64,000 nt of DNA. Source: Chloroflexota bacterium (GTDB taxonomy: Bacteria > Chloroflexota > UBA11872). The stretch is taken from contig JAPOVQ010000017.1 in the NCBI GenBank assembly GCA_026708035.1, forward strand, positions 62,001 to 126,000, written 5' to 3'. The translations under genes were made by a program, and so were the position numbers. This document shows positions 1 to 64,000 of the stretch, one piece after another (positions within the stretch are counted from its first letter, which is position 1; each line of letters starts with the position of its first letter). Below the pieces are notes generated by a model. It made no database searches. It saw only the letters and a program-made list of their open reading frames with translations, and was not told the origin of the DNA.

Positions 1-1347
1 CGGCACGGCGTCCACCGCGCCCGAGGTGCCGGCGTGAATGATGCAGACCTGCTCCTCGATCGGCGCCGGCTCGAACTGCTTCTGCTTGAGCAGCTCGGTC
101 AAGCGCGCGCCGCGTTCAAGCTGGTTGCGCGTGGCCCGGTCCAGATCGGAGGCGAACTGCGCAAACGCCGCCACCTCGCGGAACTGCGCGAGGCCCAGCC
201 GCAGCTGGCCGGCCACCTGTTTCATGGCGCGAATCTGCGCGTCGCCGCCCACCCGCGACACGGACAGCCCGGCGTTGATCGCCGGTCGGATGCCGCCGTT
301 GAACAGGTCGGCTTCCAGGTATATCTGGCCGTCGGTAATCGAGATGACGTTGGTGGGGATGTAGGTGCTCACGTCCCCTTCCTGCGTCTCGATGATCGGC
401 AGGGCCGTAAGCGACCCACCGCCCTGGTCGTCGTGCATGCGGGCCGACCGCTCGAGCAGCCGGGAGTGCAGGTAGAACACGTCGCCCGGGTAGGCCTCGC
501 GGCCCGGCGGGCGGCGCAGCACCAGCGACACCTGGCGATAGGCCCAGGCGTGCTTGGTGAGGTCGTCGAAGATCACCAGCGCGTCTTGGCCGCGATCGCG
601 GAAGTATTCGCCCATCGTGCAGGCGGCGAAAGGTGCGATGAACTGCTGGGCGGCCGGCTGGCTGGCGGTGGCGGCCACCACGATGGTGTGCTCCAGCGCG
701 CCGTATTCCTGCAGCAAGGCCACCACCTGCGCCACGGCGCTTTCCTTCTGGCCGATGGCGCAGTAGATGCAGATCAGGTCGCCGCCGCGCTGGTTGATGA
801 TCGTGTCCAGGGCGATGGCGGTCTTGCCGATCTGGCGGTCGCCGATGATGAGCTCGCGCTGGCCGCGGCCGATCGGAATCATCGCGTCGATGGCCTTGAT
901 GCCCGTCTGCACCGGCGTATCCACGTCCTGGCGCAGCGCCACGCCGGGCGCCACCTTCTCGATCACGTCCGTGGCGCTGGCGGTGATCGGTCCTTTGCCG
1001 TCCACCGCCTCACCCAGCGCGTTCACCACGCGGCCGAGCATCTCCGGTCCCACGGGCACCTCGGCCACGCGGCCGGTGGTGCGCACCTCGTCGCCTTCCT
1101 GAATCGTCAGGTAGTCGCCGAGGATCACCGCGCCCACGGTGTCTTCTTCCAGGTTGAGCGCCATACCCATCACGCCGCCGGAGAACTCCAGCAGCTCGCC
1201 CGCCAGACACTCGGAGATGCCCGTGACCTGCGCGACGCCATCGGCGACCTCGAGCACATTGCCCACGTTGGCCTGCTGAGCGCTGGCCTGAAAGCCCTCG
1301 ATTTCTCGCCGTAGGGCGTCTGCGATTTCTTGCGGGCTGATAGACAT
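1..1347 (-). CDS. atpA: F1 ATP synthase subunit alpha (partial, C-terminus beyond the window)
   Basis: Alpha subunit of the F1 head of ATP synthase. It alternates with beta and carries the non-catalytic nucleotide sites. The first 449 codons are present and the C-terminal part lies outside the window. The ATG at 1347 is preceded by a GAGG-type ribosome site. The chain starts [13 protein letters not shown], as family members do, and the P-loop is at about residues 169-176. It reads GDRQIGKT, where most alpha subunits have GDRQTGKT; this is a mild departure. It follows atpH by 15 bases and is the last visible gene of the minus-strand atp operon. Identity is secure from continuous family-like sequence. 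Confidence 0.97.
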
Positions 1348-1362
1348 TCGCGTCCCTCGCGC

Positions 1363-1905
1363 CTAGCGCAACGCTCGGCCCAGCGATTGCAGCCGGGCGC
1401 GCACGCTCAAATCCAAAACATTGTCGCCGCGTCGCACCACGAAGCCGCCCAACAGGGCGGGGTCGGTCGTGGTGGTGAGGTGCAGCCGGCGGCCCGGCTG
1501 GGCCAGCCGCTGGCGCAACTCTTCCGTCTCGGTCTCCTGCAACGGAGCCGCCGTGGTCACGTGCACGCGGTCCAGGCGGCGCTCGCGGTCGGCGACGCGC
1601 AAGAACCCGCGCTCGATCTCCGGCAGCGCGTCAACGTCCCGGCTCGTCACCAGCACGTGCAGCAGTCCGAGGCCGTTCACGCTCACGGATGACCGGGCCA
1701 CCCGATCAACCAGGTCCAGTCGCTCGGCCAGCGGCGTCCCCGGGTTCTCGAGAAACGTCCGCACGGAGTCGTCGTCCGCGATGGCCCGCAGCGTGCGCAG
1801 GTCGCTCTCCCAGTCGTCCCAGGAGTCCTCGCGCTGCGCCGCGGCCACCACCACCTGCACGTAGGTGCGGGCGCGGCGTCGGCGCGCGGCTGCGCCCTGT
1901 CTCAC
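1363..1905 (-). CDS. atpH: F1 ATP synthase subunit delta (OSCP type)
   Basis: Delta subunit, which joins the top of F1 to the peripheral stalk. The product is 180 residues, the usual length. The N-terminal helical domain is followed by the conserved C-terminal stretch around TDPALLGGFVVRRGDNVLDLS, which matches the family pattern of GG.....GD...D.S. The ATG overlaps the end of atpF by four bases (ATGA), so the two are probably translationally coupled. The N-terminus is unusually arginine-rich (residues 2-13), so the effective start could be slightly downstream. Confidence 0.95.
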   Translation of the reverse strand: MRQGAAARRRRARTYVQVVVAAAQREDSWDDWESDLRTLRAIADDDSVRTFLENPGTPLAERLDLVDRVARSSVSVNGLGLLHVLVTSRDVDALPEIERGFLRVADRERRLDRVHVTTAAPLQETETEELRQRLAQPGRRLHLTTTTDPALLGGFVVRRGDNVLDLSVRARLQSLGRALR

Positions 1906-2411
1906 CGGGCGCCCCCGTCGACGTCCGCCAGGGCTTCCTGCACCAGGCGGCGGTGCTCGGGGTCGTCGATGGAGCGATCCAGCACGCGGGCCGTGGCGCC
2001 CAGCACCAGATCCGCCGTCTCGCGGCGAATCTCCTCGCGGACCTGCGCCCGCGAACGGTCGATCTCCGCGTGGGCTTCATTGCGAAGCCGTTCCGCTTCC
2101 TTGCGCGCGCGCTCGACCTCGCGCGTGCGCAGCGCTTCGGCGCTGCGAGCGGCCTCGTCGCGGATCCGCTGGGCCTCGGCCTGGGCGCCGGCGAGCTCGG
2201 CCTGAAACTCCGCTCGCTCGCGCTCGACCTGCCCCCGCAGGGACTCCGCCTCCTGCAGGCTCTCGCTGATCCGTTCGCGGCGCCGGCGCAGCATCTGCGT
2301 GATCGGCCCGAACAGCAGACGCCGCATCAGATACAAGAAAATCACGAAGCTCACCAGCTGGAAGAGAATGTTCCAGCCGCTGATCCCCAGTGAGTTGATT
2401 AACCCGTCCAT
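1902..2411 (-). CDS. atpF: F0 ATP synthase subunit b
   Basis: Subunit b forms the peripheral stalk that holds F1 against subunit a. The 169-residue product has one N-terminal membrane helix (about residues 10-30, around NILFQLVSFVIFLYLM) followed by a long, charged, alanine- and glutamate-rich helix typical of the b dimer. It lies 38 bases downstream of atpE and overlaps atpH by four bases, in the standard B-E-F-H-A order. Confidence 0.95.
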   Translation of the reverse strand: MDGLINSLGISGWNILFQLVSFVIFLYLMRRLLFGPITQMLRRRRERISESLQEAESLRGQVERERAEFQAELAGAQAEAQRIRDEAARSAEALRTREVERARKEAERLRNEAHAEIDRSRAQVREEIRRETADLVLGATARVLDRSIDDPEHRRLVQEALADVDGGAR

Positions 2412-2449
2412 CAGCGTCGCCTCCGACTACGGTTGCAGCGGTCGCCGTC

Positions 2450-2680
2450 CTAGCCGAACGCCAGAAGGATGCCGATGATGAACGCGTAGATGCCGATGGC
2501 CTCGGCCAAGCCGAGACCCACGATCATCGTATTGCGGATGTCGCCGGCGGCCTCTGGATTGCGACCGATGGCGTTCATGGCCGCCTGCACCCCAAGACCA
2601 ATTCCCAGGCCCGGCCCGATAGCGCCGATGCCAATTGCCAACCCGGCGCCCAACGGTGCCAGGTTTGCAGCTTGTTCCAT
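2450..2680 (-). CDS. atpE: F0 ATP synthase subunit c
   Basis: Subunit c is the proteolipid of the rotor ring. It is a 76-residue hairpin of two glycine-rich membrane helices joined by the polar loop GRNPE (residues 39-43). The ion-carrying carboxylate is Glu60 in helix 2 (GLAEAIGIYAF). The helix 1 position that carries Gln in sodium-type rings is Ile27, and the residue after Glu60 is Ala rather than Ser/Thr. The ring is therefore probably proton-coupled (inference from known Na+ motifs). It sits between atpB and atpF. Confidence 0.97.
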   Translation of the reverse strand: MEQAANLAPLGAGLAIGIGAIGPGLGIGLGVQAAMNAIGRNPEAAGDIRNTMIVGLGLAEAIGIYAFIIGILLAFG

Positions 2681-2704
2681 GCGTCCAACCCCTCCTCGCG
2701 GCGT

Positions 2705-3544
2705 CTAGTGCGCCTCGTGACCCGACTCAGCCACGGCTTGTCCCGTGAACACCATGCTGAGCATGAAAAAGATTACGGCCTGAACCAGCCCGAACAGTAA
2801 CTCAAGGACCAGGAACACGACCCCGATCAGCGGGATATGCCCCAGCGCGAATCCCGCCAGGATCGGGCCGTTCAGCACCACCTCCCCGGCAAACAGGTTG
2901 CCGAAGAGTCGGAACGACAGCGAAATGACCACGAACAGCTCGATCAGGATAAACACCGGCGCCAGCAGCGCGACCTGGGACATCTCCTTGATGTGGCCCA
3001 CAGGATTGTGCGCCCGGATGCCGGAGCCATGGATGACGAGGAACGCCAAGATCGCCAGTGCCAGCGTCATGTTGATGTCGGCGGTCGCCGGTCGGAAGAT
3101 CGGCGCCGCGATCTCGTGCGCCGGGTCGTGCGGGTCCGGAACGACCAGCCAGATGGTGCCGATGCCCGGCAACAGGCTGAACCAGTTGGCGACCAGGATG
3201 AAGATAAAGAAGGTGGCCCCGATCGGCAGCAGGCGCTGGGCGTATTTCTTGCCCACCGTCGACTGCACCAGCTCGTCGAGGAACTCGATCACCGCCTCGG
3301 CCGCGTTTTGCAGGCCCTCGGGCACCAGCGCCGCCTCAGGATCCTGGCGAATCCGCCGCGACGCCAGCCAGGCCACGACCAGCAGCAGGGCCATGGTGAT
3401 GAACATCATCAGCATGGAGTTGGTGAAGGTGAAGGGCCCAAAGTGGCCCAGCGGCTCCGCCGCCGCGCTGATGTGAGGGGCAAGGTCGGCGCCTTCCTCG
3501 GCGAACCTGACCTCCTGTACCGGAGGTGGGCTGGCGCTCGACAT
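2705..3544 (-). CDS. atpB: F0 ATP synthase subunit a
   Basis: Subunit a is the stator channel that passes ions to the c ring. The product is 279 residues with five to six hydrophobic helices. The essential arginine is at about residue 212 in SFRLFGNLFAGE, followed by the long final helices (VLELLFGLVQAVIFFML). The N-terminal segment of about 40 residues is soluble and carries acidic residues. It begins four bases after the AtpZ-like gene ends and is followed by atpE. Confidence 0.96.
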   Translation of the reverse strand: MSSASPPPVQEVRFAEEGADLAPHISAAAEPLGHFGPFTFTNSMLMMFITMALLLVVAWLASRRIRQDPEAALVPEGLQNAAEAVIEFLDELVQSTVGKKYAQRLLPIGATFFIFILVANWFSLLPGIGTIWLVVPDPHDPAHEIAAPIFRPATADINMTLALAILAFLVIHGSGIRAHNPVGHIKEMSQVALLAPVFILIELFVVISLSFRLFGNLFAGEVVLNGPILAGFALGHIPLIGVVFLVLELLFGLVQAVIFFMLSMVFTGQAVAESGHEAH

Positions 3545-3547
3545 GCG

Positions 3548-3757
3548 CTAGCGATCCCCGCGCGACAACGCGGACATGATTCGGTAGAAAACGTAGGCCG
3601 AGCCGACGAGACCGAGCATCAATCCCACAAGCAAAAAGAGCGGGCTGAGGTCCAACCGCTCATCGAGCCACCGACCCCCGAGGATGCCGACGATGAACAT
3701 CGCCCCGACCAGCGAGCCGAACTGGAGTGCCAGCGCCGCCGCGCGCAGCAGGCCCAT
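3548..3757 (-). CDS. AtpZ/AtpI-like small membrane protein of the ATP synthase operon
   Basis: A 69-residue protein with two membrane helices (about residues 9-29 and 38-60) and the motif GGRWLDERLDLSPLF between them. This is characteristic of the AtpZ/AtpI family (an assembly or Mg/Ca-related factor of F-type ATPases). It is the first gene of the operon and lies four bases before atpB. The family function is still debated; c-ring assembly and Mg2+ transport have both been proposed. The call rests on length, topology, motif and position. Confidence 0.85.
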   Translation of the reverse strand: MGLLRAAALALQFGSLVGAMFIVGILGGRWLDERLDLSPLFLLVGLMLGLVGSAYVFYRIMSALSRGDR

Positions 3758-3784
3758 TTCGACTCAGTCCGATCCCAAGGGCTT

Positions 3785-3800
3785 TGTGAAAACATTCACA
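3785..3800. promoter_or_regulatory. CRP/FNR-type palindrome upstream of the atp operon
   Basis: TGTGAAAACATTCACA fits the TGTGA-N6-TCACA consensus of CRP-family regulators with both half-sites intact. It lies 28 bases upstream of the first atp gene, in the only gap that can hold the operon promoter. No clear -35/-10 pair was found around it. Binding by a CRP/FNR homologue is inference. Confidence 0.5.
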
Positions 3801-3934
3801 CCCTCGCGAGCCGGGCGAGTCTAGCAGAGGCGCCCTGCCCCAACAACGCGCGACGCGCCCCTTGCCCCGGCCGTCGCGCCTGCCTAAAGTGCACCCAGCG
3901 ACCCATCCCGAAACCACCCAAGGACCACCGCGTA

Positions 3935-4048
3935 ATGATAGAGCGGCCAAGATCCTGGCGGGTGTCACGCACCGGACTCGTGGTGCTGCTCACCCTGGCC
4001 ACGTTGAGTCTCGTGCTCGGCACCTGGCTCTACTCGATCGTCGGGTAA
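3935..4048 (+). CDS. Possible 37-residue single-pass membrane microprotein
   Basis: A short frame begins at ATG, 11 bases after AAGGA, and encodes 37 residues: a basic head (MIERPRSWRVSR) followed by one hydrophobic helix (about residues 13-35, TGLVVLLTLATLSLVLG). It is divergent from the atp operon and isolated in the gap. Coding status is unproven because random GC-rich frames of this size are common. The positive-inside head, hydrophobic run and ribosome site support it. No family recognised. Confidence 0.35.
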   Translation: MIERPRSWRVSRTGLVVLLTLATLSLVLGTWLYSIVG

Positions 4049-4072
4049 AGCCACCCGCCCGGAATCCGGTGG

Positions 4073-4182
4073 CCCAGGCTGCGCGCAGCCTGGGAGTTTC
4101 AGTCGCGGCCAGTCGGGTCCCCTCTCCCCATCGTTGGAAAGGGTTAGAGCCTGCCCCGGACTTGATCCGGGGGTGAGGGGGA
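4073..4182. repeat. Palindrome E plus repeat A with nested repeat C
   Basis: Bases 4073-4094 are a perfect 22-base palindrome (arms CCCAGGCTGCG), seen again with one change at 39400-39421. Bases 4119-4182 are a copy of the dispersed repeat A (CCCTCTCCC ... GGGTGAGGGG). It is interrupted at about 4147-4172 by the small palindrome C (core GCCCCGGACTTGATCCGGGG). Between 4048 and 4204 nothing else is recognisable. Confidence 0.8.
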
Positions 4183-4204
4183 CGACCAACCCCGTCCGCG
4201 CCGC

Positions 4205-6208
4205 CTACTCCCCGTCGCCAGCCGCGCCCGATTCTTCGTCGGCTTCAGGCGGCTCGTCGACCCAGCGCCAGATCTCGCCGCCCAGCGCCATCGCGTACAC
4301 GCTCTGGTCCTCGGCGAAGTCCGGTGACGCAACGACGGTGAGCACCGCCAGGTTGCTCAGACCCTCGTTGATGGGCTGCCACGACGCGCCACTCGTTGCG
4401 CTGCGATAGACCCCGGCGCTGGTGGCGGCGAACACACGCTCATCGCCCGGCACCGGGGCCGGCACCACCGCCAGCACGGCTGAGCGCCGGCTCGCCGGGA
4501 AGGTGCCGCTCCAGGTATCCGAAATGCGCTCCGCCGGCTTGAACACCTGGCCCGCCGTGGCGAACATCCACCAGCGGTCCTCCGGGGTGAAGGATGCCGG
4601 AATCCCCAGGGCAATCCACGGCGTCGCGGAGTCGTGCTCCACGAACCGCTCGAAGGTCGCTCCGCCGTCCCGGCTCAGGTGCACCGCCGCCGTGCGCTCG
4701 CCTAGGGTCCCGAAGAACACCGTCTGGTCACTGGCAAAGTCGGGGCCGGTGGCGATGGCCGCGATGGTCTCGCCGTCAAACTCGTAGTCGATCTGCGTCC
4801 ACGAGTTGCCGTTGTCGCTGCTCTTGTATCCCAGGCCCAGCGGACCGCCCGCGAACACCGTGCGATCGCGGGCATATGTTGAGGACACGCCAACCGCGCG
4901 AATCTCCTCGGTGTCGATGCCGCGGTCCATCTCGCGCCACTCATCGCCACCGTCCGTGGTGCGCAGCAGCCCAATGCTGGTCGCGGCAAACACGATGCGG
5001 TCGCGCCGGTAGTTCGGCGAAATGGCGAGGCCCGTCACGTCGGCTTCCGCGTAGTCCTCGGTGATCGGCGCCCACGACTCGCCGCCGTCGGTCGACCGGA
5101 ACACCCCCGTGCCGGTTCCGCCGGCGAACATGGTTCCGTCGCGGGCAAGGGCCGGACTGAGGGCCAGGGTGACCCAGTTCTGGCTCGTGATGCCGTTGTT
5201 GGCCGCTTCCCAGGTTTCACCCAGGTCCGTCGACCGATACAGGCCAGTCTCGTAGGTGCCGGCCCAAATAGTCGTCGTGCCGCCGTCGGCCATCACCGAC
5301 ACGCTCAGCACGGCGCCCACCTCGTCGCCGACCGAGCGCAGCGTCCAGGTCTGCCCGGCGTCGCTGCTCACCAGAACGCCGGCGTCGCCGGTCCCGGCCA
5401 CGGCGAGCTGATCCTCACCGAAGTTCGGGGACATGGCGACGGCGTTGATCGACTGCGAGGCCACGTCCTCGATGGCGTCCCAGCGACGTCCGCCGTCCGT
5501 CGAGCGCCAGAGGCCATGCTCCTCGGTGCCGATCACCACCACCCGGGCGTCCTTGAACGCGGGCGACAGCGCCACCGCCTGCACCGTGGCGGTGCCGACG
5601 GTCGACTTGCCCAGCTGCGTCCAGGTCCGACCGGCGTCGGTCGAGCGGCACAGCCCCCCGTCCACGATGCCCGCGAAGACCATCTGATCGTTGGTGAAGT
5701 TCGGCGAGACCGCGACGGCTTGCACCGACAGCCCGGTGAGCCCGCTGCTGGACGGATTCCAGCTCCGCCCGCCGTTCGTCGACCGGAACACGCCGTCGGC
5801 GTCGCTGCCCAGGAAGGCCATGCGGTCCGTGTCGTAGGCCGGGGACAGGCCAATGGCCACCACGTTGGGCATGGTGCTCCAGAAGGCCAGCTGATTCCAG
5901 GTGTCGCCGCGGTCGAACGACTTGAAGGCCCCGCCGCCGACCACTCCCAGGAAGACCGTGCCGTCCTCGGTGACGGCCGGCGAGGCGACCAGCGCTTGCA
6001 CGTAGGGACTGGTGAGGTTGCGGTTGGAAATCCGCCAGGAGTCGCCGCCGTCGTCCGACACGTAGACCCCGGACATCGTCCCGGCAAAGAGCCGCCGCGC
6101 GCCCTCGGCCTGATCGGCGCCGGCGATGGCCGTGATCGTGCCGCCGGCGCGGCCGCCGACGCGCTGCCATTCATTGACGCGTGGCGCGTCGTCGCTTGTC
6201 GCTGCCAT
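4205..6208 (-). CDS. BNR/Asp-box repeat beta-propeller protein
   Basis: A 667-residue protein made almost entirely of repeats that carry the Asp-box motif S-x-D-x-G-x-(S/T)-W. Examples are SDDGGDSW, STNGGRSW, STDAGRTW, STDGGESW and SSDNGNSW, with about a dozen copies spread from residue 50 to 620. This predicts one or more beta-propellers of the sortilin/photosynthesis-stability/WD40-like class. No signal peptide is obvious at the N-terminus, and the C-terminus is acidic (EADEESGAAGDGE). It follows the LysM gene by 169 bases on the same strand. No catalytic residues of sialidases are recognisable, so binding or scaffolding is more likely than hydrolysis. Confidence 0.85.
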   Translation of the reverse strand: MAATSDDAPRVNEWQRVGGRAGGTITAIAGADQAEGARRLFAGTMSGVYVSDDGGDSWRISNRNLTSPYVQALVASPAVTEDGTVFLGVVGGGAFKSFDRGDTWNQLAFWSTMPNVVAIGLSPAYDTDRMAFLGSDADGVFRSTNGGRSWNPSSSGLTGLSVQAVAVSPNFTNDQMVFAGIVDGGLCRSTDAGRTWTQLGKSTVGTATVQAVALSPAFKDARVVVIGTEEHGLWRSTDGGRRWDAIEDVASQSINAVAMSPNFGEDQLAVAGTGDAGVLVSSDAGQTWTLRSVGDEVGAVLSVSVMADGGTTTIWAGTYETGLYRSTDLGETWEAANNGITSQNWVTLALSPALARDGTMFAGGTGTGVFRSTDGGESWAPITEDYAEADVTGLAISPNYRRDRIVFAATSIGLLRTTDGGDEWREMDRGIDTEEIRAVGVSSTYARDRTVFAGGPLGLGYKSSDNGNSWTQIDYEFDGETIAAIATGPDFASDQTVFFGTLGERTAAVHLSRDGGATFERFVEHDSATPWIALGIPASFTPEDRWWMFATAGQVFKPAERISDTWSGTFPASRRSAVLAVVPAPVPGDERVFAATSAGVYRSATSGASWQPINEGLSNLAVLTVVASPDFAEDQSVYAMALGGEIWRWVDEPPEADEESGAAGDGE

Positions 6209-6377
6209 CTACGTCTGTCTCCTCTTCCTCAAGTCCCCGTCCCGCAGGCGTGAGTGTGGACGTTCAGCATCCGGTGGGTAAGGCGTGGTGCGCCGACGCC
6301 AAAGTTGACGCCGGCCCCCGATCCAGCGAGCCCCGCCAGTCTACGGGCGCCCGCCGCGCGCAACAATCCTACCCGCC

Positions 6378-7049
6378 TCACGACCCACCGCCCGGCACGT
6401 TCAACTCCTGCCCGACGAAGATGTTGTTCGGGTCGGGAATGTCGTTGGCGGCGATCAGCTCTTCAACGGTGACGCCCAGCGCCACGGCAATAGTGCTCAG
6501 CGTTTCGCCGGGCCTCACGATGTAGGTCGCTGGGAGCTCGGTCTCGGCGGGCACTTCCGCCTCCGGCGGCAGGATGAGCACCTGCCCAGCCGGCAGATTG
6601 TCGGGGTTGGGGATGTTGTTGATCTCGAGAATCGCGCTCATGCTCACGCCGTAGAAGTCGGCGATCACCGACAGGTACTCGCCCGGCCGGACGGTGTGCG
6701 TCTTGGGCGTGGGCGTGGGCGGCGGGGTTGGCGTGGGCGTGGGCGCAACCGTGGGCGTGGGCGTGGGCGAAATCACGACCACCGGCACGGCCGTGGGCAC
6801 CGGCGTCTCGGGAATCGGCGGCGCGGTGACCATAGACCCGGCGTTCGTCTGCGCGGCGGGCGCTCCGGCGGCGGCGAGCTGGTAGGAGTCTTCCTGCCAC
6901 GCCAGGATGCGCCAGGCAATGAGCACGGCCGCAGCCAGCAGCGCCACTCGCAAGAGGCGGATCCAGTGCCGGTCCAGCGGCGCCAGCGCATCGGGGCCGG
7001 ACACCTTGACCCATTCGACGTCGGGCGGCGGCGCGGGTTCTTGCGACAT
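6378..7049 (-). CDS. Membrane-anchored protein with two LysM domains
   Basis: A 223-residue protein with a short cytoplasmic head, one membrane helix (about residues 30-50, LLRVALLAAAVLIAWRIL), a proline/threonine-rich linker (TPTPTVAPTPTPTPPPT, roughly residues 90-115) and two LysM modules. The modules are at about 118-163 (HTVRPGEYLSVIADFYGVS) and 174-219 (YIVRPGETLSTIAVALGVT). LysM domains bind peptidoglycan or chitin-like N-acetylglucosamine chains, so the protein probably links membrane and cell wall. It begins three bases after the glycerate kinase stop. The linker DNA (about 6712-6790) is a low-complexity GT/GC run. Confidence 0.88.
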   Translation of the reverse strand: MSQEPAPPPDVEWVKVSGPDALAPLDRHWIRLLRVALLAAAVLIAWRILAWQEDSYQLAAAGAPAAQTNAGSMVTAPPIPETPVPTAVPVVVISPTPTPTVAPTPTPTPPPTPTPKTHTVRPGEYLSVIADFYGVSMSAILEINNIPNPDNLPAGQVLILPPEAEVPAETELPATYIVRPGETLSTIAVALGVTVEELIAANDIPDPNNIFVGQELNVPGGGS

Positions 7050-7052
7050 CAG

Positions 7053-8444
7053 CTACCAGCCAACCGCGACGTAGAGGTCATTGACATTCGTGTGCGTGGG
7101 CCCCGTTTCAATCAGGTCGCCCGCGGCTGACAAGAATGCGTGCGAGTCGTTGTCATCCAGGGCGCGAGAGGCGTCGATGCCCGCGGCGCGGGCGCGGGCC
7201 ACCGTCGCGCCATTGACCAGGCCGCCGGCGGCGCTGGTAGGGCCGTCGGTTCCGTCGGTCGCCAGCGCCATAACCGCCGCGCCCGTCGTGCCCTCCAAGG
7301 CGATGGCCGCCGCCAGGGCCATCTCCTGGTTGCGGCCGCCCGTGCCCGCGCCGCGCACGGTCACCGTGGTCTCGCCGCCGAACACCACGCATCCCGGTCG
7401 TTCCACCGGCCGCCCGTGGCGGGCGATGTCTCGGGCGGTGCCCGCCAGCGTCAGCGCGAATTCGCGGGCCTCCCCTTCCACCGCCGACGTGACGTGCAGC
7501 GCGTCAAATCCTCTCTCACGCGCCGCCTGCACGGCCGCCTCCGCCGCCAGCGCGTTGTCGGCGATGATCACATTGCGCACGTCCGCGAGCCGCGGGTCGC
7601 CGGGCTTGGGGCTCTCCTCCTCCGCCCCTGCCGCGCCGCGCTGGAGGTGCTCGCGGATCGGCGCGGGCGCGGTTTCGCGCAAGCCGTGGTCGCGGAGCGC
7701 GCGCAGCGCGTCGGCATAGGTCGTCGGGTCCGGCACCGTTGGCCCCGAGGCAATCACATCCAGCGGATTGTCCACGACGTCGCTCAGGATTAGCGCCACC
7801 ACGCGCGCCGGGTGCGCCGCCGCCGCCAGCCGCCCGCCGTGAATCACCGATAGATGCTTGCGCACGGCGTTGATGGCATTGATCGTCGCGCCGCTGCGCA
7901 GCAGTTGATCGGTGAGCTGCTGCAGCGCCTCGAGCGATACGCCCGGCGCCACCGCGGGCGTGAGGCACGATCCACCGCCCGAGATGCAGCACAGCAGCAC
8001 GTCGCGCGGGCCGGCCTCCCGCGCCAACGCCAGCAGCCGACCCGCCGCGCGCTCACCCCGTTCGTCGGGATAGGGGTGGGACGCCTCCACGATCTCGACG
8101 GTGGCCGTCGGCGCCTCGTGGCCGTCTTTGACGATGACGAGCCCGCCGCTGACACGGTCGCCCAGTTGCGCTTCGAGGGCGGCGGCCATTCGGGCGCTCG
8201 CCTTACCCGCGCCCACGACCAGCACGCGGTCGATCTCCGCCCACGGCAGGGCCGCGTCGCCGACGTGAAGCGCCTCGGCGTCGGCGTGCACGATCGCCGT
8301 CACCGCCGCCGCCGGGTCCACGGCGGCAAGCCCCGCGCGCCCGATCTCCAGCAGCTGCGCGCGCAGCTTAGAATCCAGCGTCCGGCCCCCGGTAAATGCG
8401 CGGTGCGGTCGAGTGTACGCACCGACGCGCCACGGGGAACCCAT
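7053..8444 (-). CDS. Glycerate 2-kinase, MOFRL family
   Basis: Phosphorylates D-glycerate to 2-phosphoglycerate, feeding glycolate/glyoxylate or sugar-acid breakdown into glycolysis. Family landmarks: VLVVGAGKASARMA near the N-terminus, LLCCISGGGSCL, the central ALILSDVVDNPLDVIASGPT segment, and the C-terminal MOFRL domain (GGRNQEMALAAAIALEG, ATDGTDGPTSAAGGL). The frame is open to an ATG at 8471, but homology starts only near LRAQLLEIGRAGL. The ATG at 8444 or a non-ATG start further in is more likely. Glycolate oxidase subunits at 58976-61793 could supply the precursor. Confidence 0.9.
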   Translation of the reverse strand: MGSPWRVGAYTRPHRAFTGGRTLDSKLRAQLLEIGRAGLAAVDPAAAVTAIVHADAEALHVGDAALPWAEIDRVLVVGAGKASARMAAALEAQLGDRVSGGLVIVKDGHEAPTATVEIVEASHPYPDERGERAAGRLLALAREAGPRDVLLCCISGGGSCLTPAVAPGVSLEALQQLTDQLLRSGATINAINAVRKHLSVIHGGRLAAAAHPARVVALILSDVVDNPLDVIASGPTVPDPTTYADALRALRDHGLRETAPAPIREHLQRGAAGAEEESPKPGDPRLADVRNVIIADNALAAEAAVQAARERGFDALHVTSAVEGEAREFALTLAGTARDIARHGRPVERPGCVVFGGETTVTVRGAGTGGRNQEMALAAAIALEGTTGAAVMALATDGTDGPTSAAGGLVNGATVARARAAGIDASRALDDNDSHAFLSAAGDLIETGPTHTNVNDLYVAVGW

Positions 8445-8509
8445 CCAGCGGCAGCGGTGCATACTGAGCATCGGTCCGAGCCGCTCGCGCGTGCAACGGA
8501 GGCCGACAG

Positions 8510-9478
8510 ATGGGCGATTGTCGGTACTGCGGAGAGTCGGCGGGCTTCATGCGCCGCCAGCACGGGGCCTGCGCCACGAAGAACGCCCGCGCCACGTCGG
8601 CCATCCGCGATCTGTGCGTCCAGGCGGCGCTGCGGGGCGACGACTTGGAGGCGCTGCCCGCCAGGATTCGCGAGACTGCCGACGACGGCTTCATCGACAT
8701 GTCCGACGCGGCCTTGGCGGACACACTGGCCGACACGTGGGGCGACGCCGTCGAAGCCGCCATGCAAGACCACGTGCTCACGGGCCAGGAACGGCGCGGA
8801 TTGAGCCGCTATCGCGACCAGTTCAGCCTCAGCCCCAGCCGCCTCGACCGGCGAGGCCATTACGACCTCTTCCGCAAGCTGGCGCTGCTCGACGTCATCG
8901 GCGAGCACGGCGTGATCCCACGCTACGACCGGCGCGCGGCGCGGGCGGCGTTTGGCCGCCTGCCGTTCAACCTGATGAAGAGCGAAGCCTTGATCTGGCT
9001 GTTCGACGACGTGGGATATCTGCGGCAGGTCACGCGCCGGGAATTCCGCGGGCAGTCCATGGGTGTGAGCGTCCGGGTGGCCAAGGGCGTCTACGTGCGT
9101 CCGGGCGCCTTCCGGGGCCGCCCCATCGAGAAGACCGAGATGGAGCGCACCGACCACGGAATCCTGGGAGTCACCACCAAGCACATCTACTTCAAGGGCG
9201 GCGACAAGAGCTTTCGCGTTCGGCTGGAGCGAATCGTCTCGTTCGAGCCCTATACGGACGGGCTGGGCATCATGCGGGACACGGCCCGCGCGGTGCCCGA
9301 GGCCTTCACCATGGACGGCAATGACGCCTGGTTTGCCATCAACCTCATCGATGCGGTGCTGGACATCGAGGACGTGACGCTGCCCAAGCGCGATTCACCG
9401 ACGCTGGACGACATCGTGGACGCGGGGCCCGACGACGACGCGGGCCTATTCGTCGCCGGCGCGGGCGTTTCGCTCTAG
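8510..9478 (+). CDS. Zinc-ribbon protein of unknown function
   Basis: A 322-residue protein that opens with a CxxC pair (CRYCGESAGF) followed by another cysteine at about residue 21 (QHGAC), suggesting a small zinc site. The middle is charged and helical. Residues about 220-290 (LGVTTKHIYFKGGDKSF, VRLERIVSFEPYTDGLG, DAWFAINLIDAVLD) resemble the short beta-rich, PH-like domains found in other zinc-ribbon proteins. No catalytic motif is recognisable. It is divergent from the glycerate kinase and converges on degV. Function unknown. Confidence 0.8.
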   Translation: MGDCRYCGESAGFMRRQHGACATKNARATSAIRDLCVQAALRGDDLEALPARIRETADDGFIDMSDAALADTLADTWGDAVEAAMQDHVLTGQERRGLSRYRDQFSLSPSRLDRRGHYDLFRKLALLDVIGEHGVIPRYDRRAARAAFGRLPFNLMKSEALIWLFDDVGYLRQVTRREFRGQSMGVSVRVAKGVYVRPGAFRGRPIEKTEMERTDHGILGVTTKHIYFKGGDKSFRVRLERIVSFEPYTDGLGIMRDTARAVPEAFTMDGNDAWFAINLIDAVLDIEDVTLPKRDSPTLDDIVDAGPDDDAGLFVAGAGVSL

Positions 9479-9503
9479 CGCGGTCGTCCGGTCCGCGCGC
9501 CCG

Positions 9504-10376
9504 TCAGGCCGGCAGCGCGCAGTACGCCAGCCCGATGAGCCCCGGCCCGACGTGCGCCCCCATTACCGGAGTAAAGCCGGTCACGAACAGATCGTCGGGC
9601 CGAATGATGCGCTGCACGTGCGCGGCCAACTCGTGCGCCTCGGCTTCGTCCGAGCCGTGGTGCACCGTGATGCCGACATACGTGGCGCGCTGCGCCTCTT
9701 TTGACACGTGGTGCACCAGGCCCCGCACCGCCCGGGCGCGCGAGCCGAAGCGCGCCCGCACGCCGATGGTGCCGTCCCCGAAGCGCAGCACGAACGTCGA
9801 CGGCAGGGCGTCGGCCACGCGCGCCACGATTCCGGGAACCCGTCCGCCGCGGGCGAGGTAGGACAGCGAATCGAGCACCGCGACGATCGCGCTGTGCCCC
9901 GCCGCCCGCTCCGCCGTCTCCACGACCTCGCTCGCCGCCGCGCCCCCGGCCGCCGCGCGCGCGGCCAGCAACGCGGGAAAGCCCGCCGCCATGCCCGCGC
10001 CGCCGGCTTCGACGATATGGACCGGCAGCCGGTCGGCAATGCGCCGCGCCGCGAGATGGGCCGCCTCCGCCATCGTCGAGATCGGTCGGGGCAGGCACAC
10101 GCACACCGCCGCGCGAGCCCAAGCCGCCGCCTCGTCCAACACCTGCTCATACTCGCCCGGCGCGATAGTGCTCGTCGTGGGCAATTCGGGGTCGGTGGTC
10201 AGGCGCTGCCAGAACTCCGCCTGGGTGATGTCGACGCCGTCGCGCAGCTCCTGGCCGTGCCACACCAAGACCATGGGCGCCACGCCAATGCGCAACCGCT
10301 CCACCTCGTCGCGCGGCAGGCAGGCGCTGGAGTCAGTGACGACCGCGACCGGTCGCCGAAAGTCAGCGCTCGTCAC
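9504..10376 (-). CDS. DegV family fatty-acid-binding protein
   Basis: DegV proteins bind a fatty acid and, in Firmicutes, serve as FakB subunits that present it to a kinase. The 290-residue product has the family N-terminus VAVVTDSSACLP, then LRDGVDITQAEFWQRL, the segment TTSTIAPGEYEQVL, and the late motif VTGFTPVMGAHVGPG. It overlaps the end of the upstream plsY-like gene by 14 bases, and the pairing with an acyltransferase fits a lipid role. No FakA-type kinase is visible in the window. Confidence 0.9.
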   Translation of the reverse strand: MTSADFRRPVAVVTDSSACLPRDEVERLRIGVAPMVLVWHGQELRDGVDITQAEFWQRLTTDPELPTTSTIAPGEYEQVLDEAAAWARAAVCVCLPRPISTMAEAAHLAARRIADRLPVHIVEAGGAGMAAGFPALLAARAAAGGAAASEVVETAERAAGHSAIVAVLDSLSYLARGGRVPGIVARVADALPSTFVLRFGDGTIGVRARFGSRARAVRGLVHHVSKEAQRATYVGITVHHGSDEAEAHELAAHVQRIIRPDDLFVTGFTPVMGAHVGPGLIGLAYCALPA

Positions 10377-10980
10377 GATCGAGAATGAGGCGGCGGACCA
10401 TTAGCCGAGCCAGGCCCACATCCTCCTCGGTCCGCACCTTGCGATACCCGACGAGGCGGCCCACGACGACCACGCCCACGACCACCCAGGCCGTGACGCC
10501 GATGGTGAGCGATTGACCAGTCAGACTCAGCAGCACCGCCGTGGCAAAGAATCCCACCAGGGCGCCGGGCGCCGAATCGCGCAGCAGTGCCCGCCCCAGC
10601 ACCAGGCCGGCAAACGCCAGGCACATCTGCCAGGCTCCCAGCGCCGCCAGCAGCGCGCCGGCCGGTCCTATCCCCCGGCCCCCACGCCAGCGCAGGGTGA
10701 TGGGCCAGATGTGCCCGCCCACGGCCGCCACGCCCGCGGCGGCGGACACGTCATAGCTCTCGAAACGCTGCGCGACTGCCACCACCAGCACCGGTTTGAG
10801 CGCATCCAGGAACCCAGCCGCCGCGCCCGGCACCGGACCCAACCGCTCGATGGCGGCGGACCCGCTCACGCCCCCGGCCCCTTCGTCCAGCAGATCGTGG
10901 CCGCGCAGGCGGGCGGCCAGATACGCGATCGGAATGGATCCGATCAGATAGCCCATCAATACGAGCCAGAAGGCGGTCAT
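10363..10980 (-). CDS. PlsY-like glycerol-3-phosphate acyltransferase (divergent)
   Basis: PlsY transfers acyl groups from acyl-phosphate to glycerol-3-phosphate at the membrane. The 205-residue product has about five to six membrane helices, the opening GSIPIAYLAARLRG and the later GHIWPITLRWRGGRG, both typical of the family. The central GSGNxGATN motif, however, is replaced by GAGGVSGSAAI, and the DxxKG motif reads DALKP. Two of the three conserved cytosolic motifs are therefore altered, so activity or substrate may differ from PlsY proper. It overlaps degV. Confidence 0.78.
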   Translation of the reverse strand: MTAFWLVLMGYLIGSIPIAYLAARLRGHDLLDEGAGGVSGSAAIERLGPVPGAAAGFLDALKPVLVVAVAQRFESYDVSAAAGVAAVGGHIWPITLRWRGGRGIGPAGALLAALGAWQMCLAFAGLVLGRALLRDSAPGALVGFFATAVLLSLTGQSLTIGVTAWVVVGVVVVGRLVGYRKVRTEEDVGLARLMVRRLILDRDER

Positions 10981-11121
10981 GGCACCTGCTCACGCCGAGG
11001 CGTCGACGCCGCACCGGCAGGCTCGGAGTCTAGCAGTGTCCCCACTGTTGACCCTACGCGTCGGCGCGGCGGCTAGGCTCGTGCGGCGCTCGTCCAGCAA
11101 GTGTTGACCATCGCCGCGCCG

Positions 11122-11151
11122 CCCTGCCCCGTACTCGAAATGGGGTGAGGG
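11122..11151. repeat. Repeat C fused to a remnant of repeat A
   Basis: The palindrome-like CTGCCCCGTACTCGAAATGGGG is directly followed by TGAGGGG, the end of repeat A. Repeat A appears truncated on its other side. The rest of the gap between the plsY-like and acetyltransferase genes shows nothing recognisable. Confidence 0.65.
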
Positions 11152-11182
11152 GAACACCCTCCGCCATTCCATATCCGATGAT

Positions 11183-11794
11183 GTGGTGCACGAGCCGCTG
11201 TCCTCGGTCGCCATGCCTCTCCCCGACCCCACCGACCACGAACCGATCCCGGGCCCTCGCCTACGCCTGCGGCCCATCACGCCCGACGACCTCCCGGAGC
11301 TACTGCGCTGGCTCGGCGATCCGGAGGTCATGGCCTTCTACGGCCGTCCGCCGTCGAGCCTCGCCGAGGCCCGAGGCGAATTCCTCGAACCCTCCAACCT
11401 GCCCTGCTGGAGATTCATCATCGAGGCTGACGGCCGCGCCGTCGGCGAAATCCAGTACTACTACTCGTACGCCGAAGTCACCTGGTCCGCCGGGATCGAC
11501 CTATTCCTCGGCGAACCGGATGCGCGAAACCGCGGCCTCGGCACCGAGGCCATTCGCACCCTGCTGCAGTACCTCTTCGAACGGAAGGGCGTGAGCCGCG
11601 TGGTGATCGACCCCGAGCCGTCCAACCACCGCGCCATCCGCGCCTACGAAAAGGCTGGCTTCCGCCTCGACGGCGTCATCCGCCGCCACGCGAAGGTCGA
11701 CGACCGGTGGGCCGACGCCGCCTTCATGACCATCCTGGACGAGGAGTGGCCCGCCGCCAAGGCCCGCTGGCAGCCGCCCGGCGGTTCCGCGTGA
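11183..11794 (+). CDS. GNAT N-acetyltransferase, AAC(6')/RimJ-like
   Basis: A 203-residue (173-193 depending on start) acetyl-CoA-dependent acetyltransferase. It has the N-terminal LRLRPITPDDLPELLRWLGDP, the acetyl-CoA loop around ARNRGLGTEAIRTLLQYLF (Q/RxxGxG/A), and the C-terminal NHRAIRAYEKAGFRLDGV. This arrangement matches aminoglycoside 6'-N-acetyltransferase-like and RimJ/RimL-like proteins. Substrate cannot be read from sequence, so drug resistance should not be assumed. An ATG at 11213 (MPLPDPTDHE) is an equally plausible start. Confidence 0.85.
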   Translation: MVHEPLSSVAMPLPDPTDHEPIPGPRLRLRPITPDDLPELLRWLGDPEVMAFYGRPPSSLAEARGEFLEPSNLPCWRFIIEADGRAVGEIQYYYSYAEVTWSAGIDLFLGEPDARNRGLGTEAIRTLLQYLFERKGVSRVVIDPEPSNHRAIRAYEKAGFRLDGVIRRHAKVDDRWADAAFMTILDEEWPAAKARWQPPGGSA

Positions 11795-11850
11795 AATCCT
11801 GCCGCTCAGCCTGTTACAACTAATCAGCCGTCCGTTCCGGGAGCTACCCA

Positions 11851-13581
11851 ATGCCGACGCACACCTATAGCTGCCGCCAGATCGTGGGCGGCGTTGCCGA
11901 GGGCCCGGCGCTCGTGGCCGACACGCGCATTTCGTTTTGGGGCGGCTTCGACCCCGCGTCGGGCGAGATCGTCGAGGTCGGCAACCCCTTCGAGGGCGTC
12001 AGCATCGCCGGCAAGGTGCTCGTCTTCCGCTCCACCAAGGGCAGCTCCGGCACCTCGCTCATGCTGCGGCTGGCCAAGATGGCCGGCCACGCGCCGCTGG
12101 CGTTCATCAACACCGAGCTCGACGAGCTGAGCACGCTGGCCTGCGTCGCGCTGGGCCTGCCGCTGGTCACCGAGCTCGACGTGGACCCCTTTGTCGCCAT
12201 GCAGACCGGCGACATCGTGCGCGTGGACGCCGACCGCGGGGTGGTCGAGGTGTCCACCGACCGGCCGTCGGCGCCGCGGGTCGAAGCGGTGTCGAGCGCC
12301 CCTTCCCGGACAACCATCGACCTGACGCCCGACCAGCAGGCCATGCTGGACGGCGCTCGCGGCGACTCGCGCGCCGAGCACTTGCGCCTGCTGGTGGAGT
12401 GGGGCGAAGCCGTCGGCGCCGAGCGCCTGATCGAAGTGGATAACGTGCTGCCGGGCGGCCTGTTCGTCCCCAACCGCACGCTGGGCGAGTTGCCCTTCGA
12501 GCTCATCGAGGGCTATATCAACTACACCAAGGGCTGCCTCATCGACGACGTGGGGGGCGTCACCGCCACGGCCCACGCCAGCTTCATGGACCTGGAGCGC
12601 CTGGAGCAGTTCCAGCCCGACTTGCGGCAGGTTCCGGCCCAGCGCGAGCTGCTGGACCTCGGACGCAAGGCCGGCGTCTCGATGACCTGGACCTGCGCAC
12701 CTTATCTGGTGGGCAACGTGCCCCTCAGCGGCCAGGTCTGCGCCTGGACCGAGTCCCACGCCGTGGTGTTCGTGAACTCGTTCCTGGCCGCCCGCACGAC
12801 ACGCAACGGCAACGAGAGCGCGGCCGCCGCCATGGCCACCGGCTTCGTGCCCGAATTCGGCGTGCTCCAGACCGAGAACCGCCGCGCCGACTTCGTCATT
12901 GAGGTCGACGTCGAGCTCACCTCGGATGCCGACTGGGGCTGCCTGGGCTATTTCGCCGGGAAGGCCGGCGGACTGCGCATTCCGGCGTTCACCGGGCTGC
13001 GGTCGCCGCGAATCGAGTCGGCCCGCCAACTGTGCGCCGCGCTGGCCACCTCCGGCGGCGCGCCCATGCTGCACATTGTCGGCGTCACCCCCGAGGCGCC
13101 CACGCTGGAGGCCGCCCTGCGGGGTCGCGAGCCCGACGAGACGCTGACCTTCGGCGCGGACGAGCTGGCCGCCGTCTACGACTCCCTCACCACGGCCACC
13201 GACGACGAGGTCGACCTGGTCTACTTCGGCTGCCCCCACGCGACCTTGCAGGAGGTGGTGGAGCTGGCCAAGGAGCTGCGCGGGAAGAAGGTGCGGGAGG
13301 GCGTCACGCTGCTGGTTTCCATGTCCTACGCCATCGAGGCGCAGGCGCGCCGCCTCGGCTACGCCGAGGAGATTGAAGCTGCCGGCGGCCGGGTCATGAC
13401 CGACAGCTGCCCCAGCAACGCCCTCTGGCGCGAGTCGACGCGCATGGCCACCCCGGCGGTCAAGACCGGCTCCTACGCCCCCAATCTGCTGCAGTGCGAG
13501 GTAATCCTGGCCCCGATGCCCGATTGCGTGCGCATCGCCGAAACGGGGCGCTGGTCCCGCTCGGCTGCCGCCCTCGTCTGA
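11851..13581 (+). CDS. Aconitase X, small and large subunits fused
   Basis: The aconitase-X family dehydrates hydroxyacids. Known members are cis-3-hydroxy-L-proline dehydratase in bacteria and mevalonate-5-phosphate dehydratase in archaea. Residues about 1-135 match the small swivelling subunit (DUF126: GGVAEGPALV, SFWGGFDP, FRSTKGSSGTSLML). Residues about 160-576 match the large subunit (DUF521: NYTKGCLIDDVGG, WTCAPYLVGNVPLSG, GCPHATLQE, MTDSCPSN). Cys229, Cys282, Cys461 and Cys520 lie in these motifs and are candidates for the Fe-S ligands. The gene stands alone on the plus strand with a HAD gene 22 bases after it. Which substrate is used is not decidable here. Confidence 0.9.
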   Translation: MPTHTYSCRQIVGGVAEGPALVADTRISFWGGFDPASGEIVEVGNPFEGVSIAGKVLVFRSTKGSSGTSLMLRLAKMAGHAPLAFINTELDELSTLACVALGLPLVTELDVDPFVAMQTGDIVRVDADRGVVEVSTDRPSAPRVEAVSSAPSRTTIDLTPDQQAMLDGARGDSRAEHLRLLVEWGEAVGAERLIEVDNVLPGGLFVPNRTLGELPFELIEGYINYTKGCLIDDVGGVTATAHASFMDLERLEQFQPDLRQVPAQRELLDLGRKAGVSMTWTCAPYLVGNVPLSGQVCAWTESHAVVFVNSFLAARTTRNGNESAAAAMATGFVPEFGVLQTENRRADFVIEVDVELTSDADWGCLGYFAGKAGGLRIPAFTGLRSPRIESARQLCAALATSGGAPMLHIVGVTPEAPTLEAALRGREPDETLTFGADELAAVYDSLTTATDDEVDLVYFGCPHATLQEVVELAKELRGKKVREGVTLLVSMSYAIEAQARRLGYAEEIEAAGGRVMTDSCPSNALWRESTRMATPAVKTGSYAPNLLQCEVILAPMPDCVRIAETGRWSRSAAALV

Positions 13582-13603
13582 CCACAGGCGCCGACCGTCA
13601 TCC

Positions 13604-14437
13604 GTGGCTACACCTGAACCCCAGCGTCGGCCGCCGGCACCCGACGCCCCCACCGTGCTATTCGACCTCGACGAGACCCTCATGCCGGAAGAGCCCGTGG
13701 CCATGCGCTGCATCGTCGACACGGCGAGCATCGCGTCCGGCAGGTACGGCGTCGACGCCATCGAGCTGGCGACTGCCTTGCGCGAAGAGGCACGCGCGCT
13801 CTGGCACGCCTCGCCGGTCCATGGGTTCTGCAATCGCGTGGGCATCAGCTCGTGGGAAGCGCTGTGGTCCGAGTTTCCCGGCGACGGCCCCGAGCTGGCC
13901 TACGTGCGGTCGTGGCGCGGGACCTACCGGCTCGGCTCGTGGCAAGCGGCGCTGGCACGATTTGATATCCAGGATTCGACCCTCGCGCAGCAACTGGCCG
14001 ACGCGTTCCCGACCTTGCGCGCTCGGACCCACGAGACGTTTGCGGATGCCGTGCCCTGCCTCGAGCGACTCTCTCGCGAGTGCCGCATCGCCGTCGTCAC
14101 CAATGGGGTCCGCGACAATCAGCTGCGCAAGCTCGCCGGGGGCGGAATCGATTCCCTGCCGGAGCGAATCTTTGTCTCCAGCGACTTTGGCGCCGGCAAG
14201 CCGTCGCCGGCGTTCTTTGGCCACGTGCTGCACACGCTGGGCGTGGCGCCATTCGCGTGCGTGTTCGTGGGCGACAGCGTGACGAACGACATTATCGGCG
14301 CCAGCACCTGTGGCATTGCGACCATCTGGGTCAACCGCGACGGGCGGGCCGATCGCCGCACCACGGTCGCGCGCCACAAAGTCGCTACCCTGCGCGACGT
14401 GGATGTTGGCCTGATCCGCCGGCTGCTCTCGACCTAG
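13604..14437 (+). CDS. HAD-superfamily phosphatase
   Basis: A 277-residue haloacid dehalogenase-like hydrolase starting at GTG. Motif I is VLFDLDETLMP (nucleophile and acid/base aspartates), motif II AVVTNG, motif III lysine in GAGKPSPAFF, and motif IV VFVGDSVTNDI. The cap between motifs I and II is helical, as in subfamily I enzymes that act on small phosphorylated metabolites. It follows the aconitase-X gene closely and may be co-transcribed. Substrate unknown. Confidence 0.88.
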   Translation: MATPEPQRRPPAPDAPTVLFDLDETLMPEEPVAMRCIVDTASIASGRYGVDAIELATALREEARALWHASPVHGFCNRVGISSWEALWSEFPGDGPELAYVRSWRGTYRLGSWQAALARFDIQDSTLAQQLADAFPTLRARTHETFADAVPCLERLSRECRIAVVTNGVRDNQLRKLAGGGIDSLPERIFVSSDFGAGKPSPAFFGHVLHTLGVAPFACVFVGDSVTNDIIGASTCGIATIWVNRDGRADRRTTVARHKVATLRDVDVGLIRRLLST

Positions 14438-14585
14438 CTGGCCGCTTCCCGGATACTCGTCCCGGTCCTAAAGCTCCTGCGTGGCGCCACCTGTCGCCGG
14501 ACCCGCCGCGGGTGTCTTTTGTGGCACAATCGTTACGGATGTGACTTGGCGCGCTGCCTTGCGCCGTATACATTGCCTATCCCTC

Positions 14586-15281
14586 ATGGGAATCGCTGAA
14601 GCCGTCCGTCAGCTCCGCGAGCAGCGACGGTTGTCAAAGGCCGAGCTCGCTGCGCGCTGCGGGCTCGCACCCTCATATCTTTCGCGGCTCGAGAGCGGCG
14701 ACTACAAGAGCCCGACCGTGGCCACCCTCGTAGCCATTGCCGGTGGGCTGGACGTGGATCCGCGCGAGCTTTTGGTGCTCGCGGGCTACGTACCCGAGGA
14801 CTTGGCCCGAACCCGGCGCCACCTCGCGGAAGAGTCGATTGCCCGCGTCGCCGAGTCCGCCATTCGCTCGATCTCGCAAACCGTCAGCGCCTCACTCAGC
14901 CCAGGCGCCATCGACGCCGTCAACGGCACGCTGAATGTGGATTCCGCATTACTTGCCGAACGCCTGCGTGACTATCGGCGCACCCAGGGGCTGAACCTGC
15001 GCGAGGCGGCCCGCCGCGCCGGCGTGCGTCCCTCCCAGGTGAGCGCTCTGGAAGCCGGCAAGCGTCCGGCGGGCTCCCCCGACGTGGTCGCCGTGCTCCG
15101 CGAGGGCTACGGCATGAGCGAGCCGCAGGTCGACGACCTCCTGTTCGAAGTCAGCCTCAGCCACTATCTCGCCGACGATCTCGTGCTCTCGGCCGAGTCG
15201 CGCCGCATGACGCTGGAGTTCGTGCGGCTCGCTCGCCTCCGCGACCGCCAGAGCCGCCAAGACCAGGCCCACCGCACGTAG
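14586..15281 (+). CDS. Transcription regulator with two XRE-type HTH domains
   Basis: A 231-residue DNA-binding protein. The first helix-turn-helix is at residues about 4-60 (VRQLREQRRLSKAELAARCG, LAPSYLSRLESGDYKSPT) and the second at about 125-185 (ERLRDYRRTQGLNLREAARR, VRPSQVSALEAGKRPAG). They are joined by a helical linker. Two separate XRE domains in one chain suggest that a monomer could bind both halves of an operator. The ATG at 14586 was preferred over an upstream in-frame start because homology begins there. TATACA at 14567-14572 may be its -10 element, giving a very short leader. Confidence 0.85.
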   Translation: MGIAEAVRQLREQRRLSKAELAARCGLAPSYLSRLESGDYKSPTVATLVAIAGGLDVDPRELLVLAGYVPEDLARTRRHLAEESIARVAESAIRSISQTVSASLSPGAIDAVNGTLNVDSALLAERLRDYRRTQGLNLREAARRAGVRPSQVSALEAGKRPAGSPDVVAVLREGYGMSEPQVDDLLFEVSLSHYLADDLVLSAESRRMTLEFVRLARLRDRQSRQDQAHRT

Positions 15282-15337
15282 AAGCGCTCGGCTCGCGGCC
15301 CTTTCCCCCTGGAACCGGCCCACGAGCTAAACCTTTC

Positions 15338-15450
15338 GTCATTCCAGCGGAGGCCGGAATCCAGTCCAGTTGAACCTGGATGCTTGGCGGCGGGCGGGTC
15401 TGAGACCCGCCCCTACGGGCCTATGCGAAGGTCTCTCGATGGGACAAGGC
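15338..15450. repeat. Composite repeat B + D
   Basis: Repeat B (GTCATTCC ... GGAATCCAGTCC, an imperfect hairpin) starts at 15338. It is followed by a TGGATGCTTGG spacer, the palindrome D (GGGCGGGTCTGAGACCCGCC at 15392-15411) and a tail ending TCTCTCGATGGG. The same order recurs at 61844-61963 and, degraded, at 44584-44690, so B, spacer, D and tail behave as one unit. Confidence 0.75.
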
Positions 15451-15524
15451 TAGCGATTGCCCCGTAGTGGAAACGTGGACGGGAGTGAGCGCCTACCGTC
15501 GCGGCTGCAACGGTCCGGCCGGCC

Positions 15525-17387
15525 CTACGCCCCGGCCACCGCCGGCACCACCGCGATCGCCGTCGTCGCGTCGCTGGACAGCCCGTCGGCCGTGGTGAAC
15601 GTCTTCCACGTATTTCCGTCGAACACCCCCACCCCGCCGTCCGTCGCCACCCACACGCGCCCGTCGGCCGTTTCCGCCAGCGCGTGGGCGCCGTCCGCCG
15701 GCAGAGCCGAATTGCCCGTCGTGAAGGTGGTCACCGCCCCGTCGACGACGCGGCTCACGCCACCCGCCGTCGCGACCCACACATCGCCGTTCGTGGCGGC
15801 GAGCAGGTCCCGCACTTCCTCGCTCCCAAGCCCCTCGGTCGTCCCCACTTGGACCCAGGTGACGAGATTGGCCGAGTGCACCACGCCCTCGTTGAGCAAT
15901 CCCAGCCAGAGGCGCCCGCCGCTGTCCACGGTCACCGACGTGACGTTGTTCCGGATCACCTCGGGAATCATCGCGCGGGTGATGAAGCGCTGCCACGTGT
16001 CCGTCTGCTGATCGTAAAGGGCCGCACCCTGGCGGGTGGCAAACCACACGCGCCCAATGCTCTCATCCACCACGAAGATGTCGCGCACGTCGAGGTCCGG
16101 CAGCTCCGAGTTGTCCGGTCGCATCCGGTCCCACTCCGTCCCCGCCAAAACGCTCACGCCCTGGTCCGGGTGCCCGACGTAGAGCACGTTGCTCGCCCGG
16201 CGCCCGGCAATGGCCTGCACGTTGTTCGAGCCCAGGCCCCGGCCGGTGGTGTCCAGCGTGAAGACTTCCCCGTCGCCGTCCCGCCCGACCCGGCTCGCGC
16301 CCACCGGCGTGCCGACCCAGATTCGACCGTCGCCGTCCACGTGCAGCGCCTGGATTTGGTCGGCCACGAGGTCGGTGTCCGCAGCCCGGATGTTGTGCCA
16401 CGAGCCGTCGTAGACCGCCAGCCCCGCGTCCGTCGTGCCCACCACTACCAGCTCGCTGGTGAGGCTCGGCGTGGTCGCCGCCGGCGTAGCGGTGGGAGTC
16501 GCCGTTGGCGTGGTCGCCGGCGTGACGGCCCCGGCGGTGGGCGTTGGCGGCGGGGGCGGCGTCAGGTCGACGACTTCAACCTGATACGTCGCGCCGTCGG
16601 CGAGCGGCCCCGCCGCGTTGAAGGCCGCGATCCGCTGCCAGGCGTCGTTCGGATAGAGGCGGTTGCGCAAGTCGTCGCCCAGCAGCCGCAGCCGCACGCC
16701 GGCCCCGGGGTGATGCTCAAGGATCGCCGCCTGGAAATATTGGCGAATAAAGCCCGGCGTAGCCGCGGGAATGTGCAGCGTGCCGGGCCGGTTCGTGTCG
16801 ATCCGCGCCTCCGTCTTCGGAAAGCCAAAGGCATCAACGCCGCCGTAGGTCCGGAAGAAGTTCAGAAACCCCGTCCACACGCCGCCCACCGAGAAGTTGG
16901 AGACCTTGTGCCCCCACGGCCCGTGATCCTCGCCTGAGTTGTTGTTGCTGGTCCCGGGTTCCACGCCCTGGTCCACGCTGCCGGCGAGGCCGCCGCCGAA
17001 GTAGTCCCAGGCCAGCCGCCGTTCCATCACATAGATGCCGCCGAGGTCGGCCCGCGGATGGAAGTCCACCACGCCCCGCTGGTAGTACTGCGTCAGCGCG
17101 CCGGACTCCTCCTGAAACACTTCGGAGGTCGGCAGCCCCCAGCGCGTCAAGCCGCCGCTGGACTCGTAGAAGGCCGTGAAGTCGGCGGTGAGCGTTTGTC
17201 CGCCAATCGTCACCTCGAGCCGGGGAATGTTGTGGCTCAGCGAAGGGTTCGCGTCATCCGCCACCAGCACGGAGCTGACGACCCGCACCGAGTCGAACCC
17301 TGTCGCCGTCTGCGCCAGCAGCCCGACCGGCCCGACGATTCCCAGCGCCAGCAGCGCCGCGAGCAGCAAGGTTCCGCTCAGGCGCAT
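15525..17387 (-). CDS. Secreted two-component-regulator-type beta-propeller protein
   Basis: From the ATG at 17387 the frame encodes 620 residues starting with a clear signal peptide (MRLSGTLLLAALLALGIVGP). The N-terminal half has no recognised domain. A threonine/proline linker (about residues 265-300, TPTATPTATPAATTP) leads to a C-terminal propeller of about seven short blades with GRIWVGTPVGASRV, RVWFATRQGAALYD, GRLWLGLLNEGV and GRVWVATDGGVGVFDG. These resemble the sensor propellers of hybrid two-component regulators, but no kinase follows. The frame is continuous upstream with a DUF2283 domain; the signal peptide argues that translation of this protein begins at 17387. Confidence 0.82.
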   Translation of the reverse strand: MRLSGTLLLAALLALGIVGPVGLLAQTATGFDSVRVVSSVLVADDANPSLSHNIPRLEVTIGGQTLTADFTAFYESSGGLTRWGLPTSEVFQEESGALTQYYQRGVVDFHPRADLGGIYVMERRLAWDYFGGGLAGSVDQGVEPGTSNNNSGEDHGPWGHKVSNFSVGGVWTGFLNFFRTYGGVDAFGFPKTEARIDTNRPGTLHIPAATPGFIRQYFQAAILEHHPGAGVRLRLLGDDLRNRLYPNDAWQRIAAFNAAGPLADGATYQVEVVDLTPPPPPTPTAGAVTPATTPTATPTATPAATTPSLTSELVVVGTTDAGLAVYDGSWHNIRAADTDLVADQIQALHVDGDGRIWVGTPVGASRVGRDGDGEVFTLDTTGRGLGSNNVQAIAGRRASNVLYVGHPDQGVSVLAGTEWDRMRPDNSELPDLDVRDIFVVDESIGRVWFATRQGAALYDQQTDTWQRFITRAMIPEVIRNNVTSVTVDSGGRLWLGLLNEGVVHSANLVTWVQVGTTEGLGSEEVRDLLAATNGDVWVATAGGVSRVVDGAVTTFTTGNSALPADGAHALAETADGRVWVATDGGVGVFDGNTWKTFTTADGLSSDATTAIAVVPAVAGA

Positions 17388-17837
17388 CGGGGTGCTCAAG
17401 CTCGCCGGTCGCCCCGTTCGAGGCCCCGGCGTCGAATTCGCGACTCTCCTGCCCTGATCCTGAATCGCTCGCCCGCCTGCTGACACCAGCTTCAGTATAG
17501 GCAGCGCCGCCCGACCGTGCCGCGTGACGGAAGTTTCACGTGAACCATCGGGGCCGACCTCTGCCAGTACCACGTCGTGCGCAAGTGGCAGCAGTTCGAC
17601 CGGGCGCGTTTCGCCGGGCGGCCAGCTCGCCTTGACCGTGCGCAGCGGCAGGGCCTCGGTTTCGAGCGTAGAGAGGTCCAGCCGCTGCGACGCGTGATCA
17701 ATGTCAAAGCCGACGACCTCGCCCGCTGCATCGAGGTCAACGTTGAGCCCATCCGTGACCTCGCGCGTCGCCACGCCCGGCCCTTCCTTGAACTCGACGT
17801 AGAGGCTGTCGGTTTCCGAGTAGTAGTGGAGTCTCAT
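17388..17837 (-). CDS. DUF2283 domain frame without its own stop codon
   Basis: Residues 1-66 from the ATG at 17837 are a classic DUF2283 protein (MRLHYYSETDSLYVEFKEGP, then DGLNVDLDAAGEVVGFDIDH). These are small proteins of about 65-80 residues found beside many unrelated genes. Here no stop codon follows: the frame runs about 70 further residues of low-complexity sequence and then enters the secreted propeller gene at 17387. A lost stop or a frameshift near 17490-17550 is the simplest explanation, since an alternative frame ends at 17492. The function of DUF2283 is unknown. Confidence 0.6.
17532..17547. promoter_or_regulatory. parS-like site (14 of 16 bases)
   Basis: AGTTTCACGTGAACCA matches the parS consensus TGTTTCACGTGAAACA except at positions 1 and 14. 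It lies about 11.8 kb from the perfect site at 29290, in the degraded region between the DUF2283 domain and the propeller. ParB often uses several near-origin sites, so this may be a weaker one. Confidence 0.5.
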
Positions 17838-17893
17838 GCGCTGCCGTTTCGGAAACGTCGGTAGCTGCCGTCAGATGCCTCGCGATCGGGCGG

Positions 17894-19123
17894 CTATTGC
17901 CCGGCCAATCGCGCCAAGTCCCCGGCGCGGTTGATCTGCTCCCAGGGAATGTCGTCCAGGTCGTCGCGGCCGAAGTGGCCGTACGCCGCGACCTGGCGGT
18001 AGAGCGGGCGCCGCAGGTCCAGGTCGCGGATGATCGCGCCCGGCCGCAGGTCGAAGGTGTCGCGAATGGCCGCCTCGATGCGGTCGTCGGGCGCCGTGCC
18101 CGTGCCGTAGGTCTCGATGTTGAGCGACAGCGGCTCGGCCTTGCCGATCACGTAGGCCGCCTGCACCTCGAAGCGCGTCGCCAGCCCGGCGGCGACGACG
18201 TTCTTCGCGATCCAGCGCAGCGCGTAGTTCGCCGAGCGGTCCACCTTCGTCGGGTCCTTGCCGGAGAAGGCGCCGCCCCCGTGGCGCGCCATGCCGCCGT
18301 AGGTGTCCACGATGATCTTGCGCCCGCTGAGCCCTGCGTCGCCCATCGGCCCGCCCACCACAAACCGCCCGGTGCCGTTGACGATGATTTGTGTGGCGGC
18401 GTCGAGCAAGTCGGTAGGGATCGCTTCACGGACCACGGATTCCTCGATGGCGCTCGCGATGTCCTCATTCTCAATGTCGGGATCGTGCTGCGCCGCAATC
18501 ACGACGCTGTCGACTCGCGCCGGCCGCCCGTGGCGGTATTCCACCGTGACCTGCGACTTGCCGTCGGGCCGCAGCCAATTCAGCGTGCCGTCCTTGCGGA
18601 CCTGCGCCAGCCGCCGCGCGGCGCGGTGCGCCAGCGCAATCGGCGCCGGCATCAGCTCCGGCGTCTCGTCGCAGGCAAAGCCGTACATCATCCCCTGGTC
18701 GCCCGCGCCCAAGGCCTCGACATCGTCGTAGTCGCCGTCCAGGGCCCGCACCTCGAGCGCCTCGTCGACGCCCTGCTTGATGTCGGCCGACTGCTCGTTG
18801 AGAGCCACCGTCACGCCGCAGGTTTCGCCGTCGAAGCCAACCTCGGAGGCCGTGTAGCCGATCTCGCACACGGTATCGCGGACGACGCGGCGCACGTCGA
18901 CGGGGGCCTTGGACGTGATCTCACCGAGCACCAGCACCAGGCCGGTGGTCGTGGCCGCCTCGCACGCCACCCGGCTTTCGGGGTCGCCGGCCAAAAAGGC
19001 GTCGAGGACGGCGTCCGACACCTGGTCGCAGAGCTTGTCCGGATGGCCCTCGGTCACCGACTCCGACGTGAACAGCAGGCGCGGCGCCTGCATGAACGTG
19101 TTGCTCAAGCTGCTCTCCCCCAA
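17894..19123 (-). CDS. metK: S-adenosylmethionine synthetase
   Basis: Makes S-adenosylmethionine from methionine and ATP. The 399-409 residue product has the family signatures [17 protein letters not shown] at the N-terminus, [12 protein letters not shown] in the middle and [16 protein letters not shown] in the second half. The frame opens at a TTG (19123); the ATG at 19093 ([11 protein letters not shown]) fits the usual family start better. It is the last gene of a minus-strand block that also holds ahcY, a PfkB kinase, mtnP and mtnA, so synthesis, demethylation and salvage of SAM derivatives are grouped. Confidence 0.97.
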
Positions 19124-19179
19124 TAGCGTGACATGGGTGCCTGTCGTCTGCTCGTCATGTGTCCGCCCGGTGAGGACTC

Positions 19180-19283
19180 CCCCCTCATCCTGTCCTTACT
19201 CCCACCAGGGGAGAAGGGATCAGGCCCGCAGGCGCGCGCTCCGGCCCCCTCTCCCTTGATGGAAGAGGGTTGGGGTGAGGGTG
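19180..19283. repeat. Two copies of repeat A between metK and ahcY
   Basis: Copies at about 19180-19219 (CCCTCATCC ... CCAGGGGAGAAGGG variant) and 19245-19283 (CCCTCTCCC ... TTGGGGTGAGGG) fill most of the 194-base gap. No SAM or SAH riboswitch signature could be recognised around them. Confidence 0.75.
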
Positions 19284-19317
19284 ACCCGGCGCATCGTCGC
19301 GGCCGCGGGCTGATCGC

Positions 19318-20589
19318 TTAGGTCCCTTCCTGCCAGCCGGACAGGTAGGCGGCCTGCTCCTCGGTCAGCGTGTCAATGGCCACGCCCATCGCCTCGAGCT
19401 TCAGCGTGGCGACCCGGCGGTCGATATCCCCGGACACGTCGTACACGTCGGGCGTCAGGTCGCCGGCGTTGGACGCCAGGTATTCGATCGCCAGCGCCTG
19501 GTTGGCAAAGCTCATGTCCATCACGCTGGCCGGGTGCCCCTCGGCAGCCGCCAAGTTGATGAGCCGGCCCTGGGCCAGCAGGAAGATGCGGCGGCCGTCG
19601 GCCAGCCGATACTCGTCGACGTAGGGTCGCGCCTCATCGACCTCCACCGCCATGTCTTCCAGCGCCTCGATATTGATCTCGATGTCGAAGTGTCCCGAGT
19701 TGGCCAGGATCGCCCCGTCGGGCATGGCCTCGAAGTGGGGGCGGTCGATCACGTGCTTGTCGCCGGTGACGGTCACGAACACGTGTCCCACCGACGCCGC
19801 CTCCTGCATCGGCATGACGCGGAACCCTTCCATCAACGCCTCCAGCGCGCGCACGGGGTCAACCTCGGTGACGATCACGTGGGCGCCCATCCCGGCCGCA
19901 CGGCTGGCCAGGCCGCGCCCGCACCAGCCGTAGCCCCCGACGACGACGTTGCGCCCGGCCAAGAGAATGTTGGTGGCGCGCACCAGGCCGTCGATCGTGG
20001 ACTGCCCGGTGCCGTAGCGGTTATCGAACATGTGCTTGGTCATGGCCTCGTTCACGGCCACGATGGGGTACTTCAGCACGCCCTGCTCCGCCATGGCCCG
20101 CAGACGAATGACGCCGGTGGTGGTCTCCTCGGTGCCGCCGAGCACGTCGCCGATGACGTCCCTGCGGTCCGTGTGCAGGGTCGAGACCAGGTCGGCGCCG
20201 TCGTCGATCGTGAGATGCGGGCGCGTATTCAGCACCGATTCGATGTGGTCGTAGTAGACCTCGGAATCTTCGCCATTAATGGCGTAGGTGGCGGCGCCGT
20301 ACTCCTGGACAAGGGCGGCCGCGACATCGTCTTGCGTGCTCAAAGGGTTGGACCCGCAGAGCGCCACGTCGGCGCCGCCGGCCTGCAGCGTGCGCATCAG
20401 GTTGGCGGTTTCGGTCGTGACGTGCTGGCAGGCGCCGATGCGCAGGCCGTCCAGGGGCCGCTCGAGCGCGAAGCGCTCCCGGATGCTCGCCAGCACCGGC
20501 ATGGACTGATCGGCCCACCGGACGCGGCGGACACCGAGGCCGGCGAGCCTGGCGTCGGCGATCTCGAACGAGCTATCCGATGCGGCCAT
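19318..20589 (-). CDS. ahcY: Adenosylhomocysteinase
   Basis: Hydrolyses S-adenosylhomocysteine to adenosine and homocysteine using bound NAD. The start at 20589 is set by AGGAG shortly upstream and by homology; the frame itself continues further. The 423-residue product has [60 protein letters not shown], the NAD-binding [13 protein letters not shown]-type motif (here [17 protein letters not shown]) and [12 protein letters not shown]. It lies 37 bases after the PfkB kinase, whose adenosine-kinase-like role would remove its product (inference). Confidence 0.97.
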
Positions 20590-20626
20590 GCGATTCTCCT
20601 TGTCGCGCAGGGTCGCCATCCGGCGC

Positions 20627-21715
20627 CTAAAACGCAACGAGCTCCTTGAACTCGGCGTAACGGGCCTCAACGTCCTCGCGGGTAACCGCGGCCAGGCGCT
20701 CGACGCCGAACGCCTCAACTGTAAACGACGCCGCGACGCTGCCATAAACGATTGCCCGGCGCAGATCTTCGTGCCCCCTCCCCCTAGCACGGGGAGGGTT
20801 GGGGTGGGGGTCGGCGTGCCCCCTCCCCCTAGCAGGGGGAGGGCTGGGGTGGGGGGCATCCGGCCCATCCCCCTCTCCCCTTGCGGGAGAGGGTTGGGGT
20901 GAGGGGTCCTCCCCTCCGTCATTCCCGCGGAGGTGGGAATCCATCCCACCGTCACTTCCGCGCCCCCCGCCGAAGGCCCTCGCTTCGGCCAAACTTCCCA
21001 GCATCGCGCCGGCAAACGCGTCGCCGGCGCCCGTCGGATCCACAACCTCCGGCAACGGATAGCCCGGCGCGGAGAACCACTCGCCGCCGTGCGCCAGCAC
21101 CGCGCCGTACTCGCCCAGCTTCACGACCACGGCTTGCGGGCCGAGCGCCAAAATAGGCCCGACCGCCTTGGGCACTCGGGACTCGCGGCTGAACATCCGC
21201 GCTTCCTGGTCGTTCAGCACCACGAGCGTGCTGCGGCGGAATACCTCGGCCAACTCGGCCGACTGACCGCGAATCCAATGGTCCATCGAGTCGGTGGCCA
21301 CATACGCCGCCGAGTCAAGCTGCTCCATGACGCTCTGCTGGATACCGGGCTCGATGTTGCCCACGAAGATGTAGTCCGCATTCGTCGCGGGAATGCGCGG
21401 GGTGAACTCGGTGACGACGTTCAGCTCCACGAACTCCGTGTCGCGCGTATTGAGGTCCTCGTGATAGCGCCCGCCCCAGCGGAACGTCTCGCCCTCGACG
21501 ACGTCGAGGCCGGTCAGGTCCACGCCGCGGCCTTCCAGCAGCTGCCGATGGGCTTCCGGAAAGTCCGTGCCCACGACGCTGACCAGCGCGGTTGGCGCGA
21601 AGAGCCGCGCCGCCAGGGCGGCATAGGTGCCCGACCCGCCCAGGACCCGAGTGGCCCGTCCCGCCGGCGCCACGATGTCGTCGATGCCGACCGTGCCGAC
21701 GATCACGACGCTCAC
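20627..21715 (-). CDS. PfkB-family sugar/nucleoside kinase with in-frame repeat insertion
   Basis: A ribokinase-fold kinase of 362 residues from GTG at 21715 (GTG at 21706 is an alternative). It has the glycine pair near the N-terminus ([15 protein letters not shown]), the hinge [11 protein letters not shown] and the catalytic motif [14 protein letters not shown]. The last helix region ([21 protein letters not shown]) resumes only after an insert of about 60 residues ([11 protein letters not shown], then three PSPxPARGEG-like units). The insert is encoded by four dispersed repeats. Position between ahcY and mtnP suggests adenosine or a related ribonucleoside as substrate, but this is inference. 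Reading frame is intact. Confidence 0.88.
20774..20950. repeat. Three repeat A copies and one repeat B inside the PfkB kinase gene
   Basis: Copies of A at about 20774-20810, 20819-20856 and 20869-20906, and B at 20918-20945. The total is a multiple of three and contains no stop in the kinase frame. The encoded peptide is rich in Pro, Arg, Gly and Ser and interrupts the protein after the catalytic aspartate motif, just before the last conserved helix. Confidence 0.88.
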
Positions 21716-21718
21716 AAC

Positions 21719-21866
21719 GGGTCCAACTCTCGTACCCCTTGAGGGGGCGGGCTGGGGTGGGAGGAGCTCCAGTTCGGCCCCGTCTCCCCTTGAGGCAAGG
21801 GGCCGGAGTGAGAGGAGCTCCAGTCCGGCTCCCTCTCCCTTGGGGAGAGGGCTGGGGTGAGGGGAT
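21719..21866. repeat. Three tandem repeat A copies between mtnP and the PfkB kinase
   Basis: Copies at about 21733-21762, 21778-21812 and 21829-21864 are separated by GAGGAGCTCCAGTCCGGC-like spacers that themselves repeat. They directly abut the kinase start codon, so the kinase leader is repeat-derived. Confidence 0.8.
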
Positions 21867-21896
21867 TGGTCCCCACCACCCACGCCTGCGGGTCGT

Positions 21897-22775
21897 TCAC
21901 AGATACCGCTCCACCAGCAGCGCCACCCGCTCCCGCACGGCGGGGTCGATGGCCTCCGGCGCGGTGATGATGCCCGCGGCGAGCGCCGAGCCGCACTCGC
22001 AGTCGCGGGGCTGCCGCACGACCGCCGGAATCGCCGTGCGCACCGCGCACAGCGCCAGCTCGGCATTGGCCATGAGGTTCTGCACCACCATGGCGGCCGT
22101 CACCGGCTCCTCGCTTTCGTGCCAGACGTCGTAGTCGGTGACCATCGCCATCACGCCGTAGCAAAGCTCGGCCTCGCGGGCCAGGCGCGCCTCGGGCAGC
22201 GCGGTCATGCCGATCACGTCCACGCCCCACGAGCGGTACAACTCGGACTCGGCGCGGGTGGAAAACTGCGGCCCTTCGATGCAGACATAGGCGCCGCCCC
22301 AATGGACGTTGCCCCCGGCGCCCCCCACCGCCTCGGCCAGGACGCCCCGGACTCGCGGACACAAGGGGTCGGCCATCCCCACGTGCACGACCAGGCCCGG
22401 CTCATCGAAAAACGTGGAGGGCCGCACGCGCGTGCGGTCGATGAGCTGGTCGGGAATCACCACGTCAAGCGGCGGGATGCGCTCGCGCATGCTGCCCACG
22501 GCGCTCACGGCCAGCACCCACTCGACGCCCAGCGACTTGAGCGCCCAGATGTTGGCGCGCACGTTGAGGGCGGTGGGCGAAATCCGATGACCGCGGCCAT
22601 GGCGCGGCAGGAAGGCCACCTCGACCCCGTCGAGCACGCCCACGACCAGGTTGTCGCTCGGAGCGCCGAACGGGGTGTCGATCTCGACCTCGCGGCGCTG
22701 CTCCAAGCCGGGCATCTGATAAAAGCCGCTGCCGCCGATGACCCCGACGCGGGCGCGTGGATCGTTTGGCGCCAT
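21897..22775 (-). CDS. mtnP: 5'-methylthioadenosine phosphorylase
   Basis: Splits methylthioadenosine into adenine and methylthioribose-1-phosphate. The 292-residue protein has the PNP/MTAP family markers VGVIGGSGFYQMPGL, FLPRHGRGHRISPTALNVRANIWALK, AVSAVGSMRERI, CIEGPQFSTRAESELYRSWG, VIGMTALPEARLAREAELCY and TDYDVWHE. The GMTALPEA and TDYDVW elements fit MTAP rather than inosine/guanosine phosphorylase. Upstream mtnA would use its sugar product. Confidence 0.95.
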   Translation of the reverse strand: MAPNDPRARVGVIGGSGFYQMPGLEQRREVEIDTPFGAPSDNLVVGVLDGVEVAFLPRHGRGHRISPTALNVRANIWALKSLGVEWVLAVSAVGSMRERIPPLDVVIPDQLIDRTRVRPSTFFDEPGLVVHVGMADPLCPRVRGVLAEAVGGAGGNVHWGGAYVCIEGPQFSTRAESELYRSWGVDVIGMTALPEARLAREAELCYGVMAMVTDYDVWHESEEPVTAAMVVQNLMANAELALCAVRTAIPAVVRQPRDCECGSALAAGIITAPEAIDPAVRERVALLVERYL

Positions 22776-22826
22776 GGGCTAGCCGGTCCAGGGCCGGACG
22801 GTGCAAGCGGCTATGTCGTTTCGATC

Positions 22827-23041
22827 ACCCTCACCCCAACCCTCTCCCATCGAGGGAGAGGGGGCCGAAGGAAGCGGAATCGCCGCGACAGTTCTGCCCC
22901 TGCTTACTTTCCACGCAGCGGTTTCGCCCCTTCTCCCCTGGTGGGAGAAGGACGGGATGAGGGGGAAACCTTCGAGTTGCCCACGGTCCGTCACTCCGGC
23001 GAAAGGACTGCCCCGTACTCGATACGGGGCCGGAATCCAGA
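22827..23041. repeat. Repeat A (two copies) and repeat B with nested repeat C
   Basis: The 305-base gap between mtnA and mtnP contains A copies at 22827-22863 and about 22926-22965, then B starting at 22990. B is split by C (CTGCCCCGTACTCGATACGGGG) before it resumes with CCGGAATCCAG. No gene or clear promoter was seen in the gap. Confidence 0.8.
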
Positions 23042-23080
23042 CCCGATTCGACCACCTAGTGCGAAATGAACTCCCCGCCA

Positions 23081-24136
<1,056 letters not shown>

Positions 24137-24208
24137 GGAGCGCGCAATCCTGGCAACAGCCCGCGAGTATAGCCATCGGGAAACTCCCTCCCCGTTAGCA
24201 GGATCCGG

Positions 24209-24247
24209 CTCCCTCCCCCTAGCAGGGGGAGGGATGGGGTGGGGGTC
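24209..24247. repeat. Repeat A upstream of mtnA
   Basis: One copy with the CCCTCCCCCTAGCAGGGGGA hairpin followed by GGGATGGGGTGGGGG. It sits in the 161-base gap between mtnA and the unrecognised gene at 24298. Confidence 0.75.
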
Positions 24248-24297
24248 CCTCCGGGTACGAGCCCGCCCCGCCTCCTCGTACCGCGCGGTCCCCGAAC

Positions 24298-24822
24298 CTA
24301 GTCCAACCCGCGCCTCTTCCGGGCGGCCTCGTACACCTCCAGGCCAATTTCCCCGCGGGCGAACCGCGCTTCGATGGACTGAAAGGCGTCCACCGGCGCG
24401 GCCATGGACGGCGCGAGGTCGGGGCTGGGCTCGGCCGCGCGGGCCTCGGCCAGCTGCTGCCGCGCCGCTGCTTGCGATGGGGCGTCCGCCGGTCCTTCGA
24501 CGTACTCGTCGCTCTCCGAGGCGTCAGCCGTCGCCGGCTGCGGGTCGGCGGGCGACGGCGCGAGCTTGTCCTTGAGCCATCGGCCAACCTCGGCCGGGTC
24601 GGCGTCGGCCACCCAGGCCGTGACTTCATCGTCCGTGGCCGCGGCGCCCGTCTGCGAGCGCAGGCGCTCCCGATGGACCTCGCGGTCCTTCTTCGACTGC
24701 CAGCGACGCTCGATCGCATCGACGCGGGCGGCAACCTCGCGGTCGACCGCGGCCTCGAAGTCCTGCGGCGTCTCGTTGGCGGTCTCTTGGGCGGCGGTTG
24801 GTTCGCCGGTGTGCTCGGTCAT
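24298..24822 (-). CDS. Acidic/charged helical protein of unknown function
   Basis: 174 residues from ATG at 24822, chosen because AAGGAG stands just upstream and the sequence before it is not protein-like. The N-terminal third (DFEAAVDREVAARVDAIERR, then WQSKKDREVHRERLRSQ) is strongly helical and charged. The middle is Ala/Pro/Ser-rich, and the end (FQSIEARFARGEIGLEVYEA) resembles short DNA- or protein-packing helices. It begins 10 bases after the upstream zinc protein stops, so the two are probably one transcript. No family recognised; phage scaffold-like proteins have similar composition, but that is only a resemblance. Confidence 0.65.
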   Translation of the reverse strand: MTEHTGEPTAAQETANETPQDFEAAVDREVAARVDAIERRWQSKKDREVHRERLRSQTGAAATDDEVTAWVADADPAEVGRWLKDKLAPSPADPQPATADASESDEYVEGPADAPSQAAARQQLAEARAAEPSPDLAPSMAAPVDAFQSIEARFARGEIGLEVYEAARKRRGLD

Positions 24823-24832
24823 GGAATCTCCT

Positions 24833-25555
24833 TCAGGCGGCAACTTCGGCGCGGACGGCATAGCCCGCGGCCGACAGGGCGGAATCAAGCTGACGCTCCG
24901 GGTCGAGCTCGTCGGCAAGGGTGATGGCGTGACCCAGGCGCGCGGCAAACATCAGCGCGTCGGTGGTGCGCGCGGCGTAGGCGTCGTGAAGGCGCGCGAC
25001 CCAGCGGGACAGCTCGCCGGCCAGCGCCGGCGGCGCTCCTCGCACCAGCGTCTGCCAGTCCGCGTCCAGGGCCTGGACGTCGGCGCCCGACGCCAGTCGA
25101 CCGGCGCGCTGATAGCCCTCGCTGACCATCAGCGTGAGCAGGTCGTCGTGCGTGGCGACCCGGCAATGGTCCCACTGCGCGTCGCCGGTCGGCCCGGGAT
25201 GCGGACAGGTCGCGGCCAAGCAGCCGGCGGACCATTGGCTGCCCGGCGACCCGCAACGCGGGCAGTGCCAGTGGCCTTGCAGCAGCAGTCCGCGCGCCAG
25301 CGCCTCGTCGTCGAACGCCTGGCTGATGTAGCGGCGGATACCCGGGGCCGCCCGCGCATCGGTCACCGCGCCCAGCACCTGGCCCACCCAGGCGTGTTCG
25401 AAGCGCTCGAACTCCTCGAGGCCGAGCCCTTCGCGGGTTTGCTCCATCGCCGCGCGCAGCGCCCGCGTCGGCACGGCGTAGCGGGCCTTATCGGCATGCC
25501 CCTGGGACTGGGCGGTGATGACGGCCGCGGCGCCGTCGATCTGCACATCAAGCAC
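24833..25555 (-). CDS. Zinc-finger-containing protein of unknown function
   Basis: 240 residues from the GTG at 25555, set by GGAGG five bases upstream. A central cysteine cluster (HWHCPRCGSPGSQW, then AGCLAATCPHPG, about residues 95-122) looks like a treble-clef or ribbon zinc site. The flanking parts are alpha-helical. It is transcribed from a good sigma-70-like promoter at 25625-25653, divergent from an XRE regulator, and is followed by the 174-residue helical protein. Not recognised; the regulator-divergent arrangement suggests an accessory or stress-inducible module. Confidence 0.7.
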   Translation of the reverse strand: MLDVQIDGAAAVITAQSQGHADKARYAVPTRALRAAMEQTREGLGLEEFERFEHAWVGQVLGAVTDARAAPGIRRYISQAFDDEALARGLLLQGHWHCPRCGSPGSQWSAGCLAATCPHPGPTGDAQWDHCRVATHDDLLTLMVSEGYQRAGRLASGADVQALDADWQTLVRGAPPALAGELSRWVARLHDAYAARTTDALMFAARLGHAITLADELDPERQLDSALSAAGYAVRAEVAA

Positions 25556-25624
25556 GCGTCCTCCTTTGCGGGTGGCGCCGAGCCTTGGGGCGGCCCATAG
25601 CCACATCCGGCGTTGTACACGCCA

Positions 25625-25653
25625 AGAGTACGCCGCGTGTCGCCGCGTGTCAA
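25625..25653 (-). promoter_or_regulatory. Sigma-70-type promoter of the zinc-protein module
   Basis: Read on the minus strand: TTGACA (25653-25648), a 17-base spacer, then TACTCT (25630-25625). The -35 box is consensus and the -10 keeps the key A and final T. The expected transcript start is near 25618, about 60 bases before the GTG of the zinc protein. Confidence 0.65.
25631..25650. promoter_or_regulatory. Tandem direct repeat, probable operator
   Basis: CGCCGCGTGT occurs twice in immediate succession. The pair covers the whole spacer of the minus-strand promoter and lies upstream of the -10 of the plus-strand XRE gene. A protein bound here would affect both directions, as expected for autoregulation by the divergent regulator (inference). 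Confidence 0.5.
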
Positions 25654-25662
25654 CCATTCGCG

Positions 25663-25668
25663 TACAAT
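25663..25668 (+). promoter_or_regulatory. -10 element of a probable leaderless XRE-regulator transcript
   Basis: TACAAT stands six bases before the ATG at 25675. Transcription would start at or next to the A of the ATG, giving a leaderless mRNA. No -35 match and no Shine-Dalgarno sequence are present upstream, which fits that reading. Confidence 0.45.
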
Positions 25669-25674
25669 GCCGCC

Positions 25675-26196
25675 ATGGCAGGCGCAGAGGCTGGGCTGCG
25701 GTTCCCCGAGGCATTGCGCCGCGCCCGCTTGGCGCGCGGGCTCTCCTATCGAGCGCTGGCGGCGTGCTGCGGGCTGTCCCACTCGTTCCTGAGCCATATC
25801 GAGAAGGGCGAGCGCCGCCCGCCGCGCATGGCGCGCGTGATGGCGATTGCCGCGGCCCTCGACACCGTGACCCCGGCCTTCCTGCTCGCCGCGCTGGCGG
25901 ACCGCGTGGGAACCGAGGCGACGCAGCTGGTCATTCATCTGGCGCAGACCGCGTCCGGCGGCGACCCGCTGCCCGGCGCGCTAACCGAGATCGGCGGCGC
26001 GGACGCGATCGAGGCGCTGGCCACGGCGGCCTCCCAACCGGACGGCGAGGCCCAGCTGCGCCGGGCCCTGTCCTTCGTGGACCTGCAGTTCGACGCCGAC
26101 GTGCTGCGCGTGGGCTTCGGCGACGCCGCGAACCCCGTGGTCCTGAGCGTGGTAGGCCCGGCGGATCCAGCCGCGGGATCCGAGTGCTCCGACTAG
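25675..26196 (+). CDS. XRE-family transcription regulator
   Basis: 173 residues with an N-terminal helix-turn-helix (about residues 10-65: [40 protein letters not shown]) and a C-terminal alpha-helical part of unknown fold. The ATG at 25675 is preferred because the upstream open frame has only a TTG and overlaps promoter sequences. It is divergent from the zinc-protein module and probably controls it through the tandem CGCCGCGTGT repeat between them. Confidence 0.82.
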
Positions 26197-26242
26197 CCCG
26201 GTCTCGACTCTTGGCCCGCTCGCACCACGACCTCTCCCTCCC

Positions 26243-27391
26243 ATGACCACCGACCAGCCCCAGTCGTCGCCCCCGTGCTGCGCCCCGCGGCCTTCACCTC
26301 TTGCGGCGAGTCCGGCCCCCTCTCCCCATGCGGGAGAGGGTTGGGGCGAGGGGGAACCCGGCGCCGCGCAGCGGCCGCCACCTCCTCGTTATTCCGGCGA
26401 AGAGCCGGCCCCGCACTCGATGCGGGGCCGGAGCCCAGGTCCGCCCGTTCCCGGCGCCGCTTCCCACGGGGCACCTCCGGCCCCCTCTCCCCTTGCGGGA
26501 GAGGGTCGGGGTGAGGGGAAGTCCGGCGCCGCGCCCCCGGACGACACCGTCCGCCTGCCCGGCGGATCGTTCCTGATGGGCTCCAACGACCCCGCCGGTT
26601 TTCCCGAAGATGGCGAAGGCCCAGTGCGCCGGGTGTCGGTGAGCGCCTTTCGCGTGGGCGCTTGCGCCGTGACCAACGCCCACTTCGCCGCCTTCGTCGA
26701 CGCGACGAAGTACGCCACCGACGCCGAGCGCTTCGGCTGGTCCTTCGTCTTCCAGCTGCTCGTGTCCGAGGACGTCCAGCGGCGGCACCCCCAGCGCCCC
26801 GAGGCCACGCCCTGGTGGGTGCCGGTGACCGGCGCCACCTGGCGCCACCCCGAAGGCCCCGAGAGCTCGCTCGACGGGCGGCAAAACCACCCCGTAGTGC
26901 ATGTGTCCTGGAACGACGCCGCCGCTTTCGCCGCCTGGGCGGGCGCGCGCCTGCCGACCGAGGCCGAGTGGGAATACGCGGCGCGCGGCGGCCTGGAACA
27001 GCGGCGCTATCCCTGGGGCGACACGCTCACACCCCGCCGGCAGCACCGCTGCAACATCTGGCAGGGCGAGTTTCCGCGGCGAAACACGCTCGGCGACGGA
27101 TATCTCGGAACCGCGCCGGTGGACGCATTCCCGCCGAACGGCTACGGCCTGTTCAACGCCGCCGGCAACGTGTGGGAGTGGTGCGGCGACTGGTTCCACC
27201 CCACGTTTCAGGTCCAGGGCCCGCGCGAGAACCCCGCAGGCCCGCCCGCCGGCACCGCGCGGGTGCTGCGCGGCGGCTCCTATCTGTGCCACCGCTCCTA
27301 TTGCAACCGCTATCGCGTCGCCGCGCGCAGCGCCAACACGCCCGACAGTTCGGCTGGGAACGTCGGCTTCCGCTGCGTCTGGCCGTCGTGA
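26243..27391 (+). CDS. Formylglycine-generating enzyme (sulfatase-activating)
   Basis: Oxidises a cysteine of type I sulfatases to formylglycine. Residues about 100-382 follow the SUMF1/FGE fold closely: [98 protein letters not shown]. Both copper-binding active-site cysteines are present as Cys349 and Cys354 ([14 protein letters not shown]), so this is a true oxygen-dependent FGE and not only a structural relative. The first about 95 residues are unlike the family and largely encoded by repeats A, B and C; in-frame ATG codons at 26243 and 26420 are the possible starts. GTG of the next gene overlaps its stop. Confidence 0.92.
26316..26519. repeat. Repeats A, B with nested C, and A within the 5' part of the FGE gene
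   Basis: A at 26316-26354, B with nested C at about 26388-26438 and A at 26481-26519, all read through in the enzyme frame without stops. They encode roughly residues 25-92. The C element supplies an in-frame ATG at 26420. Confidence 0.85.
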
Positions 27392-28029
27392 CGTCAAAGG
27401 AGCCGCTGGCCTTGGGCCGGATCGTCATCCTTAACGGCGCCCCGCGGTCCGGGAAATCCAGCATTGCCGCCGTGGTCCAGGACACCTTCGACGGACCGTG
27501 GATGAATCTGGGCGTGGATGCCCACATGTCGGGCGTCATGCCGCAGCGCTATTCGCCGGGGCTCGGGCTGCGGCCCGGCGGGGAGCGCCCGGACCTCGAG
27601 CCGCTCGTCGTGCAGTTCTACGCCGCGCTCTACGAGTCCATCGCCGCCCATAGCCGTCTGGGGCTGAACGTCGTATCGGACTTCGGCCACCACGACGGCT
27701 TCGCCGTGCCGCGCGGAATCCTGGCCGAATGCGCCCGCCGGCTGCACGGCCTGCCAGCCCTGCTGGTCGGCGTGCGTTGCCCCATTGACGTCATCCTGGA
27801 GCGCCGTCGCTCGACCGGCTGGGGCGAGAGCCGATCGGCCGGATTCTCCGAGTCCGGCGCGGAACGCTGGCAGCGCGAAGTCCACCAGCCGGGCATCTAC
27901 GACCTCGAAGTCGACACTGCCGTCATGAGCCCGGCAGAGTGCGCCCAGTCCATCCGTGATCGGCTGGACACCGGTCCGCCGCCCGCGGCCGTGCAGCGGC
28001 TTGCCGCCATGTCTTCGGGGCCGCCGTGA
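27388..28029 (+). CDS. Chloramphenicol phosphotransferase-like P-loop kinase
   Basis: 213 residues from the GTG at 27388, which overlaps the FGE stop codon (GTGA). The P-loop is [20 protein letters not shown] near the N-terminus, followed by [17 protein letters not shown], which matches the substrate-binding aspartate segment of the CPT family. Later [15 protein letters not shown] and the ending [12 protein letters not shown] also fit. CPT-like proteins in non-producers rarely act on chloramphenicol, so the substrate is open. Coupling to FGE is by overlap only. Confidence 0.82.
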
Positions 28030-28095
28030 GCCCGGCGGGCGATGCGATGCTTGTGGAGAGTTTGGGAATCACGGCGAAGCAGGGGGAACGCGGCT

Positions 28096-28842
28096 ATGAC
28101 GGCTGAGGCAAACGGCGGGCTGGCGGGCCAGACGGCGATCGTTACTGGAGGGAATCGCGGCATCGGCAAGGGCATCGCGCGCGCATTCGCGATGGCCGGC
28201 GCCGACGTGCTGATCACGGCGCGCGACGCGGAGTTGCTCGCGGCCACCGTCGCCGAGCTGGAGGCCTACGGCGGAGTGGTGGTGGGCGTCCCGTCCGATG
28301 TGCAGGTCGAAGCGGATGTCGAGCGGGTCTTCGCCGAAGCCGCCGCTCGTTTCCAGCGGTTGGACGTCCTCGTCAACAACGCGGGGCTTTCGCTGCCGGC
28401 GCCGCTGCACGAGCACCCGCTCGACACTTGGCAAACGGTCATCGGGACCAATCTCACCGGCGCCTTCCTCTGCACGCGGGCGGCCATGCGCCTGATGCGC
28501 CCGCAGGGCCGCGGCCGCATCATCAACATCGCCAGCATTTCGGCGCAGCGGGTGCGGCCCGAGTCCGCTGCCTACAGCGCCAGCAAGTTCGGCCTCTGGG
28601 GCCTCACCCAGGTCACGTCGCTCGAGGGCCGCGATCACGGCATCTCCGCCTGCTGCATCAACCCGGGCAATACGCGGGTGGAGCGGCGGGAAGAGATCGA
28701 AACCGAAGAGAACCGCGAGCCGATGATGGGCGTGGAGTCCGTGGCCCAGGTCGCGGTGACCATGGCGTCGCTGCCGCCGCACGTTCAGCTGCTGGAGGCC
28801 ACGGTGCTGCCGCTCCAGCAACCGTTCATCGGCAGGGGCTAA
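28096..28842 (+). CDS. Short-chain dehydrogenase/reductase
   Basis: 248 residues with the NAD(P) motif TGGNRGIGKGIARAF at the N-terminus, LVNNAG at about residue 90, catalytic Ser in INIASIS and YSASK (Tyr and Lys) at about residue 155. These are all the marks of a classical SDR. The ATG at 28096 follows a GGGGGAA ribosome site. The arginine of ITARDAELL after the second strand may favour NADP. Substrate not inferable. Confidence 0.9.
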   Translation: MTAEANGGLAGQTAIVTGGNRGIGKGIARAFAMAGADVLITARDAELLAATVAELEAYGGVVVGVPSDVQVEADVERVFAEAAARFQRLDVLVNNAGLSLPAPLHEHPLDTWQTVIGTNLTGAFLCTRAAMRLMRPQGRGRIINIASISAQRVRPESAAYSASKFGLWGLTQVTSLEGRDHGISACCINPGNTRVERREEIETEENREPMMGVESVAQVAVTMASLPPHVQLLEATVLPLQQPFIGRG

Positions 28843-28872
28843 CGCCGAATCGCCGTCCCGGATCAGTTTTTT

Positions 28873-28978
28873 CCCCTCGCCCTAGCAGGGGGAGGGCTGG
28901 GGAGGGGGTCCTCCGAGGCTCGGGCTCAGGCCATCGGCCGTGGCCGCAAGCGTCTCCGTCCTAGAGGAAGGCCATCCG
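28873..28978. repeat. Repeat A followed by repeat G
   Basis: A at about 28873-28910, then about 65 bases (CCGAGGCTCGGG ... CTAGAGGAAGGCC) that recur, with scattered changes, directly after another A copy at 53447-53516. The 147-base gap before the small membrane gene contains nothing else recognisable. Confidence 0.7.
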
Positions 28979-28989
28979 GCAGCGATTCT

Positions 28990-29289
28990 CTAGATCACCA
29001 GCGACGTCACGACCAACCCAACGATCAGCACCGCCAGGATGGTCAGGCTCGACGCCAGGTCGCGGCGCAGGAACGGCAGCCCAGGCAGGTCCGTCGTCTC
29101 GCCACGAGGTGGTCGTGCGACAACCTCCACCGGCGCGTCGTCGGCTGTCGCCGGGATCACGGTCGCCGGTATTCGACGCACGGGGTCCCGCCGGCGGCGG
29201 CGTGTCGAGCGTCGCCGCGAGCCCACGCGCCCTACTCCCGCCCTGCCGATACAGCAGGTGCCCGCTTCACCTTCGGAGACGGCGCGCAA
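28990..29289 (-). CDS. Possible small tail-anchored membrane protein of the par operon
   Basis: The frame encodes up to 99 residues from a TTG at 29289. It has an arginine-rich, low-complexity N-terminus and one C-terminal membrane helix (LASSLTILAVLIVGLVVTSL). It lies 18 bases downstream of parB on the same strand, and its first bases lie next to the parS site. The start is doubtful; a GTG within the frame (about 29130) would give a shorter tail-anchored peptide. No family recognised. Confidence 0.45.
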   Translation of the reverse strand: MRAVSEGEAGTCCIGRAGVGRVGSRRRSTRRRRRDPVRRIPATVIPATADDAPVEVVARPPRGETTDLPGLPFLRRDLASSLTILAVLIVGLVVTSLVI

Positions 29290-29305
29290 TGTTTCACGTG
29301 AAACA
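29290..29305. promoter_or_regulatory. parS centromere site
   Basis: TGTTTCACGTGAAACA is a perfect 16-base palindrome identical to the chromosomal parS consensus. It lies two bases beyond the parB stop codon. ParB nucleates here, spreads, and is moved by ParA during chromosome segregation. Confidence 0.92.
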
Positions 29306-29307
29306 TC

Positions 29308-30171
29308 CTAGGCCACCGTCAGCCGGTCGATGAGCTGCGCCAACTCTTCCTCGCTGTAGTACTCCAGGACGATTCGGCCCCGCCGCTCGCCGCCGCGCAG
29401 CCGCACCCGCGTGCCCAGGTTCCGCTGGATCCGTTCCAGCACACTGCCGACTTCCCGGTTCCACGCGATCTCCGCTTCCGTCGGGCTCCTGCTCGCCCGC
29501 GACGGTTGCGACCGGCCTTCCCCAGCCGCCGCCCAGCGCTCCGCCTCCCGGACCGATAGGCCCTGTTCCTTGATCGCCGCGAGCAGGCGGCTGCGCGCCG
29601 ACACATCCGACACGCTCAGAAGCGCCCGGGCGTGACCTTCGCTAATCTCGCTCGCACGCAACGCGTTCAGCGACGCTTCATCCAGGTTGAGGAGTCGCAG
29701 GGCATTCGCCACCGACGGTCGGCTCACGCCCAACGCCTCCGCCACCCCTTCCTGCGTCAACCCAAACTCCTCCAGCAATACCCGGTAGGCCTGCGACCGA
29801 TCCAGCGGATCCAGGTCCGTCCGCTGCAGATTCTCCACCAACGCCAGCTCCAACTGCTGGCGGCCGTCCACCGTCACAATCGTCGCCGGCACCTCACTCA
29901 GGCCCGCCAGCCGTGCTGCCCGCCACCGGCGCTCGCCCGCCACCAGGTAGTAACGACCTGGGTGATCGTCCCGCGCACTCACCATCACGGGCTGCAGCAC
30001 CCCGTGCCGCCGGATCGACTCCGCCAGCCCCTCAAGCTCGCCCTCGCCGATCCCCTGGCGCGGCTGTCGCGGGTTCGCCTCAATGCTGCTCACCGGCACC
30101 GACCGCCGCGCCCCCAGCGTGTCGGCGAAGACGTTCTCCAGTCCCCGGCCAAGCGCCCGTCTAGACGCCAC
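29308..30171 (-). CDS. parB: Chromosome partitioning protein ParB (Spo0J)
   Basis: 287-residue CTPase/DNA-binding protein. The N-terminal part has VSSIEANPRQPRQGIGEGELEGLAES and the CTP-binding box around YLVAGERRWRAARLAG. The middle has the helix-turn-helix (LTQEGVAEALGVSRPSVANALRLL), and the C-terminus is a short dimerisation domain (GRIVLEYYSEEELAQLIDRL). It overlaps parA by 11 bases, and parS follows directly after its stop. Confidence 0.96.
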   Translation of the reverse strand: MASRRALGRGLENVFADTLGARRSVPVSSIEANPRQPRQGIGEGELEGLAESIRRHGVLQPVMVSARDDHPGRYYLVAGERRWRAARLAGLSEVPATIVTVDGRQQLELALVENLQRTDLDPLDRSQAYRVLLEEFGLTQEGVAEALGVSRPSVANALRLLNLDEASLNALRASEISEGHARALLSVSDVSARSRLLAAIKEQGLSVREAERWAAAGEGRSQPSRASRSPTEAEIAWNREVGSVLERIQRNLGTRVRLRGGERRGRIVLEYYSEEELAQLIDRLTVA

Positions 30172-30901
30172 GCCGCTCCACCTCGACCGCCAACGCCTGA
30201 TAGGCGGCTGCCGCGGCTCCTCTCGGATCGTGCTCGAAGATCGTTCGGCGGAACCCCGGCGACTCCGCGAGCCGGACGCTCCGGGGAATCACGGCCTCCG
30301 CCACCTGCTCGCCAAAATGCCCCTGCACCTCCCGCGCGACCTCCCACGCCAGATTATTGCGGCGGTCGAACATTGTCAGCAGATACCGCATTCGCGGTGG
30401 CTCGGCGCGCATTCGACCCACGCCTCCCAGCGCCTCCATCAAACTGGCCAGTCCCTCTAGCGCCAGGTATTCGCACTGCACCGGCACGATCACCTCGTCG
30501 CAGGTCAGCAGCGCGAGCAGCGTGGCGCCCTCTAGCGACGGCGGACAGTCGATGATGACGTACGCGTAGGCCTTGATCGCCGCTTCCAGGGCGCGCCGCA
30601 TCACGTTCGGATCGGCGAGGACATACTCGGCCATGCGCGGGTCCCCGGGCATGAGCATGAGGCCGCGGCGGCCAGTCGTCACCGTCGCGCTTTCGACCGC
30701 CGCCCCCTCGAGGAGCACGTCGGCGATCGTCGACGACGCCAGCTCTTCACCGAGCAGTCGACTGGTGCTGCCCTGGGCGTCAAAGTCGATCAGCAGCACG
30801 CGGTGCTCCCGCACGGCAAGCGCCGCCGCAAGATTCACCGCCGTGGTGGTCTTGCCTACCCCGCCCTTCTGATTGGCGATCGCGCAAATGCTGGCTGTCA
30901 A
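30161..30901 (-). CDS. parA: Chromosome partitioning ATPase ParA (Soj)
   Basis: 246-residue Walker-type ATPase that moves ParB-parS complexes along the nucleoid. The deviant Walker A motif is CAIANQKGGVGKTTTAVNLA at the N-terminus, with LLIDFDAQGSTS, VIIDCPPSLEG (Walker B) and the C-terminal ESPGFRRTIFEHDPRGAAA. It is the small chromosomal type without an N-terminal HTH. It heads the parAB pair, transcribed away from the putative origin. Confidence 0.97.
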   Translation of the reverse strand: MTASICAIANQKGGVGKTTTAVNLAAALAVREHRVLLIDFDAQGSTSRLLGEELASSTIADVLLEGAAVESATVTTGRRGLMLMPGDPRMAEYVLADPNVMRRALEAAIKAYAYVIIDCPPSLEGATLLALLTCDEVIVPVQCEYLALEGLASLMEALGGVGRMRAEPPRMRYLLTMFDRRNNLAWEVAREVQGHFGEQVAEAVIPRSVRLAESPGFRRTIFEHDPRGAAAAAYQALAVEVERRGV

Positions 30902-31132
30902 TCCACAGACGTCTTCCGCTAGGAGTTTCCTGATCTATACCAATTCTCGGAGTAGTAGGCGTAGGCAGGGGAAAGCCGTGGATTACGCCGGCGGGCCTGC
31001 CGGCGACTCGAAGCGACCTGGCCGCTGACTCGAATTTCATGGGAGTGGACGATTTGTGGGCGAGCGTGGACGGCCACGAGCGACCGTGACGAGCCGGCGC
31101 GACCGAGGCGAAGTATCAACAGTGACCAGGGG

Positions 31133-31141
31133 TTATCCACA
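31133..31141 (+). promoter_or_regulatory. DnaA box (consensus)
   Basis: TTATCCACA equals the consensus DnaA box. It lies 154 bases from the 3' end of dnaA in the gap towards parA. Confidence 0.75.
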
Positions 31142-31153
31142 GGGAGGCCTTGG

Positions 31154-31162
31154 TTTTCCACA
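31154..31162 (+). promoter_or_regulatory. DnaA box (one mismatch)
   Basis: TTTTCCACA differs from the consensus at one base. It has the same orientation as the box at 31133, spaced 21 bases start to start (two helical turns). Confidence 0.65.
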
Positions 31163-31294
31163 CACCGGGTGGTGAAAAGGAAGCCAGGCAGCCCCACCCT
31201 TGTGAATGGCGGTAGACGGGGATGCGCGGCAATGTCGAGTAAGTGGGGAGTCTTTCTTGGAAGCGTCCCACCGCATATGTCGGGGGCAGATCGG

Positions 31295-32653
31295 CTAGGC
31301 GATGTCCGCGAGCTGGGCGCGAATGGTCTCGATATCGTTCTTGAGACGGTCGTCCAGTTGAATGAGCCGCTCGATCTTGCGGCAGCCGTGAAGGGCGGTG
31401 GTGTGATCGCGGCCGCCGAGGGTTCGCCCAATCTCCGGCAGCGACAGGGACGAGTCGTTGCGAAGCAGATACATCGCCACCTGGCGCGCGTGGGCGGTTG
31501 GGGCGTCCCGCCGGGACCCGGAGAGATCCTCGAGCGGCACGGCAAAGTGCGCTGCGGTGCGGTCGAGCACGTGGCGTGCGGCGATCGGGCGTGGGTGCGA
31601 CGCGGCGCCCAGACCGTCGAGAGCGCGAGCCGCCGTATCCGGCGTCAGCGGCAGCCCGCTCAACTCGGCATAAATCAGGGTGCGACGCAGGGCGCCTTCG
31701 AGCTCACGCATGTTCCGGCGGACGCGGTGCGCCAGGAAGTCCGCCACCTCGGATGGCAGCCGGGCGCCCTCGCTCGCGGCGATGGTCTCCAGGATCGCCC
31801 GCCGGAGATCGAGGTCCGGCGCCTGCAAATCGGCGACCAGCCCGGACTCGAAGCGGCTGCGCAGGCGCGCGAAGAGACGGGGAATCTCCGACGGCGGCTG
31901 GTCGCTGCTGAGCACGATCTGGCGGCCCTGGGAATACAGGGCGTTGAACGTATGGAAGACCTCCTCCTGTGAGGTTTCCGTCCGCGACAGGAACTCGACG
32001 TCGTCGATCAGCAGGACGTCGACCGAGCGATAGCGCTCGCGAAAGCGGCGCGCGCGGGCACCGCGATCCTCGGTGCGGATCGAGTGCAGCAGGTCGTTGG
32101 TAAACGTCTCGCACGGGACGTAGAGCACCCGGGCGTCGGGGTCGCGGGCCGCGATGGCATGGCCGATCGCATGCAGCAGATGGGTCTTGCCCAAGCCCAC
32201 GCCGCTGTAGAGGAATAGCGGGTTGTACACGTGGCCCGGCGCCTCGCAGACGCGCAAGGCCGCGGCGTGGGCGAGCCTGTTGGCCGTGCCGACGACAAAG
32301 CGCTCGAAGGTCAGCCGCGGGTGCAGCCCCACCGATGGCCTCGGCGCAGAAATCTTGGGCGCGGGGTCGGCAAGTGCGGGCGACGTGACGGGAGTCGCGG
32401 CCGGGCTGACAACAATAGTAACGGCCACGTCACGCCCGGAAGCTTTCGACGCCGCCCGCGTCACAACATCGCGGTAGCGGCGGTCGACGATCTCTTTGGC
32501 GAAGACGGTCGGAACGCCGACCACGAACTCGCCGTCGCTCGACTCCACCAAGCGGGCGCCCTGAAACCAAGCGAGATACTCGGCCTTGGGCACCTCGACC
32601 TGTAGCACGCCGAGCGCGGCTTCCCACGTGCGATTGGGGAGGACTTCGGCCAA
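31295..32653 (-). CDS. dnaA: Chromosomal replication initiator DnaA
   Basis: Binds DnaA boxes and melts the origin. Using the TTG at 32653 the product is 452 residues, the normal length; an ATG at 32761 would add 36 residues unlike the family. Domain I begins at LPNRTWEAALGVLQ. The AAA+ domain has Walker A around Lys156 (LYSGVGLGKTHLLHAIGHA), Walker B DVLLIDDVEFLS and the arginine segment LRSRFESGLVADLQAP. Domain IV ends with LPEIGRTLGGRDHTTALHGC, the DnaA signature. Residues about 95-130 are a Pro/Ala linker. Confidence 0.96.
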   Translation of the reverse strand: MAEVLPNRTWEAALGVLQVEVPKAEYLAWFQGARLVESSDGEFVVGVPTVFAKEIVDRRYRDVVTRAASKASGRDVAVTIVVSPAATPVTSPALADPAPKISAPRPSVGLHPRLTFERFVVGTANRLAHAAALRVCEAPGHVYNPLFLYSGVGLGKTHLLHAIGHAIAARDPDARVLYVPCETFTNDLLHSIRTEDRGARARRFRERYRSVDVLLIDDVEFLSRTETSQEEVFHTFNALYSQGRQIVLSSDQPPSEIPRLFARLRSRFESGLVADLQAPDLDLRRAILETIAASEGARLPSEVADFLAHRVRRNMRELEGALRRTLIYAELSGLPLTPDTAARALDGLGAASHPRPIAARHVLDRTAAHFAVPLEDLSGSRRDAPTAHARQVAMYLLRNDSSLSLPEIGRTLGGRDHTTALHGCRKIERLIQLDDRLKNDIETIRAQLADIA

Positions 32654-33304
32654 CGGCGTGACGGCTCCTAGGGCATGACGGGAGGCTATAGGGTAGCCGT
32701 AGCCGTGGGGGGGTCGCAACAGCGCTCCAAACCTGTTAGCGCCGAAAATGTCCAAAGTCACGGCAAAGATTCTTAAGGCACGCCGCAGCGGTCACGCCGG
32801 GCGATACAACGGTGCGAAGCTCCCCGCGGCGACGACGACTCCTGGAACTGCGCACGAACCGAGAGGGCGGCCGCTCACGCGCCTGAGCCTGCCGGAGAAA
32901 TGGGGCGCGCCAACGGGTGTGGCAAGTTCGCCCACGCCGCCGGCGACGGACCAGAGGCGACCCGGCCGCCGCTTAATGGCGCCGCGACCTGAGACACCGA
33001 ACCGTTACAGAAGTATGGAACGACGATGCACGGCTCCGGTGGGACGAGGTGGATTGCCCCGAAACCAAGGCGATCCCCAGGGTTGCTGGGAGCTTGAAGG
33101 ACTGCTGGTGCCCGGCAGCGGGCCCGTCGACCCGTCGGTGAGCTTGAGCACGCCGGCGCTGACGACTGCGGCCGGCAGGGCCACGCCCGAGCAACCGTGA
33201 CCCGGGGCGACTGCGTGCTCGGCTCACCGATCGCAGCGAGTGAAGCCGGAGGGCGGCGATATACTTGGGGCGACGCGGTCCGCGGCGAGGAAAGGTGGTC
33301 GACG
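32654..33304. other. Gene-poor region upstream of dnaA
   Basis: About 650 bases with no supported gene. An open frame from ATG at 32748 (MSKVTAKILKARRSG) starts plausibly but becomes low-complexity, and a ribosomal protein L34 gene, often found here, is absent. TATACT at 33260-33265 may serve the small gene at 33305. No repeat of families A-D was found here. Confidence 0.4.
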
Positions 33305-33463
33305 ATGCGGGTGATCACGGGCTTGCTGGCGGGTATTGGGTTTTTGGTGGTGCTGCTGTTCCTGGCGGCCATCGGCCTCTTCGCGTATGACGAGCTGAGA
33401 CGCCGCGTGGCCGGCGACGATGGTGGCGAACCCGAGGCTGCTGCGGAGGCGCCGGCAGGCTGA
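33305..33463 (+). CDS. Small single-pass membrane protein
   Basis: 52 residues from ATG, with GAGGAAAGG about nine bases upstream. One hydrophobic helix (residues about 4-27, ITGLLAGIGFLVVLLFLAAI) is followed by a charged tail that ends acidic and alanine-rich (GDDGGEPEAAAEAPAG). Not recognised. It converges with the VTT-domain gene. The ribosome site and coherent topology support coding. Confidence 0.6.
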   Translation: MRVITGLLAGIGFLVVLLFLAAIGLFAYDELRRRVAGDDGGEPEAAAEAPAG

Positions 33464-33470
33464 GAAGCGC

Positions 33471-34040
33471 CTACGCGCCGAGGAGCCCGAGCCATTCGAT
33501 GCCCAGGGCCCCGGCGAAGGCGAAGCCGATGTTCTTGATCGCGCGCCCCGGCCACGAGGCGGCGATGAACTTGACCACGCCAAACCGGCTGGCGCCCGCA
33601 ATCATTCCCGCCACGTCGAACACGGGGTTTGGGATCATCGCCAGGACGAACAGCGTCGCCACCCCGTGCCGATCCATCCAGCGCTTGATTGCCGCATAGC
33701 CCCGCACGTTCTGCACCACCCCGCGCCCGCTCCAGCCGATGTAGTAGCCCGAGAGCTCGCCGATGGTCTGGCCGGTAGCGGCCACAAGGCCCACCAGCCA
33801 CGGATTGAGGGCGGCGCCGAAGGCGGCCACGCTCACCGCGCCGGGCGCGGGCAGGATGACCGTGGCCGCGGCGACGATGGTGATGACGAAGACCGCAAGG
33901 TACCCCAGCCCGGCGAAGCGCTCCTGCACCTGCTCGCTGTAGATCACGGCCAGCACCGCGATGGCGAACACCGCCGCTAATCCCAGGATCTGGGCCGCCC
34001 GCCGCAGCCACGTACGGGCGCCGGGCGAGCTAGCGGTCAC
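33471..34040 (-). CDS. VTT-domain (DedA/TVP38-like) membrane protein
   Basis: 189 residues with five to six hydrophobic segments. The VTT core is visible as AAFGAALNPWLVGLVAATGQ, TIGELSGYYIGWSGRG, MIPNPVFDVAGMIAGASRFG and KFIAASWPGRAIKNIGFA. VTT/DedA proteins are lipid scramblase- or transporter-like and affect membrane homeostasis. No operon partner is evident. Confidence 0.85.
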   Translation of the reverse strand: MTASSPGARTWLRRAAQILGLAAVFAIAVLAVIYSEQVQERFAGLGYLAVFVITIVAAATVILPAPGAVSVAAFGAALNPWLVGLVAATGQTIGELSGYYIGWSGRGVVQNVRGYAAIKRWMDRHGVATLFVLAMIPNPVFDVAGMIAGASRFGVVKFIAASWPGRAIKNIGFAFAGALGIEWLGLLGA

Positions 34041-34107
34041 GGAGCGACGAGTGGGGAGGGCTGCCGAGCGGGCGACCTGCGAACCGCGGATGCCGGGCCA
34101 GGGGATT

Positions 34108-34210
34108 GGTAGGGGCGGGTGTCAAACCCGCCCGTGCCGCGCCGGCGCCTCGCGGAGCTGTGGGGACACTCGCGCATCCCTCTGTCATTCCCGCGAGGGC
34201 GGGAATCCAC
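34108..34210. repeat. Palindrome D and repeat B
   Basis: D at 34108-34138 (GGTAGGGGCGGGTGTC mirrored by CCCGCCC) and B at 34184-34210 (GTCATTCCCGCGAGGGCGGG). They occupy most of the gap between the VTT gene and the ThDP enzyme gene. Confidence 0.75.
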
Positions 34211-34253
34211 CCCCCACTCACTTCGCGGTCGCGCATGGCCTCCGCACCGGTCG

Positions 34254-35855
34254 TCACGGCGAGACCGGATCGAGGTGGTATTCGATCAGGGTGGGGCCCG
34301 GTCGGTCAAGCGCGCGGGCGACCGCCTGCGCCAGCGCGTCGGGGCGGTCCACCGCCTCGGCGTTTGCCCCATAGGCCCGACCCAGGGCCACGAAGTCCGG
34401 ATTCTGCAGCCGCACGTCGACGCTGCGGCCGCCGAAGATGTTTCGAAAGTGCCCGTCGATGGCGCCGTAGGACTGGTCGTTGAACACCACCGCCACCACC
34501 GGCACGGTCTCGCGCATGGCCGTGTTCAGCTCTTCCGAGGTGAACAGGAAGCCGCCGTCGCCGCTCAGCGAAACCACGGGCCGCTCGGGGCAGGCGATCT
34601 GCGCGCCGATCGCGGCGGGCAGGCTGAAGCCCAACGTGCCGAAGTAGATGGGAAACATATAGGCGCGGGGCACGTCGACCGGGAACAGCGTCGCCGCGTG
34701 GTAGCTGGTGAGCGTCATGTCGTTGACCAGCACCGCATCGGCGGGCAGCACCTCCCGCAGCGCGCCCAGGATGGCCGCCGACCGCGGATCGTCCAGGGCG
34801 TCCTGCGGCAGGCGGCGCAGCTCGTCCACTTGAGCTTCCAGGCCGTCGTCGATCGGCGGCGCTTGGTCGGGCAGCGCTTCCAGCAGTTCGCTGAGCGCCG
34901 TGGCGGCGTCGGCGTGCAGCGCCACGCTGACGGGGTGCCAGCGCCCCAGCGCGTCGGCGTCGCGGTCGATCTGGATCACCGTGTGCGCCAGAGGCATGCG
35001 CCCGTCCTCGGTCATGCGCGCCCCAAGGCGGCAACCGACGACAAGGACGAGATCCCGCGTGCGTAGGAACTCGTAGAGACTCTCGTCGCGGCGGTTCTTG
35101 CACCCGAGGGCCAGCGGATGCGACTCCGGAATCGCGCCCTTGCCGGTCTGCGCCGTCAAGACCGGGGCGTGCAGGCACTCGGCCAGAGCGGCGGCCTCAG
35201 GCCCCGCGTCCATGGCGCCGCTGCCCAGGAAGAGCAGGGGCGCGTCGGCGTCCGCCAGCAACGCCGCGGCGCGATCAACCGCCTCGGGTGAGGGCGCGCG
35301 TGGGGTGACCTGCAGCGGCTCGGGCAGCGCCACGTCGTCCGTGGCCGTGAGCAGGTCGAGCGGAATCTCAATGCTCACCGGTCCGGGCCGGTCGTCAGCC
35401 ATGGCCCGCAGGCCCCGCTGGATGGCGTGCGGAATATCAGATACCGACTCGACGAGCTGGTGATGGGCCACCAGCGACCGCAGCAGACCCGATTGGTCGC
35501 GCAGCTCGTGGAGTTCACCGGTTTCCGCCGGCTCCGACCGCACGCCCAGGGCGGTGGCAATATGCAAGACGGGTGACGACTCGCCGTAGGCCTCGGCCAG
35601 CCCGGTTGATGCGTTCGTGATGCCCGGTCCCGTGATCGTGACCACGCACGCGGTGCGACCCGAGGCGCGCGCGTAGCCGTCGGCCATGAAGGCCGCGCCC
35701 TGCTCGTGACGCGTAATCACCAGCCGCAGGTCGGGCGCGTCCAGCAGCGCGTCGTACAGCCCGCCGTTGTGCACGCCCGGAATGCCGAACAGCGTGTCGA
35801 TCCCGGCCCGGCGCAACCCGGCGACGACGGCCTGCCCGCCGGTGAGCTGCGGCAT
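34254..35855 (-). CDS. Thiamin-diphosphate-dependent enzyme, acetolactate-synthase-like
   Basis: 533 residues from ATG at 35855, with an upstream GGAGCG. It has the three-domain layout of the ALS/benzoylformate decarboxylase family. The N-terminal PYR domain carries catalytic Glu51 (VITRHEQGAAFMADGYAR), the central domain follows, and the C-terminal PP domain has the ThDP/Mg motif SLSGDGGFLFTSEELN ending in VFNDQSYG. No regulatory small subunit or other branched-chain gene is nearby, so a catabolic 2-oxo-acid decarboxylase or carboligase role is as likely as valine synthesis. Confidence 0.9.
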   Translation of the reverse strand: MPQLTGGQAVVAGLRRAGIDTLFGIPGVHNGGLYDALLDAPDLRLVITRHEQGAAFMADGYARASGRTACVVTITGPGITNASTGLAEAYGESSPVLHIATALGVRSEPAETGELHELRDQSGLLRSLVAHHQLVESVSDIPHAIQRGLRAMADDRPGPVSIEIPLDLLTATDDVALPEPLQVTPRAPSPEAVDRAAALLADADAPLLFLGSGAMDAGPEAAALAECLHAPVLTAQTGKGAIPESHPLALGCKNRRDESLYEFLRTRDLVLVVGCRLGARMTEDGRMPLAHTVIQIDRDADALGRWHPVSVALHADAATALSELLEALPDQAPPIDDGLEAQVDELRRLPQDALDDPRSAAILGALREVLPADAVLVNDMTLTSYHAATLFPVDVPRAYMFPIYFGTLGFSLPAAIGAQIACPERPVVSLSGDGGFLFTSEELNTAMRETVPVVAVVFNDQSYGAIDGHFRNIFGGRSVDVRLQNPDFVALGRAYGANAEAVDRPDALAQAVARALDRPGPTLIEYHLDPVSP

Positions 35856-35961
35856 GGGGAGCGCTCCGGGTCTGTGCGGATCGTGCCGCGACGGTCGCCA
35901 GAGCAAGCGTAGCGCCTGCAAGGCAACCGGAGGCGCGCTCTAGTGGGCGCGCCACCCGATT

Positions 35962-36100
35962 CCCCCTCATCCTCACCTTCTCCCACCAGGGGAGAAGGGA
36001 CCGGACGCCATGGCGCTCGGCGGCCGATTGCGACGGCGCAACGCCCAGGTGGTGACGGCTGACCCCCTCTCCCTGGGATGGGAGAGGGTTGGGGTGAGGT
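35962..36100. repeat. Two repeat A copies upstream of osmC
   Basis: Copies at about 35962-36001 and 36063-36100 lie in the 338-base gap between the ThDP enzyme and OsmC genes. The rest of the gap shows no gene. Confidence 0.75.
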
Positions 36101-36193
36101 CGCTCCTCTTGTGACTTGCCCGGCCATGGGTGCATTCGCACAATGACCGCGACCCCGCCGAGCGGGAACCCTGAGGCTGCGAAAGGAAGACCC

Positions 36194-36640
36194 ATGGCTG
36201 ACATCACGCGACGTGCGGACGCGGTGTGGACCGGCGATCTCGTCGGGGGCAACGGCGAGTTCTCGGTCGGCAGCGGCGCCATTGCGACCCAGGGCGTCAC
36301 CTGGGCCGCCCGCACCGAGGAGCCCGAGGGCAAGACCAGCCCGGAGGAGCTGATCGCCGCGGCGCACGCCAGCTGCTACGCCATGGCGCTTTCACACACG
36401 CTCACCGAGGCCGGCCACCCACCCACGCGGCTCGAGGTCTCGGCCGTGGTCACGTTCGCGCCCAAGCCCGGCGGCGGCATGATGGTGGCCTCGAGCGCCC
36501 TCACCGTGCGGGGCACGGTGGACGGCCTCGACGCCGACGGCTTCGCCGACCTGGCCGCACAGGGCGAGCAGGGCTGCCCGATCTCCAACGCGCTGCGCGG
36601 CAACATCGAAATCACCCTCGACGCCGCGCTCGCTGGCTAA
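36194..36640 (+). CDS. OsmC-family organic hydroperoxide reductase
   Basis: 148 residues from ATG after GGAAG. OsmC/Ohr proteins reduce organic peroxides with two cysteines, here Cys61 (AHASCYAMALSHTL) and Cys128 (GEQGCPISNAL). The N-terminus RADAVWTGDLVGGNGEFSVG and TSPEELIAAAHASC fit the OsmC subgroup rather than Ohr. Monocistronic by position. Confidence 0.92.
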   Translation: MADITRRADAVWTGDLVGGNGEFSVGSGAIATQGVTWAARTEEPEGKTSPEELIAAAHASCYAMALSHTLTEAGHPPTRLEVSAVVTFAPKPGGGMMVASSALTVRGTVDGLDADGFADLAAQGEQGCPISNALRGNIEITLDAALAG

Positions 36641-36664
36641 CGGACACTTAGCGGCGGGTGCTTT

Positions 36665-36693
36665 GGTAGGGGCGGTTCGCGAACCGCCTCTAC
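36665..36693. repeat. Palindrome D
   Basis: GGTAGGGGCGGTTCGCGAAC continuing as CGCCTCTAC. It is a hairpin-forming copy just downstream of osmC and could act as a transcription stop, although no T-run follows. Confidence 0.7.
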
Positions 36694-36760
36694 GAGGCGT
36701 TGAGTCATCCAAGGGCCGGACGACACACGAGACGGGGACGTCGAAGGGAATGAAGTACGA

Positions 36761-37003
36761 GTGAGCACAACCAACTGGCCCGGCGCAGCTGACCTGGAGG
36801 CCGCGCTGCAGCGCCTGCTCGACGCCATCGACCAGGGCGGCGGCCCCGAGGTCGCCTCCGCCCTGGCCGAGGTCGACCGCCTCACCGCCAACCTGGACCG
36901 CACCGCCCCCGCCCGCCTGCGCCACTTCATGGCCCAGCGCGCCTACCAGAAAGCCCTGGCCGCCCTGCGAGGCGAAGCGACCGAGGGGCACCGGCCGGGA
37001 TGA
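36761..37003 (+). CDS. Small helical protein of unknown function
   Basis: 80 residues from GTG (MSTTNWPGAADLEAALQRLL). It is strongly helical with regularly spaced leucines and ends in a charged segment (FMAQRAYQKALAALRGEA). No cysteines or membrane segment. It is followed after seven bases by another small gene, so the two may be a pair. Family not recognised. Confidence 0.55.
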   Translation: MSTTNWPGAADLEAALQRLLDAIDQGGGPEVASALAEVDRLTANLDRTAPARLRHFMAQRAYQKALAALRGEATEGHRPG

Positions 37004-37010
37004 CGAGACA

Positions 37011-37199
37011 ATGAAGCGGAAGAGGCAGTCGAGCAGCGACGTCTCTCGGAATCCGCCGCTCCGTCAGATGGAAGAGGAGCCGTGGCGCGAGATCCTTCAC
37101 TATGGGGAGCACCGCGCGAGAGAGCAGGGCCTCGGCCCTGCGGATGTAGCGCGCGTGGTCGAGGAGTACCGGGCCGAGGGCGGACCTCGTACCAAGTGA
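37011..37199 (+). CDS. Small basic/charged protein of unknown function
   Basis: 62 residues from ATG (MKRKRQSSSDVSRNPPL). The C-terminal half is helical (REILHYGEHRAREQGLGPAD, then VARVVEEYRAEGG), reminiscent of short DNA-binding or antitoxin helices. It lies between the 80-residue gene and the mannonate-dehydratase-like gene. A two-gene toxin-antitoxin arrangement is possible but unsupported by recognised motifs. Confidence 0.5.
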   Translation: MKRKRQSSSDVSRNPPLRQMEEEPWREILHYGEHRAREQGLGPADVARVVEEYRAEGGPRTK

Positions 37200-37221
37200 A
37201 TCCGAACCGCACGATGACTCC

Positions 37222-38223
37222 ATGATCAAGCTCGGACTGCGCTACGCCTCGACCTCCCGCGAGCACCTGCAGCTGGTGCGGCAGCTTGGCGTCCAGGGCG
37301 GCACGTTGCGCTGGATCCGGTTTCCCGGGGCGGAGGCTAGCGGCGGCCACGTGGACCGGGACGGCTTTCGCGCGCTGCTGGGGCGCTTCGCCGAGTTCGA
37401 CCTGGCGCTCGGCGGTATGGAGCTCAGCCGCCCGCTGATTGCCGGCGTCCTGCAGGGCGACGCGGAGCGCGCCGCTGGCGAGCTCGAGGCGCTCTGCGAG
37501 ACCGTCCGCCTGCTGGGGGATCACGGCATCGACCTGCTCACCTGCGGCTTCGCCATCGCCCATGCCGACGAGGCGCAGCACGACTGGCGCGGCTACCGCG
37601 ACGAGCCGCTGGGCCGCGCCGGGGCCGTGCTGCGCACCTTTGACGCCGACCGGCTCGACGCCGGCGACCTCGTCACCTGGGGCGGCAACGGCGCCGACGG
37701 CCCTCGCGTTGACGAGCCGGAGGTCTGGCGCCGGCTCGACCGGTTCATGGACGCCGTCCTCCCCGCGGCCCGCGCCGCCGGCGTGCGGCTGGGCTTTCAC
37801 CCCAACGATCCCCCGCTGCCGGTCTACCGCGGCGTGGCCCAGCCGTTCGCGACACCCGAGGGGCTCGGGGTCCTGCTCGACCGCTATGCCGACCCGGGCG
37901 TCGGTCTGCTCTTCTGCCTGGGCACCCTGCAGGAGTCCGGCGGCGACATGACCGGCGCGCTGCGTCGCTTCGGCGCGCAGGGCAAGCTTTTTGCCATCCA
38001 CTTCCGCAACGTCCGCGGCACCGTGCCCCGCTTCCACGAGGTATTCCCCGACGAGGGCGATTTCGACGCCGCCGAGCACATGCGCCTGCTGCACGAAGCG
38101 GGCTTCGACGGCTACGTCATGCCCGACCACTACCCCGGCGTCCTGGGCGACACGCCGGACAACGACCTTTCCCGGGCCTGGTGCCTCGGCTACCTTCGCG
38201 CGCTGATCCAGTCCACCGCCTGA
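37222..38223 (+). CDS. Mannonate dehydratase-like TIM-barrel enzyme
   Basis: 333 residues, related to UxuA, which dehydrates D-mannonate to 2-keto-3-deoxygluconate. Visible landmarks are GFHPNDPPLPVYRGVAQPFAT (metal/substrate loop), HFRNVRGTVPRFHEVFPDEG and YVMPDHYPGVLGDTPDND near the C-terminus. It precedes an SMP-30 gluconolactonase-like gene, which fits sugar-acid catabolism. UxuA-like proteins also include sugar isomerases, so the substrate is tentative. Confidence 0.85.
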   Translation: MIKLGLRYASTSREHLQLVRQLGVQGGTLRWIRFPGAEASGGHVDRDGFRALLGRFAEFDLALGGMELSRPLIAGVLQGDAERAAGELEALCETVRLLGDHGIDLLTCGFAIAHADEAQHDWRGYRDEPLGRAGAVLRTFDADRLDAGDLVTWGGNGADGPRVDEPEVWRRLDRFMDAVLPAARAAGVRLGFHPNDPPLPVYRGVAQPFATPEGLGVLLDRYADPGVGLLFCLGTLQESGGDMTGALRRFGAQGKLFAIHFRNVRGTVPRFHEVFPDEGDFDAAEHMRLLHEAGFDGYVMPDHYPGVLGDTPDNDLSRAWCLGYLRALIQSTA

Positions 38224-38257
38224 TCGGTCGTCGTCCGCTCGCGGGACGCAGTTTTGG

Positions 38258-38382
38258 CCTCTCCCTTCAAGGGAGAGGCAGGTCTCGGCATCCATGCCGA
38301 GACCGGAGAGGGTCAGGCCCCGCCGCGGCTTTGGATCGACGGAGGACCCCCACCCCAGCCCTCCCCCTGCTAGGGGGAGGGA
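38258..38382. repeat. Repeat A with a nested different palindrome, and a second repeat A
   Basis: A at 38258-38314 is interrupted by the palindrome GGTCTCGGCAT-CC-ATGCCGAGACC (11-base perfect arms), which is not repeat C but occupies the same place within A. A further A copy lies at 38346-38382. The gap holds no gene. Confidence 0.7.
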
Positions 38383-38475
38383 GCAAGACCGCTAGGAGAA
38401 GGAATCGGCCGGTTGCCGCCCCACCCGCGTCGGGGCATGCTCGCGGGTGGGGCGCGGCGCACGGGGGCGAGGCAG

Positions 38476-39318
38476 ATGGCGGCGGAATTTCAGGGGCCGG
38501 TGGAGCTGTGGGTGGACCGACTGCTGTCGGCCGAAGGGCCGGCCATGGATGCCCAGGGGCGGCTCTACGTGGGCGACAGCACCGAGCACACGCTGTGGCG
38601 GGTGTCGCGCCACGGCGGCTGCGAGCCGTATGTGCGGCTGGCGGCGCCCAACGGGACGGCGGTGCACTGGAACGGCGACTGCTATGTCACCGACCTCTTC
38701 GGCTGCCGCATTGCCCGCGTCACGCCGTCGCGACAGGTGTTCACCGTGGTCGACGAGTTCGAGGGCGGGCCGCTCGGGTCGCCCAACGATCTCACCTTCC
38801 ATCCCACCGGCGCGCTCTATTTCACCGCGCCCAAGGGCCACTACGCCCAGGACCCGCCCCCCGGCCGCGTCTATCGGCTGGGTCCCGGCGGGGATGTGCA
38901 GCTGGCGGCGGACGTGGCCTGGCCCAACGGCGTCAACGTGAACGCCGACGGCTCGGTGCTCTATGTCGCCGACTCGCACACCGGCGAGGCGCTGACCTAC
39001 GACATCCGCGCCGACGGCTCGCTGGCCAATCGCGGCGTGCTGGCGGACCTGCGCGAGGGCCAGGACAACTGGTGGGCCCCCGACGGCATGTGCCTGGACA
39101 TCGAGGGGAATCTCTACGTCGCGGTCTACGGCGCCTACCGCGTGCGGCGGGTGACGCCAGAGGGCGAAATCGACCTGGACATTCCCGTGGGACACGAGAA
39201 ACCCGCGAACTGCTGTTTCGGCGGACCGGACAACGACGAGCTGTTCATCACCTGCCGCGAAGGCGCGCTCTACCGGGTCAAGATCGGAATTCCGGGCCTG
39301 CCGCTGTTCGGGCCGTAG
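38476..39318 (+). CDS. SMP-30/gluconolactonase-like six-blade propeller enzyme
   Basis: 280 residues from ATG at 38476 after a GAGGCAG site (a longer start at 38413 is less protein-like). The SMP-30 pattern is clear: SAEGPAMDAQGRLYVGDS, APNGTAVHWNGDCYVTD, GPLGSPNDLTFHPTGALYFT, VAWPNGVNVNADGSVLYVAD, WWAPDGMCLDIEGNLYVAV. Glu, Asn and Asp residues in these repeats bind the divalent metal. It probably opens a sugar lactone upstream of the dehydratase step. Confidence 0.9.
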   Translation: MAAEFQGPVELWVDRLLSAEGPAMDAQGRLYVGDSTEHTLWRVSRHGGCEPYVRLAAPNGTAVHWNGDCYVTDLFGCRIARVTPSRQVFTVVDEFEGGPLGSPNDLTFHPTGALYFTAPKGHYAQDPPPGRVYRLGPGGDVQLAADVAWPNGVNVNADGSVLYVADSHTGEALTYDIRADGSLANRGVLADLREGQDNWWAPDGMCLDIEGNLYVAVYGAYRVRRVTPEGEIDLDIPVGHEKPANCCFGGPDNDELFITCREGALYRVKIGIPGLPLFGP

Positions 39319-39338
39319 GGCTTCCAGGGGCGGCCCGA

Positions 39339-39421
39339 CCCCCTCTCGCCACCGTGGGAGCGGGTTGGGGTGAGGGGGAGACACGGCGCGCCTCGGTGGC
39401 CCAGGCTGCGCGCAGCCCGGG
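39339..39421. repeat. Repeat A and palindrome E
   Basis: A at about 39339-39380 and E at 39400-39421 (one change from the perfect palindrome at 4073). They precede the marR promoter. Confidence 0.7.
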
Positions 39422-39447
39422 ACCCGCGACGCTCTCAACAATCCCCC

Positions 39448-39476
39448 TTGACACAATCGTCCGGTCACCGTACGAT
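39448..39476 (+). promoter_or_regulatory. Strong sigma-70-type promoter of marR
   Basis: TTGACA (39448-39453), a 17-base spacer and TACGAT (39471-39476). The start site would lie near 39483, one or two bases before the ATG at 39485, so the transcript is leaderless or nearly so. Confidence 0.75.
39456..39476. promoter_or_regulatory. Probable MarR operator overlapping the promoter
   Basis: A 21-base inverted repeat with arms ATCGTCCGGT and ACCGTACGAT around a single central base; 9 of 10 arm positions pair. It covers the spacer and the entire -10 box of the marR promoter, so binding would block transcription. Confidence 0.65.
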
Positions 39477-39484
39477 CTGCCATC

Positions 39485-40036
39485 ATGACGGTCCGTGAAA
39501 TTGACGAACGAGCCGAGACCGACAGCGTCAACGGGGCGACTGACGCCCTCAGGCAGACCGCGCGGCAGCTCCTGGTGCTCGGCCGGCGCATGGGGCGGAT
39601 TGCGATGCGGTTTGCCGCCGCCCATGCGGATGAGCTGGAGCTCACCATGCCGCAGCATCAGGCGCTGCGCGCCTTGCGCCACCGCAGTTGCCGCATGAGC
39701 GATCTTGGCGGCCGACTGATGGTGAGCAAGCAATGGGCCTCGCAGAGCGTCGATTCGTTGGTTCGCGCGGGCCTGGCGACGCGGGCGGAGGACCCGGATG
39801 ACCGCCGCCACGCCGTGGTGAGCGCCACGCCGCAGGGGCTCGAGGCGCTCGAGGCCCACGAACAGGCCCTCGCCACGTTCCTGGCGGGGGCGCTGGACGG
39901 GATGCCCGCCGAGGCGCTCGAGCGCCTCGATGAGGCGTTGACCGAGTTGAACGCGCACATGGCCCGGCGCCGTGACGAAGGCTATTTCCGCTCGCTGCGA
40001 GAAGCGGGCAAGCGTGAATCCGGAGACAAGGCATGA
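39485..40036 (+). CDS. MarR-family transcription regulator
   Basis: 183 residues with a winged helix at about residues 50-125: LTMPQHQALRALRHRSCRMS, LGGRLMVSKQWASQSVDSLV, GLATRAEDPDDRRHAVVSAT. The DxRxxxxxLT-like wing (DPDDRRHAVVSATPQG) is typical. It overlaps the first ABC gene by four bases and heads the operon, so it most likely represses its own exporter genes. Confidence 0.92.
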   Translation: MTVREIDERAETDSVNGATDALRQTARQLLVLGRRMGRIAMRFAAAHADELELTMPQHQALRALRHRSCRMSDLGGRLMVSKQWASQSVDSLVRAGLATRAEDPDDRRHAVVSATPQGLEALEAHEQALATFLAGALDGMPAEALERLDEALTELNAHMARRRDEGYFRSLREAGKRESGDKA

Positions 40037-42114
40037 CTGACGGACCCCCCTCATCCCAACCCTCTCCCGCCGAGGGGAGCGGGGGCAGGCGCGGGCGGCG
40101 CCGCTCGGAGTCTGAGCCGGATCCCGCTGAGGGCAGAGGCGGCCGTCGCCGTGGCCCCGGTGGCAGGGCCCGCCGCGGCCGTGGCGGCGGAGACGGCCCG
40201 CCCGGCGACGAACGAGGACGCGGAGGGCGAGGGCGCCGTGGCGGCGGCGGTCCCATGGGACCGCCCGACGGTCAACCGCCCATGGGCGGACCCGGCGGAA
40301 CGCGTCCCGAGCCGCGCATGGCGCTGGGGTCGAGCCAGCAGGTCTTGCGACGTCTGGCCACCTACGCGCTGCCGCACTGGCGGCTGGCGGCGGGGACGCT
40401 TGTGGTCACCCTGCTGGCGACGGCAGCCGAGCTTGCGATTCCAAAGGTGCTGGAAAGAGTCGTCGACAGCGGGCTCAAGGAAGGGCTGGTCGCGGTGCTG
40501 GTCGTGCTGGCGGCGATGGTCGTGGCACTGACGGCCGTGAAGGGCACGGCGCAGTTCGGGCGCCAGTTTGCGTCGGAATGGCTGGGCCAGCGGGTCGTGT
40601 TCACGATGCGCAACCAGCTCTATCGACACGTGCAGAGCCTGTCGTTTGGCTATCACGACCGCGCGCGCACGGGCGAGTTGATGTCGCGGACGACGAGTGA
40701 CGTCGAGCGGGTGCGCCGCTTCGTGTCCATGGGCGCGTTTCAGCTCGTGCAGATCGTGCTGCTGCTTGTGGGCGCCGCCGTGATGCTGTTTGTCACCGAC
40801 TGGCAACTGGCGCTGCTCTCCTTGCTCACCGTGCCGGTGATGGCGGTGATGGCGGTGAGGTTCGCGCACCGCATGCGCCCGCTGTTCCAGGCGGTGCAGG
40901 AGGCCTGGGCGGACCTGAACGCCACGGTGCAGGAGAACCTGGCGGGCGCGCGCGTGGTGCGGGCATTCGCGCAAGAGGGAATGCAGCGGGCGCGCTTCGA
41001 GCCGGTGAACAAAGAGGTCACTGATCGCAACGTCGAAGTCATGCGGTTGTTCGCCATGCGCATGCCGCTCTTCATGGCGGTGCTGGGGCTGGGGCAGGTG
41101 GCGGTGCTGTGGTACGGCGGCTGGAAGGTGATCGAAGGCGAGGCGACGATCGGCACGCTGCTGGCGTTCAACGCCTATCTGCTCCTGTTGATGATGCCGG
41201 TGCGGATGCTGGGCATGACCATCAACGGTTTTGCCCGCGCCGTGGCCTCGGGCAATCGCATCTTCGAGATCCTGGACGAGCACTCCGAGGTGCAGGAAGC
41301 CGCGGACGCCGTGGCCTTGGACGAGGTGCGAGGCGAGCTGCGATTCGACGGCGTGTCCTTTGAATACGAAGGTCAGCAGGTGCTGGACGACCTGTCGTTT
41401 CGGGTGCGGCCCGGCGAGGCGCTGGGCATCGTCGGCGGCACCGGCTCGGGCAAGAGCACCATCATCAATCTGTTGCCGCGGTTCTACGATCCGTCGTCCG
41501 GCCGCGTGCTCGTCGACGACGTGGACGTGCGGCAGGCGCGGCTGGCGTCGCTGCGGGGACAGATCGGCATCGTGCATCAGGAGCCCTTCGTCTTCGCGAC
41601 CAGCCTTCGAGAAAACATTGCCTATGGACGACCGGGGGCGACCGACGAGCAGGTCGAGGCCGCGGCTCGTGCGGCGCAGATCCACGACTTCATCGCGGGC
41701 CTGCCCCAGGGCTATGAGACTTCCGTGGGCGAGCGCGGCGTCACGCTTTCGGGCGGACAAAAGCAGCGGATCGCCATCGCGCGGGCGCTGCTGCTCGACC
41801 CGCGCATCCTGGTGCTCGACGAGTCGACCTCGAGCGTCGACACCTGGACGGAGCGAGCCATCCAGGAAGCCCTGGCGGATGCGCAGCGCGGACGCACCAC
41901 GCTCATCATCAGCCAACGCATTCGCAGCGTGCGCGACGCCGCCGAAATCATCGTGCTGGAGCAGGGACGCATCGTGCAGCGCGGGCGACATGAGGCACTG
42001 GTCGAGCAGGAAGGCCTCTACCGCGACATGTGGATCACCCAGGAGGCCGAGGCCGAAGAGCTGCGTGACGCCCAGGCGGCGCCCGCCGCCCCGACGCAAG
42101 GAGGAGCGGGCTAA
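40033..42114 (+). CDS. ABC exporter half-transporter with Arg/Gly-rich N-terminal extension
   Basis: 693 residues. Residues 1-100 are a disordered Arg/Gly/Pro-rich region whose first part (SSQPSPAEGSGG) is encoded by repeat A. Residues about 105-410 form a six-helix exporter domain. The nucleotide-binding domain has Walker A GGTGSGKST (Lys474), signature LSGGQKQRIAIARALL and Walker B ILVLDESTSSVD (Glu597). The H-loop His is replaced by Gln628 (LIISQRIRSV). With the next gene it forms a heterodimeric drug- or lipid-type exporter under MarR control. Confidence 0.93.
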   Translation: MTDGPPSSQPSPAEGSGGRRGRRRSESEPDPAEGRGGRRRGPGGRARRGRGGGDGPPGDERGRGGRGRRGGGGPMGPPDGQPPMGGPGGTRPEPRMALGSSQQVLRRLATYALPHWRLAAGTLVVTLLATAAELAIPKVLERVVDSGLKEGLVAVLVVLAAMVVALTAVKGTAQFGRQFASEWLGQRVVFTMRNQLYRHVQSLSFGYHDRARTGELMSRTTSDVERVRRFVSMGAFQLVQIVLLLVGAAVMLFVTDWQLALLSLLTVPVMAVMAVRFAHRMRPLFQAVQEAWADLNATVQENLAGARVVRAFAQEGMQRARFEPVNKEVTDRNVEVMRLFAMRMPLFMAVLGLGQVAVLWYGGWKVIEGEATIGTLLAFNAYLLLLMMPVRMLGMTINGFARAVASGNRIFEILDEHSEVQEAADAVALDEVRGELRFDGVSFEYEGQQVLDDLSFRVRPGEALGIVGGTGSGKSTIINLLPRFYDPSSGRVLVDDVDVRQARLASLRGQIGIVHQEPFVFATSLRENIAYGRPGATDEQVEAAARAAQIHDFIAGLPQGYETSVGERGVTLSGGQKQRIAIARALLLDPRILVLDESTSSVDTWTERAIQEALADAQRGRTTLIISQRIRSVRDAAEIIVLEQGRIVQRGRHEALVEQEGLYRDMWITQEAEAEELRDAQAAPAAPTQGGAG
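40046..40085. repeat. Repeat A inside the 5' end of the ABC exporter gene
   Basis: CCCCTCATCCCAACCCTCTC continuing to GAGGGGAGCGGGGG, read in frame from the fourth codon on. It contributes the SQPSPAEGSG peptide. Confidence 0.8.
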
Positions 42115-43985
42115 TGGGTATGCAGGGACGCATGATGCTGGGTGGCATGGGCGACGACACCAAGGCCTATGACCACCGGATCGCGCGGCGGCTGCTGGCC
42201 TACCTGCTGCCGCACCGGCGACGGCTGGCGGTGGTGCTCGCGCTGGTGGTGCTCGCGGCCGCTGCAGCGAACGCCGGTCCGCTGCTGTTGAAGATCGGCA
42301 TCGACGATGGCATTTGCGGCGGCGTGCAGTCGTGCGACGACCCCGGCCTGGGCAACGGCGGCCTGCTGGCAATCGTCGGGATGGTTTACATCGGGACGCT
42401 GGGCCTCATGTGGGCGCTCAACTATTTCCAAGTGCTGCTCACGGCGGCTATCGGGCAGGCGAGCCTGCGCCAGTTGCGCAACGACATGTTCGCCAAGCTG
42501 CAGCGGCTGTCGCTCTCCTATTTCAGCCGGCATCCGCTGGGCGCGGTGATGTCCCGCATCACCAACGACGTGGACGTGATCAGCGAGTTCGTGACGCTCG
42601 GCGTGACGTCGCTGGTCGGCGACGTGGTCATGCTGATCATCATCGTCGGGATGATGTTCGGGCTGGATTGGCGGCTGGCGCTGGTATCCCTGTCGGTGAT
42701 GCCGCTGATGTGGCTGGCGAGCCGGGTGTTCAGCAAATGGGCGCGGAACGCGTTTCGCCAGGTGCGCTCAACCGTCGGCGATGTCTACGGCAACTTGCAG
42801 GAGAGCATCGACGGCGTGCGCACGGCGCAGTCGTTTGTGCGCGAGGACCGCAACGCCGCCGCCTTCGAGCGAACCAACCGGCAGAACGTGGACGCCAGCG
42901 TGCGCGCGGGTGCGATCGTGTCGGCGTTCATTCCGGTGGTGGACACGATCTCGGCGCTGGCGACGGCGCTGGTAATAGTGGTGGGCGGCAGCTTCGTCAT
43001 CAACAACGAAATGCAGATCGGCACGCTGGTGGCCTTCATCGCCCTGATCGCGCGCTTCTTCACGCCCATCCAGCAGCTCACGCGGTTCTACAACCAGCTC
43101 CAATCCACCATGGCCGCGGGAGAAAAGATCTTCGAGCTGATCGACGAGCCGCTGGACGTCGAGGACCGTTCGGAGGCGCGGGCGCTGCCGCAGATCCAGG
43201 GGCGGGTCGAGTTCGATAACGTGACCTTCGGCTACAACGGCACGGACGTGCTGCACGACATCTCGTTCGACGTGGAGCCCGGGCAGCGCGTGGCCCTGGT
43301 GGGACCGACCGGCGCCGGCAAGACCACGACGGTGAATCTGCTCGCCCGCTTCTACGAGGCGGGCCGCGGCGCGATCCGTATCGACGGGGTGCCGTTGGAC
43401 ACGGTGACCCAGGACTCGCTGCGTGGCCAAATGGGCATCGTGCCGCAGGACAGCTATCTGTTCTCGGGCACGATTCGCGAGAACATCGCCTTCGCGCGGC
43501 CCTACGCCACCGACGAACAGGTCGTGGAAGCGGCGGAGGCCGTTGGGGCGCACGAGTTCATTCAACGGCTGCCGGAGGGCTACGCCACCGACGTGCGCGA
43601 ACGCGGCGCGCGACTCTCGGTGGGGCAGCGGCAGCTCATCTGCTTCGCCCGGGCGCTGCTGGCGGACCCGCGCCTGCTGATCCTGGACGAGGCCACCTCG
43701 AGCGTGGACGCCCACACCGAGCAGATCATCCAGCGCGGGCTCGACCGGCTGATGGCGGGGCGCACGTCGTTCGTCATCGCGCACCGGCTGGCCACGGTGC
43801 GGGGCGCGGACCTGATCCTGGTGTTCCAGGACGGCCAGATCGTGGAGCGCGGCGGCCACGACGAGCTGCTGGAAGCCGGCGGGCTCTACTACCAGCTCTA
43901 CACCACCGGCTTCCCCGGCGACGAGACGCCGGAGCAATCCACGGCCACGGAGGCCACGGTCCTCAACCGCCGGATGTGGATGTAG
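42114..43985 (+). CDS. ABC exporter half-transporter (partner)
   Basis: 623 residues starting one base into the stop of the previous gene. Exporter membrane domain at about residues 25-330, then Walker A GPTGAGKTTT (Lys403), the altered signature LSVGQRQLICFARALL (501-505), Walker B LLILDEATSSVD (Glu526) and H-loop His557 (FVIAHRLATV). The altered signature pairs in the dimer with the site that has the Gln H-loop in the partner, leaving one canonical and one degenerate ATP site. Confidence 0.94.
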   Translation: MGMQGRMMLGGMGDDTKAYDHRIARRLLAYLLPHRRRLAVVLALVVLAAAAANAGPLLLKIGIDDGICGGVQSCDDPGLGNGGLLAIVGMVYIGTLGLMWALNYFQVLLTAAIGQASLRQLRNDMFAKLQRLSLSYFSRHPLGAVMSRITNDVDVISEFVTLGVTSLVGDVVMLIIIVGMMFGLDWRLALVSLSVMPLMWLASRVFSKWARNAFRQVRSTVGDVYGNLQESIDGVRTAQSFVREDRNAAAFERTNRQNVDASVRAGAIVSAFIPVVDTISALATALVIVVGGSFVINNEMQIGTLVAFIALIARFFTPIQQLTRFYNQLQSTMAAGEKIFELIDEPLDVEDRSEARALPQIQGRVEFDNVTFGYNGTDVLHDISFDVEPGQRVALVGPTGAGKTTTVNLLARFYEAGRGAIRIDGVPLDTVTQDSLRGQMGIVPQDSYLFSGTIRENIAFARPYATDEQVVEAAEAVGAHEFIQRLPEGYATDVRERGARLSVGQRQLICFARALLADPRLLILDEATSSVDAHTEQIIQRGLDRLMAGRTSFVIAHRLATVRGADLILVFQDGQIVERGGHDELLEAGGLYYQLYTTGFPGDETPEQSTATEATVLNRRMWM

Positions 43986-44539
43986 CCGGCGCGGTGCAAC
44001 TGCGCGCGGCCACGGTGGCGGATGCCGCGGCAATGGCCGAAGCCCACGTGCGCGCGTGGCAGACCGCGTTTCGCGGGATCGTCCCGGACGAACGGCTGGA
44101 CGCGCTGCGGGTCGAGCGGAGCGCCGACCGCTTTCGCGGGTATCTGGCGCCAACGGAGTCCGACGACCAGCGATTCATCCTCGCGGTGTCGGGTGACACG
44201 GCGCTCGGTTTCGTGGGCTTCGGCACCACGCGCGACGAGGACGTGGATCCCGCCCGCGTGGCCGAAGTTCGCGGGCTCTACGTGCACCCCGCACACTGGC
44301 GGCGAGGCGTGGGCCGGCGGTTGCTGCAGGCCGCCATCGACGAACTGACCGCCGACGGCTACGACACCGCGACGCTCTGGACCCTGGCGGAGAGTGAGGC
44401 GTCGCGGGCCTTCTACGAGGCGCAGGGATGGCGGACCGACGGGGTCGTCACGCCCTGGGAAGACTGGGACGGCGTGCCGCTCGTGCGCTACCGGATCGGG
44501 CTCCCTCAGGCTGACTCGAGGAGGGCAAGAGACCCGTAG
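43976..44539 (+). CDS. GNAT N-acetyltransferase
   Basis: 187 residues from a GTG that overlaps the ABC gene by 10 bases. Typical features are LRAATVADAAAMAEAHVRAW, VAEVRGLYVHPAHWRRGVGR and RLLQAAIDEL with the acetyl-CoA loop R/QxxGxG (WRRGVGRRLL), then SRAFYEAQGWRTDG. Translational coupling to the exporter may mean joint detoxification, but the substrate is unknown. Confidence 0.88.
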   Translation: MDVAGAVQLRAATVADAAAMAEAHVRAWQTAFRGIVPDERLDALRVERSADRFRGYLAPTESDDQRFILAVSGDTALGFVGFGTTRDEDVDPARVAEVRGLYVHPAHWRRGVGRRLLQAAIDELTADGYDTATLWTLAESEASRAFYEAQGWRTDGVVTPWEDWDGVPLVRYRIGLPQADSRRARDP

Positions 44540-44583
44540 GGGAGGGCCGAAAGACCTCTTTCATCGAGGCTCGCGCCCCCTCC

Positions 44584-44690
44584 GTCATTCCGGCGGACGC
44601 CGGAATCCAGTCCGGTCGGATCTCGTGGCGCGACGGTTGATTGGGGTCGGGCGGGACTCAGGCTCGCCCTTCCAGATTCGGAGAAGTCGC
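44584..44690. repeat. Degraded composite repeat B + D
   Basis: Repeat B at 44584-44612 followed by a D-like segment (GGTCGGGCGGGACTCAGGCT at 44645-44664) and a tail. The remainder of the 247-base gap up to the VOC gene holds nothing recognised. Confidence 0.6.
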
Positions 44691-44786
44691 CGACGGCGGG
44701 AATCCAGCCGACGTCAACCTGCCGACCCAACTGCAGAGGCGAACTGCGGACCACCGTTCCCGGCCGCACTGCGGCGGGCGCTGGCA

Positions 44787-45248
44787 CTACTCCACCGCCA
44801 CCGGCGCGCGGATGTCGAGCTCGACCGTGATGCCGTCGGGATCGCGCAGGTAGAGCGTTCCGGTGCCTTCGAACTCGCCGGCCGTTTGCCAGACGGGCGC
44901 CTCGCGGTGGAATGACGCACCCAACTCCTTCAGCCGCGCGACGGCCGCGTCCCAGTCGTCCACGGTCAGGCACAGGTGTGCGTTGCCGGCGTTGTAGGTC
45001 TCAAGATCGACGCGGCCCGGCGGCGGCTCGTAGTAGCGCAGCAGCTCCAGCTCGACCTCGGTGCCCGGCAGTCGGAACAGCGCAATCTCCAGGCTGCAGT
45101 CGGCGTAGCCGATGATGTCGCTGATGTAGGGCTCGTCGTAGCGGCGGCGGAAATGGGGGCCCTCGCCGAGCAGGGCGCTATAGAACGCGACGGATCGGTC
45201 CAGGTCCGCCACGGTGAATCCCACGTGAACGACCTTGGTCACACCCAT
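44787..45248 (-). CDS. VOC (glyoxalase/dioxygenase-fold) protein
   Basis: 153 residues from ATG at 45248 after AAGGAGG. It has the two paired beta-alpha-beta-beta-beta modules of the vicinal-oxygen-chelate family: VVHVGFTVADLDRSVAFYSA, the second module AHLCLTVDDWDAAVARLKEL, and the ending TLYLRDPDGITVELDI. Histidines in VVHVGF and NAHLC and the Glu in TVELDI are candidate metal ligands. Reaction unknown. It is 13 bases downstream of the glycosidase-like gene and probably co-transcribed with it. Confidence 0.85.
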   Translation of the reverse strand: MGVTKVVHVGFTVADLDRSVAFYSALLGEGPHFRRRYDEPYISDIIGYADCSLEIALFRLPGTEVELELLRYYEPPPGRVDLETYNAGNAHLCLTVDDWDAAVARLKELGASFHREAPVWQTAGEFEGTGTLYLRDPDGITVELDIRAPVAVE

Positions 45249-45261
45249 GCGAACTGCCTCC

Positions 45262-46914
45262 TTAGTTTCGGTAGCGCACGTGCGCTTCGAGCTTCTCGAT
45301 CTGGACGGGCTGGGGTTCGGGCGTGCCGCGCGCGAGCCGCACGCCGACCAGATTCTCCCCCACCGCGAACTGATTCGGCTGGGCCGCATAGACCAGCCAG
45401 CCGTCCTCGACGGTGGGCGGTCCGAGCCGCAGGTTGTTGAGCCGGATTTCGACGCGACTCGCGATCGCGCGCGCTGGAGGCTCGTTCATCAGGCTGCGGT
45501 CGGGATGCCCGATCTGGGCGATTTCCACGGGGTCCAGCCGCTCGTCGGCGGGGAGTGCCTTGGCCGCCGGGTCCGAAAGCAGCACGCGCACGTCCACGCT
45601 CGCCAGGAGCTCGGCGTCGCCCGCCAGGTCGTCGGCCACGTACAGCGTCAGCAGCGTGTCGGCGGCGCCGTCCCAGGCCAGCGGGGCGGGCAGCGGCGCG
45701 AACATGTTGGAGTTGAAATACATGTTGCGCGGCGTATACCAGCCTTCCGGGTTGGGGATGACGATTGGACCGTGACCGCCGCCGCGCCGCTGCACGACGA
45801 AGGTTTTGTCCTTGCGGTGGAAGCCGTCCGGCTCGGCCAACTCGATATAGGCCCGGTATTGGGCCTCCGCCGCCGGCCAGTTCAGGGCCTTCAGGCCGAT
45901 GCGCTCAGCAGACTCCAGCGAGCTGTGCTCCCAGTTGAACGTCTGCACGCCGTCCGCGCCCTGGTGGAACCAGTTGGCGAATACGCCGCGAAACACTTCG
46001 ATCGGCGGCCACATGTAGCCGTCGGAGGAGTGGTGGTCGTCGAGGGCCGGGTAGAGCTTGATCGGCGTCCCCGCCGTGATGCGCCGAAACGCGGCGATAT
46101 CCACATCGAACGAGCGGCAGCCGATGACCATCACGTCGACGAGCACCTCGCGCGCCCAGGTCTCGATGTCGATGCCGTCGAAGTGGCAGCCCATGAGGTT
46201 TTCGGGGACCCGCACCGCCAGCAGCAGCGGCCGGCCGCGCGCTTCGGCCACGTCAAGCATCATGCGGCGCACCTTGCGCATGAAGGTCGTCAGCCGGTCC
46301 CGCAGCTCCCACTGCCGCCCCCACGGCAGCACCAGCGGGATGCGCGCGAAGTCGAGCGTGACGCCGTCGTAGTCGTAGTCCTCCGCGATCTCGCGCAGGA
46401 TGCCGAGCTTGTAGTCGTGGACCTCGTCGAGAGCGAAGTTCCAATAGCCGTTGGCGTTCCAGGTGGTCATGAGCAGCTCCGGGTGCTGCTCTTTCATGGG
46501 AATCGGGCTCACCGGGCCGAGATCGTTGTCCGAGCCGTTGATGCGGTAGAGGTGGAAGTTCTCCAGGCCGCGCTGCCGCGACGCGTCCAGGAAGATCTGC
46601 AAGATGTTGACGCCGTCGTCCGCCCACTGGCGGAATCCGGGCGCGTCGATCAGGACTTGGGTGCGGCTGGGAAACGGCGCCTGGTGCCCCTCGTTCCAAT
46701 CCCACCACATGCTGTCCAGGCGCACGGCGGGGTCGTCGGCCCACTCGAACTTGAACGCGAGAAGGTCGTCGATGTCCTTGATCGGAAAGTTGGCGCCGTC
46801 GCCCATGATCACGTCGAAGTGGACCACGATCCGCCGCCGCCGCTCGATGGCGGCCAGGTGGTCGTCCGAAAGCTCGACCCGCGCATCGCCGGGCGACGAG
46901 AACGGCTCAGCCAT
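45262..46914 (-). CDS. Glycoside-hydrolase-like TIM-barrel protein
   Basis: 550 residues from ATG at 46914. The barrel core is suggested by MWWDWNEGHQAPFPSR, GILREIAEDYDYDGVTLDFA (candidate catalytic Asp), MLDVAEARGRPLLLAVRVPE and FANWFHQGADGVQTFNWEH. This pattern resembles the GHL10-type hydrolases seen in Planctomycetes and Chloroflexota. A beta-rich C-terminal domain (about 430-550) may bind carbohydrate. No signal peptide is visible, so it may be cytoplasmic. The exact family is uncertain. Confidence 0.72.
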   Translation of the reverse strand: MAEPFSSPGDARVELSDDHLAAIERRRRIVVHFDVIMGDGANFPIKDIDDLLAFKFEWADDPAVRLDSMWWDWNEGHQAPFPSRTQVLIDAPGFRQWADDGVNILQIFLDASRQRGLENFHLYRINGSDNDLGPVSPIPMKEQHPELLMTTWNANGYWNFALDEVHDYKLGILREIAEDYDYDGVTLDFARIPLVLPWGRQWELRDRLTTFMRKVRRMMLDVAEARGRPLLLAVRVPENLMGCHFDGIDIETWAREVLVDVMVIGCRSFDVDIAAFRRITAGTPIKLYPALDDHHSSDGYMWPPIEVFRGVFANWFHQGADGVQTFNWEHSSLESAERIGLKALNWPAAEAQYRAYIELAEPDGFHRKDKTFVVQRRGGGHGPIVIPNPEGWYTPRNMYFNSNMFAPLPAPLAWDGAADTLLTLYVADDLAGDAELLASVDVRVLLSDPAAKALPADERLDPVEIAQIGHPDRSLMNEPPARAIASRVEIRLNNLRLGPPTVEDGWLVYAAQPNQFAVGENLVGVRLARGTPEPQPVQIEKLEAHVRYRN

Positions 46915-47051
46915 GCGGCCCTCCGACGCGGCGCGAAGCCCCCTCACGGTGCGCCCCTAGCGGCCCGGCGTCAACCGTCCGAGGATGGCCGCCAGCGCGG
47001 TATGACCGGCCAGGTGCACGCAGGCCCCTGGCGGCGGCCGTTGACTCAAGA

Positions 47052-48869
47052 TCATTCGGTTTCCGGACTTAGGACCGAGCGCGCATAGAGCGAGTGGTAG
47101 AGACCACACTGCGCCAGCAGTTCCTCGTGCGTTCCCTGCTCGACGAGGCGACCGTCGTCCAGGACCAAGATGCGGTCGGCGTTCCGCACCGTCGAGAGGC
47201 GGTGGGCAATGACGAAGGAAGTGCGCCCCCGCAAGAGGCGGTGAAGGGTCTGCTGGATGTGCACTTCCGTCTCCGTGTCAACGTTGGCCGTCGCTTCGTC
47301 AAGGATGAGGATTCGCGGATCTCGCGCCACGGCCCGGGCAAAGCTGATGAGCTGCCGCTGGCCGACGCTCAGGTTGCCGCCGCGCTCTTCCAACACCGTG
47401 TCGTAGCCGTCGGGTAGGCGCGTAATGAATGCGTGCGCCCCGGCGGCCTTTGCCGCGTTGACGATGTCGCCGTCGGTCAAGTCGGCCCGGTCGTGCCGGA
47501 TGTTTTCCCGCACCGTGGCCGAGAAGAGAAAAGCTTCCTGCGGCACGATGCCGATCTGCCGCGAAAGGGAGTCGCGGGTGACGTCCCGCAGGTCGTGTCC
47601 ATCCACGGTCACGCGCCCGCTGGTGACGTCGTAGAGCCGCAGCAGCAGCGACACGAGGGTTGTCTTGCCGGAGCCCGTAGGGCCCACCACGGCCACGGTC
47701 TCGCCTGGCTCCACCGCCACGCTGATGTCACGCAGAACGGGTTGCCCGGGTTCGTATTCGAAGTGGACGTGCTCGTACCGGACTCTGCCGGACACTGGCG
47801 GCAGGTCCGCCGCGTCCGGCGCCGTGCGCACCTCGGGCTCGATCTCCAGGAGCTCGACGGCCCGATCAGCCGCTACCAACGACCGGGTGAGCTGGCCGAA
47901 CTCGCCGGTCAGGTCGCGAATGGGCTCGAAGAGCCGCTCGATATACAGCGCGAAGGCGACCAGCAGTCCGGCGGAGAGGGACGCGCCGATCCCTTGGCCG
48001 ATGACGAGGATGATGAACGCCAGCGCCAGAGCCGCGAGGAGCTCGACGGACGGCCACAGGCCATAGCGGTAGCGGGCGGATCGCAGCGTGGCGTCCAGGT
48101 TGTCCCGGTTCACCCTGCGGAAGGCGCGGGTGTTTTGCTGCTGGCGGTTGAGACTCTGCACCACGCGGATACCCGCCACGTTCTCTTGGACGCTGGAGGT
48201 GACGTCGGCGATGGTCTCGCGGGCTCTGCGAATCGGCCGGTGGGCAATCCGACGCCAAAACGCCAGACTGGGAATCAGCAACGCCGCGAACGCCAGCGTG
48301 ATCGCCGCCAGCAGCGCGTCCATCGCCAGCATCGCGGCCGCGATGCCGAACACGCTCACGAAACTCGCCAGCGACAACGTGAGGATCCAGAGTGAATCCG
48401 CCAGCTCCTCTACGTCGTTCTGGACGCGGGACATGATCTGCCCCACCTGGTTGCGGTCATAGAAAGACATTGACAAGCGTTGCAATTGCGCAACGAGTTG
48501 GGTGCGGATATCGAGCACCACCCACTCGCTTAGCGTCACCATGGTCCGGCTATGGACTAGTCCCGTGGCCAGGCGGGCTGCGGCGATGAAGCCGAAAAGC
48601 CCCACGCTGGCGGCAAATCCAAGCAGATCGTTTCCAGGCGTCGCCAGCAGCTGGTCGATGGCCTGCTTCACCGTCCACGGCAACGCGACGACCGTCCCGC
48701 TATAGGCCAGCATGGCGACGACCGCCACCGCCAGCCGCCCGCGGTACGGGCGGAAGTGCCGGAACAGCCAGAGCACCGTCCGCCAATAGCGCGTCTGGCG
48801 ATTCGGGTCGAGATCAAGTTGCGTCCGGCCGCCGGCCGCCTGAGCGGCTGGTGTCGCCATCAGCCCCAA
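47052..48869 (-). CDS. ABC exporter half-transporter
   Basis: 605 residues: six membrane helices (about 45-330), then Walker A GPTGSGKTTL (Lys402), the altered signature LSVGQRQLISFARAVA (500-504), Walker B ILILDEATANVD (Glu525) and H-loop His in FVIAHRLSTV. It ends the operon begun by the gene at 50627 (nine bases between them). Its altered signature faces the partner's Asp-containing Walker B site. Substrate unknown. Confidence 0.94.
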   Translation of the reverse strand: MGLMATPAAQAAGGRTQLDLDPNRQTRYWRTVLWLFRHFRPYRGRLAVAVVAMLAYSGTVVALPWTVKQAIDQLLATPGNDLLGFAASVGLFGFIAAARLATGLVHSRTMVTLSEWVVLDIRTQLVAQLQRLSMSFYDRNQVGQIMSRVQNDVEELADSLWILTLSLASFVSVFGIAAAMLAMDALLAAITLAFAALLIPSLAFWRRIAHRPIRRARETIADVTSSVQENVAGIRVVQSLNRQQQNTRAFRRVNRDNLDATLRSARYRYGLWPSVELLAALALAFIILVIGQGIGASLSAGLLVAFALYIERLFEPIRDLTGEFGQLTRSLVAADRAVELLEIEPEVRTAPDAADLPPVSGRVRYEHVHFEYEPGQPVLRDISVAVEPGETVAVVGPTGSGKTTLVSLLLRLYDVTSGRVTVDGHDLRDVTRDSLSRQIGIVPQEAFLFSATVRENIRHDRADLTDGDIVNAAKAAGAHAFITRLPDGYDTVLEERGGNLSVGQRQLISFARAVARDPRILILDEATANVDTETEVHIQQTLHRLLRGRTSFVIAHRLSTVRNADRILVLDDGRLVEQGTHEELLAQCGLYHSLYARSVLSPETE

Positions 48870-48878
48870 CCTCGATGG

Positions 48879-50627
48879 TCACGCATCCGAGCCGAACCCG
48901 CGCAAGTCATCAGCCGGACGTAGCTGGAGGTCGTGAATCCGGCGATAGGGGCCATCCCGTTGCAGCAGGTCGTCGTGGGCGCCTTGCTCGACGATCCTGC
49001 CCTGGTCGAGCACCAGAATGAGGTCCGCGCGTCGCACCGTGGAGAGCCGGTGGGCGATGACGAACGCGGTTCGCCCCCGGAGCACCTGGACCATGGCCTG
49101 ATGGATCAGCGCCTCGGTCGCGACGTCAACGCTGGACGTGGAGTCGTCAAGAATGAGAATTGGCGGCGCGAGCAGGAGCGTGCGGGCAATGGCCAGTCGC
49201 TGTCGCTGGCCGCCGGACAGGGTCGCGCCGCGTTCGCCCACCCAGGTGTCATAGCCGTCCGGCAGGCTCTCGATGAATCCATGCAGTTGCGCCGCCCGCG
49301 CGGCGCGAATCACGTCCTCCAATGACGCATCGTCGACGCCGTAGGCGATGTTGTCGCGAATGCTGGCCGAAAAGACGAACACGTCCTGCATCACGATCCC
49401 TACGCTGCGGCGCAGCGACTCGAGGGTCACGTCCCGGACGTCCACGCCGTCGATGGTGATGCGACCCGCCGACGCGTCGTAGAACCGGGGCAGCAGGTGC
49501 GCGATGGTGCTCTTGCCGGAGCCCGTGCCGCCGACGATGGCTACCGACTGCCCCGGCCGGAGCTCAAACGACACGTCGTGCAGCGCGGGCACGCCGTCGG
49601 TGTAGGCAAAAGACACCGAGTCGAACACGACGTGCCCGGTGGCGGACAGCTCCCGGGCATCCGCGGCAACGACAAGCGGATTCCTGGTGTCGAGAACCTC
49701 GAATATGCGCGAGCCCGCGGCCATGGCGGTGGAAAAGAGCCGCACCCTCCACTCCAGGCCCCTGATGGAGCCGCCCAGCATCACCAGAAACAGAACAAAG
49801 GTCGCCAGCGTTCCGGCGGTGATAACCCCCTGCTGCACCTGCCATCCGCCAACGAGCAGAATCGCCGCCATCAAGGCGGCGTACAGGAAGTTGAGCGTGG
49901 CGTCCCTCGTCACGGCGAGACGGTCGGCACGAATGAAACTGGCGGCGACCGCACTGGCCCGCTCCCGGTACAGCCGCTTCTCGTAGTCTTGGGAGCCCAG
50001 AACCTTCACCGTTCGAATCCCCGTCAAGCTCTCTTGCAGCGCGGTGTTCATGCGACCGGTCTCCTGGAAGACGTGGGTATAAATCCGAAACAGCCGCACT
50101 GCCAACGAGACCCCATACCCCGAGATCATCAGGGAGCCGACGAAAGCGATGAGGCCCAGCTGCCAGTTCAAGCTGAGCATGACTACGACCGGAAGGAAGA
50201 ACAGCATGACGAACGCGATGCCGTGCATGACGCCGGTCGATATGAAATTGGAAACGGCGTCGATGTCGACCGTGGCCCGAGACATCAAGTCGCCGGTCTT
50301 CTGGCGGTCAAAGAAGCCGAAGTTGAGCCATTGCAGCTTGTCCACGAAGTCGTTGCGGAGCCGGTACTCGGTCACCCGGCCAACTCGTTCGGCCAGGTAG
50401 AGGCCCAGGTACCCCAGCACCGCCCGGACCAGCCCAGCCGCGACCATCAGGCCCGCGATCAGCACCAGCGAATCTCGGCCTTGCGTGAGCAGCGCGTCCA
50501 CGGCGTCGCCCACGAGGCGCGGAAGCGCCACGCGCGGCACGATCGAGGCAACCATCACGAAGGCCGTCGCAATGACGAGCGCCCGCTGCGTCAGGGCGTA
50601 CTTGACGAGTCGGATGAGGGTCGGCAT
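48879..50627 (-). CDS. ABC exporter half-transporter (degenerate catalytic site)
   Basis: 582 residues: exporter membrane domain (about 15-310), Walker A GGTGSGKSTIAHLL (Lys372), standard signature LSGGQRQRLAIARTLL, and Walker B ILILDDSTSSVD, where the catalytic Glu is Asp495. H-loop His526 is kept. With the downstream gene it forms an asymmetric heterodimer of the BmrCD/TM287-288 kind. A second such pair lies at 40033-43985. Confidence 0.93.
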   Translation of the reverse strand: MPTLIRLVKYALTQRALVIATAFVMVASIVPRVALPRLVGDAVDALLTQGRDSLVLIAGLMVAAGLVRAVLGYLGLYLAERVGRVTEYRLRNDFVDKLQWLNFGFFDRQKTGDLMSRATVDIDAVSNFISTGVMHGIAFVMLFFLPVVVMLSLNWQLGLIAFVGSLMISGYGVSLAVRLFRIYTHVFQETGRMNTALQESLTGIRTVKVLGSQDYEKRLYRERASAVAASFIRADRLAVTRDATLNFLYAALMAAILLVGGWQVQQGVITAGTLATFVLFLVMLGGSIRGLEWRVRLFSTAMAAGSRIFEVLDTRNPLVVAADARELSATGHVVFDSVSFAYTDGVPALHDVSFELRPGQSVAIVGGTGSGKSTIAHLLPRFYDASAGRITIDGVDVRDVTLESLRRSVGIVMQDVFVFSASIRDNIAYGVDDASLEDVIRAARAAQLHGFIESLPDGYDTWVGERGATLSGGQRQRLAIARTLLLAPPILILDDSTSSVDVATEALIHQAMVQVLRGRTAFVIAHRLSTVRRADLILVLDQGRIVEQGAHDDLLQRDGPYRRIHDLQLRPADDLRGFGSDA

Positions 50628-50765
50628 GCAGGTTTGGAGTCTTTAGCGGTCCTGGAGGACGTTTCGGCCGATCAAATCGTGCCGAAACCGCCTGAGCCGT
50701 TTGGCGCTGCGTCCTCAACGTTGCTCGGGCGCTGTAGGGGTGTCAATCGGGCCGGTTAGGCACAC

Positions 50766-51134
50766 TTACTCCGGTTCGGAGTACCTGATGGGGCTGCCGC
50801 GGCTTGTCCGGAGGTGGGCTGGGACCTGCCTCTTGCGGTAGTACTGCCAGACCGCAAGCTCGGCCTCTCGGCCGTAGAAGCCCCAGCGACCGGAATGCGG
50901 CTCTCTGCTGGGAAAGTTCTCCCGCGTGGCCTCCAGCCATTCGTACGGTCGGTAGGCGCCGACCACCTTGGCGCCCACCCGAGCCAGCACGAGGTTGCAG
51001 CGCCGCGCCCGTTCGACATCGACTTTCCAGGCGTACTGCACGGCGTGGTAGGGGTCTTGGCCCTCTCCATGGGTCTGGGCGATCGAAATAAGCAACAGGG
51101 GCTCGCGTACCTCGAACGGTTCTGCGATGGTCAT
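50766..51134 (-). CDS. Small protein of unknown function, conserved-looking
   Basis: 122 residues (MTIAEPFEVREPLLLISIAQ). The middle, YAWKVDVERARRCNLVLARV and VGAYRPYEWLEATRENFP, and the end RWGFYGREAELAVWQYYRKR resemble a small beta-rich PUA- or EVE-like fold in which an inner strand pair is followed by an aromatic-rich helix. I do not recognise a named family. Single gene, convergent with no neighbour, 138 bases from the ABC operon. Confidence 0.65.
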   Translation of the reverse strand: MTIAEPFEVREPLLLISIAQTHGEGQDPYHAVQYAWKVDVERARRCNLVLARVGAKVVGAYRPYEWLEATRENFPSREPHSGRWGFYGREAELAVWQYYRKRQVPAHLRTSRGSPIRYSEPE

Positions 51135-51316
51135 TGGTCGCTGCGCTCGGAATCTCAGGCAGGACGCAGCATGACAGCACGGAATGAACTTGGCTGGATC
51201 GGGCCGCTCGGCACCGCATCGGATATCCTGGCATCCAGGCGGGAGGCGTGGCTCGCGGAGGGGCGCGCCCGGAACCTTCCCGTGCGCCGAACGGGATCGA
51301 ATGGCCGGAGGCGACG

Positions 51317-52366
51317 ATGCGAGAGGACTACTTCCACCGCGTCCAGCGAGAGACGGCGACGCGGGTGTGGGTGAACAATCCCACCGAGTTCGATTTGAGC
51401 GCGTCGGTCGACGCCGGGGCCGTATCCGGCACCACCAATCCGACCTATGGCTCCGTGCTGCTCAGACGCGAGCCCGAGTACGTCGAGCCGATCATCGACG
51501 AGGTGGCCGCCGTTGAGTCCAACCCCTATAAGGCCGCCGACGAGGTCTACCAGCGCATCACGCGCCGGTTCATGGAGGGCTTCCTGCCGCAGTGGGAGTC
51601 GAGCGGCGGCGAGTGGGGCTTCGTGACCATGCAGGACGACCCCCGCCTCGACGAAGACCCCGACCTGATCGTGGATGCCGCCCTGCGGCACCGCGAGGTC
51701 GCGCCCAACTACCTCGCCAAGATTCCGGTCATCGAGTCGGGCATGGAGGCCATGCGGCGGCTGGTGGGCCTCAACATTCCCATGTGCGCCACGGAGTGCT
51801 TCGCCGTCTCGCAGGCCGTGGCCATGTGCGAGGTCTACGAGAAGGCCGCCGACGCCACCGGCAACACGCCGCCGTTTTTCATCACGCACATCACCGGCGT
51901 CCTCGACGACGACCTGAGCGAGTGGGTCGCGGAGAACGAGATCGACCTCGCGCCGGAGCTGGTGCGCATGGCCGGCTCGATCGTCGCGCGCAGGCAATAC
52001 AAGGTGATCAAGGAACGGGGCTACCGCACGGTCTTCCTCGGCGGCGGCGTGCGCGGGACGCACCACTACACCGAGTTCGTGGGCGGCGACGCGCACATCA
52101 CGATGAACTGGTCGACGTTCGACGATCTGATCCAGGAAGACGGGCCGGTCATCGACCGCATCCACTTCGCCGACGATCCCGCCGACATCGCCGAGCTGCG
52201 GGCGAAGATTCCGCGCTTCGCCACCGCCTACGACGACGACGGCCTGAGCACGGCGGAGTTCACCGAGTACCCGGCGCTGGTGCGGTTCCGCAACTACTTC
52301 ATCGACGGCTGCGTGCACCTGGATGACGAAATCGCCAAGCGCCACGCCGCCGCGGCGGTTGTATAG
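51317..52366 (+). CDS. Transaldolase-like aldolase
   Basis: 349 residues from ATG at 51317, with GGAGG five bases upstream. Transaldolase features are RVWVNNPTEFDLSASVDAG, AVSGTTNPTYG at the N-terminus, the Schiff-base lysine Lys135 (NYLAKIPVIESG) and GLNIPMCATECFAVSQAVAM. The C-terminal segment differs from classical TalB. Close relatives include fructose-6-phosphate aldolase-like and uncharacterised transaldolase-family proteins, so a pentose-phosphate role is plausible but not certain. Confidence 0.82.
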   Translation: MREDYFHRVQRETATRVWVNNPTEFDLSASVDAGAVSGTTNPTYGSVLLRREPEYVEPIIDEVAAVESNPYKAADEVYQRITRRFMEGFLPQWESSGGEWGFVTMQDDPRLDEDPDLIVDAALRHREVAPNYLAKIPVIESGMEAMRRLVGLNIPMCATECFAVSQAVAMCEVYEKAADATGNTPPFFITHITGVLDDDLSEWVAENEIDLAPELVRMAGSIVARRQYKVIKERGYRTVFLGGGVRGTHHYTEFVGGDAHITMNWSTFDDLIQEDGPVIDRIHFADDPADIAELRAKIPRFATAYDDDGLSTAEFTEYPALVRFRNYFIDGCVHLDDEIAKRHAAAAVV

Positions 52367-52386
52367 GGGACGGTCTGAAAGTCGGC

Positions 52387-52414
52387 GTAGGGGCGACGCA
52401 TGCGTCGCCCCTAC
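52387..52414. repeat. Palindrome D (perfect 28-base copy)
   Basis: GTAGGGGCGACGCA and its exact reverse complement form a perfect palindrome. A degraded B-like segment follows (about 52430-52455). Confidence 0.8.
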
Positions 52415-52473
52415 ACGGAGCAGGACCTGGACTCCGGCGTTCGCCGGATTGACTGAAGGGAAGTGGTAGGGGC

Positions 52474-53379
52474 ATGACGTCAGACGAGCACGCGGGCGAT
52501 CCCTTTGCGGTCGAGGGCCGCTGGTATCGCGGCAACCTGCACACGCACTCCACCAACTCCGACGGGCGGAAGTCTCCCGAAGACGCCGTGAACTGGTACC
52601 GCGACAACGGCTACGACTTCATGGCCCTCACCGACCACAACGTGGTCAGTGACACCTCGGCGCTGACCACCGACGACTTCATCACCATTCCGGGCATGGA
52701 AATGCACGGCCCCGACCCGTGGTTGGGGACCAGGTACCACATCGTTGGCCTGGGCATGCACAGCTTCGACCGGGGCGACGAGACCTTGGGCCCGCAGGAG
52801 GCCATCGACCGCGTCAACGCCGACGGCGGCCTGGCGATCCTGGGCCATCCCTACTGGCTCGGGCAGACCGCCGCCGACATGAGCGAGCTGGAAGGCTTCG
52901 TGGGGATGGAAGTCTTCAACTCCATCTGCGACCGCAACCGGGCCAAGGGCTTTTCGTCGGTCCATTGGGACGACTACGGCGACACGCTGGGCATCACCTG
53001 GGGCTTCGCCACCGACGACACCCACTGGATGCTGAACGAGCAAGGCCGCGGCTGGGTGATGGTGCGCACCACCGACTTCAGCCAGCGCGGCTTGCTGGAA
53101 GCCCTGCGCGCGGGGCACTTCTACGCTTCGATGGGCCCGGAGATTCACGACGTGCAGATCAGCGCCAGCCACGTGACGGTGCGCTGCTCTCCCGCGCGGC
53201 GCGTGTCCCTTATCACCGCCCGGGCGGGCGGAGACAGCCGTCACGTCGACGGCGGCGAGCTGCTCACCGAGGCTACCCTCGAGCGGCGCCAGTCGCCGGC
53301 TTATCCCGAGCGCTACCTCCGCGTGGAGGTCGAGGACGCCGAGGGCCGCATCGCCTGGTCCAACCCGCGCCCGGCCTGA
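52474..53379 (+). CDS. PHP-domain metal-dependent phosphoesterase
   Basis: 301 residues. The PHP metal-binding motifs are in order: RGNLHTHSTNSDGRKSPED, FMALTDHNVVSD, ITIPGMEMHGP, LAILGHPYWLGQ and GFATDDTHWM. Histidines and aspartates in these motifs usually bind three metal ions and hydrolyse phosphate esters. The C-terminal 90 residues form a beta-rich extension. The natural substrate is unknown; TrpH-like members act on nucleotide phosphates. Confidence 0.9.
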   Translation: MTSDEHAGDPFAVEGRWYRGNLHTHSTNSDGRKSPEDAVNWYRDNGYDFMALTDHNVVSDTSALTTDDFITIPGMEMHGPDPWLGTRYHIVGLGMHSFDRGDETLGPQEAIDRVNADGGLAILGHPYWLGQTAADMSELEGFVGMEVFNSICDRNRAKGFSSVHWDDYGDTLGITWGFATDDTHWMLNEQGRGWVMVRTTDFSQRGLLEALRAGHFYASMGPEIHDVQISASHVTVRCSPARRVSLITARAGGDSRHVDGGELLTEATLERRQSPAYPERYLRVEVEDAEGRIAWSNPRPA

Positions 53380-53408
53380 GTCGCGGGGGCCCGGAGAGCA
53401 GGTCGGGT

Positions 53409-53516
53409 TCCCTCTCCCTGGAAGGGAGAGGGCTAGGGAGAGGGTCATCCGAGGCTCGGGGCTAGGCTATCGACTGTAGATGCAAGGGTCCCCTTCCAGA
53501 GGAAAGGGGCCTGGCC
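53409..53516. repeat. Repeat A followed by repeat G
   Basis: A at 53409-53446 then G at 53447-53516, in the same order as at 28873-28978. The 192-base gap between the PHP and methyltransferase genes holds no gene. Confidence 0.7.
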
Positions 53517-53571
53517 GGCGGGTGGAGGGGTTTTGTCTGACGTTTCCTAGGCCGGGAGGCACTACGAAGGC

Positions 53572-54045
53572 ATGAAGCTCTTCCTCAAAATCGCGCTATT
53601 CACGGTGGTGGTGCCGGGATCGGTGGCGGTGCTCGTCCCTTTCCTGCTCGGAGGTGATCGAGTTGTCGCCGGCGGGGCGTGGCTCGGGCTGGCCGCGTGC
53701 CTCTTCGCGCTCGGCATCGCGATCTATCTGCGCGCGGTGTGGGACTTCGCCATGATCGGCCAGGGAACCCCCGCGCCAATCGATGCGCCGAAACGGCTCG
53801 TCGTCCGAGGGATCTACCGCTACTCGCGCAATCCCCTCTACGTCGCCATGCTCATTGTCGTCGCCGGATGGGCCGCCCTCTTCGGAACGGCCCTACCGCT
53901 GGCGTATGCGGCGGGGCTCTTCGTCCTGTACTCGCTGGTTATCCGCTTCCACGAGGAGCCGCACCTCGCGCGCGAGTTCGGCGATGAATACACGGCCTAC
54001 ACGCAGCAGGTCGGCCGCTGGCTGCCGCGGCTGCGGCGACGGTAG
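53572..54045 (+). CDS. Isoprenylcysteine carboxyl methyltransferase-like membrane protein
   Basis: 157 residues with four to five membrane helices. The C-terminal motif RGIYRYSRNPLYVAML followed by RFHEEPHLAREFGDEYTAYT is diagnostic for the ICMT/PEMT-like integral-membrane methyltransferases, which use S-adenosylmethionine. In bacteria the substrate is normally a lipid or small hydrophobic acid. It stands alone. Confidence 0.88.
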   Translation: MKLFLKIALFTVVVPGSVAVLVPFLLGGDRVVAGGAWLGLAACLFALGIAIYLRAVWDFAMIGQGTPAPIDAPKRLVVRGIYRYSRNPLYVAMLIVVAGWAALFGTALPLAYAAGLFVLYSLVIRFHEEPHLAREFGDEYTAYTQQVGRWLPRLRRR

Positions 54046-54063
54046 GCGGGCGCCGGGGCTCGG

Positions 54064-54092
54064 GTAGGGGCGGGTTTCAAACCCGCCCAATA
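54064..54092. repeat. Palindrome D
   Basis: GTAGGGGCGGGTTTCAAACC continuing CGCCCAATAG. It separates the convergent methyltransferase and tpiA genes and could stop transcription from both sides. Confidence 0.7.
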
Positions 54093-54106
54093 GGGCTACG
54101 TATTCC

Positions 54107-54868
54107 CTAAGGAACCGCGCTCCGCGCGATGGCGATGAAGTCTTCGGCCTTCAGGCTCGCGCCGCCCACCAGCGCCCCGTCCACGCCGTCCTGGGTCAGC
54201 AGCTCGCGCGCGTTGGCCGGGGAAACGCTTCCTCCGTAGAGCACCCGCGTGCGCTGCGCCGCTTCGGCATCCAGCGCCTGGCTCAGCGCCGCGCGCACCC
54301 AGCCGATGGCCTCCGCGGCCTGCTCGGGAGACGCCGTGCGCCCCGTGCCGATGGCCCACACCGGCTCATAGGCCAGCACCAGCGGCTCGGCGGCCGAGGA
54401 ATCGATACTTGAGAGGGCCGCCTGAACTTGCGCGGTAATCAAATCCCGCGCCCCACCGGCGTCGCGCACCGACTCGGTCTCGCCGACGCAGACGATCGGC
54501 GTGAGACCGGCGGCCAGGGCGGCCCGCAGCTTGCGGTTCACCATCTCGTCGGTCTCGCCGAAGTCGGCGCGCCGCTCCGAGTGGCCCACGATCACCACGT
54601 CCGCCACGCCGGCCAGCATCGGGGCCGAGATTTCGCCCGTAAACGCGCCGGCATCGAGCCAGTGCATGTTCTGCGCGCCCACCTGCACCGACGTACCCAC
54701 CACGGCGCGCGCGACGTCGGTCACGGCGATCGCCGGCGGGCAGAGCACCAGGTCGACGCCGTCGGGCAGCCCGGCGCGGATGATGGCGCGCGCTAGATCA
54801 ACGCCCGATTGCGGCGTGCTGTGCATCTTCCAGTTGCCGGCCACGAGCGGTCGGCGCGCGAGGGCCAT
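54107..54868 (-). CDS. tpiA: Triosephosphate isomerase
   Basis: Interconverts dihydroxyacetone phosphate and glyceraldehyde-3-phosphate. The 253-residue product has VAGNWKMHST at the N-terminus (Asn and Lys of the active site), VIVGHSERRADFGE with catalytic His, VLAYEPVWAIGTG with catalytic Glu, and the phosphate loop VLYGGSVSPANARELL. The ATG at 54868 is taken as the start; an adjacent upstream GTG also fits. Confidence 0.97.
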   Translation of the reverse strand: MALARRPLVAGNWKMHSTPQSGVDLARAIIRAGLPDGVDLVLCPPAIAVTDVARAVVGTSVQVGAQNMHWLDAGAFTGEISAPMLAGVADVVIVGHSERRADFGETDEMVNRKLRAALAAGLTPIVCVGETESVRDAGGARDLITAQVQAALSSIDSSAAEPLVLAYEPVWAIGTGRTASPEQAAEAIGWVRAALSQALDAEAAQRTRVLYGGSVSPANARELLTQDGVDGALVGGASLKAEDFIAIARSAVP

Positions 54869-54910
54869 CACCTAGCCGTCGCCCATTGGCGGAGCGGGAG
54901 GTACATCCGG

Positions 54911-55056
54911 TCCCTTCTCCCCTGGTGGGAGAAGGTTAGGTTGAGGGGGATTCGGGACAGGGCAGTCCATCGCGTACGGCGTGGAGGAAGGCGGCGCCCT
55001 CACCCCCGTATCGAGCACGGGGCAGGCTCTATCCCTCTCCCGTCGAGGGAGAGGGG
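54911..55056. repeat. Repeat A copies with nested repeat C, reaching into the nucleotidylyltransferase gene
   Basis: A at about 54911-54950, then a second A at about 54998-55056 split by C (CCCGTATCGAGCACGGGGCA). The split lies between CCCTCACCCC and CCCTCTCCC, the same place as in the copy at 4119. Bases 55029-55056 also encode the C-terminus and stop codon of the upstream gene. Confidence 0.8.
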
Positions 55057-55808
55057 ACCGGACCCGACGGGCTGGGGTAGATCCGGTTGGCGCCTTGTGC
55101 CGCCACCAGGTTGCAGGCCTGCAGGTAGTGCGCGATGGACTCGCCGCAGTCGGCCCAATAGCCCTCCAGGAGGTCATGAGTCATCTCGCCCCGCGCGAGG
55201 TAGGCGTTGTTCAAGTCCGTGACCTCCAGCTCCCCGCGCGCCGACCGGTCGAGTTGGCGCACAAGGTCGAAGGCGTTCTCGTCGTAGAAGTAGATGCCCG
55301 TCACCGCCAGGTTCGAGGGCGGACGCTCCGGCTTCTCGATGAACTGCACGATGCGGTCGCTATCCAGCTCCGCCACGCCGTAGGCCTGGGGATTCTCGAC
55401 CTCGGTGAGCAGCACCTTGGCCCCGGACGGCTGGGCCTCGAAGCGGCGCGCCGCCTCGACGATGTTGCCGCCGATGATGTTGTCGCCCAGGATCACCAGC
55501 ATGCGGTCGCGGCCCACGAACGGCTCGGCCAGGCCGATGGCTTCCGCGATGCCGCCCGCGCCCTCCTGGTAGGTGAAGCCCAGGTGGTCGATGCCGAACT
55601 CGCGGCCGCTGCCCAGCAGTTGCAGAAAGTCCCCGGCGCTCGAGCCGCTGGTCACGATCAGGATCTCGGTCACCCCCGCATTCACCAGCGTCTCGATGGG
55701 GTAGTAGATCATCGGCTTGTCATAGACGGGCAACAGTTGCTTATTCGTCACGCGCGTCAGGGGATCGAGGCGCGACCCCGTGCCGCCGGCCAGAATCACG
55801 CCCTTCAT
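55029..55808 (-). CDS. rfbA: Glucose-1-phosphate thymidylyltransferase-like enzyme
   Basis: 259-residue nucleotidyltransferase for activated sugars. It opens with MKGVILAGGTGSRLDPLTRV, the glycine-rich NTP loop, then NKQLLPVYDKPMIYYPIETL, VILGDNII with metal-binding Asp, and GVAELDSDRIVQFIEKP. This fits RfbA/RmlA-type enzymes, the first step to dTDP-rhamnose. The last about 12 residues (SGPVPSPSTGEG) and the stop codon come from repeat A, so the native end was replaced. No other rhamnose genes are in the window. It overlaps ftsY by four bases. Confidence 0.88.
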   Translation of the reverse strand: MKGVILAGGTGSRLDPLTRVTNKQLLPVYDKPMIYYPIETLVNAGVTEILIVTSGSSAGDFLQLLGSGREFGIDHLGFTYQEGAGGIAEAIGLAEPFVGRDRMLVILGDNIIGGNIVEAARRFEAQPSGAKVLLTEVENPQAYGVAELDSDRIVQFIEKPERPPSNLAVTGIYFYDENAFDLVRQLDRSARGELEVTDLNNAYLARGEMTHDLLEGYWADCGESIAHYLQACNLVAAQGANRIYPSPSGPVPSPSTGEG

Positions 55809-56758
55809 GAACCGCGCTCCGTGGCGTCGCCGCTCGCGAGCACCGCGGCCGCGAACTCCTCGGGCTCGAACACGGCGAAATCCTCTGGCTTCTCACCCGT
55901 ACCGATGAACTTGATCGGCACGCCAAGCGCGCGCGTGACGGCGAACGCCACGCCGCCCTTGGCCGAGCTGTCGAGCTTGGAAACGATCACCCCGGTCACG
56001 TCCACCGCGTCGCGAAACGCCTGAGCTTGGCGCAGGCCGTTTTGCCCGGTCAAGGCGTCCAGCACCAGCAGCACCTCGTGCGGCGCGCCGGGCGCCTGCC
56101 GCTCGGCCACGCGTCGCACCTTGGCCAGCTCGTTCATCAGGTTGAGATTTGTGTGTTGGCGGCCCGCCGTGTCGGCGATGACGTAGTCGACGCCGCGCGC
56201 CTTGGCCGCGTCCAGCGCGTCGTAGACCACCGCCCCCGGGTCGCTGCCCGGCTGATGCGCCACGACCGGCGCTTCAATGCGCTCGCCCCAGACTTGGAGT
56301 TGGTCGATGGCCCCGGCGCGGTAGGTGTCGGCCGCGGCCAGGAGCACCGAATAGCCGTGGCTTTTGAGCAGCGTGGCCAGCTTGGCGATGGATGTCGTCT
56401 TGCCCGCGCCGTTCACGCCGACCACCAGCACCACCTGCGGCGGATCGCCCGCCGCGAAGGCGCGCTCGCCGCCGCCCAGCTCCGCCGCGAGGCGTTCGCT
56501 CAGCAGCGCCCGGGCGGCTTCAGGGTCCTTGATGCCCGCGTCTTGCACGGCCTCTTGCAGCCCTTCGACGAGCTCCAGCGACAGCTCCGGGCCGAGATCG
56601 GCTTGGATCAGCAGCTCTTCCAGCTCCTCCCAGTCGGCGTCGTCCAGGCCGCCCCGGTCGAACCAGCGCCGCAGCCCCCCGCCGAAGCGGCGGCGCGTGG
56701 GCGCCGCGCCCGCGTCCACGGACGCATCCTTCGAGCGCCGCAGCCGTCCCAGCCGCAT
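55805..56758 (-). CDS. ftsY: Signal recognition particle receptor FtsY
   Basis: Membrane-docking GTPase for SRP-ribosome complexes. The 317 residues from ATG at 56758 lack the long acidic A domain, so this is a short FtsY. The N-domain (LDDADWEELEELLIQADLGP) is followed by the GTPase with G1 VVGVNGAGKTTSIAKLA, the insertion-box ADTYRAGAIDQLQVW, DTAGRQHTNLNLM and SKLDSSAKGGVAFAV. The C-terminus FIGTGEKPEDFAVFEPEEF is typical of SRP GTPases. Upstream is divergent from the selenoprotein gene. Confidence 0.96.
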   Translation of the reverse strand: MRLGRLRRSKDASVDAGAAPTRRRFGGGLRRWFDRGGLDDADWEELEELLIQADLGPELSLELVEGLQEAVQDAGIKDPEAARALLSERLAAELGGGERAFAAGDPPQVVLVVGVNGAGKTTSIAKLATLLKSHGYSVLLAAADTYRAGAIDQLQVWGERIEAPVVAHQPGSDPGAVVYDALDAAKARGVDYVIADTAGRQHTNLNLMNELAKVRRVAERQAPGAPHEVLLVLDALTGQNGLRQAQAFRDAVDVTGVIVSKLDSSAKGGVAFAVTRALGVPIKFIGTGEKPEDFAVFEPEEFAAAVLASGDATERGS

Positions 56759-56790
56759 CGCTAGTTCCTGACGTGCGCGCGGGCGGCGCG

Positions 56791-56814
56791 GCGTGCGACG
56801 ATGGAATCGCACGC
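56791..56814. promoter_or_regulatory. Inverted repeat between ftsY and the selenoprotein gene
   Basis: Arms GCGTGCGA (56791-56798) and TCGCACGC (56807-56814) are exact reverse complements with an 8-base centre. It lies in the 89-base divergent gap and could be an operator or an RNA hairpin in either leader. Nothing else in the gap was recognised. Confidence 0.45.
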
Positions 56815-56847
56815 GCAAATCTCAAACCGCATCAGGGGGAGCGCAAC

Positions 56848-57099
56848 ATGTCGCATGGCGCCCGAGTCTCCATCGAATACTGCAGCCAATGAAACTATCT
56901 CCCTAGAGCCGTCCGTGCGACGGAGGAGATTCTGACTGAGTTCGCGAAAGACGTGGCGGAGTGGACGCTGATCCCCTCCGGCGCCGGCGTGTTCGAGGTG
57001 ATGGTTAACGACCAACTCGTGTTCTCCAAGCGCGCGTTGAAGCGGCACGCCAAGCCCGGCGAGTTGTACCCACTGGTCAGCGAGGCGCTGGCGGGGTAG
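56848..57099 (+). CDS. SelW/Rdx-family selenoprotein (in-frame UGA = selenocysteine)
   Basis: 83 residues if the TGA at 56890-56892 is read as selenocysteine. The ATG at 56848 follows AGGGGGAG. The sequence begins MSHGARVSIEYCSQ, then U15, giving the CxxU redox motif Cys12-Ser-Gln-Sec15. The rest continues in the same frame with the Rdx (SelW/SelT/SelH) pattern: RAVRATEEILTEFAKDVAEW, GAGVFEVMVNDQLVFSKRAL and PGELYPLVSEALAG, ending at TAG. Cysteine-containing bacterial relatives have CxxC at this place. A hairpin directly after the TGA and a selB gene at 62928 support recoding. Probable role: thioredoxin-like redox protein. Confidence 0.9.
56897..56930 (+). ncRNA. bSECIS-like hairpin for selenocysteine insertion
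   Basis: Begins four bases after the UGA. Lower stem ATCTCC (56897-56902) pairs with GGAGAT (56925-56930). An internal bulge follows, then upper stem CCGTC (56909-56913) with GACGG (56919-56923), and a five-base loop CGTGC containing GU at 56915-56916. The loop GU lies 23-24 bases downstream of the UGA, inside the range known for bacterial SECIS elements bound by SelB. It is part of the coding sequence. Confidence 0.75.
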
Positions 57100-57154
57100 T
57101 CCCCCGGGGAACGCGCCGGGGCGGACACGACCGAACGGTCGGCGGCGTCCCTGA

Positions 57155-58957
57155 TCAGTTCTGCATCACGCACGTTGGCGGACACTGGGACTGGGGTGTC
57201 GGTGGGGCGCGCTGCTCCGGCATCTCCAGGGGCGACCCTTCGGGTAAGCGCTCGATGTCCCGGTCGTCGAGCTTGCGCACCCGGTTCCAGGCAAAGCCGT
57301 GCGCGGTGAAGATGTCCAGGTTAGGAATCCACCGACGTTCGCCGCCCGAGACGAGGTAAATGCGGTCGTCGCTGTCCTTGATCAAGTCGCCGTCGCTCAC
57401 GTCGGCGGCAATGAAGACTTGAAAGAAGGCCCCTTCCTTCACGACGGCAAACTCCCGCTCATAGTCCGGCGTGCTTGCCTGGAGATAGAGACTGCGACCG
57501 CTCAGCAGAATCTCTTCCGCTTGGTCGATTCCCATCGTCTTTAGGCCTGACACTTGAACCTGAATGTTCTTGTCCGCGCCGAATTCGTCGACGAACAGCG
57601 CATACCGGTGATGCCACGAGGATGGCCAGGTGCTCATGTAGACGCTGTTCGGCACCATGTGTCGAATCTGTGCCCGCGCATGCTCGGTCAGCACCTTGGC
57701 GTGCCCCGAGACGCCACTGATGTTGCGCCACGCATCCCCGGTCATCTGCACGCCGGCGCGCGCCGAAACTCCGGCCAGCAGCGCCAACGACACCACCCAC
57801 ACCGCCGGTCGTACAAATCGAGAGAGCCGCAGTCGCCGGAGTGCTGCCGGCACCGCCGCGAGGAGAAGCGCCAAGCCTCCCGCCAGCCAGATCCCGAGGA
57901 TGACATGGACCATGGCGAAGTAGCGGTCGTAGTCCGGAATCGTGTAGATCAACGTGAACAGCCCGGTCAATACGGCGGTGCCCAGCGTCCATCCCGCGAA
58001 GCGCCAATCTCGCGCGGCAACAACGAAGATGCCCCCGATGATCGCCACGACCCAGATCCACCCGAACTCGCGCAGCACATCTTGGGTGAACTCGCCCCAG
58101 CGGGGCTCCAGGTACTCGCCGGGTGTGACGAATAGCCTGTCCGTAATGCTGCTGCCGCCCGGCGCGGCCGTAAAGGAGAACGCGTGGTCCCAGATATCGC
58201 GAAACCCGAGCAGCCGCTCAGTCTCGGGCTCTCTGATGGCCACTGGGGTCCAGCGCGCGCGCACCAGATAGAGCCAGGGGGCCAGGCCGACCAGGAACGC
58301 GCCGGACGCCAGCGCCGCTTCGCGCGGGCGCGGCAGGCGCCATGGCCGCCGGGACAGGACGTACGCAAGCGTAAAGGGCAGCATGAACACGCTGAGCGCG
58401 TGATTGGTGAACGACAAGCCGGTGGCCAAGGCCACCACGGCCAACCGCACCGGCGATGGCCGCCGGTGGAAGGCGCGCAGCGCCGCGGCCACGGCCAGCA
58501 TGAGCGCCATCTGCAAACTGAAGGGCTCCGCTTGAACCCCGAGCGTCCAGACGCGGAACCCGGTGCCGAAGACGACCGCCGCTCCAAGCGCCGCCACCCA
58601 GGAGCCCGTGACGTCCCGCGCCACGACGAACAGCAAGACCGTGGCCAGCGCAGCGAACGTCCCATTCACAACGTTGGACGCATGCGCTGGCTCCAAGAAG
58701 CCCAGGGCGTGGGACCCGAGGAATAGCGCGGCCGTGAGCAGCGGATACGACGGCGGGTGGGCGATGCCGCCCAGATACCCCAGCGTCTGAAACTCGCCTT
58801 TGTCGCCGCCGTTCACATACGGCACCGCGCTCAGCCAGTAGAACGGCAACGCCAACCCGGCCAGCACCACGATCGGCAGCCAAAACTGAAAGTGCGGCTG
58901 GGCGGAAACGGCCCCATAGGCCACTCGAATCCGGCGCGCAGCGCTGATTGCAGCCAT
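57155..58957 (-). CDS. DUF2723 membrane protein (glycosyltransferase-like)
   Basis: 600 residues from ATG at 58957 after GGAGG. About ten membrane helices occupy residues 20-400. The first outside loop (AVPYVNGGDKGEFQTLGYLG, GIAHPPSYPLLTAALFLG) carries the Asp/Glu characteristic of DUF2723 and other GT-C-fold mannosyltransferases. A soluble C-terminal region follows; its end (DSDDRIYLVSGGERRWIPNL, DIFTAHGFAWNRVRKLDDRD) is a small repeat-type domain also seen in secreted proteins of related bacteria. Probably transfers a sugar from a lipid carrier to an external acceptor. Confidence 0.85.
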   Translation of the reverse strand: MAAISAARRIRVAYGAVSAQPHFQFWLPIVVLAGLALPFYWLSAVPYVNGGDKGEFQTLGYLGGIAHPPSYPLLTAALFLGSHALGFLEPAHASNVVNGTFAALATVLLFVVARDVTGSWVAALGAAVVFGTGFRVWTLGVQAEPFSLQMALMLAVAAALRAFHRRPSPVRLAVVALATGLSFTNHALSVFMLPFTLAYVLSRRPWRLPRPREAALASGAFLVGLAPWLYLVRARWTPVAIREPETERLLGFRDIWDHAFSFTAAPGGSSITDRLFVTPGEYLEPRWGEFTQDVLREFGWIWVVAIIGGIFVVAARDWRFAGWTLGTAVLTGLFTLIYTIPDYDRYFAMVHVILGIWLAGGLALLLAAVPAALRRLRLSRFVRPAVWVVSLALLAGVSARAGVQMTGDAWRNISGVSGHAKVLTEHARAQIRHMVPNSVYMSTWPSSWHHRYALFVDEFGADKNIQVQVSGLKTMGIDQAEEILLSGRSLYLQASTPDYEREFAVVKEGAFFQVFIAADVSDGDLIKDSDDRIYLVSGGERRWIPNLDIFTAHGFAWNRVRKLDDRDIERLPEGSPLEMPEQRAPPTPQSQCPPTCVMQN

Positions 58958-58975
58958 CACCACCTCCGCGGGCGG

Positions 58976-60289
58976 TCACTTGGTGGCGTAGGCCGTGTCC
59001 AGAAACTCGGCGAGGTGCATCACGTCCAGTTCGAGGCCGCGCCGTCGCGCGCCGGCGCGCAGGTGCAGGATGCAGCCCGGATTGCCCGAAACGATGGTCC
59101 GCGCGCCGGTCGCCTGGATCGCGTCGAGCTTCTCGTCCAGGATCTGCAGCGACACCTCCGTGTCGGTGGCGCTGTAGAGGCCCGCGGCGCCGCAGCAGAG
59201 CGTGGGGTTGGCCGTCTCCACCAGCTTGACTCCGGGAATGGCGCCGATGAGGTCGCGGGGCTGTTGCGTGATGCCCTGGGCGTGCACCAGGTGGCAGGCG
59301 TCCTGGTAGATCACCTCGCGCTCGACCGAAGCTGAACCGGCGGGCGCCTCGATCTCGGCCAGAAACTCCGAAAAGTCCCGCACCTTGGCGACGAAGGCGC
59401 GCGCCCGCTGGGCGTAGGCGGAGTCGTCGCCGAGCAGGTGACCGTACTCCTTCAGGGTCGAGCCGCAGCCGGCGGAGTTGACGACGATGGCGTCGAAGGC
59501 GTCCGCCTCGAAGGCGTCGATGTTGCGCCGGGCCAGGTCGCGGGCGGTCTCGCGCGCGCCGCCGTGCACGTGCAGCGCGCCGCAGCACTGCTGGTGCTCG
59601 GGAATGTGAACCTCGCAGCCGGCGCGCGCCAGCACCCGCAGCGAGGCGCGGTGGGCGTCGGCGAGCGACAGCGACATGATGCAGCCGGTGAGGAATGCCA
59701 CTCGATAGCGGCGTTCCCCCGCGGCCGGCACGAAGCGCAGATCGCTCGCCTGAAGGAAGCTCGCGGACATCGGTGGCGACATCTCATCGAGCCGCGCCAA
59801 CGGCGGCGCCAGTGCGTGCAGCACCCGGCTGCGGCGCACCAGCCACTGCAAGCCGCTGCGCTGATACAAACGCAAGCCTTGCCCCAGCAGCCGCAGCGCC
59901 CGCGGTCGGGTGAAGACGTGCCGCAGCACCAGGTCCGCGATGCGGCGTGCCCGCGGCAATAGCCCGGCCTGCACCGTCTGCGCCCGCACGTCCTCGATGA
60001 TCTCGCCGTACTTGACGCCCGAGGGACAGGCCGTCTCACACGCGCGGCAGTCCAGGCAGCGGAAGGTGTGCTTCAGGAAGGTTGGGCTGGTGAGGGACAT
60101 GTGCCCGTCGGACACCGCCTTGGTGAGTTGAATCCGCCCGCGCGGCGAGTCCATTTCCAGCCGCAGCACGCGGTAGGTGGGGCACTCGTTGAGGCACAAG
60201 CCGCAATGCACGCAGGTGGCGATGGTGGCGGGATCGGGCGCGTCGTGGGTGCTGAAGCCGACGCGCGCGGTCGGCGTCGCGGCGCTCAT
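58976..60289 (-). CDS. glcF: Glycolate oxidase iron-sulfur subunit
   Basis: 437 residues with two [4Fe-4S] clusters near the N-terminus (CVHCGLCLNECPTY at about 26-39, CLDCRACETACPSG at about 78-91) and two CCG domains (EHQQCCGALHVHGG and NPTLCCGAAGLYSATD). This is the standard GlcF layout, passing electrons from the flavin subunit to quinone. It lies downstream of the FAD subunit gene on the same strand, with 145 bases of repeats between. Confidence 0.93.
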   Translation of the reverse strand: MSAATPTARVGFSTHDAPDPATIATCVHCGLCLNECPTYRVLRLEMDSPRGRIQLTKAVSDGHMSLTSPTFLKHTFRCLDCRACETACPSGVKYGEIIEDVRAQTVQAGLLPRARRIADLVLRHVFTRPRALRLLGQGLRLYQRSGLQWLVRRSRVLHALAPPLARLDEMSPPMSASFLQASDLRFVPAAGERRYRVAFLTGCIMSLSLADAHRASLRVLARAGCEVHIPEHQQCCGALHVHGGARETARDLARRNIDAFEADAFDAIVVNSAGCGSTLKEYGHLLGDDSAYAQRARAFVAKVRDFSEFLAEIEAPAGSASVEREVIYQDACHLVHAQGITQQPRDLIGAIPGVKLVETANPTLCCGAAGLYSATDTEVSLQILDEKLDAIQATGARTIVSGNPGCILHLRAGARRRGLELDVMHLAEFLDTAYATK

Positions 60290-60318
60290 TGGTCGGATCC
60301 AGAAGTCCAGGAGTGCCG

Positions 60319-60391
60319 TTCGTGGTGAGCCAGTCGAACCATGAACGGCCCTTCGACACGCTCAGAGCCTGCCCCGTACTCGATACGGGGG
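60319..60391. repeat. Repeat F and repeat C between glcF and the flavin gene
   Basis: A segment CCAGTCGAACCATGAACGGC continuing CCTTCGACACGCTCAGAG, followed by repeat C (CCTGCCCCGTACTCGATACG at 60368-60387). The 145-base gap has no gene. Confidence 0.6.
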
Positions 60392-60434
60392 CGAACGGCT
60401 TCGCCGCTGGGAGGCACAGGCTGAAAGCGGCTGT

Positions 60435-61793
60435 TCATGCGGCGTCTGCCAGGAAGCGTCCGGGGTTGAGCGTGCCGTTGGGATCGAATGCGCGCCGCAG
60501 CTCGCTCGCGAGCGCATGAGCCGCGTTTGACGGGTCCGTGCCCCAGACGTCCAGGCGGCGCTTGACGCCGGATGGCGCCGCCTCGACGACGACGGGAGCG
60601 TTAAACATCCGCGCGTCGCCGCGCAGATCGGAGACGGCGCGGCACACCGCGTCGTCGTCGCCGCCCGTCCAGCGCACCCGCCCCACGCCGCTCACGGCGT
60701 GCGCCTCCGCACGCCACTCCAGGCCGAGCTCCGCGGCGATCTCGGCCGCCGATCCGAGCAGCGATGGAATCTGCGATGAGAGGGCGCTCATGCGGCACAC
60801 CGTAAATGGCTCGCCGGTGGGGGGCGGTTCGGCCACGCTCACCGCGTCGCGCCAGAGGTCGCGCTGCGCGTCGCCCTCGAGCACGTACGGGACGGCGCCG
60901 TTGGGGGCGAGCGTCTCGTGGACCATCGCGAGCTGCGCGGCAACTCCGGCTTCCGTCCCCGCGAAGCGCACCGCCAGCAGCCAGGGGCCGTTCGGCAGGT
61001 CGGCTGTCGCGACCAGTCGCCGGTCGATGAGATCGACCCCGGTGGGCGCGACCGGCTGGGCCACGATCGACCCAACCGCGCCGCCCGCGTCGAGCGCCGA
61101 TGCGTAGCCGTAGACCGCCGTGCGCTCGTTGGTCGGCAGCGGCGCCACTTTGAGATTCACGCGGGTAATGAGGCCCAGGGTCCCCAGCGCGCCAATGTGA
61201 CCCTTGTGCAGGTCATAGCCGGTCACGTTCTTGACCACCATGCCGCCGGATTTGGTGATGGCGCCGTCCGGCCCCGCCGTCTCAGCGCCGATCACCAGGT
61301 CGCGAAACGAGCCCGAGGCCACCCGCCGGGGCCCCGACGTGTTGGTGGCCATCAGGCCGCCCAAAGTGGCGGATGCCGCGAATGGCGGGTCCAGCGGCAG
61401 GTGCTGGCCTTCCTTGCCCAAGCGCGCTTGCAGCGCGGCCAGCGAGACTCCGGCTTGCACGCCAAGCGTCAGGTCCGCGGGCGTGTAGGTCACGAGTTCA
61501 TTGAGCCCGGACATGTCGAGCACCACGTCCACGCGTTCGGGGATATTCCCCAGGCCCATCTGGGCGCCGGCTCCGCGCGGGACGACTGCGGCGCCCACCT
61601 CGTCGCACCGCGCCAGCACGGCCGCCGCTTCGTCAGGATGCGCGGGCTGGACGACCACGGACGGCTCGACGCCGTCCACGGCCAACGCTCCTGGGCCGCT
61701 GGTGCGGATGCGGCTGGACGGGATGTCGCGCGTGAGCGCGGCCTTGATTTCCGCAGCCGATGGGGCGACCGGCGCCGCAGCTTCAAGTGCCAT
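60435..61793 (-). CDS. FAD-binding subunit of glycolate/D-lactate-type oxidase
   Basis: 452 residues of the VAO/PCMH flavoprotein fold. FAD-binding signatures are VVPRGAGAQMGLGNIPERVD, LTLGVQAGVSLAALQARL, ATLGGLMATNTSGPRRVASG and KNVTGYDLHKGHIGALGTLG. The C-terminus ends with FDPNGTLNPGRFL. Its size and motifs lie between GlcD (about 500) and GlcE (about 350). It is the only flavin subunit present, so the system is two-part (flavin plus GlcF). Glycolate is the most likely substrate, consistent with a glycerate kinase elsewhere in the window. Confidence 0.88.
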   Translation of the reverse strand: MALEAAAPVAPSAAEIKAALTRDIPSSRIRTSGPGALAVDGVEPSVVVQPAHPDEAAAVLARCDEVGAAVVPRGAGAQMGLGNIPERVDVVLDMSGLNELVTYTPADLTLGVQAGVSLAALQARLGKEGQHLPLDPPFAASATLGGLMATNTSGPRRVASGSFRDLVIGAETAGPDGAITKSGGMVVKNVTGYDLHKGHIGALGTLGLITRVNLKVAPLPTNERTAVYGYASALDAGGAVGSIVAQPVAPTGVDLIDRRLVATADLPNGPWLLAVRFAGTEAGVAAQLAMVHETLAPNGAVPYVLEGDAQRDLWRDAVSVAEPPPTGEPFTVCRMSALSSQIPSLLGSAAEIAAELGLEWRAEAHAVSGVGRVRWTGGDDDAVCRAVSDLRGDARMFNAPVVVEAAPSGVKRRLDVWGTDPSNAAHALASELRRAFDPNGTLNPGRFLADAA

Positions 61794-61843
61794 GATTGGC
61801 AGTATGGAGCGCGGTCAGGACCGGAACAACCGCCACCCCCTCC

Positions 61844-61963
61844 GTCACTCCGGCGGAAGCCGGAGTCCAGTCCGGTCGACCCTGGAGGCACGCTGGATGC
61901 TTGGAATGCGGGCAAGTCTCAGGCCTGCCCCTACCGGAGTCTGCAAAGGTGTCCCTGGAGGGA
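61844..61963. repeat. Composite repeat B + D
   Basis: Repeat B (GTCACTCCGGCGGAAGCCGG), spacer with CTGGATGCTTGG, D-like GCGGGCAAGTCTCAGGCCTG and the tail GTCTGCAAAGGTGTCC. It is in the same order as at 15338-15450 and fills the divergent gap between the flavin gene and panC. Confidence 0.7.
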
Positions 61964-62019
61964 GAGCGTGACCGCCGCAGCCATGACGCCATGACCAGCC
62001 CCAGCCACCGAGCCACGGC

Positions 62020-62931
62020 ATGATCGTGGCGCGCACGCGGGCCGAGCTGGCGGCGGCGCGGGCCGGACTCCCGGCTCCCGTCGGCGCCGTGTTCACGATG
62101 GGCGGCTTACACGACGGCCATAGCGCCCTGCTGCGCGCCGCGCGCCGCGAATGCGCCTCCGTGGTGGGCACGCTCTTCGTGAACCCCATCCAGTTCGAGA
62201 TCGAGCAAGACGCCGCGACCTATCCCGGCGACGAGGCGGCCGATTTGCGGCGCTTTGAAACCGAGGGCGCCGACGTTGTGTTTGTCCCCCCGGCCCACGA
62301 AATCTATGGGCCGGCGTTCGCCACCCAGGTCTGCGTACCGACCCTCGGCTCCATGCTCGAAGGCGCCAGCCGGCCCGGCCACTTCGACGGCGTCGCCACC
62401 GTAGTCGCCGTGCTGCTCAACCTCACGCGCCCCGAGCGCACCTACCTCGGGCAGAAGGATTGGCAGCAAACGCGGGTGATCCGGCAGGTCGTGCAGGATC
62501 TTGCGCTCGGCGTGAAGCTGCGCGTGGTTGGCACCGTGCGCGAGGAGGCGGGACTGGCCCTGGGCACGCGCAATCTGCGGCTGTCGGATGAGGGCCGCAA
62601 GGTGGCGCGCGTGATTCATCGCGCGCTGGCGGCTGGGGCCGGCGCCTGGCGGCGCGGCGAGCGGGGGGCGGACCGCCTGGAGGGCGCGATGCGGCGGAAA
62701 CTGGAAGCCGAACCCGGCGTCACCTTCGACTACGCGGTTGCGCGCGATCCCCTCACGCTGGAGGAGCTAACCCCCCAGGCCGGCGCTGCCGTGCTTCTCG
62801 TGGCCGTCTGGGTGGACGGCGTGCGGCTGATCGACAACTTCGTCCTTGGCGACGGTCTCATCGACATCGACCCCGCGCCGCTGCTGGCCGACGCCGCGGC
62901 CGCGACTGGCGGCGGTCAGCCCCCGCCGTGA
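62020..62931 (+). CDS. panC: Pantoate-beta-alanine ligase
   Basis: Joins pantoate and beta-alanine with ATP to make pantothenate. 303 residues, with the HIGH-type motif FTMGGLHDGHSALLRAAR, LFVNPIQFEIEQDAATYP, PGHFDGVATVVAVLLNLTRP, YLGQKDWQQTRVIRQVVQDL and VREEAGLALGTRNLRLSDEG. The usual SSRN of the latter reads GTRN. No panB or panD is adjacent. The stop overlaps the selB GTG by four bases, so selB is probably translated by coupling. Confidence 0.93.
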   Translation: MIVARTRAELAAARAGLPAPVGAVFTMGGLHDGHSALLRAARRECASVVGTLFVNPIQFEIEQDAATYPGDEAADLRRFETEGADVVFVPPAHEIYGPAFATQVCVPTLGSMLEGASRPGHFDGVATVVAVLLNLTRPERTYLGQKDWQQTRVIRQVVQDLALGVKLRVVGTVREEAGLALGTRNLRLSDEGRKVARVIHRALAAGAGAWRRGERGADRLEGAMRRKLEAEPGVTFDYAVARDPLTLEELTPQAGAAVLLVAVWVDGVRLIDNFVLGDGLIDIDPAPLLADAAAATGGGQPPP

Positions 62932-64000
62932 CGGCCGCGACCGACGCCCCGCCCGCGGCCACGGTTGGCACCGCGGGGCATGTCGATCACGGCAAGTCAA
63001 CCCTGGTGCACGCGCTCACCGGCATCGATCCGGATCGTCTCGCCGAAGAGAAGGCGCGCGGCATGACCATTGATCTGGGCTTCGCCTGGCTCACCCTGCC
63101 CAGCGGGCGCTCCGTGAGCCTGGTGGACGTGCCGGGACACGAGCGATTCATTCACAACATGCTGGCCGGCGTGGGGGGCATCGACGCCTGTCTGTTCGTG
63201 GTCGCCGCCGACGAAGGCGTGATGCCGCAGACGCGCGAGCATCTCGACATCGTGACCCTGCTAGGCATCGAGCGCGGCGTGGTCGCGCTGGCCAAGACGG
63301 ACCTCGTGGACGAGGAATGGCTCGAACTTGTCGAACAGGAGCTGCGCGAAACCCTGGCGGCCAGCTCGCTGGCCCAAGCGCCCATCGTCCCCGTCTCGGC
63401 GCGCGAAGGCCGCGGACTGGACGCGCTGCTGGAGGCGCTGGACGCGCTGCTCGCGCAGCCGTTGTCGCGACCGCAGGTCGGCGGACCGCGACTGCCGGTG
63501 GACCGGGCCTTCACCCAGCGGGGCTTCGGCACCGTGGTCACCGGCACCCTGGCCGGAGGGCCGCTGGACGTGGGAGATACGGTCCATCTCTATCCGGGCG
63601 GCGCGCGGACACGCGTGCGCGGCTTGCAGACCCATCGCGCGGCGGAGGACCGCGCCTGGCCGGGACGGCGCGTGGCGGTGAACCTCGGCGGCGTCGCGCC
63701 CGCCGACGTCCCGCGCGGCACGGTGGTCGCCGCGCCTGGGGCCGTCACCGAGACGCGACGCGTGGACGCCACGCTGCGCCTGCTCGCGTCGGCGCCGCGC
63801 GCGTTGAAACCTGGAGAGCGGGTGTCGTGGCATTCGGGCACCGCCGAGGTCGTCGCGGCGGTGCGCTACTTGGAAGCCGACTCCGTCCGGCCGGGGAGCG
63901 GCGGCTGGGTCCAGTGGCGGCTAGGCGAGGCCGTCGCCATCCGCAAGGGCGACCCTTATGTGATCCGGCGGCTCTCACCGCCGATGACCATTGGCGGCGG
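62928..64000 (+). CDS. selB: Selenocysteine-specific elongation factor SelB (partial)
   Basis: 357 codons from the GTG at 62928; the C-terminal RNA-binding winged helices lie beyond the window. SelB delivers selenocysteyl-tRNA to UGA codons by binding the bSECIS. The GTPase has G1 GTAGHVDHGKSTLVHALTGI, then the SelB-specific DRLAEEKARGMTIDLGFAWL, DVPGHERFIHNMLAGVGG and ALAKTDLVD. These separate it from EF-Tu. Domain II begins near PRLPVDRAFTQRGFGTVVTG. Together with the UGA gene at 56848 it shows a working selenocysteine system, though selA, selD and tRNA-Sec are not in the window. Confidence 0.96.
   Translation, partial: MTAATDAPPAATVGTAGHVDHGKSTLVHALTGIDPDRLAEEKARGMTIDLGFAWLTLPSGRSVSLVDVPGHERFIHNMLAGVGGIDACLFVVAADEGVMPQTREHLDIVTLLGIERGVVALAKTDLVDEEWLELVEQELRETLAASSLAQAPIVPVSAREGRGLDALLEALDALLAQPLSRPQVGGPRLPVDRAFTQRGFGTVVTGTLAGGPLDVGDTVHLYPGGARTRVRGLQTHRAAEDRAWPGRRVAVNLGGVAPADVPRGTVVAAPGAVTETRRVDATLRLLASAPRALKPGERVSWHSGTAEVVAAVRYLEADSVRPGSGGWVQWRLGEAVAIRKGDPYVIRRLSPPMTIGG

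Follow-up and report, generated by a model that had tools for sequence, protein, structure and literature searches.

Does a short frame that meets a UGA at its fifteenth codon, in the genome of an uncultivated member of the Chloroflexota, encode a complete selenoprotein, and does this genome hold the genes that would be needed to read it? We addressed this question in a window of 64,000 nucleotides (the whole stretch of DNA that was analysed), for which a preliminary description had proposed that a continuous Rdx-family protein runs across a TGA. We conclude, with a probability of about 0.96, that the gene encodes a SelW-like Rdx redox protein and that selenocysteine (Sec) is inserted at its UGA codon 15 by the standard bacterial route.

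A short Rdx gene running across a UGA codon

The features of the gene are as follows:

56848..57099, plus strand: SelW-like (Rdx, PF10262) selenoprotein gene, from its translation, Pfam and NCBIfam matches, PDB relatives and relatives in other genomes
56890..56892, plus strand: TGA codon 15, U15 of the motif C12xxU15, read as selenocysteine from the translation, the relatives, and the Cys found in PDB chains and in two relatives (L029 and L079)
56834..56840, plus strand: likely Shine-Dalgarno sequence GGGGGAG, 5' of the ATG, from reading of the sequence

When the TGA is read as U, positions 56848-57099 translate into 83 residues (MSHGARVSIEYCSQUNYLPRAVRATEEILTEFAKDVAEWTLIPSGAGVFEVMVNDQLVFSKRALKRHAKPGELYPLVSEALAG), the frame meeting one TGA only, at codon 15, before it ends at a TAG (57097-57099). 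U15 occupies the second redox position of the motif C12-S-Q-U15. The coordinates given in the preliminary description were right, and so was its expectation for the standard code, under which this frame yields 14 residues only. The sequence 5' of the ATG includes AGGGGGAG, and in relatives of the same genus the bases immediately preceding the start codon would be translated into a similar ERN-like string. The gene is solitary, with a minus-strand ftsY (TIGR00064) on one side and a minus-strand gene for a 602-aa membrane protein on the other; scans for sigma-70 promoters and for terminators around it gave no match. This 602-aa multi-pass protein (window 57155-58963, minus strand) has no NCBIfam match and shows, by eye only, a likeness to DUF2723-type glycosyltransferases.

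The Pfam Rdx match spans the TGA, covering residues 6-77 of the 83 (E 3.9e-20; 72.3 bits for a cut-off of 22.6). With C substituted for U, as in all the Pfam and NCBIfam profile scores given here, the protein also exceeds the cut-off of TIGR02174 (CXXU_selWTH; 55.9 for 34.2) and misses that of NF041051 by 0.2 bits (87.8 for 88). Among solved structures, those of the CxxC Rdx proteins 3dex (SAV_2001; E 4.3e-13) and 2fa8 (Atu0228; E 1.9e-12) are nearest and can be aligned over 60-70 residues including YCTQC[NR]WL, their YCTQC facing YCSQU; they carry Cys at the second redox position, whereas the Chloroflexota protein would carry Sec. By homology to these structures, a thioredoxin-like fold is predicted. 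Mammalian SELENOW has a CxxU motif, and across the domain its structure (2npb) is weakly similar in sequence (E 0.084). The SECIS element of eukaryotic SELENOW lies in the 3' UTR, in contrast to the bacterial one, which lies inside the coding region (PMC13188914).

Conservation of the UGA codon and selection on the frame

A protein alignment of 22 rows is invariant at Y11, C12, residue 15, A21, G47, F49 and S60, residue 15 being Sec, with Cys in two rows. Those relatives that bear names are metagenome-assembled genomes (MAGs) labelled Chloroflexi or Chloroflexota, the more distant ones Neomarinimicrobiota, Calditrichaceae and Proteobacteria; judging from isolate labels, many of the close ones probably come from marine sponges. 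An Rdx gene is present in 43 of the 61 genomes of relatives, and 44 of the 45 matches contain exactly one TGA in the domain; the remaining one contains none and has TGC at the Sec codon (L029). The TGA is present in every match from the genus, family, order and class of the source genome, and in 48 of the 49 copies that we collected, a count in which some genomes appear twice. The preliminary description had called for relatives with Cys at this codon, and they exist: the PDB chains, L029 and L079, including one distant relative. When sampling was widened to 251 genomes from across the phylum, the gene was found in 115, and its matches, counted by hand, have one TGA in 95 of 136 cases and none in 41. 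Some Chloroflexota (G046, G099, G116, G123, G151, G172, G179, G200 and others) possess both Sec and TGA-free Rdx copies, and offer a natural comparison of Sec and Cys paralogues.

Taken by itself, a lone in-frame TGA in a short gene resembles a nonsense mutation, and a Cys or Trp codon mutated to TGA, or misread as one by sequencing error, in this genome could be suspected. However, every gene-bearing relative, from genus through family and order to class, has the TGA, in independent assemblies, and the same frame is kept on either side of it in dozens of genomes, which is far beyond chance. Frameshift or decay 3' of the TGA, which had been named in advance as refuting the selenoprotein reading, was looked for in the homologues, and these are intact. 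Relative to relatives of the same genus, omega is 0.15-0.26 for the codons 3' of the TGA (Nei-Gojobori counts). The frame downstream of the TGA is under purifying selection, which also speaks against a pseudogene. We consider this explanation scarcely credible, and already refuted by the conservation of the TGA across independent genomes.

Selection is not uniform along the selenoprotein frame. When the comparisons within the genus are pooled, the 15 codons that follow the UGA have a pS of 0.07 against 0.29 in the remainder, and a pN of 0.00 against 0.05; synonymous change in these 45 bases is thus about four times lower than elsewhere in the gene. Such a low pS directly 3' of the UGA is what would be expected if an RNA element overlapped the coding sequence there.

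A putative SECIS element 3' of the UGA

Two candidate parts of such an element were located:

56909..56923, plus strand: SECIS upper stem-loop, CCGUC (56909-56913), loop CGUGC (56914-56918) and GACGG (56919-56923), from the fold, covariation, base counts and published bSECIS constraints
56897..56930, plus strand: possible lower SECIS helix, 56897-56902 with 56925-56930 (AUCUCC/GGAGAU), from the fold, in this genus and some relatives only

The 49 nt from the UGA are predicted to fold into the CCGUC/GACGG stem and the lower AUCUCC/GGAGAU helix, with a single-sequence energy that is unexceptional and uninformative (-11.9 kcal/mol; z -0.69). Comparison of 25 distinct sequences says more: 92.8% of cells are paired in the upper stem (20-24 with 30-34), two-sided changes occur at three of its five pairs, and its covariation score is 0.334 versus 0.155 in shuffles, none of the 500 shuffles reaching 0.334 and every slid register of the stem scoring lower. 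The strongest covarying pair, 23-31, is U-A in 13 sequences and C-G in 11; this exchange also alters amino acids (Val/Ala, Thr/Ala), so that coupling at the protein level could add to its covariation. At pair 21-33, by contrast, U-A, A-U and G-C replace one another at third codon positions. The loop reads NGU, with G-U after its first base, in 22 of 28 sequences. In four relatives (L009, L010, L028, L031), the same stem is not formed in the same register.

The published bSECIS model describes a loop of 3-9 nt with a G in its first two positions, a stem of 4-16 bp, a distance of 16-37 nt from the UGA and an MFE of at most -7.5 (PMC13188914). The element found here agrees with it, with a 5-nt loop (CGUGC), a 5-bp stem, 21 nt from UGA to loop and the above energy for the 49-nt stretch. 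No Rfam family reached its gathering score anywhere in the window, and the surroundings of the UGA matched none even up to E 10, so that the SECIS assignment rests on covariation and on this model.

The position of this element also bears on whether translation could simply stop at the UGA, a separate downstream start then producing a truncated Rdx protein deprived of the motif. Chance ORFs do overlap the region on the opposite strand, which indicates only that open frames come easily in G+C-rich DNA. In the SelW-like frame itself, on the contrary, the list of ORFs contains no internal one of 60 aa or more, conservation extends across the TGA to include the N-terminal residues and the CxxU motif, and the putative SECIS follows immediately 3' of the UGA. 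A downstream start is, in our opinion, very improbable.

The selenocysteine machinery and the genetic code

Decoding of UGA as Sec involves a dedicated set of host genes, one of which begins in the window:

62928..64000, plus strand, running past the window end (complete in L045, 6929-8818): selB, Sec-specific elongation factor, 629 aa (TIGR00475, 318 bits for a cut-off of 242)

The start of selB lies 5.8 kb downstream of the SelW-like gene, and in the same genus the two genes are about 4-6 kb apart on one contig. The genome (36 contigs, 96% complete) also contains selA (492.9 bits), selD (377 bits) and a tRNA-Sec (selC) with a UCA anticodon. The loss of selA, selD or selC, which the preliminary description regarded as refuting its proposal, was looked for, and all three genes, with selB, are present. 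Among relatives, SelB is found above cut-off in 40 of 43 genomes with Rdx versus 8 of 18 without (Fisher p 8.7e-5, from a hand-made table of related genomes that are not independent). The three Rdx genomes with no SelB above cut-off (G022, G028, G040) are MAGs of 77-89% completeness.

UGA-reassigned codes exist in other bacteria, and the codon could specify an ordinary amino acid such as Trp, through reassignment or readthrough, with no selenocysteine involved. Nothing in this genome points to such a code. TGA is an ordinary stop in 9 of the 18 genes checked and, in several relatives, terminates the SelW-like gene itself, so that the recoding would be local and the code unchanged. Moreover, the full Sec machinery is present, and where relatives replace U they have Cys instead, within a CxxC motif. 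We thus give almost no credence to reassignment.

Taken at the level of sequence, the family, the frame, the Sec/Cys exchange, the selection, the covariation in the SECIS and the complete gene set of the Sec machinery are established, in agreement with the early proposal of selenocysteine at the second redox position of CxxC relatives. In the proposed route, SelD would supply selenophosphate, SelA would convert Ser-tRNA-Sec into Sec-tRNA-Sec, and SelB would bring the latter to the ribosome and recognise the SECIS stem-loop starting 16 bases 3' of the UGA. The product would be a small thioredoxin-fold redox protein of the Rdx (SelW-like) family with the active site C12-S-Q-U15. From motif and family, it most likely acts as a thiol/selenol oxidoreductase, via a reversible C12-U15 selenenylsulfide.

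Other selenoprotein genes and neighbouring loci

The other selenoproteins of the genome were sought by family search only. The selD gene (L041, genome C15:47642-48568) appears to be itself a selenoprotein gene, with an in-frame TGA in GAGUACK. Five AhpC-TSA (peroxiredoxin-like) genes have one in-frame TGA: L073, L074, L076 and L077 (contigs C14, C14, C23 and C13) and C1:197228-197599. The first four were read, and all have a UxxC motif (FWUTAC, FWUGTC, WULSC, FFUGIC), followed in three of them by a similar CAGCUC-GUG-GAGCUG stem-loop sequence. The molybdopterin oxidoreductases (formate dehydrogenase type) of the genome have no in-frame TGA within the matched domain. Beside selB, pgk and gap lies a hopanoid-like cluster (L045, 11464-17650), named from translations by eye, with two squalene synthase-like genes and desaturase/oxidase-like, squalene-hopene cyclase-like and HpnH-like radical SAM genes.

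A known family in a Chloroflexota host

SelW-like CxxU proteins are a catalogued family of bacterial selenoproteins (PMC1794560, PMC9312934, PMC13188914), described with bacterial SECIS elements in Sargasso Sea data and, together with SelD, the most abundant selenoprotein family in the GOS ocean samples (PMC9312934). The gene studied here shares with the bacterial SELENOW-like family (PF10262, CxxU) its domain, motif, length, SECIS just 3' of the UGA and selA/B/C/D, and differs in host lineage only (Chloroflexota, probably sponge-associated), no other distinguishing feature having been found. Genes of this type are familiar and occur frequently in marine bacteria, ours being an ordinary further example; the novelty implied at first is therefore absent. 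We found no published account of a SelW-like selenoprotein in this Chloroflexota lineage, which is weak evidence, most subscription journals lying outside the search. Calling the gene unannotatable by default was likewise too strong, NCBIfam models existing for the family; it stands insofar as standard gene callers truncate or miss selenoprotein genes (2026 review, PMC13188914).

What the locus provides is a clean example of a selenoprotein gene, fully supported by the evidence, which a standard-code gene caller would truncate or miss. Knowledge of SelW-like proteins is unchanged by it. Since SelW occurs exclusively in its Sec form among the gene-bearing genomes of the class, and several Sec peroxiredoxin-like proteins are predicted here, we tentatively suggest, at somewhat less than even odds, that the thiol redox chemistry of this class may rely strongly on selenium, a trait undescribed for the lineage in the papers searched. 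More firmly, the genes identified here indicate that an uncultivated lineage of Chloroflexota uses selenocysteine.
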